Below, piece after piece: positions 1-64,000 of a stretch of DNA of 64,000 nt. Source of the stretch: Christiangramia echinicola DSM 19838 (GTDB lineage: Bacteria; Bacteroidota; Bacteroidia; Flavobacteriales; Flavobacteriaceae). Position 1 is the first letter of the stretch; each line of letters starts with the position of its first letter. The notes beneath the pieces were generated by a model, which saw nothing but the letters and a program-made list of their open reading frames with translations, had not been told where the DNA came from and made no database searches. The stretch lies in contig NZ_AUHG01000016.1 in NCBI RefSeq assembly GCF_000423065.1, forward strand, positions 1 through 64,000. The letters are read 5' to 3'. The position numbers were made by a program, and so were the translations under genes.

Positions 1-22
1 TAATACTCCGTAAAGCTTGATG
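1..22 (+). rRNA. rrl: 23S ribosomal RNA, 3' end only
   Basis: The first bases (taat, then ccgtaaagctt) align by eye with the last helix-forming bases of bacterial 23S rRNA (in E. coli taatgaaccgtgaggctt). Only about 22 bases fall inside the window, and the exact 3' end is uncertain by a few bases. A 5S gene follows on the same strand, which supports this reading. Confidence 0.7.
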
Positions 23-28
23 CGCGAT

Positions 29-56
29 GGTCTCGAAGCTGCAAAACTTCGAGACC
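29..56 (+). other. Hairpin in the 23S-5S spacer
   Basis: A perfect 10-bp inverted repeat (ggtctcgaag / cttcgagacc) with an 8-nt loop lies just after the 23S 3' end. No T-run follows and a 5S gene lies downstream, so it is more likely a pre-rRNA folding or processing element than a terminator. That role is inferred. Confidence 0.5.
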
Positions 57-174
57 GCCAAATGCTTATTTTATAGTGCATTATCAGTTCTTCTTATTTT
101 TTGTTTCTTAAGTATGTCAAAGATATTAGTGTCGAGAGACACAGTTTTAAGCCTAAGCTTATAACTTACCTTTT

Positions 175-281
<107 letters not shown>

Positions 282-288
282 CTTCTTG

Positions 289-322
289 AAAACCCTTTAT
301 CATATCGATGAAGGGTTTTTTT
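289..322 (+). terminator. Terminator of the rRNA operon
   Basis: Stem aaaaccctt (289-297) pairs with aagggtttt (311-319) and a T-run follows directly. It ends rRNA transcription. The A-rich left side could also let it act on transcripts arriving from the other strand. Confidence 0.85.
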
Positions 323-520
323 ATACCCTATATTGAAATTTACACGCAGCTTTTCCTTTTATAATACATCTCATATACAGAGCTAACTAAACAATCGATT
401 TTTTAAAATTATTCTCCCTATTAAATTTTGCAGTTTTATCCGGTTCTAAAAATTCTGATGAGTTGGAGATAGAGAAGATATCCGCTGATACTTTTCCGCA
501 AAAGTAGAGTTCATATAAAA

Positions 521-782
521 TGACTGGAAGCTTACAAAATTCAGAAACTAACAGAGATGATAGGCCCTGCCAGGCATACTATAAAATCATTTCCTAAAAT
601 AAGTATATCACACGCAGATGAAATAACTACCGGTTGATGTTATGAAATTGAATTGAATAGTAATGATATGGATTATCATCTGGCCTATTCGGAAGAGAAT
701 GATCTTGCCGGTATTTGCGGAAGTATTAATGAAGAATATCTTTATTTGGACAATAATGGTACTAGCTTATTAAGTAACTAAT
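521..782 (+). pseudogene. Decayed coding remnant, possibly PepSY-like
   Basis: Between the rRNA terminator and the next gene there is no intact gene, but one forward frame reads like protein. It gives GPARHTIKSFPKISISHADE, then an in-frame TGA at about 632, then CYEIELNSNDMDYHLAYSEE and further sequence to a stop at 780-782. The pattern of an alpha-helical segment followed by YEIEL and acidic strands resembles small PepSY-like exported proteins of Bacteroidota, but I cannot confirm the family. No start codon is evident upstream and a stop lies at 521, so if real it is a broken 3' fragment. The stretch 323-520 shows nothing recognisable. Confidence 0.3.
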
Positions 783-833
783 GTGCTTGCGATGAGTAAG
801 GACTATTCTATAATTAGATATCGGTAATTTAAA

Positions 834-1055
834 TTAATCAAAGAGAGCCTTTATAATGGTCATTATTCCTTTGAACATGAGAAAGATTGAAGCGAAAGTC
901 GCTATGATACCTAATATTAGTACAGCAATATAAAGTGGATGATCCTGGTTATTGAATGCATTGTAAAGAATAGAGGGGCCAATAAGAGCTAAGGGTAGAG
1001 CCCCGGCCAGATATTTTATTCCTTTTGATAGTACTTCTTTATTAGTATGTTTCAT
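834..1055 (-). CDS. Small membrane protein, DUF6095-like
   Basis: A 73-residue protein of unknown function with two predicted membrane segments (about residues 15-35, including LPLALIGPSILYNAF, and 42-70) and a short basic N-terminus. Size and layout match a short Flavobacteriaceae-specific family that I recognise as DUF6095. It abuts the DUF4249 gene upstream without any gap, so it should be the last gene of the MFS/TonB receptor/DUF4249 transcription unit. Its link to uptake through that receptor is only positional. Confidence 0.7.
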   Translation of the reverse strand: MKHTNKEVLSKGIKYLAGALPLALIGPSILYNAFNNQDHPLYIAVLILGIIATFASIFLMFKGIMTIIKALFD

Positions 1056-1865
1056 TTACTGTACTGTATAAGATGTAGAATCAGCTTCAGATAATCTAAA
1101 ATATCCTAGTGGATAGTTATCTGGATTTGTTCGATTAACAATATTGCCTTTTACCGTTGCGGGCATAGTTTCAAATGGCCCCCCATCATTAGATCCAACC
1201 TGTGAACGCAATATAAAAAGATAGTCATAATAACTTTTAGATATACCCTGGATCTCAATCTGGATCACATCATTCTCTTCAATATCCTCATCAGAATAAT
1301 ATCCAAAAATCTGATTTCCATTAGTAAATTCATCTTCATAGAATTCCAGACTTACATCGTCATTAAAGAATTTAAACAGATAATAGTCTTCAGTTTCAGC
1401 AGGATCTGTATAATACGCTTTTACTTCAATTTCATCTCCAGCAAAACCTCCGGATTCTGTTTGTTCAACATAATCTATAGGGACTACAGGTAATAAAGTC
1501 TCCGTTGCAGTATAAACCTGATCGTTATAAATAATTTCTAATTCGTATATCTCATTAAGCTGTGGATCAAAACCAGTATTTATATAATTACCCTGCTGGG
1601 AATAACTGAAATCAAATATTTCACCATTAACAGAGGAGATTTTTACCTGAGCATTTTCTACAGGAATTACTTCTTCGTCATAAAAAGGAGAAGTTTCAGT
1701 TAATATAATACGTTGTTCCATTCCACTTGTACCTTTAAGCCAGATGATCGAAGCTTCTATCACCAGCCTTGGTTCACTTTCTTCTAAATCTACCTGCACC
1801 ACCTCTTCACATGACGAAAGGATCAGTAAAGCTAAAAATGGTATATAAAATTTAATTTTTTTCAT
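1056..1865 (-). CDS. DUF4249 family outer-membrane lipoprotein
   Basis: A 269-residue protein with a lipoprotein signal (LLILSSC, lipidated Cys19). The mature part starts with a strand-rich CarboxypepD-like region (PRLVIEASI), as is typical of DUF4249. The family is almost always encoded next to a TonB-dependent receptor, as here: the receptor stop and this start are adjacent. By analogy with SusD-type partners it may sit on the cell surface as the partner of that receptor, but the substrate is unknown. The C-terminus (YPLGYFRLSEAD...) matches the family end, so it looks full length. Confidence 0.85.
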   Translation of the reverse strand: MKKIKFYIPFLALLILSSCEEVVQVDLEESEPRLVIEASIIWLKGTSGMEQRIILTETSPFYDEEVIPVENAQVKISSVNGEIFDFSYSQQGNYINTGFDPQLNEIYELEIIYNDQVYTATETLLPVVPIDYVEQTESGGFAGDEIEVKAYYTDPAETEDYYLFKFFNDDVSLEFYEDEFTNGNQIFGYYSDEDIEENDVIQIEIQGISKSYYDYLFILRSQVGSNDGGPFETMPATVKGNIVNRTNPDNYPLGYFRLSEADSTSYTVQ

Positions 1866-4241
1866 CTAAAATTTAAAATTATAGGTTATTGAAGGAATGA
1901 TACCAAATAAAGATAACCTTACCGCTTCATTTTGACCAGTATCTGCATTTTCTCTGAAGCTAATAGAATAGGCGTTCTGTCTATTGTAAACATTATAGAT
2001 CCCAAAATTCCAATAAGATTCAAATTTCCTGTCTTTACCAATATTTGGATTATAAGTAGCAGATAGATCCAGGCGATGATATTCCGGTAACCTGTCTCCG
2101 TTTCTTTCTCCGTAAACAGGAATAGTAATACCTTCATAGTCATATTGTGCAGTTGGATAAGTAGTGGCTAATCCTGTTTGAAATATAAAATTGGCATTCA
2201 GCTGCCATTTTTTATTCAGGTCATAACTCCCGGTCATACTTAGATCATGAGTCTTATCATAATTAGTTCTATACCAATCACCATTATTAATTCCAGGTTC
2301 TATAGAAGTTCTTCCAGGTGTACGTTGCTCAGATCTGGAAAGGGTATATCCTAACCAACCGGTAAATCGACCTTTATTTTTTCTCAGCAATAATTCTAAA
2401 CCATAAGCACGAGCTTCGCCATTAAGAACAACCCTTTCTATGGCATTATTAGCAATAAGGTTTGCGCCATCTATATAGTCTATTCTATTATCTATATTTT
2501 TATAAAAACTTTCGACTTCCAGCGAGTAATTATTATTTCTGAAATTCCTGAAATACCCGATTGCATACTGATCTAATTTTTGCGGTTTTATAAAATCACC
2601 ACTGGGTGCCCAAACATCTAATGGAGTGGGGGAACTGGTATTCGAAATTAGATGAAGATACTGAGTCATTCTATTATAACTCGCTTTAAAAGACTGGTCG
2701 TCATTCAAGGCATATGATACTGCAATACGTGGCTCTAAATTAGTGAAGGTTTCAATAATATCACCCCTTGATGATTGCAGAGTTTCTAATATATCAGCTT
2801 CTCGATATATATCTCTTTCTGGATCATATTCAACCGGGTTGTTATTTTCATAAATATTTATTTCATCCTGACCTAATCTGAAAAAATTACTGAGTCTCAA
2901 TCCATATTCAGCTGAAAATTTATCGCTTAATTTTTGTTCTGCAGATATATAGATACCATTTTCAAAAGCATATTTATTATTCAACTTGAAATAATTAATT
3001 CCAGAATCTTCATCAATTGGTTCTATTTCTCCCGGGTTGAACTCATAATAGGTATTCTGAATTCCGTATTTCAACTGTAGATTGTCATTGATATAATGGT
3101 TGAAATCGTACTTGATGTTCAGGTTTTTTATTCCGCTATCCCAATTAAAGCCGACAAAATTGAGATTCAATCCATAATAATAATCGCTGTAGATCACGGA
3201 AAGATTGGTAAATATGTTATCTGAAAATATATGGTTCCATCTTAGATTCAATACTGCATTACCATAAGTATTTTCAAAATTCTGACTAATATTGAACACA
3301 TCCCGCCCGAAATATCCGGAAAGTAAAAGCTTATTACGATCGTCCAGGTTGTAACTTAGCTTGGTATTCAGATCATAGAAGTAAGCTGAGTTCTCATTAT
3401 CTGTTAACTTCAGGAATAAATGAGCGTAAGAACTTCTTCCTGCCACTAAAAAGGACCCCTTATCCTTTACGATTGGGCCTTCGGCAAGTAAACGACTGGA
3501 AATAGCACCTATTCCGCCATGCATCTTAAATTCTTTACTATTTCCATCCCGCTGATAAATATCCAGAACAGAAGAAACCCTACCTCCATATTTGGCAGGA
3601 ATTCCACCTTTATATAATTTAAGATCTTTGATCGCATCTGGATTGAAAACCGAGAATAACCCGAATAGATGCGAAGAATTATAAATTGTCGCTTCATCCA
3701 GTAAGATCAGGTTTTGATCTACTGCACCACCGCGAACATTAAATCCAGATGAACCTTCTCCCGCATTAGAAACCCCAGGGAGCAATAATAGAGATTTAAC
3801 CACATCTACTTCCCCAAAAACTACGGGTAGTTTCTGAATGGTACTAATGGATAATTTATTTACGCTCATTTCAGGTTTTCTAATATTTAAACCTTCTATA
3901 TCGCTCGTGATTACAACCTCTTCAAGATTTTCTGAAGCTTCAGATAATTGAAAATCCAGCTTTTTATCTGTATCTAATTGAACAGTTTCTATAATACTAC
4001 GGTATCCCAGATACGTGATCTCAATTTCATAGACCCCTTGGGGTAATTTAATTGAGTAATAGCCATAATCATTGGTTACCACTCCGGTTTTGGCTTCGGG
4101 AATTATGAGGTTTACCCCAATAAGGGTTTCATTGCTCGAAGCATCAGTGACCACACCATTTAAAGTAAATAGTTCCTGAGCATTGATTGGGTAATAAAGA
4201 AACAGGGATATAAGCAGAAAGGCTAAGTAGCGGTATTTCAA
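1866..4241 (-). CDS. TonB-dependent receptor with carboxypeptidase-like N-domain
   Basis: A 791-residue outer-membrane transporter driven by TonB/ExbBD. A signal peptide covers about residues 1-21 (cut near INAQ). A carboxypeptidase-regulatory-like beta-sandwich follows (about 25-110, FTLNGVVTDASSNETLIGVN). The plug domain has SLLLLPGVSNAGEGSSGFNVRGG and an ILLDEATIYN segment (about 130-230). The remainder is the 22-strand barrel, ending in SITYNFKF with the usual C-terminal aromatic residue. It belongs to the receptor class paired with DUF4249 lipoproteins rather than SusD. The ligand cannot be read from sequence. It lies 42 bp downstream of an MFS exporter gene and abuts DUF4249, which suggests one operon. 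Confidence 0.92.
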   Translation of the reverse strand: MKYRYLAFLLISLFLYYPINAQELFTLNGVVTDASSNETLIGVNLIIPEAKTGVVTNDYGYYSIKLPQGVYEIEITYLGYRSIIETVQLDTDKKLDFQLSEASENLEEVVITSDIEGLNIRKPEMSVNKLSISTIQKLPVVFGEVDVVKSLLLLPGVSNAGEGSSGFNVRGGAVDQNLILLDEATIYNSSHLFGLFSVFNPDAIKDLKLYKGGIPAKYGGRVSSVLDIYQRDGNSKEFKMHGGIGAISSRLLAEGPIVKDKGSFLVAGRSSYAHLFLKLTDNENSAYFYDLNTKLSYNLDDRNKLLLSGYFGRDVFNISQNFENTYGNAVLNLRWNHIFSDNIFTNLSVIYSDYYYGLNLNFVGFNWDSGIKNLNIKYDFNHYINDNLQLKYGIQNTYYEFNPGEIEPIDEDSGINYFKLNNKYAFENGIYISAEQKLSDKFSAEYGLRLSNFFRLGQDEINIYENNNPVEYDPERDIYREADILETLQSSRGDIIETFTNLEPRIAVSYALNDDQSFKASYNRMTQYLHLISNTSSPTPLDVWAPSGDFIKPQKLDQYAIGYFRNFRNNNYSLEVESFYKNIDNRIDYIDGANLIANNAIERVVLNGEARAYGLELLLRKNKGRFTGWLGYTLSRSEQRTPGRTSIEPGINNGDWYRTNYDKTHDLSMTGSYDLNKKWQLNANFIFQTGLATTYPTAQYDYEGITIPVYGERNGDRLPEYHRLDLSATYNPNIGKDRKFESYWNFGIYNVYNRQNAYSISFRENADTGQNEAVRLSLFGIIPSITYNFKF

Positions 4242-4283
4242 TTTTTTCTTTAAAAATAGAATTTAGTCAGTTAATAAAAAAGT

Positions 4284-5510
4284 TTATGCCTCACTTAAGC
4301 TTAAGCTACGCTTCTCTTTTTTAGAAAACCTGAATAATAGTATGAAACTTATAAATAGACAGCTTAATAAAATTACTGCTAATGGTACAGAGCTGGAGGA
4401 GTGAAACAGACTTACCATGAAGGAAGTTAGCGCACCTAATATCATTTTGAGACTACCTATTAATGCAGATGCTCTACCGGCTTTCTTTTCGAATGGTTCC
4501 AGAGACAATGCTGTTGTATTCGGATTCTGAAAACCAAGTAGGAATAGCATAAGGAACAATAGAATCACAGTTGGTAAAAATCCTAATTCCAATAATGAAT
4601 TGATGAGAAAAAGGGATGCTAAAATTACCAGGATCACACTATTGAATAAGGTAATTTGTAATGTGGTGAACTTTCTTAAGAATAATCGGTTTATCTGGCT
4701 GCCTAAAATTAACCCCCCTGCATTAATACCAAATAGGATCCCGAATTCCTTTTGAGAAAGATCAAAATTTCCCATGAATAATTTAGGTGCATCAGAGATA
4801 TATGCAAACATGGCTCCAATGGTAAAGCTACCTGCCATGGCAAAACTCCAGAATTTCTGATGAGTTAATATTCCGTAGTATTTGATCGCAACCTGTTTTG
4901 GTTTTAGGTCTACCAACTTATCAGGGACTATGCTTTCCGGTAAAAATTTAGTTACACTTATTATCATTAACAGACAGAAAATAGCGAGAAATAGAAAGAT
5001 CATTTCCCAGCCGAAAGAATCTATGATAAAACTTCCAACCGTAGGAGCAATGATTGGTGCTCCACCCATAATGAGCATTAATACTGAAATTGCTCCTGCC
5101 ACTTCGTGTACCGGAAATATATCGCGTACTATGGCTTTTGCAGCAACCATTCCTGCTGCAGCACCTACTGCCAGGAAAAACCTGGAAACAATTAACCATT
5201 CCAGGTTTGGCGAATACATACAGCTAAGAGCAGAAAGTAAGTAGATGACTAAACCTATTAATAGGGGTTTTTTACGGCCAAATTTGTCCATTATTGGCCC
5301 ATACGCCAGTTGTCCTATTGAGATACCAATAAAATAGCTGGTAAGGGTAAGCCCGATCTGACTAATAGAGGTATTAAAATCTTCTGCAATACTTTCAAAT
5401 CCAGGAAGGTATGCGTCTATAGAAAAAGGTCCAAGAGCAATTAGAGTTCCAAGAACCAGAAGAATAATGTATTCCTGTTTTTTATTCCTTTCTCCAGATT
5501 TTAGGTGCAT
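4284..5510 (-). CDS. MFS transporter, Bcr/CflA-type drug efflux
   Basis: A 408-residue inner-membrane protein with about 12 hydrophobic segments. The major-facilitator loop motif sits after TM2 (YGPIMDKFGRKKPLLIG, about residues 68-84). The N-terminal part (LGPFSIDAYLPGF) and an Asp-containing TM1 are typical of the Bcr/CflA DHA1 drug:H+ antiporters (bicyclomycin, sulfonamide and chloramphenicol resistance in relatives). Which compounds it exports here is unknown. It is the first gene of a probable four-gene minus-strand unit with the TonB receptor genes, so export of a product linked to that receptor is also possible. Confidence 0.85.
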   Translation of the reverse strand: MHLKSGERNKKQEYIILLVLGTLIALGPFSIDAYLPGFESIAEDFNTSISQIGLTLTSYFIGISIGQLAYGPIMDKFGRKKPLLIGLVIYLLSALSCMYSPNLEWLIVSRFFLAVGAAAGMVAAKAIVRDIFPVHEVAGAISVLMLIMGGAPIIAPTVGSFIIDSFGWEMIFLFLAIFCLLMIISVTKFLPESIVPDKLVDLKPKQVAIKYYGILTHQKFWSFAMAGSFTIGAMFAYISDAPKLFMGNFDLSQKEFGILFGINAGGLILGSQINRLFLRKFTTLQITLFNSVILVILASLFLINSLLELGFLPTVILLFLMLFLLGFQNPNTTALSLEPFEKKAGRASALIGSLKMILGALTSFMVSLFHSSSSVPLAVILLSCLFISFILLFRFSKKEKRSLSLSEA

Positions 5511-5717
5511 TCTGCAAATTTCAGGAAACCGGCTAATTTGGTCTAATTTCAGAAGCTGTTTAACGAAAGATTAAACTATTTCGATTTAGTTTTATTTGTA
5601 GAATAGATAGACGGCCTATCAAATTATAAAGTCCGACCTTTGTGCGGGAATAATCTGGCTTGGAAAATTCAACTGGATATTTCGGATAAAAATGATCATC
5701 AAATTCTAATTATAATT

Positions 5718-6335
5718 ATGTCGTTCAAGAAATTAAATCCACCTCTAAAAGAAGCAATTGAGCGTTTAGGTTTTGAAAGTCCCACGGCTTTTCAAAAAAC
5801 TGCATTGCCAAAAATTAAAAGTGGGGCAGATCTTTATTGTCTCGCTCCTGAAGGAAGTGGTAAAACTACGGCGATGATCATTAGTGTGATCCAGAAATTG
5901 AATTCTGAAGCTTTTGAAGATTCTCCAAGGGCACTTATTTATGTAAAAGATAAAGAAGCAGCGTTGGAACTGGAACAAAAATTCAAAAAGTTTACCAGAG
6001 AAATGGATCTCCGTATATATTGCGCTTATGAAGAGCAGAATATAGATGATCAAAAAGATGCGATCTACTATGGGGTAGATATTGTTATCGCTACACCAAA
6101 AAGATTAGGGAAATTATTTTCTATGACTGGAATTCATTTAGGACAGTTACAGCTTTTCATACTTGAAGATGCCGAATTTCTATCTAAACCCGGAAATATA
6201 GATGAAATTGTAAGGATTCCGCTAAGTATCAGTAAATGCCAATATCTTGTATTTGGTGAAAAGATGGTCCCTAAAATGGAAAGATTACAGGATACTTTTA
6301 TGGAAAGAGCCAAAGTAATTAAAGTTTCTAAATAA
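5718..6335 (+). CDS. Stand-alone DEAD-box-like N-terminal domain protein
   Basis: A 205-residue protein matching only the first RecA-like domain of DEAD-box RNA helicases. Visible are a Q-motif-like segment (GFESPTAFQ), Walker A (APEGSGKTT), and a motif Ib relative (IATPKRLGKLF). The Walker B position reads EDAE instead of DEAD. There is no SAT motif and no second RecA domain before the stop. I start at the ATG at 5718 because it begins with the family-like MSFKKLNPPLKEAI; an upstream TTG would add unrelated residues. ATP binding is plausible, but complete helicase activity is not expected without a partner. A strong bidirectional terminator follows at once. Confidence 0.75.
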   Translation: MSFKKLNPPLKEAIERLGFESPTAFQKTALPKIKSGADLYCLAPEGSGKTTAMIISVIQKLNSEAFEDSPRALIYVKDKEAALELEQKFKKFTREMDLRIYCAYEEQNIDDQKDAIYYGVDIVIATPKRLGKLFSMTGIHLGQLQLFILEDAEFLSKPGNIDEIVRIPLSISKCQYLVFGEKMVPKMERLQDTFMERAKVIKVSK

Positions 6336-6369
6336 AAAAAAGCCTCCACTACCAGCGGAGGCTTTTTTC
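6335..6369. terminator. Bidirectional terminator between the DEAD-like gene and icd
   Basis: Stem gcctcc / ggaggc extended by A-run and T-run on both sides (aaaaaaagcctcc 6335-6347, ggaggctttttt 6357-6368), loop actaccagc. It lies between convergent genes and can end both transcripts. Confidence 0.85.
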
Positions 6370-6386
6370 ATTGAATATTTATTCGA

Positions 6387-8618
<2,232 letters not shown>

Positions 8619-8754
8619 TTAAGTTTTTGGTTGTAATATATTCAAAGAAAACCCCGGAAATTACCAGGGTGTTATCTCTCGCGCAATATACAGTATTTGC
8701 GGCTTTTATCCTAAGTTTAAAGGGGTGTTCACCTGTTAAGAAATCATAAATAAT

Positions 8755-8800
8755 TGAATAAAAAAGCCATTTCATCTTAATTGCTAAAATGAAATGGCTT
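8755..8800 (-). terminator. Intrinsic terminator-like hairpin upstream of icd
   Basis: On the minus strand a 12-bp perfect stem (aagccatttcat / atgaaatggctt, 8764-8775 with 8789-8800) is followed by a T-run (complement of 8757-8765). It lies about 140 bp before the icd start, in the same direction as icd. It either ends a short transcript from about 8.86-8.95 kb or works as an attenuator for icd. The rest of 8616-9128 holds no recognisable gene beyond the small frame at 8777-8857. Confidence 0.7.
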
Positions 8801-8857
8801 CAATTGAAACAGCAAACTATCACTTTGATGATAAGAAGCTAAAAAGCTTTCTTGCAT
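8777..8857 (-). CDS. Candidate 26-residue small ORF overlapping the hairpin
   Basis: An ATG at 8857 opens a 26-codon frame (MQESFLASYHQSDSLLFQLK...). The codons K-P-F-H coincide exactly with the ascending arm of the terminator stem and the stop codon lies in the loop. No protein family is recognised. The geometry resembles a leader peptide or a small protein whose gene carries its own terminator, but a frame of this length can occur by chance. A near-match to a -7 box (TTAGTTTG) lies upstream. Confidence 0.3.
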   Translation of the reverse strand: MQESFLASYHQSDSLLFQLKPFHFSN

Positions 8858-9128
8858 GACTGTTCCAAAAATGATTCAATTTTAAAGGAATTAAAATCGA
8901 ATCTACTTTTACCTTTCAAACTAATTTTGATAATACAAAATATTAAGGTGTTATATAGAAGGTAAAAGATTTATGTAAAGAACTTGCTTTACGGGAAAAT
9001 CATCATCACTAAAAATTCTTTTGTCATTTTAATGCAGGCAAATTTTCTATATTAAATATAGTTATAATCCTGCTTTGATTGAAAGCATTTAACATTTTAA
9101 TGTAATATAAAAAATCTAAAATGAGACC

Positions 9129-9157
9129 ATAAAAAAAGCCCCGATAAATCGAGGCTT
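9129..9157 (-). terminator. rplS terminator
   Basis: On the minus strand aagcctcga pairs with tcggggctt (one G-T pair) around a 4-nt loop, followed by a run of seven T. It lies 21 bp after the rplS stop. Confidence 0.85.
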
Positions 9158-9177
9158 TAGTTGTTCTATCAAAAGAA

Positions 9178-9534
9178 TTATGATTTTCTAATCGCTTCTT
9201 TAATACGAGCTTTCTTACCAGTAAGACCTCTAAAGTAAAAGATTCTAGCTCTTCTAACGCTACCTTTCTTATTGATCTCAATTTTCTGGATAGCTGGAAG
9301 GTTTACCGGGAAAATTCTTTCCACACCTACAGTACCACTCATTTTTCTAATAGTGAAAGTTTGAGAAGATCCAGTACCTCTTTTTTGGATAACAACACCT
9401 CTAAAGAACTGAGTTCTTGTCTTCTGTCCCTCTTTAATTTCGTAATAAACAGTGATAGTGTCTCCTGCTGAAAATTCTGGTAGATCTTTTCTATCTACGA
9501 ATTCGTCCTGAACGTATTTTACTAACGATTCCAT
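9178..9534 (-). CDS. rplS: 50S ribosomal protein L19
   Basis: A 118-residue large-subunit protein at the 30S/50S interface. It is full length and shows the family signature GDTITVYYEIKEGQKTRTQFF, then FRGVVIQKRGTGSSQTFTIR and the basic C-terminal tail RRARIFYFRGLTGKKARIKE. trmD lies upstream on the same strand, the common rplS-trmD neighbourhood, but a consensus promoter sits in the 117-bp gap, so rplS has its own start of transcription. An intrinsic terminator follows. Confidence 0.97.
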   Translation of the reverse strand: MESLVKYVQDEFVDRKDLPEFSAGDTITVYYEIKEGQKTRTQFFRGVVIQKRGTGSSQTFTIRKMSGTVGVERIFPVNLPAIQKIEINKKGSVRRARIFYFRGLTGKKARIKEAIRKS

Positions 9535-9604
9535 TTGTATTAGTTTAAAGTAAAATCCAAAACAACATTCACGGTTATCGCCAGAGGTTATTTTAGAATG
9601 AGTG

Positions 9605-9634
9605 CAAAATTAAGCAATTTAAATTATTCTACAA
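9605..9634 (-). promoter_or_regulatory. rplS promoter (Bacteroidota consensus)
   Basis: On the minus strand TTG (9634-9632), 19 bp, then TAATTTTG (9612-9605): a full match to the Bacteroidota primary-sigma pattern. It leaves a leader of about 65 nt before the rplS start. Confidence 0.75.
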
Positions 9635-9651
9635 GCCTATTAGAGAAATAT

Positions 9652-10332
9652 TTACTCGTCCTCTAAAAGGTCTGGTCTTAATCTTTTTGTGCGCTCGTAG
9701 GCTTCATTTTCTCTCCATTCTTCGATCTTCGGAAAGTTTCCTGATGTCAATATCTCTGGTACTTCCCAGCCTTTGTATTCTGCCGGACGGGTGTATACCG
9801 GCGGTGCAAGTAAATTATCCTGGAATGAATCGGTAAGGGCAGAGGTTTCATTGCCTAGAACGCCGGGGATCAATCTAATGATAGAATCACATAAAACTGC
9901 GGCTCCCAATTCGCCTCCGGAAAGCACATAATCACCAATAGAAATTTCTTTAGTTATAAACTTGTCTCTTACTCTTTGATCTACACCCTTATAATGACCA
10001 CAGAGAATAATGATATTTTCATGCATAGATAACCTATTGGCCATCTTTTGTTGAAGTCTATCTCCATCTGGAGTCATATAAATAACTTCCTGGTACTCCC
10101 GTTCAGACTTAAGCTTAGTGATACATTTATCTATAGGCTCTATCATCATAACCATTCCAGCACCACCACCAAATTGATAATCATCAACCTGCTTGTAATT
10201 ATCTGTAGTATAATCCCTGAGATTATGCAGGTGTATTTCTACCAGTCCTTTCTTTATAGCTCTTTGAAGAATTGATGCTTCAAAGGGGCTTCTAAGAATA
10301 TCTGGAACTACAGTAATTATATCTATGCGCAT
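9652..10332 (-). CDS. trmD: tRNA (guanine-N1)-methyltransferase
   Basis: A 226-residue SPOUT methyltransferase that makes m1G37 in tRNAs reading CNN and GGN codons and prevents +1 frameshifting. The start ([13 protein letters not shown]) matches the family. The AdoMet-binding knot segments are present: [23 protein letters not shown], the [12 protein letters not shown] block, and LPGVLGNE written as [16 protein letters not shown]. The start codon is ATG at 10332. The upstream neighbour is a coiled-coil membrane protein 41 bp away, so the two may be co-transcribed. Confidence 0.96.
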
Positions 10333-10373
10333 TGGTAAGATTCGTTGTGGGTTATTTATGGAGCCGAAATGAA

Positions 10374-10967
10374 TTAAGGAGTTCCGCTTGCCTTGTTACG
10401 TTCATCCTGTAACATTCTTCCAAGACGTTGCTCTTTTTCAAGGGCTTTGGTTCGGTAGGCATCGAATTCTTTTTCGGTTTCATCAAGTTTTTGCTGAGCA
10501 TCTTTCGTTGCAGCGTGAGAACTTTTGTATCTGAAAAATATAATAAGTAAGATGGCCACAAGTGCGGCTACAATACCCCACATCATCGCTTTGTATCCGC
10601 CTTTACTAAAAGGCATGCCTAAGAACATTAATGCATCCTTTTCTTCAGATACTCTGTTAAAATCTTCCTGGGTAGAATCGAGTTCAGATTTTAATTTCTG
10701 AATTTCATCATTTTGTTGATCTACAGTATTTTTATGTACTATGATCTCTTCTTTTAATTCTGTGATATAACTTCTGGTAGTGTTTCTTAACTCAATAAGT
10801 TTATCATAATCTACAACCTTATAACCCTGATAGTTATTAGATTCCTGAATTAATGCAGAAAACTCATCCTGAATTGGAGTTTCTGTTTTAAGGCTGTCTG
10901 TTTGGGCATTCATCTGAAATACACTAGCAATAACAAAAGCAGCTACAATGTAAAATTTGTTACTCAT
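10374..10967 (-). CDS. Secreted or membrane coiled-coil protein, unknown function
   Basis: A 197-residue protein. I start at the ATG at 10967 because it opens a signal peptide ([22 protein letters not shown]); an earlier in-frame ATG would add a polar 13-residue extension. A long heptad-rich region (about residues 45-110: [20 protein letters not shown]...) is followed by one membrane helix ([13 protein letters not shown]) and a second charged coil ([20 protein letters not shown]). No enzymatic motif is present. It precedes trmD in the same direction, so databases may label its relatives as tRNA methyltransferase through the neighbour; the sequence does not support that. Confidence 0.7.
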
Positions 10968-11117
10968 TTTCCTGGGGATTGATTTTGTTTGGTTCATAAA
11001 AAACAACGAGCGAACGGATGGGTTAGTATATTTCAGATTTTCGGGAAGAAATTCGCTATTTGTAAAATTTAAATTGTTTTGAATCAGATTTTTATGTTTT
11101 CAAAGTGCTGCAAAAAT

Positions 11118-11149
11118 AAAAAAACCCTGCCAATGGCAGGGTCTTTTTT
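11118..11149 (-). terminator. GAPDH gene terminator
   Basis: Stem accctgcc / ggcagggt (11124-11131 with 11135-11142), with A-run and T-run on both sides. It lies 18 bp after the GAPDH stop and acts on the minus strand; it could work in both directions. Confidence 0.8.
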
Positions 11150-11166
11150 CTAAAAAATAATCTATT

Positions 11167-12615
11167 CTAGTAATAAGTATATCGTCTAACTTTAGCGATA
11201 TATTTTGCAAGTCTTATTACCTGATGGCTATAGCCGTATTCATTATCATACCATATATATAGAATCACATTTTTTCCGTCTGCAGAAACTATGGTAGCGT
11301 TACTATCATATATCGCCGGAGCAGATGAACCAATGATATCTGAAGAGACCAGTTCATTGTCTACCGAATATTGGATCTGTTCCACAAGATCGCCCTCTAG
11401 AGCATATTTCTTAAGGATAGCATTTACGTCTTCAAGACTAGTTCCTTTTTCAACTTCAAGATTAAGAATAGCTAAAGATCCATTAGGAACGGGAACTCTA
11501 ATAGCATTCGAAGTCAATTTACCTTCAAAAACAGGTAAAGCTTTAGAGACCGCTTTACCAGCACCCGTTTCAGTAATTACCATATTGAGTCCAGCGGCAC
11601 GACCTCTTCTGTATTTACTATGCATGTTGTCTACCAGGTTCTGATCATTGGTATAAGCATGAATGGTTTCAAGGTGACCGTGTACCACACCCAGGGAATC
11701 CTGAACAGCTTTTAATACCGGGGTAATGGCATTGGTTGTACATGAAGCCGCAGAGAAAATATCGATCTCATCAGGACAATATTCTTTCTGGTTAACGCCA
11801 TGGACAATATTTGGAATTCCTTTTCCTGGCGCCGTTAATAGTACTTTAGCGGCTCCTTTGGAAACTAAATGCCTGCTTAAAGCTTCTTTATCTCTAAATG
11901 CACCTGTATTATCTATAATAAGGGCATTATTAATTCCATATTTTGTATAGTCTATATCTTCAGGCTGATTTGCAGAGATCATGTGTACGGTAGTACCGTT
12001 TATAATAAGTGCTGACTTCTCCAGATCTACATTAACAGTTGCACTAAAAGGCCCGTGAACAGAATCACTTTTTAATAATGAAGCTCTTTTCTCCAGTACG
12101 CTCTGGTCAACTTTACCTCTGGTAACAACAGCTCTGAGTCTAAGCTGGTTTCCCTTTCCGGTTCTGGTCATTAGTTCACGTGCAACCAGTCTTCCAATTC
12201 TACCAAACCCATAAAGCACCACATCTTTAGGTGTTACAGATTCAGTTTGTTTTGCATCATTCAAGTTATTAGATACAAAAGCCATGGCATTGCTGTGCGG
12301 TTGTCCATCTAAATGATACTCGTAGGTAAGTTTACCAATATCTAATTTTGCAGGTGGTAAATTTAGATCTTGTATAGCCTTAGCTATTTCTACGGAATCA
12401 AATATGGAAATAGGTTTTCCAACAAATTCAGCAGCGTACTCATGCAGATCCAGAATATCACTAACATTTCTGTTTATTAGCTGATTTCTGAAAAGTACAA
12501 GTTCAATTGATTTATCATACCAAAGGTCACTTACAATGTTTATGAATTCTACGGTAGCTTTACGGCGATCTGCCTGGAAAGAAAGTTCCTTTTCGTAAAC
12601 TTTATTAAAGTCCAT
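11167..12615 (-). CDS. gap: Glyceraldehyde-3-phosphate dehydrogenase with N-terminal extension
   Basis: A 482-residue enzyme; classical GAPDH has about 335. Residues 1-130 form an extra helical N-terminal region. The NAD(P)-binding Rossmann motif YGFGRIGRLVARELM starts near 135. The catalytic Cys292 is in SAASCTTNAITPV, His319 in ETIHAYTND, and the C-terminal WYDNEYGYSHQVIRLA is conserved. It interconverts glyceraldehyde-3-phosphate and 1,3-bisphosphoglycerate. Extended GAPDHs of this kind occur in several Gram-negative groups and may serve the gluconeogenic direction; that is not visible here. It is monocistronic, with its own promoter (12644-12651) and a terminator. Confidence 0.93.
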   Translation of the reverse strand: MDFNKVYEKELSFQADRRKATVEFINIVSDLWYDKSIELVLFRNQLINRNVSDILDLHEYAAEFVGKPISIFDSVEIAKAIQDLNLPPAKLDIGKLTYEYHLDGQPHSNAMAFVSNNLNDAKQTESVTPKDVVLYGFGRIGRLVARELMTRTGKGNQLRLRAVVTRGKVDQSVLEKRASLLKSDSVHGPFSATVNVDLEKSALIINGTTVHMISANQPEDIDYTKYGINNALIIDNTGAFRDKEALSRHLVSKGAAKVLLTAPGKGIPNIVHGVNQKEYCPDEIDIFSAASCTTNAITPVLKAVQDSLGVVHGHLETIHAYTNDQNLVDNMHSKYRRGRAAGLNMVITETGAGKAVSKALPVFEGKLTSNAIRVPVPNGSLAILNLEVEKGTSLEDVNAILKKYALEGDLVEQIQYSVDNELVSSDIIGSSAPAIYDSNATIVSADGKNVILYIWYDNEYGYSHQVIRLAKYIAKVRRYTYY

Positions 12616-12643
12616 GTTGAGTTATGTTGTTATAAATTTTCGC

Positions 12644-12651
12644 CAAAAGTA
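12644..12651 (-). promoter_or_regulatory. -7 box of the GAPDH promoter
   Basis: TACTTTTG on the minus strand, a perfect TAnnTTTG, 28 bp before the GAPDH start codon. No clear TTG is seen at the ideal upstream distance. Confidence 0.55.
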
Positions 12652-12681
12652 TATATTTCAAACGTTTTCGTAAAGCCTTTT

Positions 12682-12713
12682 CTAAATAAAAAACCTTCCT
12701 GACGGGAAGGGTT
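12682..12713 (-). terminator. Terminator after the DegP-like gene
   Basis: On the minus strand aacccttcc pairs with ggaaggtt around cgtc, followed by a T-run (complement of 12684-12692). It lies 23 bp after the protease stop codon. Confidence 0.8.
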
Positions 12714-12736
12714 GATTCTAGTTAGAATTTTTATTT

Positions 12737-14140
12737 TTATTTCCAGATCATACGTTGTTTTTCACCTTTTTGAGTGTAAAAAACGATCACTATAGGATTA
12801 GATCTGGTTCGATTTTGCATGATCTCTTCAACATCTCTTACTGAGCTAACATTTTGACCATTAATTTCTGAAATTATTCCTCCAACAAGATCGGCAGAAG
12901 GTAAACCATCAGTTAGCGTACGGTTTATTCTCACCCCGTTTGGCGCCTTATAAGCTTTTAATTCTTCAGGAGAAGCATTGGCAACTTCTAACCCCAATGC
13001 GGTCATTCTATAAGTATCAAGTTTCGAGAGTTCTACATTTACCTCTCTTTCTTTGCCATCACGCATTAATTTCACAAGAACTTCGTCTCCGGGTCTTTTC
13101 GAATTAATGTAGCCGGTTAAATCTGAAAATTTATTGATCTCGATATTGTCTATTTTTCTAATAATATCCTTTTGACGAATCCCGGATTTTTCAGCTCCAC
13201 TTCCTGGAGTAACTTCGGCGACCATAACGCCCTGAGAGGTGTTTAAGTCATATTCCCTTATGATCTCATTGTTTAGACTTCTTCCTCTAATGCCTAAAAT
13301 TCCCTGTTGAACATCACCAAACTCCATGATGTCTTCAACGATCTTTCTGGCATTGTTAGAAGGTACAGCGAAAGCATAACCAATATAACTACCGCTTGGT
13401 GAGCTAATGGCCGTATTAATACCTATCAACTCTCCATTTATATTTACCAGTGCGCCACCACTATTTCCAGGGTTGATCGCAGCATCGGTTTGGATGAAAG
13501 ATTGAGGCGAATTATCTCTCATGTTCAGGTCTCTTGCTTTAGCACTTATAATCCCTGCAGTTACAGTAGATTTCAAATTAAAAGGATTACCTACGGCTAA
13601 GACCCATTCGCCAATTTCCATATTATCTGAATCACCGAAAGGTATATATTGCAGATCTTCTTCTGCGTCTACCTTTATAAGGGCGATATCAGATATAGGA
13701 TCACTACCAATTACTTCTGCTTTATAAGTTTTATTATTATTAAGTGTAACCTCTATCTCACTTGCTCCATCAATGACATGATTGTTAGTAACAATGTAGC
13801 CATCTGGGGTTATAATAACACCAGAACCGGCACCTTGAAGAGCTCTTCCGCCATTATTGTTGTACGGATAATATTCCCAAATGCTTCTTGGGCCATTTTT
13901 AAAGACAGCTACATTTTTTACATGGACAACGGCGTGAATCGTTTTCTCTGCGGCGGCCGTAAAATCGACATTAGTACCATATGCTCTGTTATTATTAGTA
14001 ACAGGTAAAAATGTATTTTGCTGTGAACTGTCTTGAGGGAGAAACTGCTCGGGATTTTCATCAAAAAACAGTTTATAACTACCAAGTGTAAGAACGCCCC
14101 CAAGGATGGAAACAAATAGTAATGTTGCTATTTTTTTCAT
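12737..14140 (-). CDS. DegP/HtrA-type periplasmic serine protease
   Basis: A 467-residue protease/chaperone of the Deg (Do) family that handles misfolded envelope proteins. It has an N-terminal signal or anchor (about residues 1-25). The trypsin-like domain carries the triad His121 (TNNHV), Asp151 (DIALIK) and Ser227 (NPGNSGGAL). PDZ1 (about 265-360, GILGIRGRSLN... with GSGAEKSGIRQKDIIRKID) and PDZ2 (about 375-460) follow. It is full length and all key residues are present. Upstream, between it and the divergent dapF, lie two GTTAAA half-sites 11 bp apart, like a CpxR box, suggesting control by an envelope-stress response regulator (inference). Confidence 0.92.
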   Translation of the reverse strand: MKKIATLLFVSILGGVLTLGSYKLFFDENPEQFLPQDSSQQNTFLPVTNNNRAYGTNVDFTAAAEKTIHAVVHVKNVAVFKNGPRSIWEYYPYNNNGGRALQGAGSGVIITPDGYIVTNNHVIDGASEIEVTLNNNKTYKAEVIGSDPISDIALIKVDAEEDLQYIPFGDSDNMEIGEWVLAVGNPFNLKSTVTAGIISAKARDLNMRDNSPQSFIQTDAAINPGNSGGALVNINGELIGINTAISSPSGSYIGYAFAVPSNNARKIVEDIMEFGDVQQGILGIRGRSLNNEIIREYDLNTSQGVMVAEVTPGSGAEKSGIRQKDIIRKIDNIEINKFSDLTGYINSKRPGDEVLVKLMRDGKEREVNVELSKLDTYRMTALGLEVANASPEELKAYKAPNGVRINRTLTDGLPSADLVGGIISEINGQNVSSVRDVEEIMQNRTRSNPIVIVFYTQKGEKQRMIWK

Positions 14141-14203
14141 TTTCGGATGATATTTAATTAATTAAACCTTTTCGACTTCTTAGATATTATAAGTGGCACA
14201 TAC

Positions 14204-14220
14204 TTTAACAGCTATTTAAC
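14204..14220 (-). promoter_or_regulatory. Candidate OmpR/CpxR-type operator upstream of degP-like gene
   Basis: On the minus strand GTTAAA-N5-GTTAAA with an 11-bp period, inside a longer direct repeat (GCTGTTAAA twice). It lies 64-80 bp upstream of the protease start. OmpR-family regulators bind such tandem half-sites, and E. coli CpxR uses GTAAA-N5-GTAAA at degP. Function here is inferred. Confidence 0.45.
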
Positions 14221-14245
14221 AGCCTCGATTTCCTGTTCAATATTG

Positions 14246-14253
14246 TATATTTG
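14246..14253 (+). promoter_or_regulatory. -7 box of the dapF promoter
   Basis: TATATTTG, a perfect TAnnTTTG, 20 bp before the dapF start codon. Confidence 0.6.
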
Positions 14254-14273
14254 TCGCACTTTTAAAATGACAT

Positions 14274-15059
14274 ATGAAGCTGACATTCTATAAATATCAG
14301 GGTACCGGAAACGATTTTGTAATGGTCGATAACCGGGAAAATAAAATATCCAAAAATGATACCAAATTGATCAATCACTTGTGTGATCGTAAATTTGGCA
14401 TAGGTGCTGACGGACTGATACTTCTGGAAAATTCTGAAGATCATAAAGACGATTTTAAAATGGTCTATTTTAATGCCGATGGTAACGAAAGTAGTATGTG
14501 TGGTAACGGAGGCAGATGTCTGGTTGCATTCGCCAAATATTTAGGGATAATCAGCGATACTGCCAGGTTTACTGCTATAGACGGAGTTCATGAAGCAACT
14601 ATTAATGATGGTGTAGTTAGTCTGAAGATGAAGGATGTTAGTGAAATTTCAGATAACGAAGATTTTTTATTTCTAAATACTGGCTCTCCGCATCATGTTG
14701 TATTTTCTGAAGAGATTAAACTGAAAGATATTAAGAAAGAAGGTGCAGAAATCAGGTATTCTGAAAGATATGGTGAAGCTGGTACTAATGTGAATTTTGT
14801 TGAAGGTGTTTCTGCTGATACATTTTCAGTTAGAACTTATGAAAGGGGAGTGGAAGACGAAACGCTTTCCTGCGGAACCGGAGTTACCGCTGTTGCACTG
14901 GCAGCATATGAATCTGGTAAAACCACTTCAGAGAAAGTGAATTTAAAAACACCGGGTGGAGAACTTTCAGTAACTTTCAAAAAAACTGATAAAGGCTTTA
15001 CCGATATTTGGTTATCCGGGCCGGCAGTTCAGGTTTTTAAAGGTGAAATTGCATGTTAA
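14274..15059 (+). CDS. dapF: Diaminopimelate epimerase
   Basis: A 261-residue PLP-independent epimerase converting LL- to meso-diaminopimelate, needed for lysine and for peptidoglycan cross-links. The two catalytic cysteines are in place: Cys76 (ESSMCGNGGRC) and Cys200 (DETLSCGTG). The N-terminus (FYKYQGTGNDFVMVDN) matches the family. It heads an operon with a GNAT gene and mltG (overlaps of 7 and 11 bp), so cell-wall precursor synthesis and glycan-strand release are encoded together. A -7 box lies 20 bp upstream. Confidence 0.96.
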   Translation: MKLTFYKYQGTGNDFVMVDNRENKISKNDTKLINHLCDRKFGIGADGLILLENSEDHKDDFKMVYFNADGNESSMCGNGGRCLVAFAKYLGIISDTARFTAIDGVHEATINDGVVSLKMKDVSEISDNEDFLFLNTGSPHHVVFSEEIKLKDIKKEGAEIRYSERYGEAGTNVNFVEGVSADTFSVRTYERGVEDETLSCGTGVTAVALAAYESGKTTSEKVNLKTPGGELSVTFKKTDKGFTDIWLSGPAVQVFKGEIAC

Positions 15060-15583
15060 CATTACAGGGAAAAAAAGTTTATCTAAGGGCGCTTGAACCG
15101 GAAGATCTGGATTTTGTTCATGAGATAGAAAACAATGAAGACTTCTGGGAGATCAGTTCTACCCAGGCACCATATTCAAAATTCCTCATAAGACAGTATA
15201 TAGAAAATGCCCACCGTGATATATATGATATTAAGCAATTAAGACTGGTGATATGTACCAGGCGGGGCCGGCAGGTTGGCTTAATAGATGTCTACGATCT
15301 TGAGCCAAAAGATAAGCGGGCAGCAATAGGAATTCTTATCGCAAATAAAAAAGATCGCAAAAAAGGGTTTGGCTCAGAAAGTTTAGGATTGCTTTGCGAT
15401 TATTGTTTTACACATTTAGGCCTACATCAGGTATATGCCAGTGTTACCTCTAGTAATGAGGAAAGTAAGCGTATTTTTGAGAATAACAGATTTAGAAAAA
15501 TAGGGTTAAAAAAGGATTGGACTTTCTTCAATGGCGAGTTTAAAGATGAATGGCTATATCAATTAATAAATAATGTACATTAA
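15053..15583 (+). CDS. GNAT family N-acetyltransferase (RimJ-like)
   Basis: A 176-residue acetyltransferase. The N-terminus (GKKVYLRALEPEDLDFVHEIENN) and the substrate strand order match the RimI/RimJ/RimL type (Acetyltransf_3). The acetyl-CoA pyrophosphate loop reads RKKGFGSES (about residues 100-108), and the C-terminal RIFENNRFRKIGL is typical. The acceptor is unknown: ribosomal protein, small amine or cell-wall precursor are all possible. It overlaps dapF by 7 bp and mltG by 11 bp, indicating translational coupling. Confidence 0.85.
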   Translation: MLTLQGKKVYLRALEPEDLDFVHEIENNEDFWEISSTQAPYSKFLIRQYIENAHRDIYDIKQLRLVICTRRGRQVGLIDVYDLEPKDKRAAIGILIANKKDRKKGFGSESLGLLCDYCFTHLGLHQVYASVTSSNEESKRIFENNRFRKIGLKKDWTFFNGEFKDEWLYQLINNVH

Positions 15584-16616
15584 AAAAATAATTATAGCTA
15601 TTACCATTATTGGGGTGATAGCTTTTGGGATCTTTGGTTATTATCTTTATAACAGTGTTTTTTCCTCCAATACAAATTTTGAAGCCAAAGAGCAGGTTGT
15701 CTATATTCCCTCAGCAGCGACCTATGAGACAGTATTAGATTCTATACGTCCTTTTATAAAGGACCTACAGTCATTTGATCTCGTAGCACAGAAGAAGGGT
15801 TATGCCGGAAATGTTAGACCTGGTAGATATTTCCTTGAAAAAGGAATGAATAACAATGAACTGGTGAATAGGCTTAGAAGTGGCAACAGGCCGGTTAAAG
15901 TGATCTTTAATAATCAGGAAAGGTTAGAGAACCTGGCTGGAAGAATTTCAAAACAGATAGAGGCAGACAGTTTAGCTTTGCTGAAATCATTTAAAAACCA
16001 GGCGTTTCTTTCAGAAAATGATTTTGAATCAAGTACGGCTCTGGGAATGTACATTCCAAATCAATACGAGTTCTATTGGAATACCTCTGCAGATGAATTC
16101 CGTAGTAGAATGAAGCAGGAATATGACAGGTTCTGGAACGAAAAGAGATTAAAAAAAGCTGAAGACATTGGTTTAACTCCAAAGGAGGTAATTACTATGG
16201 CTTCTATTGTTCAAAAGGAAACGGCAAAAGTAGATGAACGACCAAAAGTGGCCGGAGTTTATATGAACCGCCATAAAAACGGCTGGAAACTTGATGCAGA
16301 TCCAACTGTGATCTATGCTATTAAGGAAAAAACCGGTAATTTTGATACGATCATCAAGCGTGTGCTTTATAAAGATCTTGAGTTGGAATCTCCGTATAAC
16401 ACATATAAATACAAACAAATACCTCCAGGTCCCATCTGGATGCCAGATATTTCATCAATAGAGGCGGTACTTAATTATGAGGATCATGATTTCTTTTATT
16501 TTGTGGCCGATGTGCAAAATTTCGGCTATCACAAATTTGCCAAAAACCTCGCCCAGCACAACCGAAATAAGCAGGAATATGTTCGCTGGATCAATAAGCA
16601 GGGAATAAAAAGATAA
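15573..16616 (+). CDS. mltG: Endolytic transglycosylase MltG
   Basis: A 347-residue inner-membrane lytic transglycosylase that cuts nascent peptidoglycan strands and sets glycan chain length. It has one N-terminal membrane helix (about 6-26). A LysM-like region (about 40-105) precedes the YceG catalytic domain. The catalytic Glu216 is in ASIVQKETAKVDERPKVAGV, and the downstream MNRHKNGWKLDADPTVIYA and PSSIEA-type segment (PDISSIEAVLN) are conserved. It is the last gene of the dapF operon. Confidence 0.93.
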   Translation: MYIKKIIIAITIIGVIAFGIFGYYLYNSVFSSNTNFEAKEQVVYIPSAATYETVLDSIRPFIKDLQSFDLVAQKKGYAGNVRPGRYFLEKGMNNNELVNRLRSGNRPVKVIFNNQERLENLAGRISKQIEADSLALLKSFKNQAFLSENDFESSTALGMYIPNQYEFYWNTSADEFRSRMKQEYDRFWNEKRLKKAEDIGLTPKEVITMASIVQKETAKVDERPKVAGVYMNRHKNGWKLDADPTVIYAIKEKTGNFDTIIKRVLYKDLELESPYNTYKYKQIPPGPIWMPDISSIEAVLNYEDHDFFYFVADVQNFGYHKFAKNLAQHNRNKQEYVRWINKQGIKR

Positions 16617-16660
16617 ACCAATTTTTGTTCAGGAAACTTTAAGTTTTTGATTTACAGTTA

Positions 16661-16677
16661 GTTATTGTTTAGTTAAA
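16661..16677 (+). promoter_or_regulatory. Weak GTTAnn tandem site upstream of lysozyme-like gene
   Basis: GTTATT-N5-GTTAAA, 11-bp period, about 60 bp before the -7 box at 16737. It has the same spacing as the sites before the degP-like gene and the histidine kinase, but one half-site deviates, so it could be chance in AT-rich DNA. Confidence 0.2.
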
Positions 16678-16736
16678 AGGAGAATAACTTTAAAAAACCT
16701 TTAACATACTGTAATTCAGATTATTAAAATTTGTTA

Positions 16737-16744
16737 TACATTTG
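16737..16744 (+). promoter_or_regulatory. -7 box of the lysozyme-like gene promoter
   Basis: TACATTTG, a perfect TAnnTTTG. It predicts a leader of about 60 nt before the ATG at 16810. No clear TTG partner is present. Confidence 0.5.
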
Positions 16745-16809
16745 CCCGGCGAATATGAAAGGGGTATGACTTATGATATAGGTCTTCCATTAACCTTTCA
16801 AAAACCAAA

Positions 16810-17481
16810 ATGATGAGAAAGAAAATTGCAAAATTTTCAATCTTGCCTCTTGCAGCAGGCTCAATATTTTTTAGTTTTTCAACTAAAAAAGCTGCAAATC
16901 TGGATCTGGAAGATTATTCCACTTATGATCTGGATCTGGAATATACGGTTGCAGACCTCAGGGATGAACTAGTTCCAGAATTCGAAATCTCTAACACTTC
17001 ACCTTTTCTCGGTAAGTCTTACGTAGGCTTTAAAGAAGCTTTGGCATTTAAAGAATCCAGAGGGGATTATAAGTCTATCAATGAGTATGGTTATCTTGGA
17101 AAGTACCAGTTTGGGAAAGGCACTTTAAAGCTCGTTGGGATATACGATAGTATTTCATTTCTTAATTCACCAGCACTTCAGGAAGCGGCCTTTTATGCCA
17201 ATGCTTCCAGAAATAAGTGGATACTACAGAGGGATATCAAACGTTTTGTGGGTAAGACCATCAATGGAGTTGAAATTACTGAATCTGGTATTTTAGCTGC
17301 GGCGCATTTGGCCGGACCTGGTAGTGTTAAAAAATATCTTCGTAGTTGGGGAGCTCAGGCTTTTAGCGATGCATTTGGCACAACTATCAAAACCTATATG
17401 AAGCGTTTTGGTGGTTATGATACTTCTTTTGTAAAGACAGAAAAGAATGCCAGAGTAGACTTCGACGATCTTTCAGCTTAA
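16810..17481 (+). CDS. Exported lysozyme-like peptidoglycan-active protein
   Basis: A 223-residue protein with a signal sequence (basic MMRKKIAKFS then LPLAAGSIFFSFS). A Glu/Asp-rich linker covers about residues 30-65. The rest is lysozyme-like: the presumed catalytic Glu82 lies in ALAFKESRGDY, followed by INEYGYLGKYQFGKGTL and AAAHLAGPGSVKKYLRSWG. This arrangement (E-S-x-G-D-Y ... G-x-x-G-x-Y-Q) is that of transglycosylase SLT-type domains. Related flavobacterial proteins often carry LysM; none is visible here. It likely cleaves glycan strands in the periplasm. It has its own promoter. An alternative start is the second ATG at 16813. Confidence 0.75.
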   Translation: MMRKKIAKFSILPLAAGSIFFSFSTKKAANLDLEDYSTYDLDLEYTVADLRDELVPEFEISNTSPFLGKSYVGFKEALAFKESRGDYKSINEYGYLGKYQFGKGTLKLVGIYDSISFLNSPALQEAAFYANASRNKWILQRDIKRFVGKTINGVEITESGILAAAHLAGPGSVKKYLRSWGAQAFSDAFGTTIKTYMKRFGGYDTSFVKTEKNARVDFDDLSA

Positions 17482-18206
17482 ATATCTTTTTGAATAATAA
17501 ATATAGCCGGTCTTTTATGAAGATCGGTTTTTATATTTTTCCATTCAGAAGCGGTCGCTGTTTTGATGAATTCGGTTTCTAAAGTTAGATCGCAAGCAAC
17601 ACAAATTCTAGTTGCAGGATGAAGGCTCTGGATTAGATCTTCTAAAAACTTCATGTTTCTATAGGGAGTTTCTATAAAGATCTGTGCCTGGTTTTTTTCC
17701 AGCGAAATTCTTTCAAGCTGTTTTATCTCGTGTTTTCTCTCTTTCTTATCAATTGGCAGATAGCCATGAAAGGTAAAGCTTTGGCCATTCATGCCGCTAG
17801 ACATCATGGCCAGTAGAATAGAGGAGGGACCAATTAGTGGAACCACCTGTATATTGAATCTATGCGCGAGTTTAACAATTTCTGCTCCGGGATCTGCAAC
17901 TCCGGGACAACCAGCTTCACTTAGTAAACCTACATTTTTTCCTTCTTTTGCCGCATCTAGAAAACCTGGTAATTCTGAAGCTTCGGTGAACTTATTCAAC
18001 CCACTCAATCTCAAACCCTGCTGTGATTTTTCAGGAAGAATTTGTTTAATGAATCGTCGGGCAGATTTTTCATTTTCAACGATAAAATCATCAATACCCT
18101 CGATGATCTTTTGATTTAGAGGAGGAAATACTTTATCGGGGCTTGAATCACCTAAGCCTACCGGAATCAAATATAACTTGCCGTAGTTTTTATGATTGGA
18201 ACTCAT
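17478..18206 (-). CDS. Tetrapyrrole-methylase-fold SAM methyltransferase (RsmI paralogue)
   Basis: A 242-residue protein of the tetrapyrrole methylase fold. It starts KLYLIPVGLGD, and shows LLSEAGCPGVADPG and VVPLIGPSSILLAMMSSG, all typical of the RsmI/YraL group that 2'-O-methylates C1402 of 16S rRNA. It is divergent from canonical RsmI (which starts LYLVATPIGNL) and may be a paralogue with another target. It overlaps the phosphatase gene by 4 bp and its stop overlaps the convergent lysozyme-like gene by 4 bp. Confidence 0.8.
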   Translation of the reverse strand: MSSNHKNYGKLYLIPVGLGDSSPDKVFPPLNQKIIEGIDDFIVENEKSARRFIKQILPEKSQQGLRLSGLNKFTEASELPGFLDAAKEGKNVGLLSEAGCPGVADPGAEIVKLAHRFNIQVVPLIGPSSILLAMMSSGMNGQSFTFHGYLPIDKKERKHEIKQLERISLEKNQAQIFIETPYRNMKFLEDLIQSLHPATRICVACDLTLETEFIKTATASEWKNIKTDLHKRPAIFIIQKDI

Positions 18207-18670
18207 AATGTTCCGTTATTCAGTTTTTCAGCGATCTCTTCACAGGCTTCATTCAGCATTTGGTATACATTTTCAAAACCCTGTTCCCCTCCGTGATATG
18301 GATCTGGGACATCTACATTTTCTGACGGAAAGATCTCTTCAAGGATCAAGTGTACTTTCTGGCGATCTTCATCTGTTTCGGCCATAGAAATAACATCTTT
18401 GAAATTGGAATTATCCATTACAAAAATGTGATCAAAGTCATTAAAATCTTTTGCTGAAAACTGTCTCCCGCGTTGATCTGTAATATCCAAATCATATCTT
18501 TTCGCAGTAGCGATAGATCGGCGATCTGGTTCTGAGCCAACATGCCAGCTACCAGTTCCGGCAGAATCAACAAAGACTTTAGATTGATCTACCTTAGATT
18601 TTAGAATACCTTCGGCTAGTGGTGATCTGCAAATATTGCCGAGGCACACCATCAATACCCTGGTTTTCAT
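18203..18670 (-). CDS. Low-molecular-weight protein tyrosine phosphatase
   Basis: A 155-residue phosphatase with the P-loop CLGNICRS at residues 9-16 (nucleophile Cys9, Arg15). The general-acid Asp123 is in the VPDPYHGG loop. All catalytic residues are present and the length is typical. In bacteria such enzymes dephosphorylate tyrosine kinases that control exopolysaccharide, or act on arginine phosphate; no kinase gene lies nearby. It lies 10 bp after dnaA and overlaps the methyltransferase gene by 4 bp. Confidence 0.92.
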   Translation of the reverse strand: MKTRVLMVCLGNICRSPLAEGILKSKVDQSKVFVDSAGTGSWHVGSEPDRRSIATAKRYDLDITDQRGRQFSAKDFNDFDHIFVMDNSNFKDVISMAETDEDRQKVHLILEEIFPSENVDVPDPYHGGEQGFENVYQMLNEACEEIAEKLNNGTL

Positions 18671-18680
18671 AAATTGAATT

Positions 18681-20108
18681 TTATAATGTGAGCTTCTTGT
18701 TTAGGTCTTCAACAAACTTTTTGAATTGCTTATCTGTTGAAGCAAGGTTGTCTACTGTTTTACATGCATGCAATACGGTAGCATGATCACGACTTCCAAT
18801 TTGAGATCCAATGCTGGCTAGAGATGCCTTGGTGAACTTCTTTGCGAAGAACATAGCGATCTGTCTGGCCTGTACAATATGTCTCTTTCTGGTTTTAGAC
18901 TGCAATGTGTCTACGTCCATCTGGAAATAATCACTTACAACTTTCTGAATATAGTCTATAGATACTTCACGTTTTGTATTCTTAACGTAGTTATCTACGA
19001 TCTTTTTCGCAAGTTCCAGGGTGATGTCTTTCTTGTTGAAAGAAGAGTGAGCGATAAGAGAAATTATTGCTCCTTCCAGTTCCCTGATGTTTGTTTTTAT
19101 GTTATTAGCCAGGAATTCAACGATATCTTCCGGCATTTCAACACCATCACGATAAAGTTTATTCTTGATAATCGAAACACGTGTTTCAAAATCTGGATGC
19201 TGAAGTTCAGCAGAAAGTCCCCATTTAAATCTAGAAAGCAGACGTTGTTCAATATCCTGCATATCAACCGGAGCCTTATCACTGGTTAAGATAACCTGTT
19301 TGCCGTTTTGATGTAAATGGTTAAAAATGTGGAAAAATACGTCCTGTGTACCAGCTTTTCCTGAAAGTAACTGAATATCATCTACTACAAGCACATCAAT
19401 GATCTGATAGAAGTGAATGAAATCGTTACGGTTATTCTTCTTTACAGATTCTATATACTGCTGGGTGAATTTTTCAGCAGAAATATAAAGAACTGTTTTT
19501 TCTGGATATTTATCTTTTATCTCAACACCTATAGCGTGTGCTAAGTGTGTCTTCCCAAGTCCAACTCCACCAAATATTAAAAGTGGATTGAAAGAGGTTC
19601 CTCCGGGCTTGTTTGCTACAGCCAGCCCTGCTGATCTTGCGAGTCTGTTGGATTCCCCTTCCAGGAAATTCTCGAAATTATAATTAGGGTTAAGCTGAGA
19701 TTCGATCTTTACATTCCTGATTCCGGGAATAATAAAAGGATTCTTAAGCTCTGGACTTTTATTTTTAATAGGCACGTCTACTTCCTGTGAAGCCATCTGT
19801 GATCTTTGAGTACTTGGGATCTTTTCGGTAAAAGGTAGCTTGTTACCGTAAGTATTCTCCATTTTGATCACATATACCAATTTAGCTTTGTCGCCAAGTT
19901 CACGAGTAAGTGAAACTTTTAGAAGCTTTACATAATGTTCTTCTAACCACTCGTAGAAAAACTTAGAAGGCACCTGTATGCTTAAGGCACAATCTGTAAG
20001 TTTCACTGCTTGGATAGGTTCAAACCATGTTTTGTATGCTTGAGGGGTAATGTTATCCTGAATAAATGACAGACAGTTATTCCAAACCGATTGCGCAGTT
20101 TTTGACAT
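18681..20108 (-). CDS. dnaA: Chromosomal replication initiator DnaA
   Basis: A 475-residue AAA+ initiator that binds DnaA boxes and opens oriC. Domain I (residues 1-80, VWNNCLSFIQDNITPQAYKTWF) and a linker (about 85-130) are followed by domain III with Walker A GGVGLGKT (180-187) and Walker B VLVVDDIQLL. Domain IV carries the DNA-binding signature SRDHATVLHACKTV. It is full length. The upstream 206 bp contain no cluster of TTATnCACA boxes, so this is probably not the origin. A near-match to a -7 box (CATATTTG, 20190-20197) lies 80 bp upstream. It heads a three-gene unit with the phosphatase and methyltransferase. Confidence 0.97.
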   Translation of the reverse strand: MSKTAQSVWNNCLSFIQDNITPQAYKTWFEPIQAVKLTDCALSIQVPSKFFYEWLEEHYVKLLKVSLTRELGDKAKLVYVIKMENTYGNKLPFTEKIPSTQRSQMASQEVDVPIKNKSPELKNPFIIPGIRNVKIESQLNPNYNFENFLEGESNRLARSAGLAVANKPGGTSFNPLLIFGGVGLGKTHLAHAIGVEIKDKYPEKTVLYISAEKFTQQYIESVKKNNRNDFIHFYQIIDVLVVDDIQLLSGKAGTQDVFFHIFNHLHQNGKQVILTSDKAPVDMQDIEQRLLSRFKWGLSAELQHPDFETRVSIIKNKLYRDGVEMPEDIVEFLANNIKTNIRELEGAIISLIAHSSFNKKDITLELAKKIVDNYVKNTKREVSIDYIQKVVSDYFQMDVDTLQSKTRKRHIVQARQIAMFFAKKFTKASLASIGSQIGSRDHATVLHACKTVDNLASTDKQFKKFVEDLNKKLTL

Positions 20109-20314
20109 TATTAGTTAAACGTTAATTTTGGTTAGTAGTAAGTTCTAAAATTGGAAATTGGATCAACTTGTTCTCCAACTCGAGCGGAACAAATATGTGA
20201 ACAAAAAATGTAAAAAAAAAACCATTTAGGGGTTGAATTTTAAGAAAAATTTATGCATACTTACTTCCGAGCCTGAATATAAAAAACCTTTCTCTAAAAG
20301 GCTACTTTTTTTAC

Positions 20315-20713
20315 ATGAAATCACACAAAACTTTTGTTAAAGTCCGATATGCCGAAACCGATCAAATGGGTGTGGTACATCATGGAAATTATCCGCAATA
20401 CCTTGAGATTGCCCGACTTGAATGGTTAGACACCTTAGGTATATCTTACAAAAATATGGAACAGGAAGGGATAATGTTGCCGGTATACGAATTAAATTTA
20501 AAATATATCAAACCGGTTACATTTGATGATAAATTGACGATTGAAACGCGACTTCACGAAATGCCAAATGTTAAAATTATATTTGACTATTCGATATTTA
20601 ATCAACAGGGTGATTTGGTAACTTCTGCTACTTCTGTTCTTGTTTTTATGGATTCAAAAACTCGCAGACCTATACGTTGCCCTGAATATATCCTGGAGAA
20701 ATTGAGAGATTAA
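20315..20713 (+). CDS. Acyl-CoA thioesterase, hot-dog fold (YbgC/4HBT type)
   Basis: A 132-residue hot-dog protein. The active-site motif AETDQMGVVHHGNYPQYLE contains Asp16, the catalytic residue of the 4-hydroxybenzoyl-CoA thioesterase class, followed by the long helix IARLEWLDTLGI. It hydrolyses acyl-CoA or acyl-ACP thioesters; the preferred substrate is unknown. There is no Tol-Pal neighbour as in E. coli ybgC. It is divergent from dnaA and its stop overlaps the convergent IMPACT gene by 4 bp. Confidence 0.88.
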   Translation: MKSHKTFVKVRYAETDQMGVVHHGNYPQYLEIARLEWLDTLGISYKNMEQEGIMLPVYELNLKYIKPVTFDDKLTIETRLHEMPNVKIIFDYSIFNQQGDLVTSATSVLVFMDSKTRRPIRCPEYILEKLRD

Positions 20714-21318
20714 TCTTCCAGTTTAGAGATCTCTACTTTATAGGTATTATCGAATTTTGAGAAGATAGTTTCGGCATCTTTTTTTCTAACTGCTAGAAAA
20801 ATCTTACAATCTATTTCCAGCTTTTGATCGATAACATTTAGATTATTTTTTTTGATCACCTGCATGACTTTATTCATTTCGGGATAATCAAACTTAACCA
20901 CGAATACTTCATCTATAGTTCTTTTTAGAATATCTGAAGATTCCAGAGCCATTTGGGCCGCAGTTTTGTAGGCATTAATGAGTCCGCCTACTCCCAGCTT
21001 AACTCCTCCAAAATATCTAACCACTACAATAAGGATATTGGTAACATCAAAAGACTGGATTTGCCCATATATAGGCATTCCTGCGGAATTAGAAGGTTCT
21101 CCGTCATCGTTAGCCCTGTAATGAAATTCTTCTTTACCAATCTGCCATGCATAGCACCAGTGCCGGGCTTTATGATGCCTGGACCTTAATTCTTCCAGGT
21201 GCTCATTAGCTTCCTCTTCAGACTTTATAGGGAAAGCATAGCCAAAGAATTTTGAATTCCGGTCTTTAAAAAGAACTTCAGGTGAAGCCGTGGTAATGCT
21301 TTGATAGGTATCTTTCAT
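20710..21318 (-). CDS. IMPACT family protein (YigZ)
   Basis: A 202-residue YigZ/IMPACT family protein. The N-terminal domain (about 15-125) shows SRHHKARHWCYAWQIG, the signature NDDGEPSNSAGMPI and VVRYFGGVKLGVGGL. The C-terminal DUF1949-type ferredoxin fold covers about 135-200. Its function is unresolved; homologues are linked to translation control or RNA binding. It is the last gene of the ribD operon and overlaps the transporter gene by 4 bp. Confidence 0.92.
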   Translation of the reverse strand: MKDTYQSITTASPEVLFKDRNSKFFGYAFPIKSEEEANEHLEELRSRHHKARHWCYAWQIGKEEFHYRANDDGEPSNSAGMPIYGQIQSFDVTNILIVVVRYFGGVKLGVGGLINAYKTAAQMALESSDILKRTIDEVFVVKFDYPEMNKVMQVIKKNNLNVIDQKLEIDCKIFLAVRKKDAETIFSKFDNTYKVEISKLED

Positions 21319-22187
21319 ATTGCAGAATTTGCTACAAGAATTATACTAAGAATTGCCAGTCCCAGACCTATCCAGTTCTTGCGAATAAGTTTTTCTTTGA
21401 ATAGAACAATACCAACCAGTGTTGAGAAAGTTACTATAGCAACATGGTTCATGGTAAATATGGTAGAACTGTCAAATCCCTCACTTCTAAGAGCCATAAC
21501 CAGGAAATAGATAGAATAGTAGTTTGGGATCCCTAGCGCTATACCTCCAAGAATGTTTTTGCCGGTGATCTTTAACTTCCCCATAAATGCCTGTACGATT
21601 AGAATAATTATTCCAATTGTTCCCGCGGTTGCAAAAATTGAAGATGAGAACAGGCCTACATCTGTCTTTGATACATAGCTTGTTTCCAGGTACTTTAAGC
21701 TGGTGTCTATAATTCCGCTCCCCAGGAATACTAATAAAGGAAATATCAGGTTTTTACTCTTTATGCTAATCCCTTCTTTAGATTTGATAGAGGTTAGGTA
21801 AACTGCGGCCAGAGCTAGCAGAATGCCTAATATCTTTAATATCCCGGTGCTTTCATTATATAGAAAAATACCGCATAAAACTGGAATTGCTACAGACATT
21901 TTTGTAGCCACGGCAACTACAGATAAACCGCTTTTCTGGGTGGTAATTGCGGCAAGGTTGAATACCGCGATAAACAGGAATCCTAACATCAACGCTCCGG
22001 GAAACCAACTTTCTTTTGGAACATGGGTGAAATCTGAGCCGTCTATGTATCCGAAAAAACCAACGGTACAGGCTATAAAATAGTTTACAATAATGGCTTG
22101 TAGGGTGTTGACATCGTATTTTTTATACAATCGAAATACCACAAAAATGATGGTAGAAGATAAAACGCTTAGCAGCAGGTAAATCAA
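21315..22187 (-). CDS. DMT superfamily (EamA-like) transporter
   Basis: A 290-residue inner-membrane protein with about ten hydrophobic helices in two EamA-like halves; the second half begins near residue 150. Typical spots are AIITTQKSGLSVVAVATKM and MNHVAIVTFSTLVGIVLFKE at the end of each half. The substrate is unknown; relatives move amino acids, nucleotide sugars or other metabolites. Its place between HAD and IMPACT genes in the ribD operon gives no substrate clue. Confidence 0.85.
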   Translation of the reverse strand: MIYLLLSVLSSTIIFVVFRLYKKYDVNTLQAIIVNYFIACTVGFFGYIDGSDFTHVPKESWFPGALMLGFLFIAVFNLAAITTQKSGLSVVAVATKMSVAIPVLCGIFLYNESTGILKILGILLALAAVYLTSIKSKEGISIKSKNLIFPLLVFLGSGIIDTSLKYLETSYVSKTDVGLFSSSIFATAGTIGIIILIVQAFMGKLKITGKNILGGIALGIPNYYSIYFLVMALRSEGFDSSTIFTMNHVAIVTFSTLVGIVLFKEKLIRKNWIGLGLAILSIILVANSAI

Positions 22188-22792
22188 AATAAATCTTTTT
22201 TGGTGGTAAAGAGGTCAATTACATCCTCGTGAGTTGGCTCAATATTCCAGGTATGAAGTCCAAGTCTGGATGCAGTTTCTGTATTTTCCCTAGTGTCATC
22301 GATAAAAAGACAGTTACCTGGTTCAAGGTCATGCGCATCCAACACAAATTCAAAGATATCTGGATTTGGTTTACGCATTCCTATTTCGTGAGATAGATAG
22401 AAGGCATCAAAGCATTTTTTGAAATCTTCATAAAAAGGAACTTTGGTTTTTATATGCTCAATATGGTTTTCATTCGTATTACTCAATAATATGAGTTTAT
22501 AGTCTTTTTCTTCTGAAAGTTTCTGAATGAATTTTAAACGGTATTCTGGGAATTCCAGGATCATAGAATTCCAGGAATTAAGAAAATCTTCTTTTTCTAT
22601 CTGTGGAAATTGGGTTCGGTAATGTTCTGAAATTTCATCTGAAGTGACAAATCCCTGTTCATATTCCCTGTTCTTCGCAGAAATTGATTCTGGAAGATCC
22701 TTTACATTCATTTCACTTAATTTTCTTTTAGTGCCTTCCTTATCTAGATTGATAAAGACATCACCAAAATCAAATATTATCGCCTTGATCAT
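22184..22792 (-). CDS. HAD family hydrolase (HAD-IA, YihX-like)
   Basis: A 202-residue phosphatase-fold protein. Motif I is IIFDFGDVFINLD (nucleophile Asp8; the usual second Asp is replaced by Gly as in the FDxGxV subgroup), motif II LLSNTNENH, motif III RKPNPDIF with its Lys, and motif IV FIDDTRENT. A helical cap lies between motifs I and II (about 17-95). Small sugar phosphates or FMN are plausible substrates; its position just after ribD would suit the missing riboflavin-pathway phosphatase (inference). It overlaps ribD by 23 bp. Confidence 0.87.
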   Translation of the reverse strand: MIKAIIFDFGDVFINLDKEGTKRKLSEMNVKDLPESISAKNREYEQGFVTSDEISEHYRTQFPQIEKEDFLNSWNSMILEFPEYRLKFIQKLSEEKDYKLILLSNTNENHIEHIKTKVPFYEDFKKCFDAFYLSHEIGMRKPNPDIFEFVLDAHDLEPGNCLFIDDTRENTETASRLGLHTWNIEPTHEDVIDLFTTKKDLF

Positions 22793-23828
22793 TTTTGTAA
22801 ATTTTTAAATTATCTCCAGAAATTTCAGTTTCTGAAATTAATTTCCCACTAAAATAAGGTGCCTTAGTACCAGCTTGAAATTCTGCCTTTCCCGTAAAAA
22901 TTCTTGCCTCATCCCAAAGTCTGGCATCTATAAACTGCTGAAGTGTCTTGCTTCCTCCTTCAATGATCACCGATTGGACCTCATATTTATATAGCACCGC
23001 GCAGATTTCCTTTGATATATTATCTGAAAATTGAATTTTTTCAAAAATGAGATTCTCGTATCTTGAGCTTTTAGGTTTCTTCTCGCAGATGATTATAGTC
23101 TTAATTTTACCATTTAATACAGAAAAGTCTTCTGGTGTTTTAAGGTCTTTATCAATGATGATCCTAACCGGATCATTGCCTGTCCATTTTCTTACATTTA
23201 AAGATGGGTTATCTTTAAGCACTGTGTTTGTTCCAACCAGAATAGAAACTTCTTCACTCCGCCATTTATGAACTAATTGGCCTGAATATTTATTGGTGAT
23301 CCAAACAGGTCTATTACCATCTTTTAATTCAGGAGCTATAAATCCATTCTGAGTTTGAGCCCATTTCAAAATAATATAAGGTCTGTGTTTTTTATGATAG
23401 GTGAAGAAGCGCTGGTTCAATGCTAAGCATTCTTCTTCTAGAACTCCAACCTTTACTTCGCATCCCGCCTCAAGCAATTTTTTTATTCCTCTCCCGGCTA
23501 CTTTTGCGAATGGATCCATGGTTCCTATTACCACTTTTTTGATTCCTTTTGCAAGGATAAGATCGCTACAGGGAGGTGTCTTTCCAAAATGACTACAGGG
23601 TTCCAGGCTTACATAGATCGTAGAGCTTTTAAGAAGCTCTTTATCCTCTATAGAATTGATAGCATTTACTTCTGCATGAGCTTCACCGGCTTTTTGATGC
23701 CAGCCTTCACCAATGATCTTGCTCTTATGCACTATAACGCTACCAACCATGGGGTTAGGATAGGTGTTTCCGAGTCCGTTTTGGGCCAGTTCTATACAGC
23801 GTTTTATGTATTTTTCGTGTATATTCAC
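22770..23828 (-). CDS. ribD: Bifunctional riboflavin deaminase/reductase RibD
   Basis: A 352-residue enzyme for two consecutive riboflavin steps. The N-terminal deaminase domain has the zinc motifs HAEVNAI and PCSHFGKTPPC. The C-terminal reductase domain (about 145-345) has RPYIILKWAQTQNGFI and VIIEGGSKTLQQFID. It is full length. A perfect -7 box (TATTTTTG, 23833-23840) ends four bases before the ATG, so the mRNA may be leaderless. It heads a four-gene operon with HAD, DMT and IMPACT genes. Confidence 0.95.
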   Translation of the reverse strand: MNIHEKYIKRCIELAQNGLGNTYPNPMVGSVIVHKSKIIGEGWHQKAGEAHAEVNAINSIEDKELLKSSTIYVSLEPCSHFGKTPPCSDLILAKGIKKVVIGTMDPFAKVAGRGIKKLLEAGCEVKVGVLEEECLALNQRFFTYHKKHRPYIILKWAQTQNGFIAPELKDGNRPVWITNKYSGQLVHKWRSEEVSILVGTNTVLKDNPSLNVRKWTGNDPVRIIIDKDLKTPEDFSVLNGKIKTIIICEKKPKSSRYENLIFEKIQFSDNISKEICAVLYKYEVQSVIIEGGSKTLQQFIDARLWDEARIFTGKAEFQAGTKAPYFSGKLISETEISGDNLKIYKNDQGDNI

Positions 23829-23832
23829 AGCA

Positions 23833-23840
23833 CAAAAATA
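23833..23840 (-). promoter_or_regulatory. -7 box touching the ribD start
   Basis: TATTTTTG on the minus strand, a perfect TAnnTTTG. Only four bases separate it from the ribD ATG, so transcription would start at or within the start codon. Confidence 0.45.
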
Positions 23841-23856
23841 GAATTAATTAGGCAGA

Positions 23857-24351
23857 ATGAACACATGGAAAATTCGGGAAATAAAACCCGAAGACAATCA
23901 GCAGGTTAAGGACTTAATTAGAAATGTACTTGTAGAAATGGGAGTTCCAAAAGTAGGAACCGCCTATGAGGATAAAGCCCTGGACGATATGACCAGCGAA
24001 TATCAAGGAAAGAGACAGGCTTATTTCGTCGTGGAGGAGAATTCTAAAATTATAGGAGGAGCTGGAATAGCACCTTTAACCGGGCTCGAAGAAAAAGTTT
24101 GTGAACTTCAAAAGATGTATTTTCTCCCTGAAGCAAGAGGGAGAGGAATAGGGACAGATATGATCAATAAATGTCTTCAATTTGGGAGTGATCAAAAATT
24201 CAAAAAATGCTATATCGAAACCCTGCCTTATATGGAAAATGCCCGAAAGTTGTATAATAAGAGTGGTTTTGAGGTTATAGAAAAGCCATTGGGTAATACT
24301 GGTCATTATAATTGTACGGTGTTCATGATCAAAGACCTCGAACTCAATTAA
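23857..24351 (+). CDS. GNAT family N-acetyltransferase
   Basis: A 164-residue single-domain acetyltransferase (Acetyltransf_1). The N-terminus WKIREIKPEDNQQVKDLIR is typical. The acetyl-CoA loop is PEARGRGIGTDM (about 92-103), and the C-terminal NARKLYNKSGFEVIEKPLG carries the usual Tyr. The substrate is unknown. It is divergent from ribD and followed 14 bp later by prmC, so it may be co-transcribed with it. Confidence 0.85.
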   Translation: MNTWKIREIKPEDNQQVKDLIRNVLVEMGVPKVGTAYEDKALDDMTSEYQGKRQAYFVVEENSKIIGGAGIAPLTGLEEKVCELQKMYFLPEARGRGIGTDMINKCLQFGSDQKFKKCYIETLPYMENARKLYNKSGFEVIEKPLGNTGHYNCTVFMIKDLELN

Positions 24352-24365
24352 ATTCAGTAAAAGTT

Positions 24366-25214
24366 ATGCTGGTTTCACAATTAAAAGTTCAGTTCCAGGA
24401 AAAATTAAAGGATGAATTCCCTCCAACCGAAATTGAATCCTTTTTTTATATTCTCGTAGATCATTATTTAGGTAGACGTAGGATAGATGTTGCTTTAGAA
24501 CCAGATATGGAGGTCTCTGAAGGTCAAATGTCAAAATTTGAAAGAGCATTACTTCGATTACAGGATCATGAGCCGATCCAGTATATAACCGGAAAAACCG
24601 AATTCTACGGTTTAGAATTTTATGTAGATAAAAATGTTCTTATTCCCAGGCCAGAAACAGAGGAGTTGGTAGAATGGATAATTTCAGATCATAAAAATTC
24701 AAATAAGGAATTAAGGATTTTAGATATAGGAACCGGTAGCGGTTGTATTCCTGTTAGCCTGGCTAAAAATCTGCCTGATTCTGTAGTTAGTTCTTTTGAT
24801 ATTTCTACGGAAGCTATTGCCATGGCAAAAAAGAATGCGGATTTAAATAATACCAGGGTCAATTTTCAGAATATAGATATTCTTTCCCTGGATAGTTTAG
24901 AAGAAAGGTTTGATATCATAGTTTCCAATCCGCCTTATGTACGAGAATTAGAAAAGAAAGACATGCACAGGAATGTCCTGGATTTTGAACCAAAACTGGC
25001 TCTTTATGTTGAAGATGTACGTCCTTTGGTGTTTTATGAAAAAATAGCAAGTCTTGCGATGACTTCATTAGAGCAGAGCGGAGCTTTGTATTTCGAAATC
25101 AACCAGTATTTAAGTGAGGAAACTAAGACTATGGTTGAAAATTTAGGTTTTGAAGCTGAGTTGAAAAAAGATATTTTTGGAAATTATCGCATGTTGAAAG
25201 CGACCAGGAAATAA
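24366..25214 (+). CDS. prmC: Peptide chain release factor N5-glutamine methyltransferase
   Basis: A 282-residue SAM-dependent enzyme that methylates the GGQ glutamine of release factors RF1/RF2. A helical N-terminal domain covers about residues 1-85. The SAM site reads LDIGTGSGCIPVSLA and the catalytic NPPY lies in IIVSNPPYVREL. RPETEELVEWI is also diagnostic. I start at the ATG at 24366; an earlier in-frame start would run into the upstream gene. prfA is not in the window. Confidence 0.94.
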   Translation: MLVSQLKVQFQEKLKDEFPPTEIESFFYILVDHYLGRRRIDVALEPDMEVSEGQMSKFERALLRLQDHEPIQYITGKTEFYGLEFYVDKNVLIPRPETEELVEWIISDHKNSNKELRILDIGTGSGCIPVSLAKNLPDSVVSSFDISTEAIAMAKKNADLNNTRVNFQNIDILSLDSLEERFDIIVSNPPYVRELEKKDMHRNVLDFEPKLALYVEDVRPLVFYEKIASLAMTSLEQSGALYFEINQYLSEETKTMVENLGFEAELKKDIFGNYRMLKATRK

Positions 25215-25217
25215 AGT

Positions 25218-25820
25218 ATGAGCAAAAAATTAAATAATATCCATAGTCTGGCTGTATTCTGTGCCAGCAGCGATGGAAACGATAAAGAGATCTACGATAC
25301 AGCTTTTGAGGTTGGAAAGATAATGGCTAAAAATGACATCAGGCTAATCTACGGCGGAAGCAAGCTGGGGTTGATGGGGCAGGTGGCTAATGGAATTATG
25401 GACCATGATGGTATAGCGACCGGCGTGATCCCGGATTTTCTGAAAACGAAGGAAGTTGTGCATACTAACCTGGATAAGCTAATAACTACAGAGGATATGC
25501 ACGAGCGCAAACTTACAATTCACGAGCTAAGTGACGCTTTTCTTACGCTGCCGGGAGGTTTTGGTACCTTTGAGGAGTTATTTGAGATCGTTACCTGGGC
25601 GCAATTGGGGCTACATAGAAAACCAATAGGGTTGCTCAATATTGGAGGCTTTTATGATGACCTGATCCAGATGCTGAATAAAATGTGTGATAAAGGTCTT
25701 CTCAAAAGAGAAAATCTTGATATTTTACTGGTCTCAGATAATTTTGAAGATCTTTTACAGGAGATGAGGGAGTTTGAACCACAGCCAGTTCCAAAATGGA
25801 TGAATAAGAATCAGACGTAA
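25218..25820 (+). CDS. LOG family protein (TIGR00730, Rossmann fold)
   Basis: A 200-residue protein of the LOG family. Signatures are VFCASSDGND, YGGSKLGLMGQVANG and LPGGFGTFEELFEI, the last being the PGGxGTxxE nucleotide-monophosphate motif. Family members are phosphoribohydrolases releasing a base from cytokinin ribotides or from AMP-like nucleotides. A housekeeping nucleotide role is likely; cytokinin production is not implied. It starts 3 bp after prmC and ends 2 bp before the VOC gene. Confidence 0.9.
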   Translation: MSKKLNNIHSLAVFCASSDGNDKEIYDTAFEVGKIMAKNDIRLIYGGSKLGLMGQVANGIMDHDGIATGVIPDFLKTKEVVHTNLDKLITTEDMHERKLTIHELSDAFLTLPGGFGTFEELFEIVTWAQLGLHRKPIGLLNIGGFYDDLIQMLNKMCDKGLLKRENLDILLVSDNFEDLLQEMREFEPQPVPKWMNKNQT

Positions 25821-25822
25821 TT

Positions 25823-28506
<2,684 letters not shown>

Positions 28507-28528
28507 GATTTTATCTATTATTTATAGA

Positions 28529-29206
28529 ATGAAAATTTACGCTTCTTTTTTTATTTGCCTGGTTACTTTTTATACTTCGACCATAAATTCCCAGGAAATT
28601 CCGGAAGGCTTTGTCTATTTAGATGAAGCTATTCCAGATATCGTTTATGAGATACGTTATGCTGGAGAACATAATTTTGTAGGAAAACCAATCACCGGGT
28701 ATAATGCCGATCAGGCAATTCTAAGTAAACCTGCGGCTATTGCACTGGCAAAAGTTCAGAAAGAATTGATAAAGAAGGATTTTATGCTGAAGATCTTTGA
28801 TGCCTACCGGCCGCAACGAGCAGTGAATCATTTTATGGATTGGGCTAGACGTAAGGAGGATACTTTAATGAAATCTGAATTCTATCCCGAGGTAAAGAAA
28901 CAAAACCTGTTTGAATTAGGTTATATCGCGACCAGATCTGGACATTCCAGAGGTAGTACGGTAGATTTAACTATGATCAAGGTTGAAGGTTGTGAGAATG
29001 TAGATATGGGTGGACCTTACGATTTTTTTGGTGAGATCTCACATCATAACACGCAACAGATCACCGCCGAGCAAAAACAGAACAGGGAAATTCTCAGGTT
29101 AGTGATGAGAAAATACGGTTTTAGATCATATTCAGAAGAATGGTGGCATTACACTTACGATGCCGAACCATATCCTGATACATATTTCGATTTTCCGGTA
29201 GAGTAA
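28529..29206 (+). CDS. Exported D-alanyl-D-alanine dipeptidase (M15, VanX/DdpX type)
   Basis: A 225-residue zinc peptidase with a signal peptide (about 1-21, cut near INSQ). The start EGFVYLDEAIPDIVYEIRYAG is typical of the VanX/DdpX family. Zinc ligands are visible in SGHSRGSTVDLTM (His, Asp) and EEWWHYTY (His, with the general-base Glu). KIFDAYRPQRA carries the conserved substrate-binding Arg. It probably recycles D-Ala-D-Ala from peptidoglycan in the periplasm; no van cluster is present, so vancomycin resistance is not implied. Confidence 0.9.
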   Translation: MKIYASFFICLVTFYTSTINSQEIPEGFVYLDEAIPDIVYEIRYAGEHNFVGKPITGYNADQAILSKPAAIALAKVQKELIKKDFMLKIFDAYRPQRAVNHFMDWARRKEDTLMKSEFYPEVKKQNLFELGYIATRSGHSRGSTVDLTMIKVEGCENVDMGGPYDFFGEISHHNTQQITAEQKQNREILRLVMRKYGFRSYSEEWWHYTYDAEPYPDTYFDFPVE

Positions 29207-30118
29207 TTAGTTTACCGCTATTTTTACACCGTCGCCTTTTAGATTATTGTCTGCATCCAGGTAAAAATCTATTCTTCCCAGGTAAAGACCATAACATCCA
29301 ACCTGATTTACTAATACATCCTTACCGGCTTTGTTCTTTTCTACAGTTGGTTTTTTTAAGAAAGTGTGAGTGTGACCACCAATGATTAGATCGATGTTTT
29401 CTGTGGCTTGTGCTAGTTTTCTATCTGAGATCTTATTGCCGTTATATTCGTATCCAAGGTGAGAAAGGCAAATTACGATATCGCACTTCTCTTCATTTTT
29501 CAGTTTGCTACTAACTTCTGTGGCCATTTCAACAGGATCCAGATATTTGGTTTCCTTATATAGATTATCATTCACAAGGCCTTGTAGCTCTATACCTATA
29601 CCAAAAATACCAATTTTAACTCCGTCTTTATTGTATACCCGGTAGTCTTTGGTCTGCCCATCCATGACCGTATTACTGAAATCGTAATTGGAGATCAGGA
29701 AATCAAAATCTGCATGAGGTAATTGAGCGTATAGCCCGTCTATCCCATTATCAAAATCATGGTTTCCGATGGTAGCAGCGTCATATTTTAATTTACTCAT
29801 CAGCTTAAATTCCAGTTCCCCTCCGTAAAAATTAAAATAGGGGGTACCCTGGAAAATATCACCTGCGTCTAATAATAATGTATTTGGGTTTTCGCGCCTT
29901 ATTTGTTCAATTAAAGTTGCTCTTCTACCAACACCTCCCAGATTGGCATTTCTACCTTCATCGGGTCCAAAAGGTTCAATATGGCTATGCACATCGTTAG
30001 TATGCAATATGGTAATATGTTTTTCGGCTTTCGAATTAAATGAAAGAGATGAAATTCCTCCCAGGCTTAAGAATGCTGTGGCTGCTGCCGTATTCTGTAT
30101 AAAATCTTTTCTTTTCAT
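29207..30118 (-). CDS. 5'-nucleotidase catalytic (metallophosphoesterase) half
   Basis: A 303-residue calcineurin-like phosphoesterase. The metal motifs are ILHTNDVHSHIEPF, DAGDIFQGTPYFN, IGNHDFDNG, LSHLGYEYNG and IIGGHTHTFL. The N-terminus MKRKDFIQNTAAATAFLSLGG looks like a Tat-type signal. It corresponds only to the N-terminal half of classical periplasmic 5'-nucleotidases (UshA type, about 550 residues); the C-terminal half is the gene upstream, 5 bp away. Together they probably dephosphorylate nucleotides in the periplasm. Confidence 0.9.
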   Translation of the reverse strand: MKRKDFIQNTAAATAFLSLGGISSLSFNSKAEKHITILHTNDVHSHIEPFGPDEGRNANLGGVGRRATLIEQIRRENPNTLLLDAGDIFQGTPYFNFYGGELEFKLMSKLKYDAATIGNHDFDNGIDGLYAQLPHADFDFLISNYDFSNTVMDGQTKDYRVYNKDGVKIGIFGIGIELQGLVNDNLYKETKYLDPVEMATEVSSKLKNEEKCDIVICLSHLGYEYNGNKISDRKLAQATENIDLIIGGHTHTFLKKPTVEKNKAGKDVLVNQVGCYGLYLGRIDFYLDADNNLKGDGVKIAVN

Positions 30119-30123
30119 GCTCC

Positions 30124-30891
30124 TTATTCTCTAATATAACGCTTGTCGATATCAGCTTTTATAGTATCTACACTGGTAAAATAATCTATTAATGCGTTGC
30201 GTATCTTATAGTTCGTACTGTAAAGGTTTATTGGATTTTTAAAAAACGCCATGTTATCTCCTCCATTATATAAATAATCTGAAGTAGCTACCAGATAAGT
30301 CTTGTTTTTGTCTATTTGCTCACCTTTTATTTTAGCCTCAAAAATACTGTAGTCTTTATTTGCTCTAATCTGAATTTCCTTGCTAACAGGATGTGCTGTT
30401 TTAGCTTTTTCAAGATACCTGAGCATTTCCTTTATTTTTACTCCGGAAAGCTCTGCGACCACGATCTCATTTTCAAAAGGCATTAAATTGTAGGCAGACC
30501 TGGTAGAGACTCCTCCTTGTGGTAACTCAGATCTAATTCCACCGTGGTTTAGCAACGCAAAATCTATGTCTCTTCCTGTTCTTTTTTTAATTACCGGATT
30601 GGCCTGGAGCATCAAAGCGTCTGCCATCATATTACCGATCGCAGTATTCAGATCTCCGTCATTTTTTGAAAGTAATTTCGGGTTGTAGGCCAGGGTGGAA
30701 TCCAGTGTGTTGTTCAAATGTTCCTTAAACGGAGCAATAAATTTATTAATATCCTCATCGCCTTTTATGGATTCATCAATCTGAATTCTTTCAGAGCTGA
30801 TTTCAGAAATGGAAAGCTGATCTTTATTACTCTCTTTACATGATAGTAATAAAGCTGAAAAGGCGATCAATAGTATTCTTATTGTCTTCAT
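30124..30891 (-). CDS. 5'-nucleotidase C-terminal (substrate-binding) half, lipoprotein
   Basis: A 255-residue lipoprotein (LLIAFSALLLSC, Cys18) containing only the 5'-nucleotidase C-terminal domain. NHGGIRSELPQGGVSTRSAYNLMPFENEIVV and YNGGDNMAFFKN are the nucleoside-binding signatures. It lacks the metal-binding domain, which is encoded separately 5 bp downstream. The two proteins must associate, or this one works alone as a binder; the first is more likely. The Tat-type signal on one half and the lipid anchor on the other are unusual for one split enzyme. Confidence 0.88.
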   Translation of the reverse strand: MKTIRILLIAFSALLLSCKESNKDQLSISEISSERIQIDESIKGDEDINKFIAPFKEHLNNTLDSTLAYNPKLLSKNDGDLNTAIGNMMADALMLQANPVIKKRTGRDIDFALLNHGGIRSELPQGGVSTRSAYNLMPFENEIVVAELSGVKIKEMLRYLEKAKTAHPVSKEIQIRANKDYSIFEAKIKGEQIDKNKTYLVATSDYLYNGGDNMAFFKNPINLYSTNYKIRNALIDYFTSVDTIKADIDKRYIRE

Positions 30892-31140
30892 GGGGCTGTA
30901 GTATTTTGCAAATATATAAAACTTAGGAGGCTGAAATAGTTCAAAATTAAAACCTGGTCGATTTGAGCCTATAAGGCTTAAATTTTTTGAGGTAGCAAAA
31001 AGGTATGATATATTATTTCAGTTATCCTTCGAGATATTGTGTAATCACCTCAAATTTAACAAAATGTACAAAGCTGTTAAATTCTAATATTTACAGACGT
31101 TCCCGTCCTGTTAACTGCTTTTATGTTTGTATAAATTATA

Positions 31141-31148
31141 TACATTTG
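31141..31148 (+). promoter_or_regulatory. -7 box upstream of DUF6913-dapA
   Basis: TACATTTG, a perfect TAnnTTTG, ending 18 bp before the ATG at 31167. It also supports choosing that start over upstream in-frame codons. Confidence 0.6.
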
Positions 31149-31166
31149 CGCCACTTAATTGAAGTG

Positions 31167-31676
31167 ATGATCTCATCTAAACTGAAACATTTTTTCTATG
31201 CTAAGAAGATCCGAAAGGTTTTAAAAAATAAACCTTTACTGGATATTGAAAGTTTAGATAAAATAGGTTTTATCACAGATGCCGAAAGTTTTAAAAACAA
31301 TGATGAATTTTTAAATCTTCACAAGCAGCTGGAGCATAAAAAAGCAGATTTAAAAATTGTAGTTTGTGGTTCTGGTATTGACCTTGATAGACTTCAAATA
31401 GAAGTATTAGATCCAAAGGAAGTAACTTTTTCTGGTGAATTTAAATCAGCAGGGATACAGAGTTTTATCCAGGAACACTACGATTTTATAATCTGTTATT
31501 TTTCAGAAAAGAATCAGCTAGGCTCTTTGCTTGCAGCAGAGGCTTATGGCAGAGTGAAAATAGGCAATAAACCAGATGATTATGGGATCTATGACGTAGA
31601 GATCAACTCTGGAAATAAAGAGGAATTTCTGGAGGAGGTAATAAAATATTATAGAATTTTTAAAAAGAAGAATTGA
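31167..31676 (+). CDS. DUF6913-like protein of unknown function
   Basis: A 169-residue cytoplasmic protein without recognisable catalytic motif, which I tentatively place in a flavobacterial family (DUF6913). It starts [17 protein letters not shown], then alternates strands and helices ([36 protein letters not shown]), an alpha/beta pattern. The start at 31167 is chosen from the -7 box at 31141. Its stop TGA shares a base with the dapA ATG, so the two are translationally coupled. Confidence 0.65.
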
Positions 31677-32551
31677 TGGAAGCCTTTGTAGGAACAGGAG
31701 TAGCACTTATTACTCCATTTAAAGAGGATTTATCTGTAGATACGGATGCGTTGGCTAATTTGGTTAAAGATCAGATAGAAAACGGAATTGAATATTTAGT
31801 GGTTCTGGGAACTACTGCAGAAAGTGCAACCCTAACCCAGGATGAAAAAGAATTGATCAAGGAGATTATAAAGAAAGCTAATGCCGGTAGATTACCACTT
31901 GTACTTGGAATAGGAGGAAATAATACCGTTGCCGTTGCAGAGGAACTTAAAACCTCAAACCTTGATGGTTTTGATGCGATCCTTTCGGTTTCGCCATATT
32001 ACAATAAGCCAACACAGGAAGGTATATATCGTCATTTCAAAGCAGTTTCAGAAGCTTCCCCACTTCCAGTGATTTTATATAATGTGCCTGGAAGGACCTC
32101 TTCTAATGTATTGCCGGAAACTGTGAATAGAATTGCCAGAGACTTCGATAATATTATTGGGGTAAAAGAGGCAGCGGGTGACATTGTTCAGGCTATGAAA
32201 CTTATAAGTTTGGTGCCAGGAGATTTTAAAGTGATTTCCGGGGATGATATGATCACATTACCAATGATACTTGCTGGAGGGAAAGGTGTAATCTCTGTGA
32301 TAGGACAGGGGCTGCCGAAAGATTTTTCAGATATGGTAAGAGCAGGTCTGGATGGTAAAGTTGCAGAGGCATACCGGTTACATTATAAAATAGCTCCTTC
32401 TATAGATCTAATTTTTGCTGAAGGGAACCCTGCTGGCATTAAAGCTTTACTGGCTAAAAAAGGAATGGTGGCTAATTATTTGAGACTTCCGCTCGTGGAA
32501 GCTTCAGAAAGCCTAACCAGCAGAATTAATAGTTTTGTAGAAAGCTTTTAG
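31676..32551 (+). CDS. dapA: 4-hydroxy-tetrahydrodipicolinate synthase
   Basis: A 291-residue TIM-barrel aldolase that condenses pyruvate and aspartate semialdehyde, first committed step toward DAP and lysine. It has the Schiff-base Lys in [11 protein letters not shown], the Tyr in [14 protein letters not shown] and the TTAESATL phosphate-like loop. It is full length. I take the ATG at 31676 (a TTG precedes it). Together with dapF at 14 kb, two DAP-pathway genes fall in the window but in separate units. Confidence 0.96.
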
Positions 32552-32598
32552 GAAATATATCCATAAAATTTTTCACAAAAGAACTCTCCTGTAACAAT

Positions 32599-32622
32599 AA
32601 ACCCTTGATATAAGGGTTATTT
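32599..32622 (+). terminator. Weak hairpin after dapA
   Basis: aaccctt / aagggtt with a 5-nt loop followed by a short, imperfect T-run (atttg). It may end dapA transcription before the bamD promoter. Confidence 0.35.
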
Positions 32623-32662
32623 GAGTAGTTTAGGAAAGTTTTTTTTATAGTAACAAAAAATG

Positions 32663-32670
32663 TATTTTTG
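32663..32670 (+). promoter_or_regulatory. -7 box of the bamD operon
   Basis: TATTTTTG, a perfect TAnnTTTG, 19 bp before the bamD ATG at 32690. It argues against the upstream in-frame start at 32660, which would lie before the box. Confidence 0.6.
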
Positions 32671-32689
32671 CCAGATGTTTTTACGTATC

Positions 32690-33499
32690 ATGAAAAAAGG
32701 AATTCTCGTTTTAGGTTTGCTAATGCTTACTGTGTCTTGTAGTGAGTACCAAAGGTTACTTAAAAGTACAGAAACTGCTGAAAAATATACGGCAGCAGAA
32801 GAATTGTATAATGAAGGCAAAGAAGAAGACTCTAATAAAAAGCTGAAAAAGGCTTTAAGATTACTGGAGCAGATCGAGCCTGAGTTCCGCGGAAAGCCAC
32901 AGGGGGAAAGACTTGTTTTCTTGCTGGCAGATACGTATTACCAGTTAGGAGATTATTTTAATGCACCTTTTCAGTTCGAAAGATTTTTACAACTTTATCC
33001 TAATAGTCAAAAAGCAGAAGAAGCTGCATATAAAGGAGCGGTATGTTACTTTTATCGTTCCCCGAGATATGACCTCGATCAAACAGATACAGATAAAGGA
33101 ATTGAAGAGTTACAGGCATACCTTAATAGGTATCCAGAAGGCGAATTCACTGCGGCAGCTAATGAAAAGGCAACCGAGTTAAGAGTTAAACTGGAGAAAA
33201 AAGCATACGAAATTGCCAAGCAATATCATCATACAGAATACTATAAAGCTGCGATAGCTTCTTTCAATAACTTTATTTCAAATTATCCTGGATCACCTTT
33301 TAGAGAGGCTGCTTATTTTTACAGGTATGATTCCGCTTATAAACTGGCGGTGAATAGTTATCAGATTTTAATGGAAGAGCGTCTGGAAGAAGCTGTAGAG
33401 TTTTCTAAGGCATATAAAAAATATTACCCTGAAGGAGAATTTACTTCTGAGTTAGAAGACTCCCTATCAGAAATTGACAAAAGGTTACAGAATTTTTAA
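32690..33499 (+). CDS. bamD: Outer membrane assembly lipoprotein BamD
   Basis: A 269-residue lipoprotein (MLTVSC, Cys17) of the BAM complex that inserts beta-barrel proteins. The start MKKGILVLGLLMLTVSCSEYQRLLKS matches the Bacteroidota BamD form. Five TPR-like helix pairs follow, for instance FRGKPQGERLVFLLADTYYQLGDY and PNSQKAEEAAYKGAVCYF. The start at 32690 is set by the lipobox and the promoter. It heads bamD-rpoZ-coaBC-porD-recN. Confidence 0.92.
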   Translation: MKKGILVLGLLMLTVSCSEYQRLLKSTETAEKYTAAEELYNEGKEEDSNKKLKKALRLLEQIEPEFRGKPQGERLVFLLADTYYQLGDYFNAPFQFERFLQLYPNSQKAEEAAYKGAVCYFYRSPRYDLDQTDTDKGIEELQAYLNRYPEGEFTAAANEKATELRVKLEKKAYEIAKQYHHTEYYKAAIASFNNFISNYPGSPFREAAYFYRYDSAYKLAVNSYQILMEERLEEAVEFSKAYKKYYPEGEFTSELEDSLSEIDKRLQNF

Positions 33500-33510
33500 T
33501 AATAGGAACG

Positions 33511-33837
33511 ATGGATTTTAAGAAAATTGATGCACCGGTGAACACTACCACTATTAACAGGAATAAGGTAGATGCACCAACCGGAAATATTTATGAAGCG
33601 ATCTCGATAGTTGCTAAAAGAGCCGGGCAGATCAACGGTGAAATCAAGAAGGAATTATTGGAGAAACTTGATGAATTTGCTACTTATAATGATTCTCTTG
33701 ATGAGATCTTTGAAAACAAAGAGCAGATCGAGGTTTCTAAATTCTACGAGAGATTACCTAAACCACAGTCACTGGCAATCCAGGAATGGTTAGAAGATAA
33801 GATCTACTACCGTAACACAAAAGATACCGAAGAATAG
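33511..33837 (+). CDS. rpoZ: RNA polymerase omega subunit
   Basis: A 108-residue Bacteroidota-type omega/Rpb6 subunit. The conserved helix NIYEAISIVAKRAGQINGEIKKEL (in part) corresponds to the omega segment that clamps the beta' C-terminus. It is diverged from proteobacterial omega and has a longer acidic C-terminal tail. It lies 11 bp after bamD and 14 bp before coaBC; rpoZ next to coaBC is a widely conserved arrangement. Confidence 0.87.
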   Translation: MDFKKIDAPVNTTTINRNKVDAPTGNIYEAISIVAKRAGQINGEIKKELLEKLDEFATYNDSLDEIFENKEQIEVSKFYERLPKPQSLAIQEWLEDKIYYRNTKDTEE

Positions 33838-33851
33838 ATCTGGACTCAAAT

Positions 33852-35060
33852 ATGTCTGTACTTAAGGGGAAAAAAGTTCTATTAGGTGTTACCGGAGGTA
33901 TCGCTGCTTTTAAAACTGCCGCTCTAGTACGCTTATTTGTAAAGGCTGGTGCAGACGTGAAAGTCGTAATGACACCTGCCGCTAAAGAATTTATTACTCC
34001 GCTAACTCTTTCTACACTTTCTAAAAACGAAGTTTTTTCTTCGTTTACAGATGAAGAGGATGAGAATGCGAAATGGAATAATCATGTAGAACTCGGCCTT
34101 TGGGCCGATTTCTTGCTTATAGCCCCTGCTACGGCCAGTACACTTTCCAAAATGGCTTCGGGCAATAGCGATAACTTTTTACTGGCGACTTACCTATCAG
34201 CTAAATGTCCTGTTTTTTTTGCTCCGGCGATGGATCTTGATATGTATAAGCATCCTTCCACAAAGAATAGTTTAAAAGTGCTTCAGGATTACGGGAACTT
34301 AATGATTCCTGCGGGTTCTGGAGAACTGGCAAGTGGATTACACGGAGAAGGCAGAATGGCTGAACCAGAAGAAATACTTGAGTTTATTGAGGCGCACTAT
34401 TCTGAGGATCTACCTTTAAAAGGAAGGAAAATCGTTATAACTGCCGGTCCTACATACGAAGCTATAGATCCTGTTCGTTTTATAGGAAATCATTCCAGTG
34501 GGAAAATGGGATTTGAGATCGCAACTGCCGCAATGCAATTAGGAGCTGAGGTCGTCTTAATCTCCGGTCCAACCCACTTGAGTATCGATGAGAATAAATT
34601 AAGATTGATCAGGGTTATAAGTACCCGGGATATGTACGAAGCTGCCCACGCTAATTTTGAAGATGCTGATATTTTTATTGCTGCCGCTGCCGTAGCCGAT
34701 TATAAACCTAAAACGGTAGCTAACCAGAAGATCAAGAAAAATGACGATTCTTTAACTTTAGAACTTACAAAGACAGAAGATATTCTAGCAAGTCTTGGGA
34801 AGATCAAAAAGAACCAAAAGCTCATTGGCTTTGCTTTGGAGACGAACAATGAGGTAGAAAACGCAAGAAAAAAGCTTAAAAAGAAGAATCTTGATTTTAT
34901 TGTTTTAAATTCACTAAACGATAAAGGAGCAGGCTTCCAGGGTGATACCAATAAGATAAGTGTTATTTATCCAAATCTTAAAAAGGATTTCGAGCTAAAA
35001 TCTAAAAAGGAAGTAGCCGGGGATATTTTAAACGAAATTGTAAATTTATTAAATGCGTAA
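33852..35060 (+). CDS. coaBC: Bifunctional phosphopantothenoylcysteine decarboxylase/ligase
   Basis: A 402-residue enzyme for two CoA-synthesis steps. The N-terminal flavoprotein CoaC domain (1-185) shows VLLGVTGGIAAFKTA, the catalytic His in NHVELGLWAD, and the PAMDLDMY (PxMNxxMW-type) motif. The C-terminal CoaB domain shows ITAGPTYEAIDPVRFIGNHSSGKMG. It is full length. It overlaps porD by 8 bp. The last CoA step enzyme, coaE, is about 6 kb downstream. Confidence 0.95.
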   Translation: MSVLKGKKVLLGVTGGIAAFKTAALVRLFVKAGADVKVVMTPAAKEFITPLTLSTLSKNEVFSSFTDEEDENAKWNNHVELGLWADFLLIAPATASTLSKMASGNSDNFLLATYLSAKCPVFFAPAMDLDMYKHPSTKNSLKVLQDYGNLMIPAGSGELASGLHGEGRMAEPEEILEFIEAHYSEDLPLKGRKIVITAGPTYEAIDPVRFIGNHSSGKMGFEIATAAMQLGAEVVLISGPTHLSIDENKLRLIRVISTRDMYEAAHANFEDADIFIAAAAVADYKPKTVANQKIKKNDDSLTLELTKTEDILASLGKIKKNQKLIGFALETNNEVENARKKLKKKNLDFIVLNSLNDKGAGFQGDTNKISVIYPNLKKDFELKSKKEVAGDILNEIVNLLNA

Positions 35061-35943
35061 GATCTTTAGTTTCATAATGTTCTTTCTGTTAGTGCAGCTT
35101 AGTTCTGCGCAACAGCTTAATTGTGAAATTATTGTCAACGCAGAGCAAGCTGGTCAGGCTAATCTTTCGGTGTTTAAAACTCTGGAACGAGCTTTAAATG
35201 AATTTGTAAATCAAACCACCTGGACCGAAAGGAAATTCCAGCCTCACGAACGTATAAATTGTAGCATGTTCATTACGATCACCAGTTTTGAAGGTGAAAG
35301 TTTTAATGGAACCATTCAGGTGCAATCTTCCAGGCCTGTTTACGGAACTTCTATGATCACGCCAGTTTTTAATTTTAATGATGAACAATTCTCATTTAAT
35401 TACCGCGAATACCAGCCATTAAATTATAGTCAGAATACTTATACCTCAAACCTGGTTTCGGTAGTTTCATTCTATGTGTATACCGTCCTGGGTTTAGACG
35501 CTGATACTTTCGCTCCAGAAGGGGGAACAACGTTTTATGAAGAAGCCAATAGAATTGTAACCAATGCTCAGCAGGGTAACTCGCAAGGTTGGAGAGGTTC
35601 AGACGGTCAGCGTTCAAGATTCAGGTTAAATACAGACTTGCTGGCAAATACCTATGCTGAATACAGAACTGCTTTATATGAATATCACCGTCTGGGACTT
35701 GACGTTATGCATGAAGATGTCCTGGCTGGAAAAAATATGATCGCCGAATCTCTTGAAAAATTAAAGGTGATGAATAACAGGCGTAATAATTCGCTGTTAC
35801 TGAGAACATTCTTTGATTCCAAGGCAGATGAAATATCTTCAGTCTACTCTGGAGGACCTCCATATGAAGACACTGCAGAACTTATAGAAACTCTAAATAG
35901 CATAGCGCCACGGTATGCCAGAAACTGGAGAAATATTCAGTAG
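35053..35943 (+). CDS. porD: DUF4835 family protein, PorD-type T9SS component
   Basis: A 296-residue periplasmic protein with a signal peptide (cut near LSSAQ). The LNCEIIVNAEQAGQANLSVF start, YREYQPLNYSQNTYTSNLVS, and NSQGWRGSDGQRSRFRL are characteristic of DUF4835. The family includes PorD of Porphyromonas gingivalis, a protein needed for type IX secretion; its exact role is not settled. A T9SS cargo protein is encoded at 44-48 kb, so the system is evidently used by this organism. It overlaps coaBC by 8 bp. Confidence 0.85.
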   Translation: MRKIFSFIMFFLLVQLSSAQQLNCEIIVNAEQAGQANLSVFKTLERALNEFVNQTTWTERKFQPHERINCSMFITITSFEGESFNGTIQVQSSRPVYGTSMITPVFNFNDEQFSFNYREYQPLNYSQNTYTSNLVSVVSFYVYTVLGLDADTFAPEGGTTFYEEANRIVTNAQQGNSQGWRGSDGQRSRFRLNTDLLANTYAEYRTALYEYHRLGLDVMHEDVLAGKNMIAESLEKLKVMNNRRNNSLLLRTFFDSKADEISSVYSGGPPYEDTAELIETLNSIAPRYARNWRNIQ

Positions 35944-36001
35944 TCTTTTAGGTTGATTTCAATCTTTTTCTCACGTATATTTAGCACAAATTTTAACCGA
36001 T

Positions 36002-37654
36002 TTGCTTACATCTCTATCTATAAAAAATTACGCATTAATTGAAGATATTAATATAGGTCTTCAACCAGGTTTTACCATTATAACGGGAGAAACCGGAGCT
36101 GGTAAATCTATCATGCTAGGTGCGTTGGGACTTCTTCTGGGTGATCGTGCAGACTTTAGCTCTATTCGTGATGCCGATAAGAAATGTATCATAGAGGGGA
36201 GTTTTAGTATCTCCAATTATAAACTGGAAAACTTCTTTAAAAAGGAAGATCTGGATTACGAGAAACAAAGTATCATAAGACGTGAGATCCTTCCATCAGG
36301 AAAATCCAGGGCTTTCATAAATGACACTCCGGTAAAGGTTACTGCGCTTCAAAAACTAGGAACTTACTTAATAGATATTCATAGTCAGCATGAAACCCTG
36401 AGCCTTGGGAATGCTGAATATCAATTTAATGTAATAGATACCATTGCAAAGAATGAACCTATTATCCTTCAGTATAAAAAGGAGCTGAAAGAATATAAGG
36501 TTCTTTTGAATAGATTTGAAGAACTCAAGGAAGAGCAGTCTCAGGCAGCAAAAGAATATGATTACAATGTTTTTCTACTAAATGAGCTTGAAGAAGCGAA
36601 TTTAAAGGAGGGGATGCTGGAAGAGTTTGAAGAGCGTTACGAGGAGTTGAACAATGTTGAGGAGTTAACAGAGAATTTAAGTGCAGCCGTTAACCTGCTG
36701 CAGCAGGAAGAGATAGGTAGCCTTGATAATCTTAAAGCAGTTAGGTCTAGTTTATCTAAAATTGCGCAGTTTTCTGCAAACTATGAGAATTTTCATGAGC
36801 GCGTGCAAAGTGTGATCATTGAGCTTGATGATCTGGAGGCAGAAATGACCGATGCTCTGGATAGAGTAGAGGCTAACCCGGAAGAGCTTGAAGTGGTTAA
36901 TCAAAAACTTCAGATTATTTATAACCTTCAGAAAAAGCATAATGCCGAGAATATTGAAGAACTTCTGGCTATCATCAAAGACCTTCAGGAAAAAGTTTCG
37001 GTAACAGAGAATGCAGAATCAGCTTTGAATGATGTTCAGGAGGCTATAAAAGATCAGGAGGAGAAATTACAAGTTACAGCTGGTAAACTTCACCAGAATC
37101 GGGAGAAGATCATTCCTGCATTTATAGAACAAACAGAACAGATCCTCAGAGATCTGGGTATGCCTAATGCCAGATTGAATATTGAACTGGAAATGGGAAA
37201 AGAATTCCTGTCCAACGGATTGGATAGACTGGAATGGTATCTGGCCGCTAATAAAGGAGGAAGTTTTAAGGAGATCAAAAAAGCAGCTTCGGGAGGAGAA
37301 TTATCCCGTATCATGCTGGCGGTAAAAAGTATTCTTGCCGCACAAAGTAATTTACCAACTATAATTTTTGATGAAATTGATACCGGAGTTTCGGGAGAGA
37401 TCGCCAAAAAAATGGGTGAAATCCTTAAAAAAATGGGGAATAACATGCAGGTGATCGCTATTACTCATCTACCTCAGATCGCCGGCAAAGGAGCAACTCA
37501 CTTCAAGATCTTTAAAGAAGATAACGAGATCGCTACTCAAACCAAGATCGTTCGCCTGGAAGAAAATGACCGGATTGAGGAGCTGGCATTAATGCTTGGT
37601 GGTAATACTAAAAGTGATTCGGCCCGGGCACATGCTAAGGCTTTGCTTAATTAG
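36002..37654 (+). CDS. recN: DNA repair protein RecN
   Basis: A 550-residue SMC-like ATPase in double-strand break repair. Walker A is GETGAGKSIML. Long coiled coils (about 150-370) flank a central region. The ABC signature ASGGELSRIMLA and Walker B TIIFDEIDTGVSG follow, then the D and H loops (ITHLPQIAGKG). The start is a TTG at 36002, placing LTSLSIKNYALIED at the N-terminus as in relatives; no ATG fits. It ends the bamD operon, 58 bp after porD. Confidence 0.93.
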   Translation: MLTSLSIKNYALIEDINIGLQPGFTIITGETGAGKSIMLGALGLLLGDRADFSSIRDADKKCIIEGSFSISNYKLENFFKKEDLDYEKQSIIRREILPSGKSRAFINDTPVKVTALQKLGTYLIDIHSQHETLSLGNAEYQFNVIDTIAKNEPIILQYKKELKEYKVLLNRFEELKEEQSQAAKEYDYNVFLLNELEEANLKEGMLEEFEERYEELNNVEELTENLSAAVNLLQQEEIGSLDNLKAVRSSLSKIAQFSANYENFHERVQSVIIELDDLEAEMTDALDRVEANPEELEVVNQKLQIIYNLQKKHNAENIEELLAIIKDLQEKVSVTENAESALNDVQEAIKDQEEKLQVTAGKLHQNREKIIPAFIEQTEQILRDLGMPNARLNIELEMGKEFLSNGLDRLEWYLAANKGGSFKEIKKAASGGELSRIMLAVKSILAAQSNLPTIIFDEIDTGVSGEIAKKMGEILKKMGNNMQVIAITHLPQIAGKGATHFKIFKEDNEIATQTKIVRLEENDRIEELALMLGGNTKSDSARAHAKALLN

Positions 37655-37929
37655 ACTTTAGAAGTTAGATTTTGGTATTGAAAATTGAGTCGATATTCTT
37701 TCCGCAAAGGAGCAAAAAGCTAAAATGGCGTCTTTATAGTTGGAGTTATTTTGAAATTGCTTTGCTATTTTCCATTTTGAAAAAGCAAATGTTAGTTAAA
37801 AATTTTTAGCAGAGTATATCGAGATAGATCAAAAGTCTAGATTCTAATATCTCAATACTTAATACTCCTTACTGAATTCAAACAACTTTGTTATATTTAC
37901 AGGCTTAACAACCACAAAATAATAATCAC

Positions 37930-38751
37930 ATGTCATATAACCTGCTAAAAGGTAAAAGAGGAATAATTTTCGGTGCATTAGATGAGAATTCTATAGCCTG
38001 GAAAACTGCTGAAAAAGTTCATGAAGAAGGAGGGACTTTTGTTCTTACAAACGCTCCAATCGCCATGAGAATGGGAAGTATTAAGGATCTTGCTGAAAAG
38101 ACTGGATCAGAGATCATTCCTGCAGATGCAACAAAAGTTGAAGACCTTGAAAACCTTGTTGAGAAAGCAACTGAAATATTAGGAGGTAAGATCGATTTCG
38201 TTCTTCACTCTATCGGGATGTCTGTAAATGTTAGAAAAGGAAATCATTATACAGATATGAACTACGATTACACCACTAAAGGCTGGGACGTATCTGCAGT
38301 TTCTTTCCACAAGACCATGCAGGTTCTTTACAAGAAAGATGCTATGAACGAGTGGGGAAGCATCGTGGCCCTTAGTTATATGGCCGCGCAAAGAGTATTC
38401 CCAGACTATAATGACATGGCAGATAATAAGGCATATTTAGAGTCTATTGCACGTAGTTTTGGTTATTTCTTCGGAAAAGACAAAAAGGTAAGAGTAAATA
38501 CCATTTCACAATCACCAACTCCAACTACTGCAGGACAGGGAGTAAAAGGATTTGATGGCTTTATCGCTTTTGCTGAAAAAATGTCTCCACTGGGAAATGC
38601 AACTGCTGAAGAGTGTGCGAACTACACCTTGACATTATTCTCAGACCTTACTAAAAAGGTGACTTTACAAAATCTTTTCCATGATGGTGGATTCTCTAAT
38701 ACGGGAGTTAGCCAGGAAGTGATGGAGGCTTTTACTCCAGACGAGGACTAG
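37930..38751 (+). CDS. fabI: Enoyl-ACP reductase (NADH)
   Basis: A 273-residue short-chain dehydrogenase of fatty-acid elongation. The nucleotide segment GKRGIIFGALDENSIAWKTA is typical of FabI. The catalytic Tyr-x6-Lys lies in DYNDMADNKAYLES, with SYMAAQRVFPDYN ahead of it. It is the target type of triclosan. It is monocistronic: 275 bp of non-coding DNA precede it and a strong terminator follows. Confidence 0.94.
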   Translation: MSYNLLKGKRGIIFGALDENSIAWKTAEKVHEEGGTFVLTNAPIAMRMGSIKDLAEKTGSEIIPADATKVEDLENLVEKATEILGGKIDFVLHSIGMSVNVRKGNHYTDMNYDYTTKGWDVSAVSFHKTMQVLYKKDAMNEWGSIVALSYMAAQRVFPDYNDMADNKAYLESIARSFGYFFGKDKKVRVNTISQSPTPTTAGQGVKGFDGFIAFAEKMSPLGNATAEECANYTLTLFSDLTKKVTLQNLFHDGGFSNTGVSQEVMEAFTPDED

Positions 38752-38767
38752 AAAAAAATCATATTAT

Positions 38768-38820
38768 ACTGCCGAAAAACTGTATCTTAATAGATCAGAT
38801 TTCGGCAGTTTCTTTTTTTA
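38768..38820 (+). terminator. fabI terminator
   Basis: A 10-bp stem (actgccgaaa 38768-38777 with tttcggcagt 38800-38809), 22-nt loop, then a T-run. It lies 16 bp after the fabI stop. Confidence 0.8.
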
Positions 38821-38830
38821 AACCTTATAC

Positions 38831-39847
38831 ATGCAACCAGAGTATTCCTTTATAGTTCCGGTATATAATCGTCCCGATGAAATTCGGGAGTTGCTGGAAA
38901 GTATGAGGAAATTGATATCAAAGGTTTCTTTTGAGGTTGTGATCGTAGAGGATGGTTCCACTATTAGGGCAGATGAGGTGGTGACTAAATTTTCAGAAGA
39001 TCTTGATATTAGCTATTACTTCAAGTCGAATTCAGGACCCGGTGATTCCAGGAATTACGGAATGAAAAAGGCCCGGGCAGATTATTTTCTTATCCTGGAT
39101 TCAGATGTTATTCTTCCTGAATATTATTTAAAAGAAGTGCATAGTTTTCTTTCTGCTGAAAAATGTGATTGTTTTGGTGGCCCGGATGCCGCGCATCCTT
39201 CTTTTAGTAATGTGCAAAAAGCAATAGATTATACGATGACCTCTTTCTTCACTACCGGTGGGATTAGAGGTGGAAAGAAATCTGTAGATGAATTCCAGCC
39301 ACGTAGCTTTAATATGGGAATTAGCAGAAAAGCTTTTGAAGCCAGTCAGGGTTTCGGGCAGATCCATCCCGGCGAAGATCCAGATCTTAGCCTGAGATTA
39401 AAGAAAGCCGGATTCAGAATATGTTTGATCAATGAAGCCAAAGTATTTCATAAGCGAAGAATAGATTGGAGTAAATTCTATCTTCAGGTGAAAAAATTCG
39501 GAATGGTGCGACCAATTCTTAACAAATGGCATCCCGGTTCTTCAAAGATCACTTATTGGTTTCCGTCATTATTCATAATTGGCCTGATATTTTCTATATT
39601 CATGGCAATTATCGGGGAGTACTTCTTTATTGGCGCCTACCTGATCTATTTTCTGGTTATAGGCATCGATGCTAGTATTAAGAATAGAAGTATTTTTATA
39701 GGAATTCTGGCCATACGAGCGGTGATGGTTCAGTTTACGGGATACGGTTTCGGATTTTTAAATTCGACCTTTAAAACCAGTATTTTGAATAAGCAGCCAG
39801 AAAAAGAGTTTCCTCAATTATTCTTTAAAAGAAATGTCGGTGCGTAG
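38831..39847 (+). CDS. Family 2 glycosyltransferase
   Basis: A 338-residue GT-A glycosyltransferase. The N-terminus YSFIVPVYNRPDEIRELLES and VIVEDGST bind the nucleotide sugar, LILDSDV is the DxD-type metal motif, and GEDPDLSLRLKKAGF is the acceptor/ED motif. Two to three membrane helices follow (about 238-300). The sugar and acceptor are unknown; surface glycan or glycolipid synthesis is likely. It overlaps the YbbR gene by 14 bp. Confidence 0.88.
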   Translation: MQPEYSFIVPVYNRPDEIRELLESMRKLISKVSFEVVIVEDGSTIRADEVVTKFSEDLDISYYFKSNSGPGDSRNYGMKKARADYFLILDSDVILPEYYLKEVHSFLSAEKCDCFGGPDAAHPSFSNVQKAIDYTMTSFFTTGGIRGGKKSVDEFQPRSFNMGISRKAFEASQGFGQIHPGEDPDLSLRLKKAGFRICLINEAKVFHKRRIDWSKFYLQVKKFGMVRPILNKWHPGSSKITYWFPSLFIIGLIFSIFMAIIGEYFFIGAYLIYFLVIGIDASIKNRSIFIGILAIRAVMVQFTGYGFGFLNSTFKTSILNKQPEKEFPQLFFKRNVGA

Positions 39848-40781
39848 AAAACCTAGATTTAAAAGAGCAAGTATAAAAACATTCAGTTTTTTTCTGATTT
39901 TCTCTGCCGTGGTATGGGTATTAGTTCAATTTTCAAAAACCTATACCCAGCTTATAGAAATCCCGGTTAATTATATAAATGCGCCTTTAGATAAGAGTAT
40001 TTCAGACGACCGGCCAGATCATGTGGATCTTCAGCTACAGGATAATGGCTTTAATATTTATTACTATAAAATATTCAATCCGCAACTTCAGGTAGATCTT
40101 TCCAAAGCAAAACAAAATAATGGTGAACTTGTTTATACACTGCAGAATCACCTTTCAGACATAGAACAGCAATTAAAGATAGATTTCGAGAATTCATTGA
40201 TCGTTCAGGAAGAGATCGTGGTGCCTTTTCAATTTAAAAAGGAAAAGATGCTTAAGGTTGAGCCAAGAATTGAAGTGAACTATGCAGTAGGTTTTTCTGC
40301 GGAAGAATCTGTTAGATTAAAGCCAGATTCGGTAAAAGTGAGCGGACCGGAAAAGATCATTGACAGTATAAATACCGTTTATACCAGGTCTCTAAAGTTA
40401 AATAAAGTAAACATGGATCTTAACGGGGAAGTAGATATAGACACCTCGGGTCTTGGTCAATTAAGTTTTTATGACAACAGTGTAGGCTATTATCAGAAGG
40501 TAGAGAAATTTACTGAAGGAAGTGCAGAGATTGCCGTAGAGGTGACCAATGTACCTGAAGGTCTCAATCTGGCTTATTTTCCTAAAACAGTGATCGTTTA
40601 CTACCAGGTAAATCTTAAGCAATTTGAAAGTGTAAGTGCTGCAGATTTTAGAGTGATTTGTAATTATAGGGAGGTGAAAAAAGGTGATGATTATATGATC
40701 GCCAAGATCGTAGAGAAGCCTGATTTTATTAATAATATACGTTTAAATGAACGGCGTATTCAATTTGTGATTAAGCGATGA
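39834..40781 (+). CDS. YbbR-like (CdaR family) protein
   Basis: A 315-residue protein with one N-terminal membrane helix (about 17-35, FFLIFSAVVWVLVQF) and extracytoplasmic YbbR-type beta repeats, e.g. SVRLKPDSVKVSGPEKIIDSI. In Firmicutes, CdaR proteins regulate the cyclic-di-AMP synthase CdaA; no cdaA is present in this window, so that link is unproven here. It overlaps the glycosyltransferase gene by 14 bp and coaE by 4 bp. Confidence 0.78.
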   Translation: MSVRRKPRFKRASIKTFSFFLIFSAVVWVLVQFSKTYTQLIEIPVNYINAPLDKSISDDRPDHVDLQLQDNGFNIYYYKIFNPQLQVDLSKAKQNNGELVYTLQNHLSDIEQQLKIDFENSLIVQEEIVVPFQFKKEKMLKVEPRIEVNYAVGFSAEESVRLKPDSVKVSGPEKIIDSINTVYTRSLKLNKVNMDLNGEVDIDTSGLGQLSFYDNSVGYYQKVEKFTEGSAEIAVEVTNVPEGLNLAYFPKTVIVYYQVNLKQFESVSAADFRVICNYREVKKGDDYMIAKIVEKPDFINNIRLNERRIQFVIKR

Positions 40782-41371
40782 TGGTAGTAGGCCTTACCGG
40801 AGGAATTGGCAGCGGAAAAACCACTGTTGCTGGTTTTTTTAAAAAGCTGGATATTCCTGTTTATATAGCAGATGAGGCTGGAAAAAGATTGATGGAAAAC
40901 TCTCTAAAGATCAGGGAGGAGATAATTTCAATTTTTGGAGAATCCTCCTATTCCGGAAATACTCCCCAAAGAAAATTTATCGCATCAAAAGTCTTTAGCG
41001 ATGAAAGGCTTCTCGATAAATTAAATAGAATAATCCATCCTGCAGTAGAAGAAGATTTTAAGCTGTGGTTACAACGGCAACATACAACATATGTGATCTA
41101 CGAAGCCGCTATCCTTTTTGAAAAAGGGGGGTATAAAAAATGTGACCTAAATATACTGGTTACTGCACCATTAGAAATTAGGATCAAAAGACTCCAAAAG
41201 CGAGATAAAAGTTCCCAGGATGAGATCCAGCAACGTATGGACAATCAATGGAGCGATGAAAAGAAATCTCAACTCGCAGATTTCATAATAAATAACGAGG
41301 ATCTGGCTGATACAAAACTACAAGTTGAACATATTCACTTCGAAATCTTAAAAGCAGGCAAAAATTCTTAG
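40778..41371 (+). CDS. coaE: Dephospho-CoA kinase
   Basis: A 197-residue P-loop kinase that completes CoA synthesis. Walker A is GLTGGIGSGKTTVAGFF. The lid region EIRIKRLQKRDKSSQDEIQQRMDNQ, with its conserved Arg residues, is present, and PVYIADEAGKRLM carries the substrate Asp. It is full length. The start is ATG at 40778 or 40781; both fit, and the first forms the common ATGA overlap with the YbbR gene. Confidence 0.95.
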   Translation: MMVVGLTGGIGSGKTTVAGFFKKLDIPVYIADEAGKRLMENSLKIREEIISIFGESSYSGNTPQRKFIASKVFSDERLLDKLNRIIHPAVEEDFKLWLQRQHTTYVIYEAAILFEKGGYKKCDLNILVTAPLEIRIKRLQKRDKSSQDEIQQRMDNQWSDEKKSQLADFIINNEDLADTKLQVEHIHFEILKAGKNS

Positions 41372-41378
41372 AAGTTCT

Positions 41379-41395
41379 GTTAACATTTGGTTAAA
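41379..41395 (+). promoter_or_regulatory. Candidate OmpR/CpxR-type operator before histidine kinase gene
   Basis: GTTAAC-N5-GTTAAA, 11-bp period, 28 bp upstream of the -7 box, an activator-like position. A TTAACATTT/AAATGTTAA inverted repeat (41380-41388, 41409-41417) overlaps it. The same spacing is seen upstream of the degP-like gene. Autoregulation by the adjacent response regulator is a plausible inference. Confidence 0.4.
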
Positions 41396-41422
41396 CACTT
41401 TAACGTCTAAATGTTAAAATAT

Positions 41423-41430
41423 TACTTTTG
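41423..41430 (+). promoter_or_regulatory. -7 box touching the histidine kinase start
   Basis: TACTTTTG, a perfect TAnnTTTG, with only five bases before the ATG at 41436; the mRNA may be leaderless. Confidence 0.5.
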
Positions 41431-41435
41431 ACCGC

Positions 41436-43013
41436 ATGAATAAGAAGCTTTTCGTCCTTCTCGTTGCCCTAATGAGCCTGTCACTTATCGGTATTATTTT
41501 CGTTCAGGGATATTGGATTAAAAGCACTATAGATGATCGTGAACAACAGTTTTCTTATAACGCTAAACAAGTTTTAATGAACGTTTCTGAAGAGATTCAG
41601 AAAAGGGAATTTGAAAGATATTACTTCCAGTTTAAAAATCCTGATAGCGTAAATAGCAGGCTGAGTGATAGAACTTTGACTGAATATTTTTATTCTAACA
41701 GAGATGAAAATAGAAACGAGACCTATTTTAATACGGAAACTATTTTAGAGGAAGATTATAAGGTTTCATCCGGATTTTTGCAGTTTGCTCAGGATAGTAT
41801 ACAGTTTACCCGAATGATCAATAAACGGGTGACTGATATTGTAAGGAATAACAAGCTTGACGGTGATAATTTAAGTGCGAGGCAACGAATAGAACACATA
41901 GAACGAATGTCCAGAATGGAGGAGGTAGAAAAGGACATTCTGCGATCGGCTATTTCAGAGCTCGTAGTTAGGTTGCCAGTACATAAAAGAGTATCAGAAG
42001 AAACTATTTCAGATTTACTGGAAGAAGAACTGCAGAGTAGAAACCTTAAGACAGAGTTTGAGTTTGGAATTTATAATAACTCGTTTGCGACTAATCTCCA
42101 TTCAGAAAACTTTAGTCTGGATCATCCTGCAACATATGCCGTACCTTTATTTATGGATAATGCAGGGAAAAGTGGGTACCAGTTACTGGTTAATTTTACG
42201 AATAAGAAAGAAGCGGTATTATCATCGGTGATCCTGATGGCATGTCTTTCGATCATATTTACGCTTATCATTGTAATTGCATATTCCAGTGCGCTTTCAC
42301 AATTGATCAAGCAGAGACAGATATCACAGATCAAAACCGATTTTATTAATAATATGACCCATGAGTTCAAAACCCCTATTGCTACGATAAATCTGGCATT
42401 AGATGCGATTAAGAACCCAAAGGTTATTGATGATCAGACAAAAGTTTCTCGTTATTTGCAAATGATAAGAGACGAAAATAAAAGAATGCATGCACAGGTA
42501 GAAAATGTGCTGCGTATCTCTAAACTGGAAAAGAACGAACTTGATCTAAAGAAGGAAAGACATCAGTTGCACGATATCATACATGATGCAGTATCTCACG
42601 TGGAGTTGATTATTGAAGATAGAGGAGGTTACGTGCAAACTCATTTTGGAGCGCTTAGATCTTCAATTCTGGCAAACCAGGATCATTTTACAAATGTTGT
42701 AGTGAATATTCTCGATAATGCGATCAAGTATTCTGAGGATGCTCCAAAAATTGACATTTACACTACAAATGTAAAGAACTATATTTATTGTGAAATAAGA
42801 GACCAGGGAGTTGGAATGAACAAGCTGGTACAGAAGAAAATATTTGAAAAATTTTATCGCGAACATACCGGTGATATTCACAATGTAAAAGGTCATGGAT
42901 TAGGTCTGGCGTATGCAAGGCAAATTATTGATGACCATCATGGGGAAATAACCGTATCTAGCGAAAAAGGAAAAGGAAGTACCTTTATAATTAAACTACC
43001 ACTAATATCTTAA
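41436..43013 (+). CDS. Sensor histidine kinase (RprX-like)
   Basis: A 525-residue membrane kinase. TM1 (about 5-25) and TM2 (about 262-285) enclose a periplasmic sensor region of about 235 residues with no named domain. The HisKA region has the phospho-His in NNMTHEFKTPIATINLALD. The HATPase domain has the N box NVVVNILDNAIKYS, G1 DQGVGM and G2 GHGLGLAYAR. It pairs with the response regulator 3 bp downstream. The pair resembles Bacteroides RprX/RprY. The signal sensed is unknown; possible operator sequences suggest an envelope-stress role (inference). Confidence 0.9.
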   Translation: MNKKLFVLLVALMSLSLIGIIFVQGYWIKSTIDDREQQFSYNAKQVLMNVSEEIQKREFERYYFQFKNPDSVNSRLSDRTLTEYFYSNRDENRNETYFNTETILEEDYKVSSGFLQFAQDSIQFTRMINKRVTDIVRNNKLDGDNLSARQRIEHIERMSRMEEVEKDILRSAISELVVRLPVHKRVSEETISDLLEEELQSRNLKTEFEFGIYNNSFATNLHSENFSLDHPATYAVPLFMDNAGKSGYQLLVNFTNKKEAVLSSVILMACLSIIFTLIIVIAYSSALSQLIKQRQISQIKTDFINNMTHEFKTPIATINLALDAIKNPKVIDDQTKVSRYLQMIRDENKRMHAQVENVLRISKLEKNELDLKKERHQLHDIIHDAVSHVELIIEDRGGYVQTHFGALRSSILANQDHFTNVVVNILDNAIKYSEDAPKIDIYTTNVKNYIYCEIRDQGVGMNKLVQKKIFEKFYREHTGDIHNVKGHGLGLAYARQIIDDHHGEITVSSEKGKGSTFIIKLPLIS

Positions 43014-43016
43014 TAT

Positions 43017-43739
43017 ATGGAAACTGAAAACAAGAAAATTTTGTTAGTAGAGGATGATCCAAACTTTGGAACTGTCCTTAAAGATTATCTCGCAATGAAC
43101 GATTACGAGGTAACTCACGCCAAGAATGGAATGGAAGGATTCGAAAAGTTCAAGAAAGACGATTTCGATCTTTGTATCCTAGACGTAATGATGCCTTATA
43201 AAGATGGATTTACCTTAGCCAAGGAAATTCGTGATAAAAACGAAGAAATCCCGATTATCTTCCTGACAGCTAAAGCTATGAAAGAGGATGTATTAAAAGG
43301 ATATAAAGTAGGGGCAGATGACTACCTGAACAAACCTTTTGATAGTGAAGTTCTCTTGATGAAGATCAAGGCGATCATGCAGCGTAAGGCTACAGATAGC
43401 GTTGCAGATTCAAAACAATTTGAATTTGAGATCGGTGATTTCCACCTGAATTCTAAATTAAGGTTTCTGACTTTTAGAGATGAGGAACCACAAAAACTTT
43501 CTCCTAAGGAGAATGAGTTATTAAGATTACTGGCTTTGCATGAAAACGATCTTATGCCAAGGGAACTGGCATTAACCAAGATCTGGAGAGATGATAACTA
43601 TTTCACCTCCAGAAGTATGGACGTTTATATCGCCAAACTTAGAAAATACCTGAAAAAAGATGAAAACGTGGAGATTTTGAATATCCATGGAGAAGGTTTC
43701 AGACTTGTTGTAAAGAATAAGGAAGAGACCGGAGCATAA
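43017..43739 (+). CDS. OmpR-family response regulator (RprY-like)
   Basis: A 240-residue regulator. The receiver domain has the acidic pair VEDDPN, phospho-Asp56 in LCILDVMMPYKDG, Thr in FLTAKAM and Lys in YLNKPFDSE. The C-terminal winged helix (about 130-235) ends with SRSMDVYIAKLRKYLKKD and GEGFRLVV. It lies 3 bp after its kinase and is the expected phosphate acceptor. Confidence 0.93.
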   Translation: METENKKILLVEDDPNFGTVLKDYLAMNDYEVTHAKNGMEGFEKFKKDDFDLCILDVMMPYKDGFTLAKEIRDKNEEIPIIFLTAKAMKEDVLKGYKVGADDYLNKPFDSEVLLMKIKAIMQRKATDSVADSKQFEFEIGDFHLNSKLRFLTFRDEEPQKLSPKENELLRLLALHENDLMPRELALTKIWRDDNYFTSRSMDVYIAKLRKYLKKDENVEILNIHGEGFRLVVKNKEETGA

Positions 43740-43763
43740 TCTAATTTTTCAGTTTCCGGGATG

Positions 43764-43795
43764 TACTGCATCATGGAAGAGACCATGATGCAGTA
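43764..43795 (+). other. 13-bp perfect hairpin after the response regulator gene
   Basis: tactgcatcatgg (43764-43776) pairs perfectly with ccatgatgcagta (43783-43795) around aagaga. No T-run follows, so it is not a standard intrinsic terminator. It may stabilise the 3' end of the kinase/regulator mRNA or be a repeat remnant. Confidence 0.5.
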
Positions 43796-43994
43796 TCATA
43801 TCTCGATTTTGGATCTATAGCTCCCGATAAATCCAGGTTATTTTTTTAAGAGTTCTTAAATGAATTTTGATTCCGTAATCTTAGCATAAATTTAAGAACG
43901 GTTTTCTTACAATACTTATCTTTATGGCGTACACCAAATACGCCCAAACTTGATAAGCACAGCCGATACATGTTATTTTAAGAGATCTTCTCTT

Positions 43995-46900
43995 ATGAAG
44001 GCTGTTACCTTTATATTTTTTCTCTTCTATTTTTCAGGAAATGTTTTTGGGCAGGATCCTGCTAATACGGTACCTGAATTTTATTACGATTCTTTTAAAG
44101 ATTTAGGTTCTGTAACCAAAGACGAAAATAGTAATCTAACTATTGCAATTGAGACAGATTCTAATGGGAATATCTACCAACTTACTTTCGGAAATGGAGT
44201 TTTTAAATATGATTCTGAGGGAAATAATAAAGAAGAATTTATTAGCGCTAATAAGTTAGATGCTCCTTTGGATTTTGCTATCGATAGCAATGATAATTTT
44301 TTCATAATTGATTATGAAGATCAAGAGCCTTGGCAGAACAATGGGAAAATTCGGGTTTTCGATCGCGCTGGCCAGTCTTTGAATGATAGAACCATTCTAA
44401 CCTCTTATTTTAGACCATTAGGCATAGCTTTGGATAATTCTGATAATATTTATGTAGCTCTTTATAATTCTCCAGGTGGTACAGAAAGTACTGAAAGTAG
44501 TGAAATTAGGGTTTATGATAATATTGGGAATATGATAGAACCTCCCTTTAAAGGAACTATTAATCATGAACTTGAAATACCATATAGATTAGCGGTCGAT
44601 TTTAATGGAAATTTATATGTTAGTCACTCCGGGAATGATGGGGAGGTACTAGTTTTCGACTCGAATTTCAGTTATTTAGAAACTTTAAATGATCGAGAAA
44701 TAGAGATCAACGGTGAAACATCAACGTTAGGAACTCCAGGTAGTATTAAAATTGATAATTATGGATATATACATATTATTGACTATGCAGACTATATTGA
44801 TTTTGAGCAAATTTTAAATTATGAAGATCTAAGTGATTCAGAATTTATTGGTCTAGCCATTGGTATATTTACTGGTGTAAGTGCTCAGGAATTTAATATT
44901 AAAATTTTTGATCCTAACCGGAACTTAGTTGCAGCATTTTATGATTATTCAAAAGACAAATTAAAACTGCCTGTTGATATTGCTTTTGGCTATTGTCAAA
45001 ATAAAATGTATGTAGACAATGCAAATCCTATTTTGTCTTTCCCAGTTGATAACTCTAGAATAGATTTTAATCTTTTGTTATATGAACGAAAACCGCAATT
45101 TGATATCACCGATCCCGTTATTACCTGTCCTGTAGATATTACAGTGCAGGCTAACGCTGGTAAGGATTACGCTGTGGTTACCTATAATAATGCTACTGCT
45201 ACAGATTTATGTGGAGTAACGGTAAGCCGGACATCAGGTTTGGCTTCTGGTAGTCAGTTTCCTGTAGGCGAAAATATGGTTGAATTTACTGCGACGGACT
45301 CCGCTGGCAACTCCACAAGCTGCACTTTCAAAATAACCGTAGAGCCTGCCGATGAAGAGGATACTCCGCCAGTCTTTAAAAACTGCCCAGGAAATATTAT
45401 TAGAAATAACGATCCAAGACAATGCGGAGCAGTGGTAACTTTTGATACTCCAACGGTTATTGATGACAATGAATCTGTGACACCTACACGGATTGATGGT
45501 AATACAGATCTAAATTCTGGAGATGAATTTCCAGTTGGTGTGACGACTATAATTTTTGAAGCAAATGATGGAGTTAATAATGCTGTTTATTGCAGTTTTA
45601 CCATTACGGTAATAGATGCAGAAGATCCAGAAATAATCTGTCCAGATAATAAAGTAGAAAGTTTCGATTCCGCTACAGGTTATGAGGTGCCAGATTTTAC
45701 TGATGAGGTTGAAGTTTCAGACAATTGTACATCAAGCGATGATCTTATAATTACTCAAAGTCCGCAGGAAGGAGATTTCATAACAGAGAGTCAAGTCGTG
45801 ACCATAACTGTAGAAGATTCCGCAGGTTTAAGAGACAGTTGTACTTTCCAATTGACATTAGAAGAACAACAACAATATGAACTTGAATGTATAGGTGATC
45901 TCACCGTAAGACTGGGAGAGGATGCACAAAATTCTAATGTCACAGAAATTGAGACTTCAGAATTTATTACCAGTGACATTTCAAACCTTGATCTGGCGTT
46001 GAGAGTTCTACAATTTACCTGTGAAGATATCGGGACTAATCCTTTAACTATACGTGCTTCAGATAAGGAAACTGGTGAACCATATTCATGTACCGTAAAC
46101 GTAACAGTTGTAGATGTTGGTGAACCCTTGATCATATGTCCTGCAGGTGTGCAAACCAGGGAAATACCAGCAAGCGGAGTTTATGAACTACCGGATTTTT
46201 CAGAAGTATATAGTATTTCTGATAATTGTTCTGACTATGAAGATCTCGTTTTTACCCAGGATCCTTTACCAGGAACCGAATATACTGAAGAGGGAGATTA
46301 TGAAATTGTTCTAACCGCAACAGATGTTTATAATAATACGGAAACCTGTGAAGTGACTTATAGGCTCATTAAATCTGCACAACCAAGTTTTGAGTGCCCG
46401 GTTGTTAATGAAATCGATCCCATAATTAAAAATAGCGAATGTGATTATGAAGTTCTAGATTATAGTTCATTAATCACGAATTTTCAAAATTTTAGTAATA
46501 CACCATTTATTTCATCGGAATATGTGAAAAATGAGGATTTTCTAAGTGTTTCTCTAGAAGTGTATGACGGAGAAAATGGTGATTTTGTAGGGGATTGTGT
46601 ATTTGAAGTTCCAGCGATCGATGATACCGCGCCAAATTTTGAAAATTGCAGCAACCGCAATCTATCAATTACGATCGCCGAAGGTTCATTCTGGAATTTA
46701 CAGGATTTTAGGGATGACTTTACGGCAACTGACAATTGCGATGCAGATCTTGAATATACGCAGGATCCAGAACCGGGAACGCCTATTAATGAAACCACAG
46801 ATGTTGCGGTTAGAGTGACTGATGGATCAGATAACACCAGGAGCTGTCTTTTTACAATTGATGTAACTATAGTTCAGGGGAATGATCTAATTCTTAATTG

Positions 46901-48113
46901 CCCGGGAGATTTTGCCATTTTCGCAGATGAGAATTGTGAATACCGAGTACCAGATCTTTCAGAAGCTATAAACGTTTCTAATGATGAGGCTATTATAGAA
47001 CAATCATTAGAAATCAATTCCATATTCGACAATAATGTCGACCCGTATGTAAGAGTGACTGCAACCTTTGAAGGTGAATCTGTTTTCTGTGATATTTATC
47101 TTACGCCAAAAGATGAAGTAGATCCGGTAATAGAATGTCCAGCAGATGAAACTATAAATTTAGGAGATGGTGAAAGTTACATTCTTCCTGATTATACTGC
47201 AATTACAGAGGCTACAGATAATTGCGGAGAAGTTACTATAACCCAGCAGCCGGTTGCAGGAACGGAGATTACCGAAGATGTAGATGTCGTTGTGACCGCC
47301 AGGGATTCTGCAGGAAATACAACATCCTGTGATTTTCAGGTGAATATTGTACGTGAGGGAGAAATTAGTATTAGTTGTCCGGAGGATATTACCGCAGCCT
47401 GGGATGAAAACTGTGAGTTTGTATTGCCAGATTATACTGCCCAGGCTGGAATAAATTCCAATGGAGAATTTGAGATAATGCAGACCCCGGCTCCGGGTAC
47501 GATTATTACTGCTGCAGAAACCGAGGTGACTATTAGTGTAAGTGACAATAATTCTAACGATTCCTGTAGTTTTATTCTGTCTCTGGAAGATAATACACCT
47601 CCCGCTCTTAATTTGAAAAATACCAGTGCGGCAATAGATTCAGATGGGATCGCTTTAATTTCCTTTGCAGATATAGACAATGGATCTTTTGATAATTGTG
47701 ATTCAGAAGTAAATTACGTTTTAAGTAAGTTAACATATACCTGTAAAAACCTTGGAGAGAATTTAGTCCAGATAACCGCAGAAGATAGCAACGGGAACAT
47801 TTCTACCGGTACCGCCGTAGTTACGATAACTGATGAACAGGGGTTCTGTGATGATCCTGTAATTGGGTCTGAATATATTTTTATTTATCCGAATCCGAAT
47901 ATAGGAAGCTTTAAAATTGCTACCCCAGCAGATGTAGTGATTGAAAGAGTTGAAGTTTTTGATCACCGCGGAAGATTTATCGCGGCTAAAGATTTTGAAA
48001 GTACGGTAACCGAATATTCGATGAATCTAGGTCCTTTACAGGAAGCAGTTTATGTGCTAAAGATCGTGACAAATGAAAAAACATTTACCAAAAGATTTAT
48101 TTTTAAATATTGA
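43995..48113 (+). CDS. T9SS-exported protein: beta-propeller plus about ten HYR-like repeats
   Basis: A 1372-residue exported protein. A signal peptide covers about 1-20 (cut near NVFGQ). The N-terminal region (about 30-370) has NHL-like blades (FAIDSNDNFFIIDYED, LGIALDNSDNIYVALYN, LAVDFNGNLYVSHSG). Then come about ten HYR-type modules, each starting near I-x-CP (ITCPVDIT, FKNCPGNI, IICPDNKV, LNCPGDFA, IECPADET, ISCPEDIT) and containing TDNCG-like and TSCTF-like segments. The last about 75 residues form the type A sorting domain (FIYPNPNIGSFKI ... KRFIFKY). It is very acidic and is probably a surface adhesin or secreted binder. I use the ATG at 43995, which opens the signal peptide. Confidence 0.87.
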   Translation: MKAVTFIFFLFYFSGNVFGQDPANTVPEFYYDSFKDLGSVTKDENSNLTIAIETDSNGNIYQLTFGNGVFKYDSEGNNKEEFISANKLDAPLDFAIDSNDNFFIIDYEDQEPWQNNGKIRVFDRAGQSLNDRTILTSYFRPLGIALDNSDNIYVALYNSPGGTESTESSEIRVYDNIGNMIEPPFKGTINHELEIPYRLAVDFNGNLYVSHSGNDGEVLVFDSNFSYLETLNDREIEINGETSTLGTPGSIKIDNYGYIHIIDYADYIDFEQILNYEDLSDSEFIGLAIGIFTGVSAQEFNIKIFDPNRNLVAAFYDYSKDKLKLPVDIAFGYCQNKMYVDNANPILSFPVDNSRIDFNLLLYERKPQFDITDPVITCPVDITVQANAGKDYAVVTYNNATATDLCGVTVSRTSGLASGSQFPVGENMVEFTATDSAGNSTSCTFKITVEPADEEDTPPVFKNCPGNIIRNNDPRQCGAVVTFDTPTVIDDNESVTPTRIDGNTDLNSGDEFPVGVTTIIFEANDGVNNAVYCSFTITVIDAEDPEIICPDNKVESFDSATGYEVPDFTDEVEVSDNCTSSDDLIITQSPQEGDFITESQVVTITVEDSAGLRDSCTFQLTLEEQQQYELECIGDLTVRLGEDAQNSNVTEIETSEFITSDISNLDLALRVLQFTCEDIGTNPLTIRASDKETGEPYSCTVNVTVVDVGEPLIICPAGVQTREIPASGVYELPDFSEVYSISDNCSDYEDLVFTQDPLPGTEYTEEGDYEIVLTATDVYNNTETCEVTYRLIKSAQPSFECPVVNEIDPIIKNSECDYEVLDYSSLITNFQNFSNTPFISSEYVKNEDFLSVSLEVYDGENGDFVGDCVFEVPAIDDTAPNFENCSNRNLSITIAEGSFWNLQDFRDDFTATDNCDADLEYTQDPEPGTPINETTDVAVRVTDGSDNTRSCLFTIDVTIVQGNDLILNCPGDFAIFADENCEYRVPDLSEAINVSNDEAIIEQSLEINSIFDNNVDPYVRVTATFEGESVFCDIYLTPKDEVDPVIECPADETINLGDGESYILPDYTAITEATDNCGEVTITQQPVAGTEITEDVDVVVTARDSAGNTTSCDFQVNIVREGEISISCPEDITAAWDENCEFVLPDYTAQAGINSNGEFEIMQTPAPGTIITAAETEVTISVSDNNSNDSCSFILSLEDNTPPALNLKNTSAAIDSDGIALISFADIDNGSFDNCDSEVNYVLSKLTYTCKNLGENLVQITAEDSNGNISTGTAVVTITDEQGFCDDPVIGSEYIFIYPNPNIGSFKIATPADVVIERVEVFDHRGRFIAAKDFESTVTEYSMNLGPLQEAVYVLKIVTNEKTFTKRFIFKY

Positions 48114-49011
48114 TCTTACTTTCAATATAATTAAAGATCACTTCAGGATTTTCATTATAGTCGAACCATTTAATAGCGTCATCTTTTCTAAACCAGGTTA
48201 ATTGCCTTTTGGCAAACCTTCTGGTATTTTTCTTAATTTCAGAAATTGCCATTTCCAGGTCCCATTCACCATCAAAATACCGGAATAATTCTTTATACCC
48301 AACCGTATTCAGTGCGTTAAGATCTCGTTTTGGGTATAGAGTCCTTGCTTCTTGAACCAGGCCATTTTCTATCATAATATCTACCCGGCGATTGATGCGG
48401 TCATAGATTAATTCCCGATCTGCAGAAAGACCTATATTAATAATTTTGAAATTTCGCTCAGGTTTATCCTGGTTCAAAAATTCTGAAAAAGGTTTACCTG
48501 TTTCAATGCAGATCTCTAGAGCTCTTATTAAGCGATGCGGATTTTGAACATCAGCAGTTTTGTAATATTCAGGATCAAGGACAAAGAGTTTTTGTTGTAG
48601 CCAGTCGATACCATCTTCTTCAAGATGACCGTTGAGGTTTTTACGGATTTCAGGATCAACTTCAGGGAAATTGTCCAGGCCTTCGGTAATTGCTTTAATA
48701 TATAGTCCGCTACCGCCCACCATTACGGCTATATCATGCGCCTGGAAAAGTTCTTCCAGTTTATTAATGGCCTCCTTTTCAAAATCACCAACAGAGTAAT
48801 TATCGTCTATAGAAATATGCTGAATAAAATGATGAGGTGCAGCCTCCAATTCATGAGGATCTGGTACAGCAGTTCCTATCTGCATCTCTTTAAAGAATTG
48901 CCTGGAGTCTGCTGAAATAATTTCAGTATTAAAATGCCGGGCAATTTTTATGGAAAGGGAGGTCTTACCAATTGCGGTAGGACCAATAACATTAATAAGA
49001 TAATTATTCAT
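48103..49011 (-). CDS. miaA: tRNA dimethylallyltransferase
   Basis: A 302-residue enzyme that adds the isopentenyl group to A37 of tRNAs reading UNN codons. The P-loop GPTAIGKTSLSIKIA, the SADSRQFFKEMQIGTAVP substrate segment, VGGSGLYIKAITEG, and TRRFAKRQLTWFRKD are all present. It overlaps the convergent T9SS protein gene by 11 bp at the 3' end and the channel gene by 8 bp at the 5' end. tRNA-Ser(UGA) in this window is an expected substrate. Confidence 0.95.
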   Translation of the reverse strand: MNNYLINVIGPTAIGKTSLSIKIARHFNTEIISADSRQFFKEMQIGTAVPDPHELEAAPHHFIQHISIDDNYSVGDFEKEAINKLEELFQAHDIAVMVGGSGLYIKAITEGLDNFPEVDPEIRKNLNGHLEEDGIDWLQQKLFVLDPEYYKTADVQNPHRLIRALEICIETGKPFSEFLNQDKPERNFKIINIGLSADRELIYDRINRRVDIMIENGLVQEARTLYPKRDLNALNTVGYKELFRYFDGEWDLEMAISEIKKNTRRFAKRQLTWFRKDDAIKWFDYNENPEVIFNYIESKINI

Positions 49012-49831
49012 TTAAAAGATATCCGCATTTATGACAAAATTCGGCATTATCTAAATGCCTGCTTTCATTACAATTGGGGCATACTTGTGTGTTCTTAATT
49101 GGCTTCTCTGTTGCTTTGCTATATTCAGCGCTAACGATACCGGTAGGTACCGCAATAATACCGTAACCGGTGATCATTATAAAAGAAGCTATAAGCCTGC
49201 CCAAAGGTGTTATTGGGGCTATATCACCAAAACCAACTGTAGTTAAGGTCACGATGCACCAGTAAATACTTAGTGGGATATTATCAAATCCACCACCTTC
49301 TCCTTCTACGAGGTGCATTAAGGTACCGGCGATGATACAAATAATAAATACCGCAAACAGAAAGACGAAGATCTTTGCCCTGCTATTGTTTAAAGCATTC
49401 ACGAGTTTGCGGGATTCTCCAATATATCTGGTAATTTTCAGGATCCTGAAAATACGCAACAGTCTAAGAGCCCTGATCGCGAAAAGTAGATTCGCACCAC
49501 CAAAAATAAAGCCTATGTAGCTAGGTAGAGTTGAAAGTAGATCAACCATCCCGTAGAAACTAAAAATATATCGTTTAGGTTTATTAATAGCGACTATTCT
49601 TAGAATGTATTCTACAGTGAAAATTGCCGTGATCACCCATTCTGCCACGTAAAATTCATAAGAATACTTTTCCAGGAGAGAGCTTACACTTTCCATCATT
49701 ACCAGGATTACACTAATAATAATAACAAAGAGTAAGGCTATGTCAAATACCTTACCTGCAGGAGTATCAGCCTCATAAATAACTTCATGAAGTTTGAATT
49801 TCCAGTGGGGCATTGATTTTTTTTCTTTCAA
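49004..49831 (-). CDS. Voltage-gated-type potassium channel with C-terminal zinc ribbon
   Basis: A 275-residue six-helix channel. S1 lies at about 25-48; S4 is arginine-rich (AIRALRLLRIFRILKITRYI). The pore has the K+ filter in TLTTVGFGDIAPITPLG, and S6 is IASFIMITGYGIIAVPTGI. After S6 comes a short linker and a four-cysteine zinc ribbon, CPNCNESRHLDNAEFCHKCG (C-x2-C, C-x2-C), in the cytoplasm. It is full length. The zinc ribbon could mediate assembly or gating. It overlaps miaA by 8 bp. Confidence 0.9.
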   Translation of the reverse strand: MKEKKSMPHWKFKLHEVIYEADTPAGKVFDIALLFVIIISVILVMMESVSSLLEKYSYEFYVAEWVITAIFTVEYILRIVAINKPKRYIFSFYGMVDLLSTLPSYIGFIFGGANLLFAIRALRLLRIFRILKITRYIGESRKLVNALNNSRAKIFVFLFAVFIICIIAGTLMHLVEGEGGGFDNIPLSIYWCIVTLTTVGFGDIAPITPLGRLIASFIMITGYGIIAVPTGIVSAEYSKATEKPIKNTQVCPNCNESRHLDNAEFCHKCGYLLNE

Positions 49832-49856
49832 ATCTGAAACTTGGAATTAGTCAAAT

Positions 49857-51827
49857 TTAACTATTTTCTTCAATTATGATCAATGATTGGGTCTGGACTT
49901 CCAAAATGGAGTCAAAAAACAGCTTAATAGCTTCATAATACTCTGGTGGGTATGAGGCATATGAAAATCTTAACATGCAATTTACGTGGATCACAGACTC
50001 ATTTTTTTTATTAACAGAAAATATTAAGCGACCAGCTTTCCCTGGCATTGCTATAGCTTTAGTTTCTGGAAGCTCTGTGACCTTATATCCTTCTGGAATT
50101 TCGATAATAGAACTGTAAGAATATACATCCCGGTAGCCAAAATCTATCGGGTAATTTCTTTCCTGAAGTTGAAAGGGATTCCGGTCAATAAATTTAAAAT
50201 TGAAGGGATTAAAATAGATCTTATCTCCAATTTTCTGACTTTTATTCTGAAGATCATATCTTATTTTTAGATCTTCAGTAAGATCATTCACTCCTGAGAC
50301 TTCGGTCTTTACGGCATTTGTAGATTCAGTTTTCAGCGCAAGTTTACTGAAGATTTCATTTGTGTTGGTATTTTCAAGCTCATTCCGCATATTATATGCG
50401 TGGTAACCATCTATAATCTGTTGGCTAAATCCAGTGGAAGTACCATCCTTATTTATCTTAATGGAGTCGTTGAAAATAACACGGGAATAATCTTTAGGAG
50501 TAATATCGATCCATGAGCTACCGTTTTCGAAATCCATTAGCCTGGCGTATCCGTTTAAGGCTCGAAATGGTAATCTCCCAAAATCAATATTTTTCTCTGT
50601 AGCATCTAATAGATACTTTTCTTCACCGATAGAAAGCTGAATAAAGAAATAATTAAAATCACTTAAAACCGGATGAACCTTCGTGGGAAATCCTTTATTT
50701 CTGGTCGCTGCCAATACCGGTAAAACTTCAAAACCTTCATTTTTATAGATGTTATGAAGCAGTGCATTTATTTCCAGGACATTTCCTGTTCTGGATACCA
50801 GGATATCCTTTAAATTAATATCTCTATGGATATGATACTTATGGTTCCAGGTAAACTCTTTCTGAACAAAATCATAGATCAAACCTGCTTTTTCAATATT
50901 GTTAGGTAAAGAACTAATATCTTCCGGTAGTAACCCTTTAGCTATATTTCCTCTCCTTAACTGTCTTCCAATACCTTTATCTGCTTTTAATTCCTGGTCT
51001 ACATCCTCCCAGTTTTTGGTATATTTTCTAACATAACCATCCAAACGAGTAACCTGCATTAACTCATATTGGATGGAACTCAAATAATTTTTCTCTGAGG
51101 TTATATGGTCTTCGGTTTTAAAAGCCGGTACGTCTTTAATTGCATAAACAGACTTTAGACAATCCCCAGATTCGGTACTAGCTCCAAAATCTATACAGTT
51201 TTTTACGATATCTATTTCGTCTACCGTTAATTCCAGGTATCCGGTTTTTTTAATATTGTACTCATAATTCCCTGGAATTTGAGCGGTAAATTCAGAATAG
51301 GCCTTTGGTATATCATCCTGAAATTTCCAGGTAGTGAAATTGAAGAAAAATGGACTTTCTAATTCATAGGAATAAACCAAAACGGAGCCTTCTTTGATGT
51401 TTGGGAAGGTGAAACGAACCAGGTCATGATGCTCCAGTTCCTTTGTGAATATATCGGTTTTAGAAAGAGGTGTTTTCTTTATAACACCATTTTCTAAATT
51501 ATAGGTCGCGGCATTAAGTTTGAGAATTTTCTCTTTACTATCTTCATTTTTGCCCAATGGAATCTCTATAGTGGCTTCATCAAAACCATTCTTATTCAAA
51601 ATCTTTATTTGGGCTGAATAGTTAAAAACAATATTATAATCTCTATTTCTATCGAATTCACTAAATCCCTTCTCCTGGATGTAGAATGCATTCGCCGTAG
51701 TATCCTGATGATAAACCTGGGTTTCAAGATCAGCTTTTGATGGAGTGAGATTTTCTGTTTTAAATTCTTGAGCTAAAAAAACGTAGGGAAGAAATAGTAG
51801 TAGGTAGCGTAAATAAAATTTACTCAT
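49857..51827 (-). CDS. Exported DUF3857 protein with degenerate transglutaminase domain
   Basis: A 656-residue protein with a signal peptide (FYLRYLLLFLPYVFLAQ). The DUF3857 domain (about 50-250, YNIVFNYSAQIKILNKNG) is followed by a transglutaminase-like domain (about 290-400). Its catalytic spots are altered: SRTGNVLEINALL has Asn where Cys is expected and DFNYFFIQL lacks the His, though LLDAT keeps the Asp. So a peptide-binding rather than cross-linking role is likely. A DUF3858-like C-terminal beta region follows. I choose the ATG at 51827 for the signal peptide; it overlaps the exonuclease gene by 8 bp. Confidence 0.83.
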   Translation of the reverse strand: MSKFYLRYLLLFLPYVFLAQEFKTENLTPSKADLETQVYHQDTTANAFYIQEKGFSEFDRNRDYNIVFNYSAQIKILNKNGFDEATIEIPLGKNEDSKEKILKLNAATYNLENGVIKKTPLSKTDIFTKELEHHDLVRFTFPNIKEGSVLVYSYELESPFFFNFTTWKFQDDIPKAYSEFTAQIPGNYEYNIKKTGYLELTVDEIDIVKNCIDFGASTESGDCLKSVYAIKDVPAFKTEDHITSEKNYLSSIQYELMQVTRLDGYVRKYTKNWEDVDQELKADKGIGRQLRRGNIAKGLLPEDISSLPNNIEKAGLIYDFVQKEFTWNHKYHIHRDINLKDILVSRTGNVLEINALLHNIYKNEGFEVLPVLAATRNKGFPTKVHPVLSDFNYFFIQLSIGEEKYLLDATEKNIDFGRLPFRALNGYARLMDFENGSSWIDITPKDYSRVIFNDSIKINKDGTSTGFSQQIIDGYHAYNMRNELENTNTNEIFSKLALKTESTNAVKTEVSGVNDLTEDLKIRYDLQNKSQKIGDKIYFNPFNFKFIDRNPFQLQERNYPIDFGYRDVYSYSSIIEIPEGYKVTELPETKAIAMPGKAGRLIFSVNKKNESVIHVNCMLRFSYASYPPEYYEAIKLFFDSILEVQTQSLIIIEENS

Positions 51828-53193
51828 GTATAGATAATTGTACAATTTTGAAATTATGCTTCTTACGCAAAAAGCTCTGAATAATATGTTCTGCGTCTCT
51901 GTTATTGTTCATGGGAGTAATAATAGACCTGATGATATCCAGGTTATTGATCTGATGATTTAGATTAAAATAACCCACTCCTTTAAATTCGCCATCTTCA
52001 ATAAGCAATGCGCTCTTCTCATCAACTTCGCGACCGCGGCCAATCAATAGCATATTCTGGTTGTCGTATGAATATCTCTCAATGAGTTTCTCTGCACGAT
52101 CATTATATTCTTCTGCGGTTTCTTCTTCCAGACAGGCGCCATGGCAACTTTTGATGGTGTAAGCGAAACAATTACCTGTTCCTCCATGCAAGCCCGAAAG
52201 CCTTTCACATAACTCGTATTCCTCCACCCATTTGGTCAGGGAATTTTTAGCTGATCTTAGAGAGCTGAAAGTGGTGATGTTTTTCTTTGTCCTGTTTGCC
52301 CGACCAATATTGAAATTTACATATCCATTTTCATCCACTGAATGATAAAGCGCATGGCTGAAAATATCTCTTTTCAGAGCACGGTTGTATCTAGGTTTGA
52401 TCTCTTTGATCTCCTGATTTTCTTTAAGGAGAGCGATCAATTCATTTCCGGTAAGTTCATAAGAGACCGAATTGACCTTTTTTTGCATTTCTTTCGACTT
52501 GGGATTGTCGTTAGTAAAATGCTGATTCACTCTTTTCCTAATATTCCTCGATTTGCCTACATAGATGATATCACCGTTCTCATTATGGAAATAGTAAACC
52601 CCGGTTTCTGAAGGTAATTCTTCTAGAATATAGACCAGTTTAGTATCTAAATTTCGTTTAGGTACTTTTCGCACGTGCTCTTTCATGATGTCTTTTTCAA
52701 CATCTTTCATAAGGAGCATTTTGAATAATTTGATGGTAGCCTGGGCATCTCCGGCAGCTCGGTGACGGTCACTTAGAGGAATCCCTAAAGATCTTACCAG
52801 TTTGCCTAAACTATAGGACGGAAGTCCTGGGATTAATTTCTTTGATAATTCTACCGTACACAGGCTTTTTCTTTCATATTCGTAACCTAATCTTTTAAAT
52901 TCTGTACGTAGTATCCTGTAGTCGAATTTAGCATTATGAGCCACCAGTATACAATCCTCAGTTATCTCTACAATACGTTTCGCGATCTCATAGAATTTTG
53001 GAGCATTGGTCAACATCTTGTTGTTAATGCCCGTTAGGTTCACTACAAATGGCTGAATGGGTTGTTCTGGGTTTATCAGGCTAATAAATTGATCGGTCAC
53101 CTGCTGGCCATCAAATTTATAAATCGCTATTTCGGTGATCCCTTCTTCATTATATTTTCCACCGGTCGTCTCTATGTCTAATATCGCGTACAA
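51820..53193 (-). CDS. DnaQ-type 3'-5' exonuclease fused to UvrC-like GIY-YIG nuclease
   Basis: A 457-residue two-nuclease fusion. Residues 1-165 are a DEDDh exonuclease: DIETTG (ExoI), HNAKFDYRIL (ExoII), HRAAGDAQAT (ExoIII). Residues about 195-275 are a GIY-YIG domain (SETGVYYFHNENGDIIYVGKS, KRVNQHFT, with Glu in ELIALLKENQEIK) similar to UvrC and Cho. The rest (275-457) resembles the middle region of UvrC, with a Cys-containing CFAYTIKSCHGACLEEE segment. It likely trims and incises damaged DNA. Similar fusions are known in other bacteria. Confidence 0.9.
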   Translation of the reverse strand: MYAILDIETTGGKYNEEGITEIAIYKFDGQQVTDQFISLINPEQPIQPFVVNLTGINNKMLTNAPKFYEIAKRIVEITEDCILVAHNAKFDYRILRTEFKRLGYEYERKSLCTVELSKKLIPGLPSYSLGKLVRSLGIPLSDRHRAAGDAQATIKLFKMLLMKDVEKDIMKEHVRKVPKRNLDTKLVYILEELPSETGVYYFHNENGDIIYVGKSRNIRKRVNQHFTNDNPKSKEMQKKVNSVSYELTGNELIALLKENQEIKEIKPRYNRALKRDIFSHALYHSVDENGYVNFNIGRANRTKKNITTFSSLRSAKNSLTKWVEEYELCERLSGLHGGTGNCFAYTIKSCHGACLEEETAEEYNDRAEKLIERYSYDNQNMLLIGRGREVDEKSALLIEDGEFKGVGYFNLNHQINNLDIIRSIITPMNNNRDAEHIIQSFLRKKHNFKIVQLSIHE

Positions 53194-53208
53194 ATATCCT
53201 CTCCTTCG

Positions 53209-53868
53209 TTAATTATAATTTCGCGCCCCAAATATACTACTTCCAATTCTAACCATAGTGCTCCCACAATCTACAGCGATCTGATAATCACCACTCATCC
53301 CCATGGATAGTTCCTCCAGGTCTGTATGTTCGTCTCTAAATTTATCAAAAACTGACTTTAAATATTTGAATTCAGATCTTATCTGGTCTTCATCATCCGT
53401 AAAAGTAGCCATTCCCATAAGGCCGATCACCTTTACATTTTCCATTTTTGAATAGGCTTCAGAATTCAATATTTCCCTGGCTTCTTCAGAAGTTATCCCG
53501 AATTTAGAATCTTCATCGGCGATCTTTATCTGGAGCAGGCAGTTAATGGTGCGTTCGTTCTGTTTTGCTCTTTTATTGATCTCTTTCAGAAGCTTAAGGC
53601 TGTCTACTGCATGTATCAATGAAACGAAAGGGGCCATATATTTCACCTTATTTCGCTGAACATGGCCAACCATGTGCCATTCTATATCCTTGGGAAGTTC
53701 TTCCCACTTATCGGTCATTTCCTGGATCTTATTTTCCCCCAGAATTCTCTGGCCGGCATTATAGGCCTCCATGAGATCTTCATTGGGTTTGGTCTTGGAA
53801 ATGGCAACGAGCTTCACATTTTCAGGAAGTTCGTCTTTATATTTTTTAATATTTTCAGAAATATCCAT
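53209..53868 (-). CDS. PLP homeostasis protein, YggS family
   Basis: A 219-residue single-domain PLP-binding protein of the alanine-racemase-like TIM fold. The PLP Lys lies in VKLVAISKTKP; GENKIQEMTDKWEEL, EWHMVGHVQRNKVKY and LSMGMSGDYQIAVDCGSTMVRIGS are family signatures, the last binding the phosphate. It controls vitamin B6 and amino-acid balance rather than catalysing a known reaction. It sits 15 bp upstream of the exonuclease gene in the same direction. Confidence 0.94.
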   Translation of the reverse strand: MDISENIKKYKDELPENVKLVAISKTKPNEDLMEAYNAGQRILGENKIQEMTDKWEELPKDIEWHMVGHVQRNKVKYMAPFVSLIHAVDSLKLLKEINKRAKQNERTINCLLQIKIADEDSKFGITSEEAREILNSEAYSKMENVKVIGLMGMATFTDDEDQIRSEFKYLKSVFDKFRDEHTDLEELSMGMSGDYQIAVDCGSTMVRIGSSIFGARNYN

Positions 53869-53938
53869 CCTTTATTCTGGCTTTTTAAATTAAGGATTCA
53901 AATTACCCAGTTGGGCAGGTGTGGTTAGGATACGGTAA

Positions 53939-55174
53939 TCAGAATTCGTAAATCGTTAGTCCGCTTCGCAACTTAGGTTCAATATAAGTACTTTTTGGTG
54001 GCATGGTCAAATTTTCATCGGCAATTTGTTTGATTTCTTCAATTCCCGCGGGCATCATTCCAAAACCTATCCTGAATTCACCGGTATCAACACGGGTTTT
54101 CAATTCAATAAGATCATTCCGGCCATGTATATAGGCAATGCGTTTATCATACCTAAGATCATTGATGCCTAAAACAGGTTTCAGTATCTTCTCGTAAAGA
54201 ATATAAGAATCCAGTTCACTAAGTGCATCGGTAAATTCATAATTGGTCTTCCGCAGGTAGAGCGAGTAAAACTCACCATCCAGATACATGTTAAAATGAT
54301 GCTTTTTGGAGGGCTTATAAACTTCTAAACCTCTATTTTCAATTCGGAACCATTCATCTAACAGAATAAGGAACTCTTCTTTGGAGTGACCGTTCAGATC
54401 TTTAATTAACCTGCTGAATTCAAATATCCTCAGGTTACTTTCAGAAATAAGATAACTCATAAAATAGTTATAGGATTCCCTCCCCGTATGATCTGGATTA
54501 TTCTCCCTGCTTTCTTTGGCCAGTAGCCATGAGGAAGCGCTGCGATGATGCCCATCTGCGATATAAAGCTTCTCCATAGCTGCAAATTCTGCCTTTATCT
54601 TTTCAATATTCGCAGGATCATCTATAAGCCACAATGAATGAGTTTCCTTGTTATTGGTAGCAAATTCATATTCTGGCCTGGTCTTCATACGCTCCTGCAG
54701 CAGGTCATTGATCACCGTATTATCTGGATAGGTAAGCAAAACAGGTTCCGTATTAAATCCAACGACCTTAAGGTATTCTTTAAAGAGTTCCTCGCGATGC
54801 GCAATAGTGTCCTCATGACGGCGAATCACATCTTTCTCGTAATCCTCTACACTTGTCGCCGCAATAATGCCACAACAGGAAGCTTCTCTGGTCTTGATAT
54901 TATAAATATAATAGCAAGGTTGTTTATCCTGGATAAGGGTGTTTTCCTCCTTAAATTCCAGATAACGGTTCTTCACCATCCCAAAGCGTTTTTCCCCGCC
55001 AATCTCATGCTGAAATTTGTAACCGGGATTTATGATATGAAGAAAAGAGTAGGGGTTGAACTCTAACTGTGCCCTGAGCTCTTCTTCGCCATAATCTTCA
55101 TAGGAACGTGAAGCAACCAGGCCGGCATAAGCAGGCGCTGGTCTTACGGCTTTAAATGGGAGGATCTTGGTCAA
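53939..55174 (-). CDS. DUF1015 family protein
   Basis: A 411-residue cytoplasmic protein of the DUF1015 (SerK-like) family. It starts ILPFKAVRPAPAYAGLVASR, and shows PCYYIYNIKTREASCCGIIAAT, YIADGHHRSASSWLLAKE (possible nucleotide or phosphate-binding motif) and PAGIEEIKQIADENLTMPPKST near the C-terminus. Some archaeal relatives are ADP-dependent serine kinases; in Bacteroidota it often lies near serine biosynthesis genes (serA/serC), which are not seen here. Confidence 0.88.
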   Translation of the reverse strand: MTKILPFKAVRPAPAYAGLVASRSYEDYGEEELRAQLEFNPYSFLHIINPGYKFQHEIGGEKRFGMVKNRYLEFKEENTLIQDKQPCYYIYNIKTREASCCGIIAATSVEDYEKDVIRRHEDTIAHREELFKEYLKVVGFNTEPVLLTYPDNTVINDLLQERMKTRPEYEFATNNKETHSLWLIDDPANIEKIKAEFAAMEKLYIADGHHRSASSWLLAKESRENNPDHTGRESYNYFMSYLISESNLRIFEFSRLIKDLNGHSKEEFLILLDEWFRIENRGLEVYKPSKKHHFNMYLDGEFYSLYLRKTNYEFTDALSELDSYILYEKILKPVLGINDLRYDKRIAYIHGRNDLIELKTRVDTGEFRIGFGMMPAGIEEIKQIADENLTMPPKSTYIEPKLRSGLTIYEF

Positions 55175-55194
55175 ATTAATGCTTTTGCTTAAAA

Positions 55195-55282
55195 GAGATT
55201 TCTCAGTTGTGGTTATACACTCCTTCGAAATGACTTAACTATGGTTATTACCGTAGTCATTTCGAGCAAAGGGAGAAATCTC
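55195..55282. repeat. Palindromic extragenic repeat (GTCATTTCGA type)
   Basis: Inverted pairs gagatttctc/gagaaatctc (55195-55204, 55273-55282) and cgaaatgac/gtcatttcg (55226-55234, 55256-55264). The right arm gtcatttcgagcaaagggag resembles the arms of the 58-kb elements (reverse complement gtcactctgagcaaagcg), so they look like one dispersed family. It is followed by the AT-rich motif ctcaatactcaatact. Confidence 0.75.
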
Positions 55283-55314
55283 AATACTCAATACTAATAT
55301 CTAAATACTAATTT

Positions 55315-56205
55315 CTAACTATTAAACTGAGAAGAAACCTTTTCTGCTTTTCTACTTTCAGAATAGTCATAGAATCCTTCACCAGATTTTACACCAATCT
55401 TTCCTGCTCTAACCATATTGGTTAGCAATGGGCATGGTGCGTATTTAGGATTTTTGAATCCGTCGTACATTACTTCAAGGATAGAGTGACAAACATCTAA
55501 CCCTATAAAATCGGCTAGTTGAAGTGGTCCCATAGGATGAGCCATTCCCAGTTTCATTACCGTGTCTATTTCGTAAACCCCGGCCACACCGTTGTAAAGT
55601 GTTTCAATAGCTTCATTGATCATGGGCATTAGAATTCTGTTAGCCACAAATCCAGGGTAGTCATTAACCTCTACCGGTACCTTATTCAGTTTTTCTGAAA
55701 GGTCCATGATGGTTTTGGTTACTTCATCTGAAGTATTATAACCCCTGATGATCTCTACAAGCTTCATTACGGGCACCGGATTCATAAAATGCATTCCGAT
55801 CACTCTTTCAGGATTAGAAACCTCAGAAGCGATCTGAGTAATAGAAATTGAAGAAGTATTCGTTGCCAAAATAGTGTCTTCAGAAGTACTTTGATCAAGA
55901 TGTCTGAAGATCTTTAATTTAAGGTCGGTATTTTCAGTGGCTGCTTCAACCACAAGACTTGCATTTTCAACACCTTCAGAAATTTCAGTAAACGTAGTGA
56001 TATTCTCTAGCGTTTCATTCTTCTGGTCTTCGCAGATCTTTTCTTTAGCCACCATACGGTCAAGGTTTTTGGAAATAGTATCCATCCCTTTTTTAAGGCT
56101 TTCTTCTGAAATATCTATCAACTGAACTTTGTAACCGCTCTGGGCAAAGGTATGTGCGATACCGTTCCCCATGGTTCCTGCTCCTATAACTGCAATGTTT
56201 TTCAT
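55315..56205 (-). CDS. 3-hydroxyacyl-CoA (3-hydroxybutyryl-CoA) dehydrogenase
   Basis: A 296-residue NAD-dependent dehydrogenase that interconverts 3-hydroxyacyl-CoA and 3-ketoacyl-CoA. The Rossmann motif AVIGAGTMGNGIAHTFAQ is at residues 4-21. Catalytic His is in IGMHFMNPVPVMKLVEII, followed by DYPGFVANRILMPMINEA and the C-terminal LADFIGLDVCHSI. Single-domain length matches Hbd/PaaH. I start at the ATG at 56205; the longer frame would add a poorly conserved extension. A palindromic repeat lies just upstream. Confidence 0.92.
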   Translation of the reverse strand: MKNIAVIGAGTMGNGIAHTFAQSGYKVQLIDISEESLKKGMDTISKNLDRMVAKEKICEDQKNETLENITTFTEISEGVENASLVVEAATENTDLKLKIFRHLDQSTSEDTILATNTSSISITQIASEVSNPERVIGMHFMNPVPVMKLVEIIRGYNTSDEVTKTIMDLSEKLNKVPVEVNDYPGFVANRILMPMINEAIETLYNGVAGVYEIDTVMKLGMAHPMGPLQLADFIGLDVCHSILEVMYDGFKNPKYAPCPLLTNMVRAGKIGVKSGEGFYDYSESRKAEKVSSQFNS

Positions 56206-56236
56206 TTTATAAAATTTAAAGAATTCTGAAGTTTTC

Positions 56237-56296
56237 GTCAAGCTGAACTTGTTTCAGCTTCTCATTAAATAGATCCTGAAACGAGTTCAGGATGAC
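56237..56296. repeat. Palindromic repeat of a second family (CTGAACTTGTTTCAG)
   Basis: Two imperfectly inverted arms, gtcaagctgaacttgtttca (56237 on) and gatcctgaaacgagttcagg ending gatgac at 56296, about 60 bp in all. Each arm contains ctgaac-t/c-tgtttcag or its complement. It lies between the dehydrogenase and oxidoreductase genes. The sequence differs from the 58-kb family. Confidence 0.65.
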
Positions 56297-56322
56297 AGGT
56301 TTAGGTCTCAGAATTATAAGTG

Positions 56323-57288
56323 TTATACATTAAAATTTGCGATCACCTGGTTAGCTACCTGGAGTGCTTTAGCACCCTGTTGTAAAGTAACTACAGGTTC
56401 TTTATCATTATTTATAGCATCGGCAAAACTTTCCAGTTCCTCCAAAATGGCATTATTGGCGGAAACATTAGGATTGTCGAAATATATCTGTTTTTTGATC
56501 CCTTCAGCATTCTGAAGGATCATGGCGAAATCATCAGGATCTTCCGGAGCGTCTTTCATTTTCACCACTTCACATTTTTTCTCCAGGAAATCTACTGAAA
56601 TATAGGCGTCACGCTGAAAGAACCTCGATTTTCTCATGTTCTTCATAGAGATCCTGCTGGCAGTAAGATTGGCTACACAGCCATTTTCGAACTCAATCCT
56701 GGCATTGGCAATATCTGGTGTGTCACTAATTACTGAAACTCCGCTGGCATTAATCTTTTTAACATCAGATTTTACTACACTAAGCACGGCATCAATATCA
56801 TGGATCATTAGATCCAGCACCACGGGAACATCTGTTCCACGCGGATTGAATTCTGCCAGTCTGTGTGCCTCGATGAACATGGGATTTTCTATGCGATCTG
56901 CCACCGCCTGGAAGGCAGGGTTAAATCTTTCTACGTGACCTACCTGGCCTTTAACGCCATGTTTTACGGCAAGTTCTATAAGTTCTTTCGCTTCCTCGTA
57001 GGTATTGGTAATAGGTTTTTCAATAAAAAGATGTTTCCCGGCCGAGATCACTTTCTTAGCTACCTCAAAATGCGAAAGGGTAGGAGTTACCACGTCTATC
57101 ATGTCAACAGAAGCGATCAATTCATCAAGATCATCGAACATTTTATAGCCGAACTCTGATGCTATCTTTTCAGCATTTTTCTTATTCGCATCATAAAATC
57201 CTACCAGTTCATATTCTTCAGATTGCTTTAAAAGTTTCAGATGAATTTTGCCGAGGTGACCTGCACCCAGAACTCCTGCTTTTAGCAT
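56323..57288 (-). CDS. Gfo/Idh/MocA family oxidoreductase
   Basis: A 321-residue NAD(P)-dependent oxidoreductase. The Rossmann motif is AGVLGAGHLGKIHLK; IDVVTPTLSHFEVA and GKHLFIEKPITNTYEEAKEL (with the catalytic EKP Lys) follow, and the C-terminal domain has LDLMIHDIDAVLSV with the conserved His/Asp. The substrate is unknown, commonly a sugar or inositol derivative. I use the ATG at 57288, because the earlier ATG at 57306 would lie inside a perfect -7 box. Confidence 0.9.
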   Translation of the reverse strand: MLKAGVLGAGHLGKIHLKLLKQSEEYELVGFYDANKKNAEKIASEFGYKMFDDLDELIASVDMIDVVTPTLSHFEVAKKVISAGKHLFIEKPITNTYEEAKELIELAVKHGVKGQVGHVERFNPAFQAVADRIENPMFIEAHRLAEFNPRGTDVPVVLDLMIHDIDAVLSVVKSDVKKINASGVSVISDTPDIANARIEFENGCVANLTASRISMKNMRKSRFFQRDAYISVDFLEKKCEVVKMKDAPEDPDDFAMILQNAEGIKKQIYFDNPNVSANNAILEELESFADAINNDKEPVVTLQQGAKALQVANQVIANFNV

Positions 57289-57305
57289 ATTTTTTGCATT
57301 TTTCA

Positions 57306-57313
57306 CAAAAATA
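57306..57313 (-). promoter_or_regulatory. -7 box of the Gfo/Idh/MocA gene
   Basis: TATTTTTG on the minus strand, a perfect TAnnTTTG, 17 bp before the ATG at 57288; it decides between two possible starts. Confidence 0.55.
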
Positions 57314-57423
57314 GCATTTTGATATTAAATACTTTATAAAATTGGGCCAAATCCCAGCGGCTAATTGCTTGGGATAAATCAGCACGAATGCCTAATTTTA
57401 CAGTCTGAATAAAGCATACTAAC

Positions 57424-58065
57424 TTGAAAGATACTTACAGACACCAGGGGAAAAGGCAGCAATTGGTGAGAACCGTGAAGAAAAAAGGGATCACCGATGA
57501 GAAGGTACTAGCCGCTATTGGGAAGATTCCGCGCCACCTGTTCATGGATAGTAGTTTTGAGGATCATGCATACCAGGATAAGGCTTTTCCTATTGCGGCA
57601 GATCAGACCATATCCCAGCCATATACGGTGGCTTTTCAGTCTGAATTGCTAGAAATTAAAAAAGGGGAGAAGGTGCTGGAGGTTGGTACGGGAAGCGGAT
57701 ACCAAACCGCTGTGCTTTGCGAATTAGGCGCAAAAGTTTACAGCATAGAACGGCAGCGTGAGCTTTATAAAAAAACGAAAACTTTCCTGGCGAAAATTGG
57801 CTACAGACCTAAATATCTAAGCTTCGGTGATGGATATAAGGGAATCCCTGAATATGCGCCTTATGAAAAGATCATCGTTACGGCTGGAGCACCGGTGGTG
57901 CCTAACGACCTGTTAAGTCAGTTAAAAGTAGGAGGAAGGCTGGTGATCCCGGTAGGAACCGAGGTACAGACCATGACCTTATTTGTTAGAAAATCTGCTA
58001 AGGAATTTGATAAGAAGGAATTTGGAGCCTTCAGGTTTGTGCCGCTGCTTGAGGACAAGAATTAG
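57424..58065 (+). CDS. pcm: Protein-L-isoaspartate O-methyltransferase
   Basis: A 213-residue SAM-dependent repair enzyme that methylates isoaspartyl residues in aged proteins. The start KDTYRHQGKRQQLVRTVKKKGI matches Bacteroidota Pcm and requires a TTG start codon at 57424. The family motifs are PRHLFMDSSFEDHAYQD, ISQPYTVAFQSELLEI, VLEVGTGSGYQTAVLCELG and IIVTAGAPVVPNDLLSQL. It is full length. An array of palindromic repeats begins 36 bp after its stop. Confidence 0.93.
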   Translation: MKDTYRHQGKRQQLVRTVKKKGITDEKVLAAIGKIPRHLFMDSSFEDHAYQDKAFPIAADQTISQPYTVAFQSELLEIKKGEKVLEVGTGSGYQTAVLCELGAKVYSIERQRELYKKTKTFLAKIGYRPKYLSFGDGYKGIPEYAPYEKIIVTAGAPVVPNDLLSQLKVGGRLVIPVGTEVQTMTLFVRKSAKEFDKKEFGAFRFVPLLEDKN

Positions 58066-58101
58066 TTTTTTAATTGATAATTGATTTTTTGCTTTAAGCT
58101 A

Positions 58102-58181
58102 TCATTCTGAACGAGACGAAGTATATTGAAGAATCTCGTGTTCTGATTAGGATGAGACTCTTCGCTTTGCTCAGAGTGACA
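58102..58181. repeat. Palindromic repeat E1 of the 58-kb array
   Basis: Left arm cattctgaac...gaagaatctc and right arm gagactcttcgctttgctca ending gagtgac are imperfect inverted complements, about 80 bp. It is the first of five elements between pcm and the M28 peptidase gene. Confidence 0.8.
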
Positions 58182-58347
58182 TTTAAAAGAACGAATATTA
58201 ATTGAATTTGTCCATTCTGAATGTGGTGCAACGGAATGAAGAATCTCTTGAGTTCATGATAGGATAAGACTCTTCGCTTTGCTCAGAGTGACAAGAAACT
58301 ATTTTTTGTTGTCCATTCTGAATGTAACGCAGTGGAATGAAGAATCT
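58149..58347 (+). repeat. 199-bp direct repeat, left copy
   Basis: Runs from E1's right arm through element E2 to E3's left arm. It matches 58696-58894 without gaps at a constant offset of 547 bp, with about 14 mismatches counted by eye. The two copies bracket the GIY-YIG gene. Confidence 0.85.
58210..58293. repeat. Palindromic repeat E2
   Basis: tccattctgaatg...ggaatgaagaatctc paired with taagactcttcgctttgctc...agtgac. It lies inside the left 199-bp direct repeat and corresponds to E4 in the right copy. Confidence 0.8.
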
Positions 58348-58728
58348 TCTTAGGCTTTGAATAAAAATGGTTAAATTCAGGGATGCTCAGCAATGATTCA
58401 CAATCCTATTTTACTTACATACTTACCAATAGGAATAAAACAGTCTTATACATTGGAGTAACCAATAATCTTCAGAGACGCTTAATTGAACATCATCAAG
58501 GGGCCAGATTACGAGCTAAAACCTTTACTGCGAAATATCATTGTATTTTTCTTATTCATTATGAGAAATTCTCCTGGGTTCAGGATGCGATTGCCAGAGA
58601 AAAACAATTGAAAGGTTGGTTAAGGTCAAAGAAGGTAGGTCTGATAAATGAAAATAATCCAGAATGGAAATTTTTAAATGATGAATTTAGTCTATAGGAT
58701 GAGACTCTTCGCTTTGCTCAGAGTGACA
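58311..58728. mobile_element. Palindromic repeat E3 split by a GIY-YIG gene
   Basis: The left arm (58311-58347, gtccattctgaatg...gaagaatct) and the right arm (58698-58728, gatgagactcttcgctttgc...) are the two halves of one palindromic element. Instead of the usual 10-25 bp centre, the loop holds a complete 104-codon nuclease gene. The gene starts 35 bp after the left arm and its TAG stop is formed at the junction with the right arm. This looks like a gene-bearing version of the repeat. Mobility is an inference. Confidence 0.6.
58383..58697 (+). CDS. Small GIY-YIG endonuclease embedded in a repeat
   Basis: A 104-residue single-domain GIY-YIG nuclease. The two core strands are TYILTN and VLYIGVT (the GIY and YIG equivalents), followed by NNLQRRLIEHHQG with the catalytic Arg. 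The metal-binding Glu is in AIAREKQLKGWLRSKK. All catalytic positions are present, so it should be active; such solo domains are common in Bacteroidota, but their role is not established. It lies exactly between the arms of a palindromic repeat and within a 547-bp duplicated unit, suggesting it processes or spreads that repeat (inference). Confidence 0.88.
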   Translation: MLSNDSQSYFTYILTNRNKTVLYIGVTNNLQRRLIEHHQGARLRAKTFTAKYHCIFLIHYEKFSWVQDAIAREKQLKGWLRSKKVGLINENNPEWKFLNDEFSL

Positions 58729-58894
58729 TTTAAAAGAACGAATATTAATTGAATTTGTACATTCTGAATGTAGTGCAGTGGAATGAAGAATCTCTTGAGT
58801 TCATAATAGGTTAAGACTCTTCGTTTCTCTCAGAGTGACAGGAAACTATTTTTTGTTGTCCATTCTGAATGTAGTGCAACGGAATGAAGAATCT
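58696..58894 (+). repeat. 199-bp direct repeat, right copy
   Basis: Second copy of 58149-58347, running from E3's right arm through E4 to E5's left arm. Together with the left copy it could recombine to delete the GIY-YIG gene, leaving a plain repeat array. Confidence 0.85.
58757..58840. repeat. Palindromic repeat E4
   Basis: gtacattctgaatgtagtgc...gaagaatctc paired with taagactcttcgtttctctc...agtgaca. The right arm is slightly decayed relative to the other copies. Confidence 0.8.
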
Positions 58895-58939
58895 CATGTT
58901 CTGATTAGGATGAGACTCTTCGCTTTGCTCAGAGTGACA
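58858..58939. repeat. Palindromic repeat E5
   Basis: gtccattctgaatgtagtgc...gaagaatctc, centre atgttctgattag, right arm gatgagactcttcgctttgc...gtgaca. The centre and right arm are nearly identical to E1. The AT-rich motif tctcaatactcaattct follows at about 58965. Confidence 0.8.
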
Positions 58940-58981
58940 GTTAAATTCAGTCTAACATCTCACTTCTCAATACTCAATTCT

Positions 58982-59012
58982 ACAAAAAAAAGCCCCGTAA
59001 AAAAACGAGGCT
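58982..59012 (-). terminator. M28 peptidase gene terminator
   Basis: On the minus strand agcctcg pairs with cggggct (one G-T pair), followed by a run of eight T. It lies 24 bp after the peptidase stop and insulates it from the repeat array. Confidence 0.8.
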
Positions 59013-59035
59013 CTATAAATTATTTACCGGATAAA

Positions 59036-60064
59036 TTACTTCCCGGCAGTAACACTATCTTCAGCTTTGTCTACGACAATTCTCGCATCACGGTTTGCGA
59101 TCTCCCAGGCAGTTAGAAATACCAGTTGAGTTCTTTTAGCTAACAGATCGTATTCAATCTTATCTGGAGTATCTGTGTGCTTATGATAGTCAGCATGAGT
59201 TCCGTTGAAATAGAAAATAATCGGAATATTGTTCTTAGCAAAATTATAGTGATCACTTCTATAGTAGAAACGATTAGGATCATTCTCATCATTATATTTA
59301 TAATCAAGATCCATTTTTACATGTTTCTCATTCACACCTTCACTTAATAAATGAAGATCTGTACTTAGCTTATCACTGCCAATAAGGTATATATAATTAT
59401 CGTTACCCTCATGTGCAGGATCTATACGGCCAATCATATCTATATTTAGATTAGCAACCGTATTTGCTAAAGGAAAAATTGGCTCATCTGTATAGAATTT
59501 AGAACCTACCAGCCCTTTTTCCTCACCGGTTACATTAAGAAACAAAATAGATCTTTTTGGAGTAAATCCATCTTTGCTTGCTTTTACAAAAGCTTCGGCA
59601 ATCTCAAGCACTCCAACCGTTCCGGAACCGTCATCATCTGCACCATTATAGATCCTTCCCTGATCGTCTATACCTACATGATCATAATGAGAGGAAATTA
59701 CCAGGATCTCTTCTGGTTTTTCTGAACCTTTAAGAAATGCAACTACATTTTCTGTAGGTTTTACATTTCCTCTTTTAAAATAACTTACAGGAACTTCCTG
59801 GAAGTAATCATCACCGCCTAGTGGAGATGGAAGATTCAGGCTTTTATATTCATTTTTTAAATACTCTGCGGCTTTCTTTTGTCCTGGTTCTCCAGTCTCA
59901 CGACCTTCGAATTCATCGCTGGCGAAAGTATAAAGATGTTCTTTTAGGTCTTCTGCAGTAATAGTATTTGCATATTCCATGGGATCTGCATCTTCAACTT
60001 TACCATTTTGCGCGCTGCAGGATAGAAGGATGGCTGGAAAAGCCAAAAGCAATATTTTTCTCAT
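59036..60064 (-). CDS. M28 family metallopeptidase, exported
   Basis: A 342-residue zinc aminopeptidase-like enzyme with a lipoprotein-type signal (ILLLAFPAILLSCSAQ, Cys16). The peptidase domain (about 85-325) has the zinc ligands in SSHYDHVG, YNGADDDGSGTVG, TGEEKGLVGS, NIDMIGRID and HKHTDTPDKI. All ligands of the two-zinc M28 site are present. It probably digests peptides outside the inner membrane. It is transcribed alone. Confidence 0.92.
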   Translation of the reverse strand: MRKILLLAFPAILLSCSAQNGKVEDADPMEYANTITAEDLKEHLYTFASDEFEGRETGEPGQKKAAEYLKNEYKSLNLPSPLGGDDYFQEVPVSYFKRGNVKPTENVVAFLKGSEKPEEILVISSHYDHVGIDDQGRIYNGADDDGSGTVGVLEIAEAFVKASKDGFTPKRSILFLNVTGEEKGLVGSKFYTDEPIFPLANTVANLNIDMIGRIDPAHEGNDNYIYLIGSDKLSTDLHLLSEGVNEKHVKMDLDYKYNDENDPNRFYYRSDHYNFAKNNIPIIFYFNGTHADYHKHTDTPDKIEYDLLAKRTQLVFLTAWEIANRDARIVVDKAEDSVTAGK

Positions 60065-60206
60065 TTTATTAATTGATTTTTAGATAATTGCCGCCAATAT
60101 AACGGTTTTGATATTAATTAGTAATAAGGGATTCATAAATATAGACTCAAATGATGTGGGAAGGTTTAAAAATGATATTAAAGAAAAATGTAGTAATAAA
60201 GAATAA

Positions 60207-60911
60207 TTAGTTATTCAGGGCTTTTTTAATTGCAGCTTTAGCCAGGGGCTCCATAACTTCATAAGCTTGCGTGTTAGGGTGAACTCCATCTTCAGAATAT
60301 ATCTTCTTCATTCCCTTTTTATCATCACTTAGGTGATTGAAATAATCCAGATAGATATGACCATTTTCTTTGGCGTAATTTTTAATCCAGGAGTTTAATT
60401 CTTCAATTTTGGCAACTGGTTCCAGTCCCGGGCGCCAGGGGTAATCGTAGACAGGTAGTACAGAACTCAGAACAACTTTAATGTTCTCCTGTTTTGCGAG
60501 CATGGCCATAGCTTTGATATTATCACTGATCATTTTTACGGAAGAAAACCCGGTATTCGCGGCAATATCATTAGTGCCGGCCAGGATCACTACCACTTCA
60601 GGGGTAAGGTCGAGCACATCTGCAGTGAACCTTATTAGCATCTGCGGACTGGTTTGCCCGCTAATTCCTCGACCCAGGTAATTATTTTTTTGGAAAAATT
60701 CAGGATGCGTTTTTACCCAGCCTTCGGTAATGGAATTACCCATAAAAACCACGCTGGGCCAGTTTTCACCATTAATGATCTCCTGGTTTGCTTCGCGATA
60801 ACGTTTCAATTCCGGCCAATCCTGTTCCATTAATTCTTGATAATTTTTGTCCTGGGCATTTAAAGAAAAGGCAATAAATAAAAAACTCAGACTGAAACCT
60901 AAAAATTTCAT
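60207..60911 (-). CDS. Exported SGNH/GDSL hydrolase
   Basis: A 234-residue esterase/acetylhydrolase with a signal peptide (FLGFSLSFLFIAFSLNAQ). SGNH blocks: VVFMGNSITEGW (nucleophile Ser), GRGISGQTSPQML (Gly), VVILAGTNDIAANTG (Asn) and YSEDGVHPNTQAYE (Asp, His). It resembles the platelet-activating-factor acetylhydrolase-like group, which removes acetyl groups from carbohydrates or lipids. The substrate is unknown. It is monocistronic. Confidence 0.9.
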   Translation of the reverse strand: MKFLGFSLSFLFIAFSLNAQDKNYQELMEQDWPELKRYREANQEIINGENWPSVVFMGNSITEGWVKTHPEFFQKNNYLGRGISGQTSPQMLIRFTADVLDLTPEVVVILAGTNDIAANTGFSSVKMISDNIKAMAMLAKQENIKVVLSSVLPVYDYPWRPGLEPVAKIEELNSWIKNYAKENGHIYLDYFNHLSDDKKGMKKIYSEDGVHPNTQAYEVMEPLAKAAIKKALNN

Positions 60912-61023
60912 GGGTTAAATTTTGGTTTCAATTTACAAAAAGTAAATAGGTCTAAAATAAATCCCATCAAATATGCTGATACAGAAGCAGCTATAAAAAA
61001 GCTGAAAAAAGTTTAGGAATTAG

Positions 61024-61055
61024 TTGTGGTAAATTAAAAAAGCGTGTTATATTTG
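61024..61055 (+). promoter_or_regulatory. Promoter of tRNA-Ser (consensus)
   Basis: TTG (61024-61026), 21 bp, TATATTTG (61048-61055): both elements of the Bacteroidota primary-sigma promoter. The tRNA begins 35 bp downstream. Confidence 0.75.
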
Positions 61056-61090
61056 CACCCGCATTCAGCAAATAGCTGATGAGGCACTCA

Positions 61091-61175
61091 GGAGAAATGG
61101 CAGAGTGGTCGAATGCGGCAGTCTTGAAAACTGTTGAGGGTCACACCTCCGGGGGTTCGAATCCCTCTTTCTCCG
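61091..61175 (+). tRNA. tRNA-Ser (UGA)
   Basis: An 85-nt class II tRNA. The acceptor stem is ggagaaa/tttctcc with G discriminator. The anticodon loop cttgaaa (anticodon TGA, 61125-61127) is closed by a 5-bp stem. A long variable arm (ttgagggtcacacctc) identifies a serine tRNA, and ggttcgaatcc is the T loop. CCA is not fully encoded (gca follows). It reads UCA and related codons; A37 next to the anticodon is a MiaA target. Confidence 0.97.
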
Positions 61176-61180
61176 CAAAG

Positions 61181-61215
61181 AAAAACCCGCAATGAAAATT
61201 GCGGGTTTTTTGTTT
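61181..61215 (+). terminator. tRNA-Ser terminator
   Basis: A 13-bp perfect stem (aaaaacccgcaat 61181-61193 with attgcgggttttt 61198-61210) and T-rich tail directly after the tRNA. Confidence 0.88.
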
Positions 61216-61264
61216 TTCAGCTTTGTGCAAAGCTCGCTTTGCTACATAAGCGAAAAACAAAAAA
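61206..61264. repeat. 59-bp palindrome downstream of tRNA-Ser
   Basis: Outer arms ttttttgtttttc-a-gctt (61206-61223) and aagcgaaaaacaaaa (61248-61264) pair with one bulged A; inside, gcaaagc-tc-gctttgc (61227-61242) forms a second hairpin. A third hairpin agcact/agtgct (61266-61285) with T-rich tail follows. The remaining DNA to 61800 shows no gene or recognisable element. Confidence 0.65.
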
Positions 61265-61800
61265 GAGCACTGCCAGAGTAGTGCTTTGGTTTTTCTTTGC
61301 TGGATCCTCTTCCGGGATCAACGCAGTTAATCCAACTAGTTTCTGAAATAAAACAAAAATGAACCAGGTCACGTAGCACTCTGAACCATTTATTTTAGAC
61401 TTTCATTAAACATCTTCATTATTACAGGTATCCATTTCTATTAAATAAGAAAACCATAAAATGGTATTACCGCAATAACAAAAACATTTCTCAATTTGTG
61501 AATACTCAGGATGAATTAATTGATTTCACTTCGCCTAATAGGTTTTCCTGATCGTTTTTCTATCAAAGGCGTTGACTGGCTAGGTTGTCTCAAAGTACTC
61601 GTATCTTTAATGCATTAAAGCCAATCCTTACAATCGAGGGCATTTTATAATTATTATTAAAAAAATAAATCTTTCAAGAATAAATACTCTGGAGTGCCTG
61701 TCTAAATCAAACGCCATAATACTGTTTTACAATTAGACGAGGCTTTTTGTTGTTAAATAATCTTTAAATTCTATTTTAGAAGCTAGTTAAATACTAATCA

Positions 61801-64000
61801 ATGAAGTCTCAAATTAAGTTTTTACTTCTTAATATTCTTTGCTTGTTATTCCTTTCATGCTCCAAAGAAAATATTAAGGAGAAGTATAAAATAGGTTTCT
61901 CACAAGCGATGACTACGGACAACTGGCGACGTGAGATGAATAAATCTATGCATCTTGAAGCTTCTCTTCATCCTGAAATAGTTCTTGAAATTAAAGATGC
62001 TGAGAATAACATTGCCAGGCAGATCACTCAAATAGAAGATTTTATTGCAGACGGTGTGGATGTACTTATTGTTTCACCTATTCAGTCAATTCCTATCACC
62101 GCCGTAATAGAAAAGGCGATGGATGCGGGAATCCCCACTATCGTTATAGATCGAAAGATAGACGGGCGCAATTTTACAGCTTATATAGGTGCAAATAATG
62201 TGGAAGTGGGGCGTAATGCTGCAAAGTACATAATTTCACAATCAAATGAACCAGCTAAAATTATAGAGATTACCGGGCAGGAAGGATCCTCGCCTGCCTA
62301 TGAAAGAAGTGAAGGCTTTAGAAAAATGATTAATAAAATTCCTAATCTAACTATATCGCATATAATTAAAGGTGATTGGGAAAAGGCTTCGATAGAAGAG
62401 GAGTTGACAAAACTTTTAGATTCCATTAAACCACCTGAATATATTTTTGCACATAATGACCGAATGGCTTTGGGCGCCTGGGAGGTAGTAAAAAAGAAAT
62501 CTCTTGAAGATCAAATTCATATTATTGGAGTGGATGGACTTTTTGGACCAAATGGCGGGATTCAGTTAGTGAAAGATCGTATTCTGGCTGCCACGGTACT
62601 TTATCCTACCGGGGGGATGGAGGCAATAAAACTGGCCGAAGATCTTTTGAGTGATGAAAACATTGAAAAGAATAATATCCTCAAGACTGTTATCATAGAT
62701 TCTGTAAATGTTGAGATCATGCAAAATCAGTTTGATAAAATGAAACAACAACAGAATGATATTGAGAACCAGCAGGAGGTTATAGATAATCAGATCACCA
62801 CTTTTAAATCACAATCGAAACTTATTCTGTTATTGATTGTTTTATTAGGCCTACTTCTAATACTAAGCGTATGGAGTATTTATCTTGTCGTTAAACTTCG
62901 AAAGCGAAAAAGAAATCTGGAATCGAGTAATTCTGAAATCCTGGCACAGAGAAATAAAATTGAGGAGTTTGCAAAGAAATTGAAAATTTCGAATGAAAGT
63001 AAGATCAATTTTTTCACGGCCTTATCGCATGAGTTTAAAACCCCATTAACACTTATTACCAGCTCAATTGAGTCAATTTCTGAACGTCCTACGAAAGAAT
63101 CCCAGGGGATTTCGTATGAAACCAATCTTATTATAAATAATTCCAGAAGATTGCTACGGCTCATTAATGAGCTGTTAGATTTCAGAAAACTCGAAAATGG
63201 CAGTTTTGATTTAAGGATTACAAAAACGGAAATTATTCCATTTCTTAAAAATATAGCTGAGGATTTCACAAGTGAAGCCCTTAAAAAATCTATTGATCTG
63301 AAATTTTCTTATAAATGCGAGGATCTTGAACTTTATATTGATAGAGAAATGATGGATAAGGTATTCTTTAACATTCTTTCCAACGCTTTTAAGTTTACTC
63401 CGAAAAATGGAACGATTCATATTGCTGTAGAGGAGGAGGACGAAAAAATTAATATTTTATTCAGGGATTCCGGAATTGGGATTCCGAAAGATGAATTCCA
63501 AAGCATTTTTGATCCATACATGCAGGCTAGTAATAATACTAAGCCTAGTTCTGGTCTTGGCTTGTATATTACCCGGCAATTTGTGGAATTACATAAAGGA
63601 AGCATTGCGGTTTCATCCCATCAGGGAGCTGAATTTAGAATTTCGCTGTTAAAAGGACGTGCTCACTTAAAAGAGTATGTTATTTCTGAAATTCAGCCGG
63701 ATATGGATAGCTCTTCTAATAGGAGCAGAGTGGATAACCTAATTCCTGAAGAGTTAGAAGATAATATAAGTTTAGGGGAAAATGCAGATTCTGTGTTGAT
63801 CATTGAAGACAATCTCGAATTATCTCATTTGCTTCGGAAAAAATTAAGCTCGGAATACAATGTTCATGTTTCTGATGGAACAGACGGGGTTGAAAAGGCT
63901 CTTGAAGTTATTCCCGATGTGATTATATGCGATCTCAACCTGCCAGATAAAGATGGGTTTCAAATATGCCAGGAGTTAAAAAGCGATCTGCGCACATCTC
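61801..64000 (+). CDS. Hybrid two-component sensor with sugar-binding sensor domain (partial)
   Basis: The first 733 residues of a hybrid sensor/regulator, cut by the window end. The N-terminal signal has a lipobox-like LLFLSC (Cys20). A periplasmic sugar-binding (LacI/RbsB-type) domain covers about 30-305 (KYKIGFSQAMTTDNWR, DVLIVSPIQS, IVIDRKIDG, IFAHNDRMALGAWE). A coiled stretch and one membrane helix (about 340-366) follow. Then the HisKA domain with His410 (FFTALSHEFKTPLTLI), the HATPase (FFNILSNAFKFTP, DSGIGIP, SSGLGLYI), and a receiver domain (VLIIEDNLEL, VIICDLNLPDKDG). An AraC-type DNA-binding domain is expected next, outside the window. Relatives switch on carbohydrate-use gene clusters. 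Confidence 0.93.
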   Translation, partial: MKSQIKFLLLNILCLLFLSCSKENIKEKYKIGFSQAMTTDNWRREMNKSMHLEASLHPEIVLEIKDAENNIARQITQIEDFIADGVDVLIVSPIQSIPITAVIEKAMDAGIPTIVIDRKIDGRNFTAYIGANNVEVGRNAAKYIISQSNEPAKIIEITGQEGSSPAYERSEGFRKMINKIPNLTISHIIKGDWEKASIEEELTKLLDSIKPPEYIFAHNDRMALGAWEVVKKKSLEDQIHIIGVDGLFGPNGGIQLVKDRILAATVLYPTGGMEAIKLAEDLLSDENIEKNNILKTVIIDSVNVEIMQNQFDKMKQQQNDIENQQEVIDNQITTFKSQSKLILLLIVLLGLLLILSVWSIYLVVKLRKRKRNLESSNSEILAQRNKIEEFAKKLKISNESKINFFTALSHEFKTPLTLITSSIESISERPTKESQGISYETNLIINNSRRLLRLINELLDFRKLENGSFDLRITKTEIIPFLKNIAEDFTSEALKKSIDLKFSYKCEDLELYIDREMMDKVFFNILSNAFKFTPKNGTIHIAVEEEDEKINILFRDSGIGIPKDEFQSIFDPYMQASNNTKPSSGLGLYITRQFVELHKGSIAVSSHQGAEFRISLLKGRAHLKEYVISEIQPDMDSSSNRSRVDNLIPEELEDNISLGENADSVLIIEDNLELSHLLRKKLSSEYNVHVSDGTDGVEKALEVIPDVIICDLNLPDKDGFQICQELKSDLRTS

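Follow-up and report, generated by a model that had tools for sequence, protein, structure and literature searches.

In the window, i.e., the whole 64,000-nt stretch of Christiangramia echinicola DSM 19838 DNA that was analysed, a solo GIY-YIG nuclease gene lies between pcm and an M28 peptidase gene, and the interval between these two carries five left and five right palindromic arms in strictly alternating order, the gap of the third arm pair being filled by the nuclease gene (Table 1). The sequence-only reading of this locus had described five palindromic elements between pcm and M28, the third one split by a 104-codon GIY-YIG gene with its stop codon at the arm junction, and flanks aligning without gaps at offset 547 with about 14 mismatches. 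All of this held: arms and gene were found at the listed coordinates, the stop codon ends 4 bp ahead of the core of right arm 3, and the direct repeats align gaplessly over 199 columns at that offset, differing at exactly 14. The nuclease gene is intergenic between intact neighbouring ORFs and not located in an intron or intein, and an Rfam scan of 57300-59100 gave no match, group I introns included. Local duplication is the simplest explanation of the five-pair array.

Table 1 Features of the pcm-M28 locus (positions refer to the window).
Feature	Position	Strand	Remarks
pcm gene	57424..58065	+	context and synteny anchor; name from the sequence-only reading, no family scan
Left arm 1	58103..58135	+	CATTCTGAA...TGAAGAATC
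Direct repeat copy 1	58149..58347	+	right arm, left arm, right arm, left arm
Right arm 1	58155..58181	-	minus-strand reading: TGTC tag and ACTCT...AGAGT hairpin
Left arm 2	58213..58245	+	
Right arm 2	58267..58293	-	
Left arm 3	58314..58346	+	upstream partner in the gene-bearing pair
Solo GIY-YIG nuclease gene	58383..58697	+	104 aa; PF01541 match, E 3.5e-17
Direct repeat copy 2	58696..58894	+	14 mismatches in 199 vs copy 1
Right arm 3	58702..58728	-	downstream partner in the gene-bearing pair
Left arm 4	58760..58792	+	
Right arm 4	58813..58840	-	3 mismatches vs the other right arms
Left arm 5	58861..58893	+	
Right arm 5	58913..58939	-	
M28 peptidase gene	59036..60064	-	second synteny anchor; name from the sequence-only reading

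Read on the minus strand, all right arms of the window show TGTC, the short hairpin ACTCT...AGAGT and then CTC or CTT. This arm type is local and nearly confined to the pcm-M28 locus, where five of its six matches in the 3.5-Mb genome (≤3 mismatches) are located. Folding as DNA, assessed for two single arms and for three complete pairs (80-82 nt), gave z values of -1.3 to +0.2 against shuffles; these imperfect palindromes fold weakly as single strands and not clearly better than shuffles, so that repetition and comparison carry the case and folding energy does not. Since the right-arm type is local and folding is weak, the window alone is insufficient, and it is the comparison with other loci that makes the case.

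The window protein belongs to the GIY-YIG nuclease superfamily, judged by its domain match and the Tyr/Tyr/Arg/Glu residues, which we take to be the catalytic set. Y12, Y23, R33, H37 and E73 are all present, and across 131 proteins Y23, R33 and E73 are conserved in every one and Y12 and H37 in 130; the catalytic role of these residues is presumed and the activity inferred. The nuclease genes are under purifying selection, as shown for the 19 of 31 close pairs in which dN/dS was computable (0.04-0.39), the other 12 being saturated at synonymous sites. The AlphaFold2 model consists of one compact domain (pLDDT 89, pTM 0.81). Its closest solved relatives by sequence are the UPF0213 structures 1zg2 (E 4.6e-16) and 1ywl (E 5.9e-14), of which 1zg2 ranked first by Foldseek and second by VIA in the structure comparison. 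UPF0213 and SLX1, followed by I-TevI and UvrC, are the nearest solved structures, with VIA Z scores of 5-7 that are middling, yet above those of unrelated rows (≤3.6). A nuclease cutting branched DNA, as SLX1 does, would suit hairpin or cruciform arms, which remains an inference. NCBIfam and PADLOC scans returned weak partial matches only.

The protein is similar to UPF0213/YhbQ in sequence and fold, but E. coli yhbQ, the sole gene of that family checked, has no GTCA hairpin within 250 bp. With SLX1 it has the GIY-YIG fold in common (VIA Z about 7, middling); SLX1 works together with SLX4 and has further domains. I-TevI, a GIY-YIG homing endonuclease, has the catalytic fold in common (Z 6.2), and the window gene likewise splits a recognition-like site; however, this gene is free-standing, encodes 104 aa and has no separate DNA-binding domain in the model. 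I-TevI carries an extra DNA-binding domain.

A PF01541 profile search of the whole genome of the strain gave ten places, four in long open frames (221-612 aa) and six in small genes. All six small genes lie between inverted palindromic arms, one of them containing a stop codon. The gene at C4:140939 has arms of the type GTCATTTCGA...GAGAAATCT, the tandem pair C1:779834/780214 combines GTCACCCTGAACTTGATTCAGGGTCT with GTCATGCTGAACTTGATTCAGCATCTC, and the tandem pair C4:143784/144390 combines GCACTGAGCCTGTCGAAGTGC with GGACTTCGACAGGCTCAGTCC; because the arm type differs by gene, different nucleases of one genome sit in different repeats. The inner arms of the last pair lack the GTC tag, which counts against the model proposed below. 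We also noted that the whole arm-gene-arm unit can occur in tandem copies, i.e., at G011:C1:1374364-1375626 (L047) and, in the genome of the strain itself (G000), at G000:C1:779834-780432 (L003) and G000:C4:143784-144608 (L001), with the copy at C1:779834 carrying the stop codon.

As a check, the sequence-only reading had named the enrichment of solo GIY-YIG genes near the repeats. We analysed regions around solo genes from 39 genomes (the strain and 38 relatives) together with 20 long GIY-YIG control loci, whose frames of about 600 aa we take to be uvrC. Of at least 96 GIY-YIG matches with open frames <170 aa, 77 solo genes were analysed (60 fetched regions and four stretches of the strain's own genome), leaving out 19 mostly weaker matches. 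Enrichment and pair tests were restricted to class I, i.e., genes with a predicted length ≥90 aa (n = 55), without short or broken genes, and including two that are probably not repeat-associated (G014:C65:9777 and G002:C1:245373). A generic inverted-repeat flank score (medians 20 for the 77 solo genes vs 12.5 for 810 control ORFs) was dropped, because high scores also arose when the flanks of one solo gene were mismatched with those of another, and the analysis was therefore moved to tagged hairpins, counted when starting with GTCA and having a perfect 5-bp stem. These hairpins reached 7.95/kb within 100 bp of class I genes and 4.38/kb at 100-200 bp, compared with 0.41-0.49/kb at 0.5-8 kb and 0.30/kb at the presumed uvrC loci. 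Within 200 bp, 139 GTCA hairpins stood against 6-45 for 13 other tetranucleotide tags. When an inward-pointing arm was demanded within 200 bp on each side (strict test), inverted pairs enclosed 22 of 55 solo genes vs 3 of 817 control ORFs (≥150 aa).

The same picture emerged beyond the relatives, in a far set with one genome per species, for which a four-protein alignment served as query and the best 80 of at least 576 confirmed loci were used. As these are the top matches to a clade-centred query, this is not a random sample of phyla; record titles name Bacteroidetes, Alpha-, Beta-, Gamma- and Deltaproteobacteria, Chloroflexi, Omnitrophota, several candidate phyla, Ruminococcaceae and others. 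GTCA hairpins occurred at 7.92/kb within 100 bp vs 0.34-0.46/kb beyond 500 bp, and near the genes 176 GTCA hairpins were found vs 3-51 for 16 other tags. Strict inverted pairs were present in 38 of the 74 loci with 200 bp on both sides, compared with 4 of 701 control ORFs. Outside Bacteroidetes, an arm stood on at least one side in 40 of 47 and an inverted pair in 23 of 47, this split being made by record title and taking in Ignavibacteriales, Chloroherpetonaceae and bacteria without a group in the title. A looser hairpin rule weakened the contrast in the relatives (14/55 vs 5/817) and yielded more pairs in the far set (45 of the 75 loci with 150 bp on both sides vs 19/701). A strict arm in the expected orientation was absent on both sides in 11 of 55 genes of the relatives and 12 of 74 of the far set. 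The commonest arm across phyla is GTCATTCC(T/C)GCGNAGGC(A/G)GGAATCCA. Where an arm was found, the median gap was 19 nt from its end to the start codon on the upstream side and 12 nt from the stop codon to its beginning downstream, and this close spacing gives gene and arms the appearance of a single compact unit. Overall, the enrichment is strong for tagged hairpins of this general kind.

Viral contigs contained 56 related loci, and among the 33 examined (E 3e-17 or better) an arm was present on at least one side in 18 and on both sides in 11. Three of the viral-contig relatives (L152, L153, L154) are flanked by GTCACCCCGGACYTGTTCCGGGGT arms, which makes phages or prophages possible carriers of the unit.

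Apart from class I, we observed another class of solo GIY-YIG genes, which are shorter (about 78-86 aa) and located directly downstream of a tRNA gene or of a tRNA 3' part. Behind them the tRNA 3' part is duplicated, in several instances together with the terminator of the tRNA, and the genes are often in tandem (four in G014:C65). Loci are L063 (G011:C3), L072 and L076 (G025:C1), L094 (G014:C65), L085 (G004:C10), L086 (G005:C3), L102 (G002:C1), L105 (G014:C80) and L320 (G153). ARAGORN found tRNAs at nine of twelve short-class loci and none in L102, L103 and L105; in L102 and L105 there are tRNA-like 3' parts only. This class resembles a different GIY-YIG element, from the same nuclease superfamily but targeting tRNA genes.

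The repeat type follows the relatedness of the nucleases. For 56 solo genes (≥88 aa) of the relatives and the strain itself, compared in pairs without shared outer flanks (non-syntenic), flank similarity correlated with protein identity (Mantel r 0.51, as against 0.117 at most in 2000 permutations). Pairs from different genomes shared a repeat (score ≥18) in 2-3% of cases at 25-45% identity, in 37% of 76 at 55-65% and in 80% of 15 at 65-80%, and below 65% identity gene pairs of the same genome were no more alike in their repeats than pairs from different genomes. Genes inspected in other genera agree with this: MKxYYVYILKCSDxTYYTGFTSNL-type proteins and close variants (G133, G182, G043, G173) adjoin GTCACTTCGAGTG-like arms, and in G001 and G019 arms of this kind likewise accompany related proteins. 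Stems around constant cores were compensatory, being complementary in 17 of 20 and 97 of 106 cases (six and five distinct stems). For the TCGAGCG...AGTCGAG type the covariation count (0/37) is uninformative, the search pattern being one base out of register, and the TGAGCCTGTCGA type had two occurrences only. In the GTCACCC clade (G005, G003, G001, G014, G021 and the strain's own copies at C1:780 kb), we further observed arms with a common loop core and systematically different stems, a GTCACCC arm upstream and a GTCATGC arm downstream of one gene forming heterodimers. The preference for heterodimers had no obvious explanation according to Di Nocera et al. 2013 (PMC3733652).

The sequence-only reading would have been refuted if the repeats were equally abundant in genomes lacking such genes, which is not so, albeit with real exceptions. 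In the genus set (24 genomes including that of the strain; three repeat types counted, reversed patterns zero everywhere), class I genes were taken from 55 rows with E 1e-20 or better and numbered 0-6 per genome, gene and copy counts being tallied by hand. The six gene-free genomes held 0, 0, 0, 1, 1 and 15 repeat copies vs 4-105 in the 18 genomes with genes (Mann-Whitney p 4e-4; Spearman correlation of gene number with copies 0.64), the exception with 15 copies and no class I gene being G012. Across 149 genera of the family (inferred to be Flavobacteriaceae), the T-type repeat occurred at least twice in 19 of 21 with a T-clade gene vs 27 of 128 without. The T-clade set was hand-picked (identity from about 52% upwards, E of about 1e-28 or lower) and contains one gene with a stop (G083); the T repeat was absent in two of its 21 genomes. 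Conversely, G113, G119, G133, G153 and G173 have 16-27 T-type repeats and no T-clade gene at the cut-off, and G043 and G135 carry broken relatives of the gene. Gene loss after spread, or help from another clade, might explain these exceptions, neither of which is shown. Two genomes (G039 and G040) are incomplete, the co-occurrence statistics are uncorrected for phylogeny, and both this test and the enrichment test used several repeat types, not the local type of the window.

A comparison of strains for presence or absence of the 547-bp unit had also been suggested; here, the pcm-M28 locus was compared across the genus. All 24 genomes of the genus have a pcm match, and in the 23 with a close copy (84-100% identity) up to 1.5 kb downstream was read; M28 follows pcm in 22 of these and was not seen in G002. 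A window-like GIY-YIG gene is located there only in the strain itself and in G019 (2 of 23), where the gene is 61% identical and the stems are TCTCT...AGAGA vs ACTCT...AGAGT in the window. In the 20 other genomes with M28, the distance from pcm to the end of the M28 match was 101-416 bp in 18, about 557 bp in G009 and about 840 bp in G011. Arms of other repeat types occur at the pcm locus of G010, G011 and, without M28, G002. G010 carries a 52%-identical gene together with the window's repeat type 23 kb from its pcm, a different locus whose neighbours have no match in the window. The intergenic DNA of the other species is too diverged for exact insertion points to be read, so that empty and filled sites could not be compared at a precise junction. 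Apparent relics of single arms were seen in the pcm-M28 intergenic region of G020 (L287) and G021 (L280).

Most REPs sort into the GTAG and CGTC superfamilies (Di Nocera, De Gregorio, Rocco 2013, PMC3733652). CGTC REPs have a CGTC or TGTC tag, a stem almost always starting with AT and a tail that is mostly CCA, and mostly form head-to-head pairs; in families 1-4 the stems have 8-9 bp and the loops 4-5. They include the neisserial dRS3 and the rickettsial RPE-4 and RPE-6, occur in Bradyrhizobium and Bacteroidetes, G. forsetii among them, and 'apparently lack a dedicated transposase' (PMC3733652). Among 182 arms beside solo genes, GTC, which the search itself required, is preceded by T in 108 cases and by C in 49 (157/182), the stem starts with ATTCC in 73 and the tail is CCA in 73. 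The stem, loop and tail expected of CGTC REPs are seen in the commonest type, e.g., GTCATTCCTGCGNAGGCAGGAATCCA, but not throughout, other arms having shorter stems, longer loops or tails like CTA or CTC. The arms beside solo genes thus include ones that agree with CGTC REPs in (C/T)GTC tag, AT stem start, CCA tail and head-to-head pairing. While no transposase gene was associated with CGTC REPs in the 2013 paper, the arms studied here flank solo GIY-YIG genes. The window arms have only the tag in common with families 1-4, showing a 5-bp stem starting with AC, a long loop and the tail CTC, and we regard them as a divergent relative of CGTC REPs rather than a member of these families. Beyond what the sequence-only reading contained, our data show that repeat type tracks nuclease clade, that the pattern spans phyla and that many of the repeats match the CGTC REP superfamily.

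A link between GIY-YIG enzymes and REPs was not reported in the open-access literature searched, a search that did not cover preprints and most subscription papers. The term 'GIY' was not found in PMC6006769 or PMC12306157, and a gene table for Moraxella catarrhalis (PMC9465073) lists RayT and a GIY-YIG endonuclease in separate rows with no link drawn. RAYT/REPIN systems combine GTAG REPs with a Y1 HUH transposase. The units described here resemble them in that a small gene lies between inverted tagged hairpins, gene-less pairs occur elsewhere and enzyme and repeat co-diversify, but the enzyme is GIY-YIG and not HUH, and the tag is (C/T)GTC and not GTAG, the window's right arms starting with TGTC.

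We propose that the solo gene and its arms form a REP-like mobile unit in which two GTC-tagged hairpin arms, inverted relative to each other, enclose the solo GIY-YIG nuclease gene. The nuclease would act on repeats of its own type; it would probably recognise the two hairpins of a pair in extruded or single-stranded form and cut near the outward-facing GTC tags, after which host repair would copy or move the pair, whether or not it contains the gene. Arm pairs without a gene would depend on the nuclease as non-autonomous copies, in the way that REPINs depend on RAYTs. What is shown for this model are the inverted flanking arms, the repeat type tracking nuclease relatedness, the co-occurrence across genomes, the conserved catalytic residues, purifying selection and the absence of a detected Y1 enzyme in the genome of the strain. 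Hence the claim of the sequence-only reading that the solo GIY-YIG protein is the partner of the repeat family is supported beyond the window locus, as association and specificity, whereas cutting or moving of the repeat by the protein is inferred only and exceeds the evidence, and its term 'domesticated' is not supported. On balance we lean, by a modest margin, towards this model, and solo GIY-YIG nucleases are strong candidates for the missing partner of CGTC REPs, in a RAYT-like role filled by an unrelated enzyme; cleavage, cut position and mobilisation are inferred, without any experiment.

The main rival, which remains possible, is a homing parasite: the repeats spread by other means, and the nuclease gene homes into a palindrome, splits its target and invades unoccupied copies via double-strand-break repair. 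In its favour, the gene separates the two arms of a pair, I-TevI and other homing nucleases of the GIY-YIG type have the same fold, and several genomes have many repeats and no gene. Against it, the repeats are nearly absent in five of the six gene-free genomes of the genus, the repeat type changes with nuclease relatedness, no Y1 enzyme was detected in the genome of the strain (other transposase classes not being covered), and the model is one compact domain without the additional domain familiar from I-TevI. That RAYT/Y1 transposases move the repeats, with the GIY-YIG gene as an accessory, is all but ruled out. Although a Y1 protein occurs in 8 of the 24 genus genomes, PF01797 (Y1 HUH transposase) had no match in the genome of the strain nor in 15 others of the 24, repeat-rich G000, G003, G005 and G001 being among these 16, and only 3 of 11 Y1 loci have any GTCA hairpin within about 400 bp, one of the 11 resembling the repeats described here.

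We consider it unlikely that the protein is a host maintenance enzyme resolving repeat hairpins or cruciforms in an SLX1-like or YhbQ-like manner, with the arms as regulatory or terminator elements. The best structural matches, SLX1, which cuts branched DNA, and UPF0213, speak for this reading, as does E. coli yhbQ, which is annotated as 'DNA damage response nuclease' and stands without such hairpins; however, patchy presence, tandem copies, varying loci and decayed copies with stops give these genes the look of mobile ones. Even less plausible is a bystander scenario in which repeats and small genes both pile up in permissive intergenic DNA. Flanks of control ORFs are indeed slightly richer in hairpins (0.67 and 0.93/kb) than distant DNA, but flanks of solo genes lie roughly ten-fold above those of other ORFs, the arms are inverted on the two sides and the repeat type follows protein relatedness.

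REP-like palindromes are common in bacterial chromosomes, and while the GTAG half has an enzyme (RAYT), the CGTC half was left open in the 2013 survey. A bolder reading, for and against which we see equal grounds, holds that throughout bacteria the CGTC REP superfamily has solo GIY-YIG nucleases as its dedicated mobilising enzymes; taken as a whole, and at that same strength, it includes elements known only as repeats, i.e., dRS3 of Neisseria and RPE-4/6 of Rickettsia, where the genes were not examined. The nuclease family described here, of about 95-105 aa, occurs next to such repeats in several phyla and tracks repeat type, which makes the CGTC question testable with small proteins and short hairpins. 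If the bolder reading is true, it would describe a kind of miniature mobile element driven by a GIY-YIG nuclease and not by a DDE or HUH transposase, with several mutually specific nuclease-repeat pairs coexisting in one genome, and, if the nuclease moves the repeats, it would represent a new enzyme class for bacterial miniature mobile elements.
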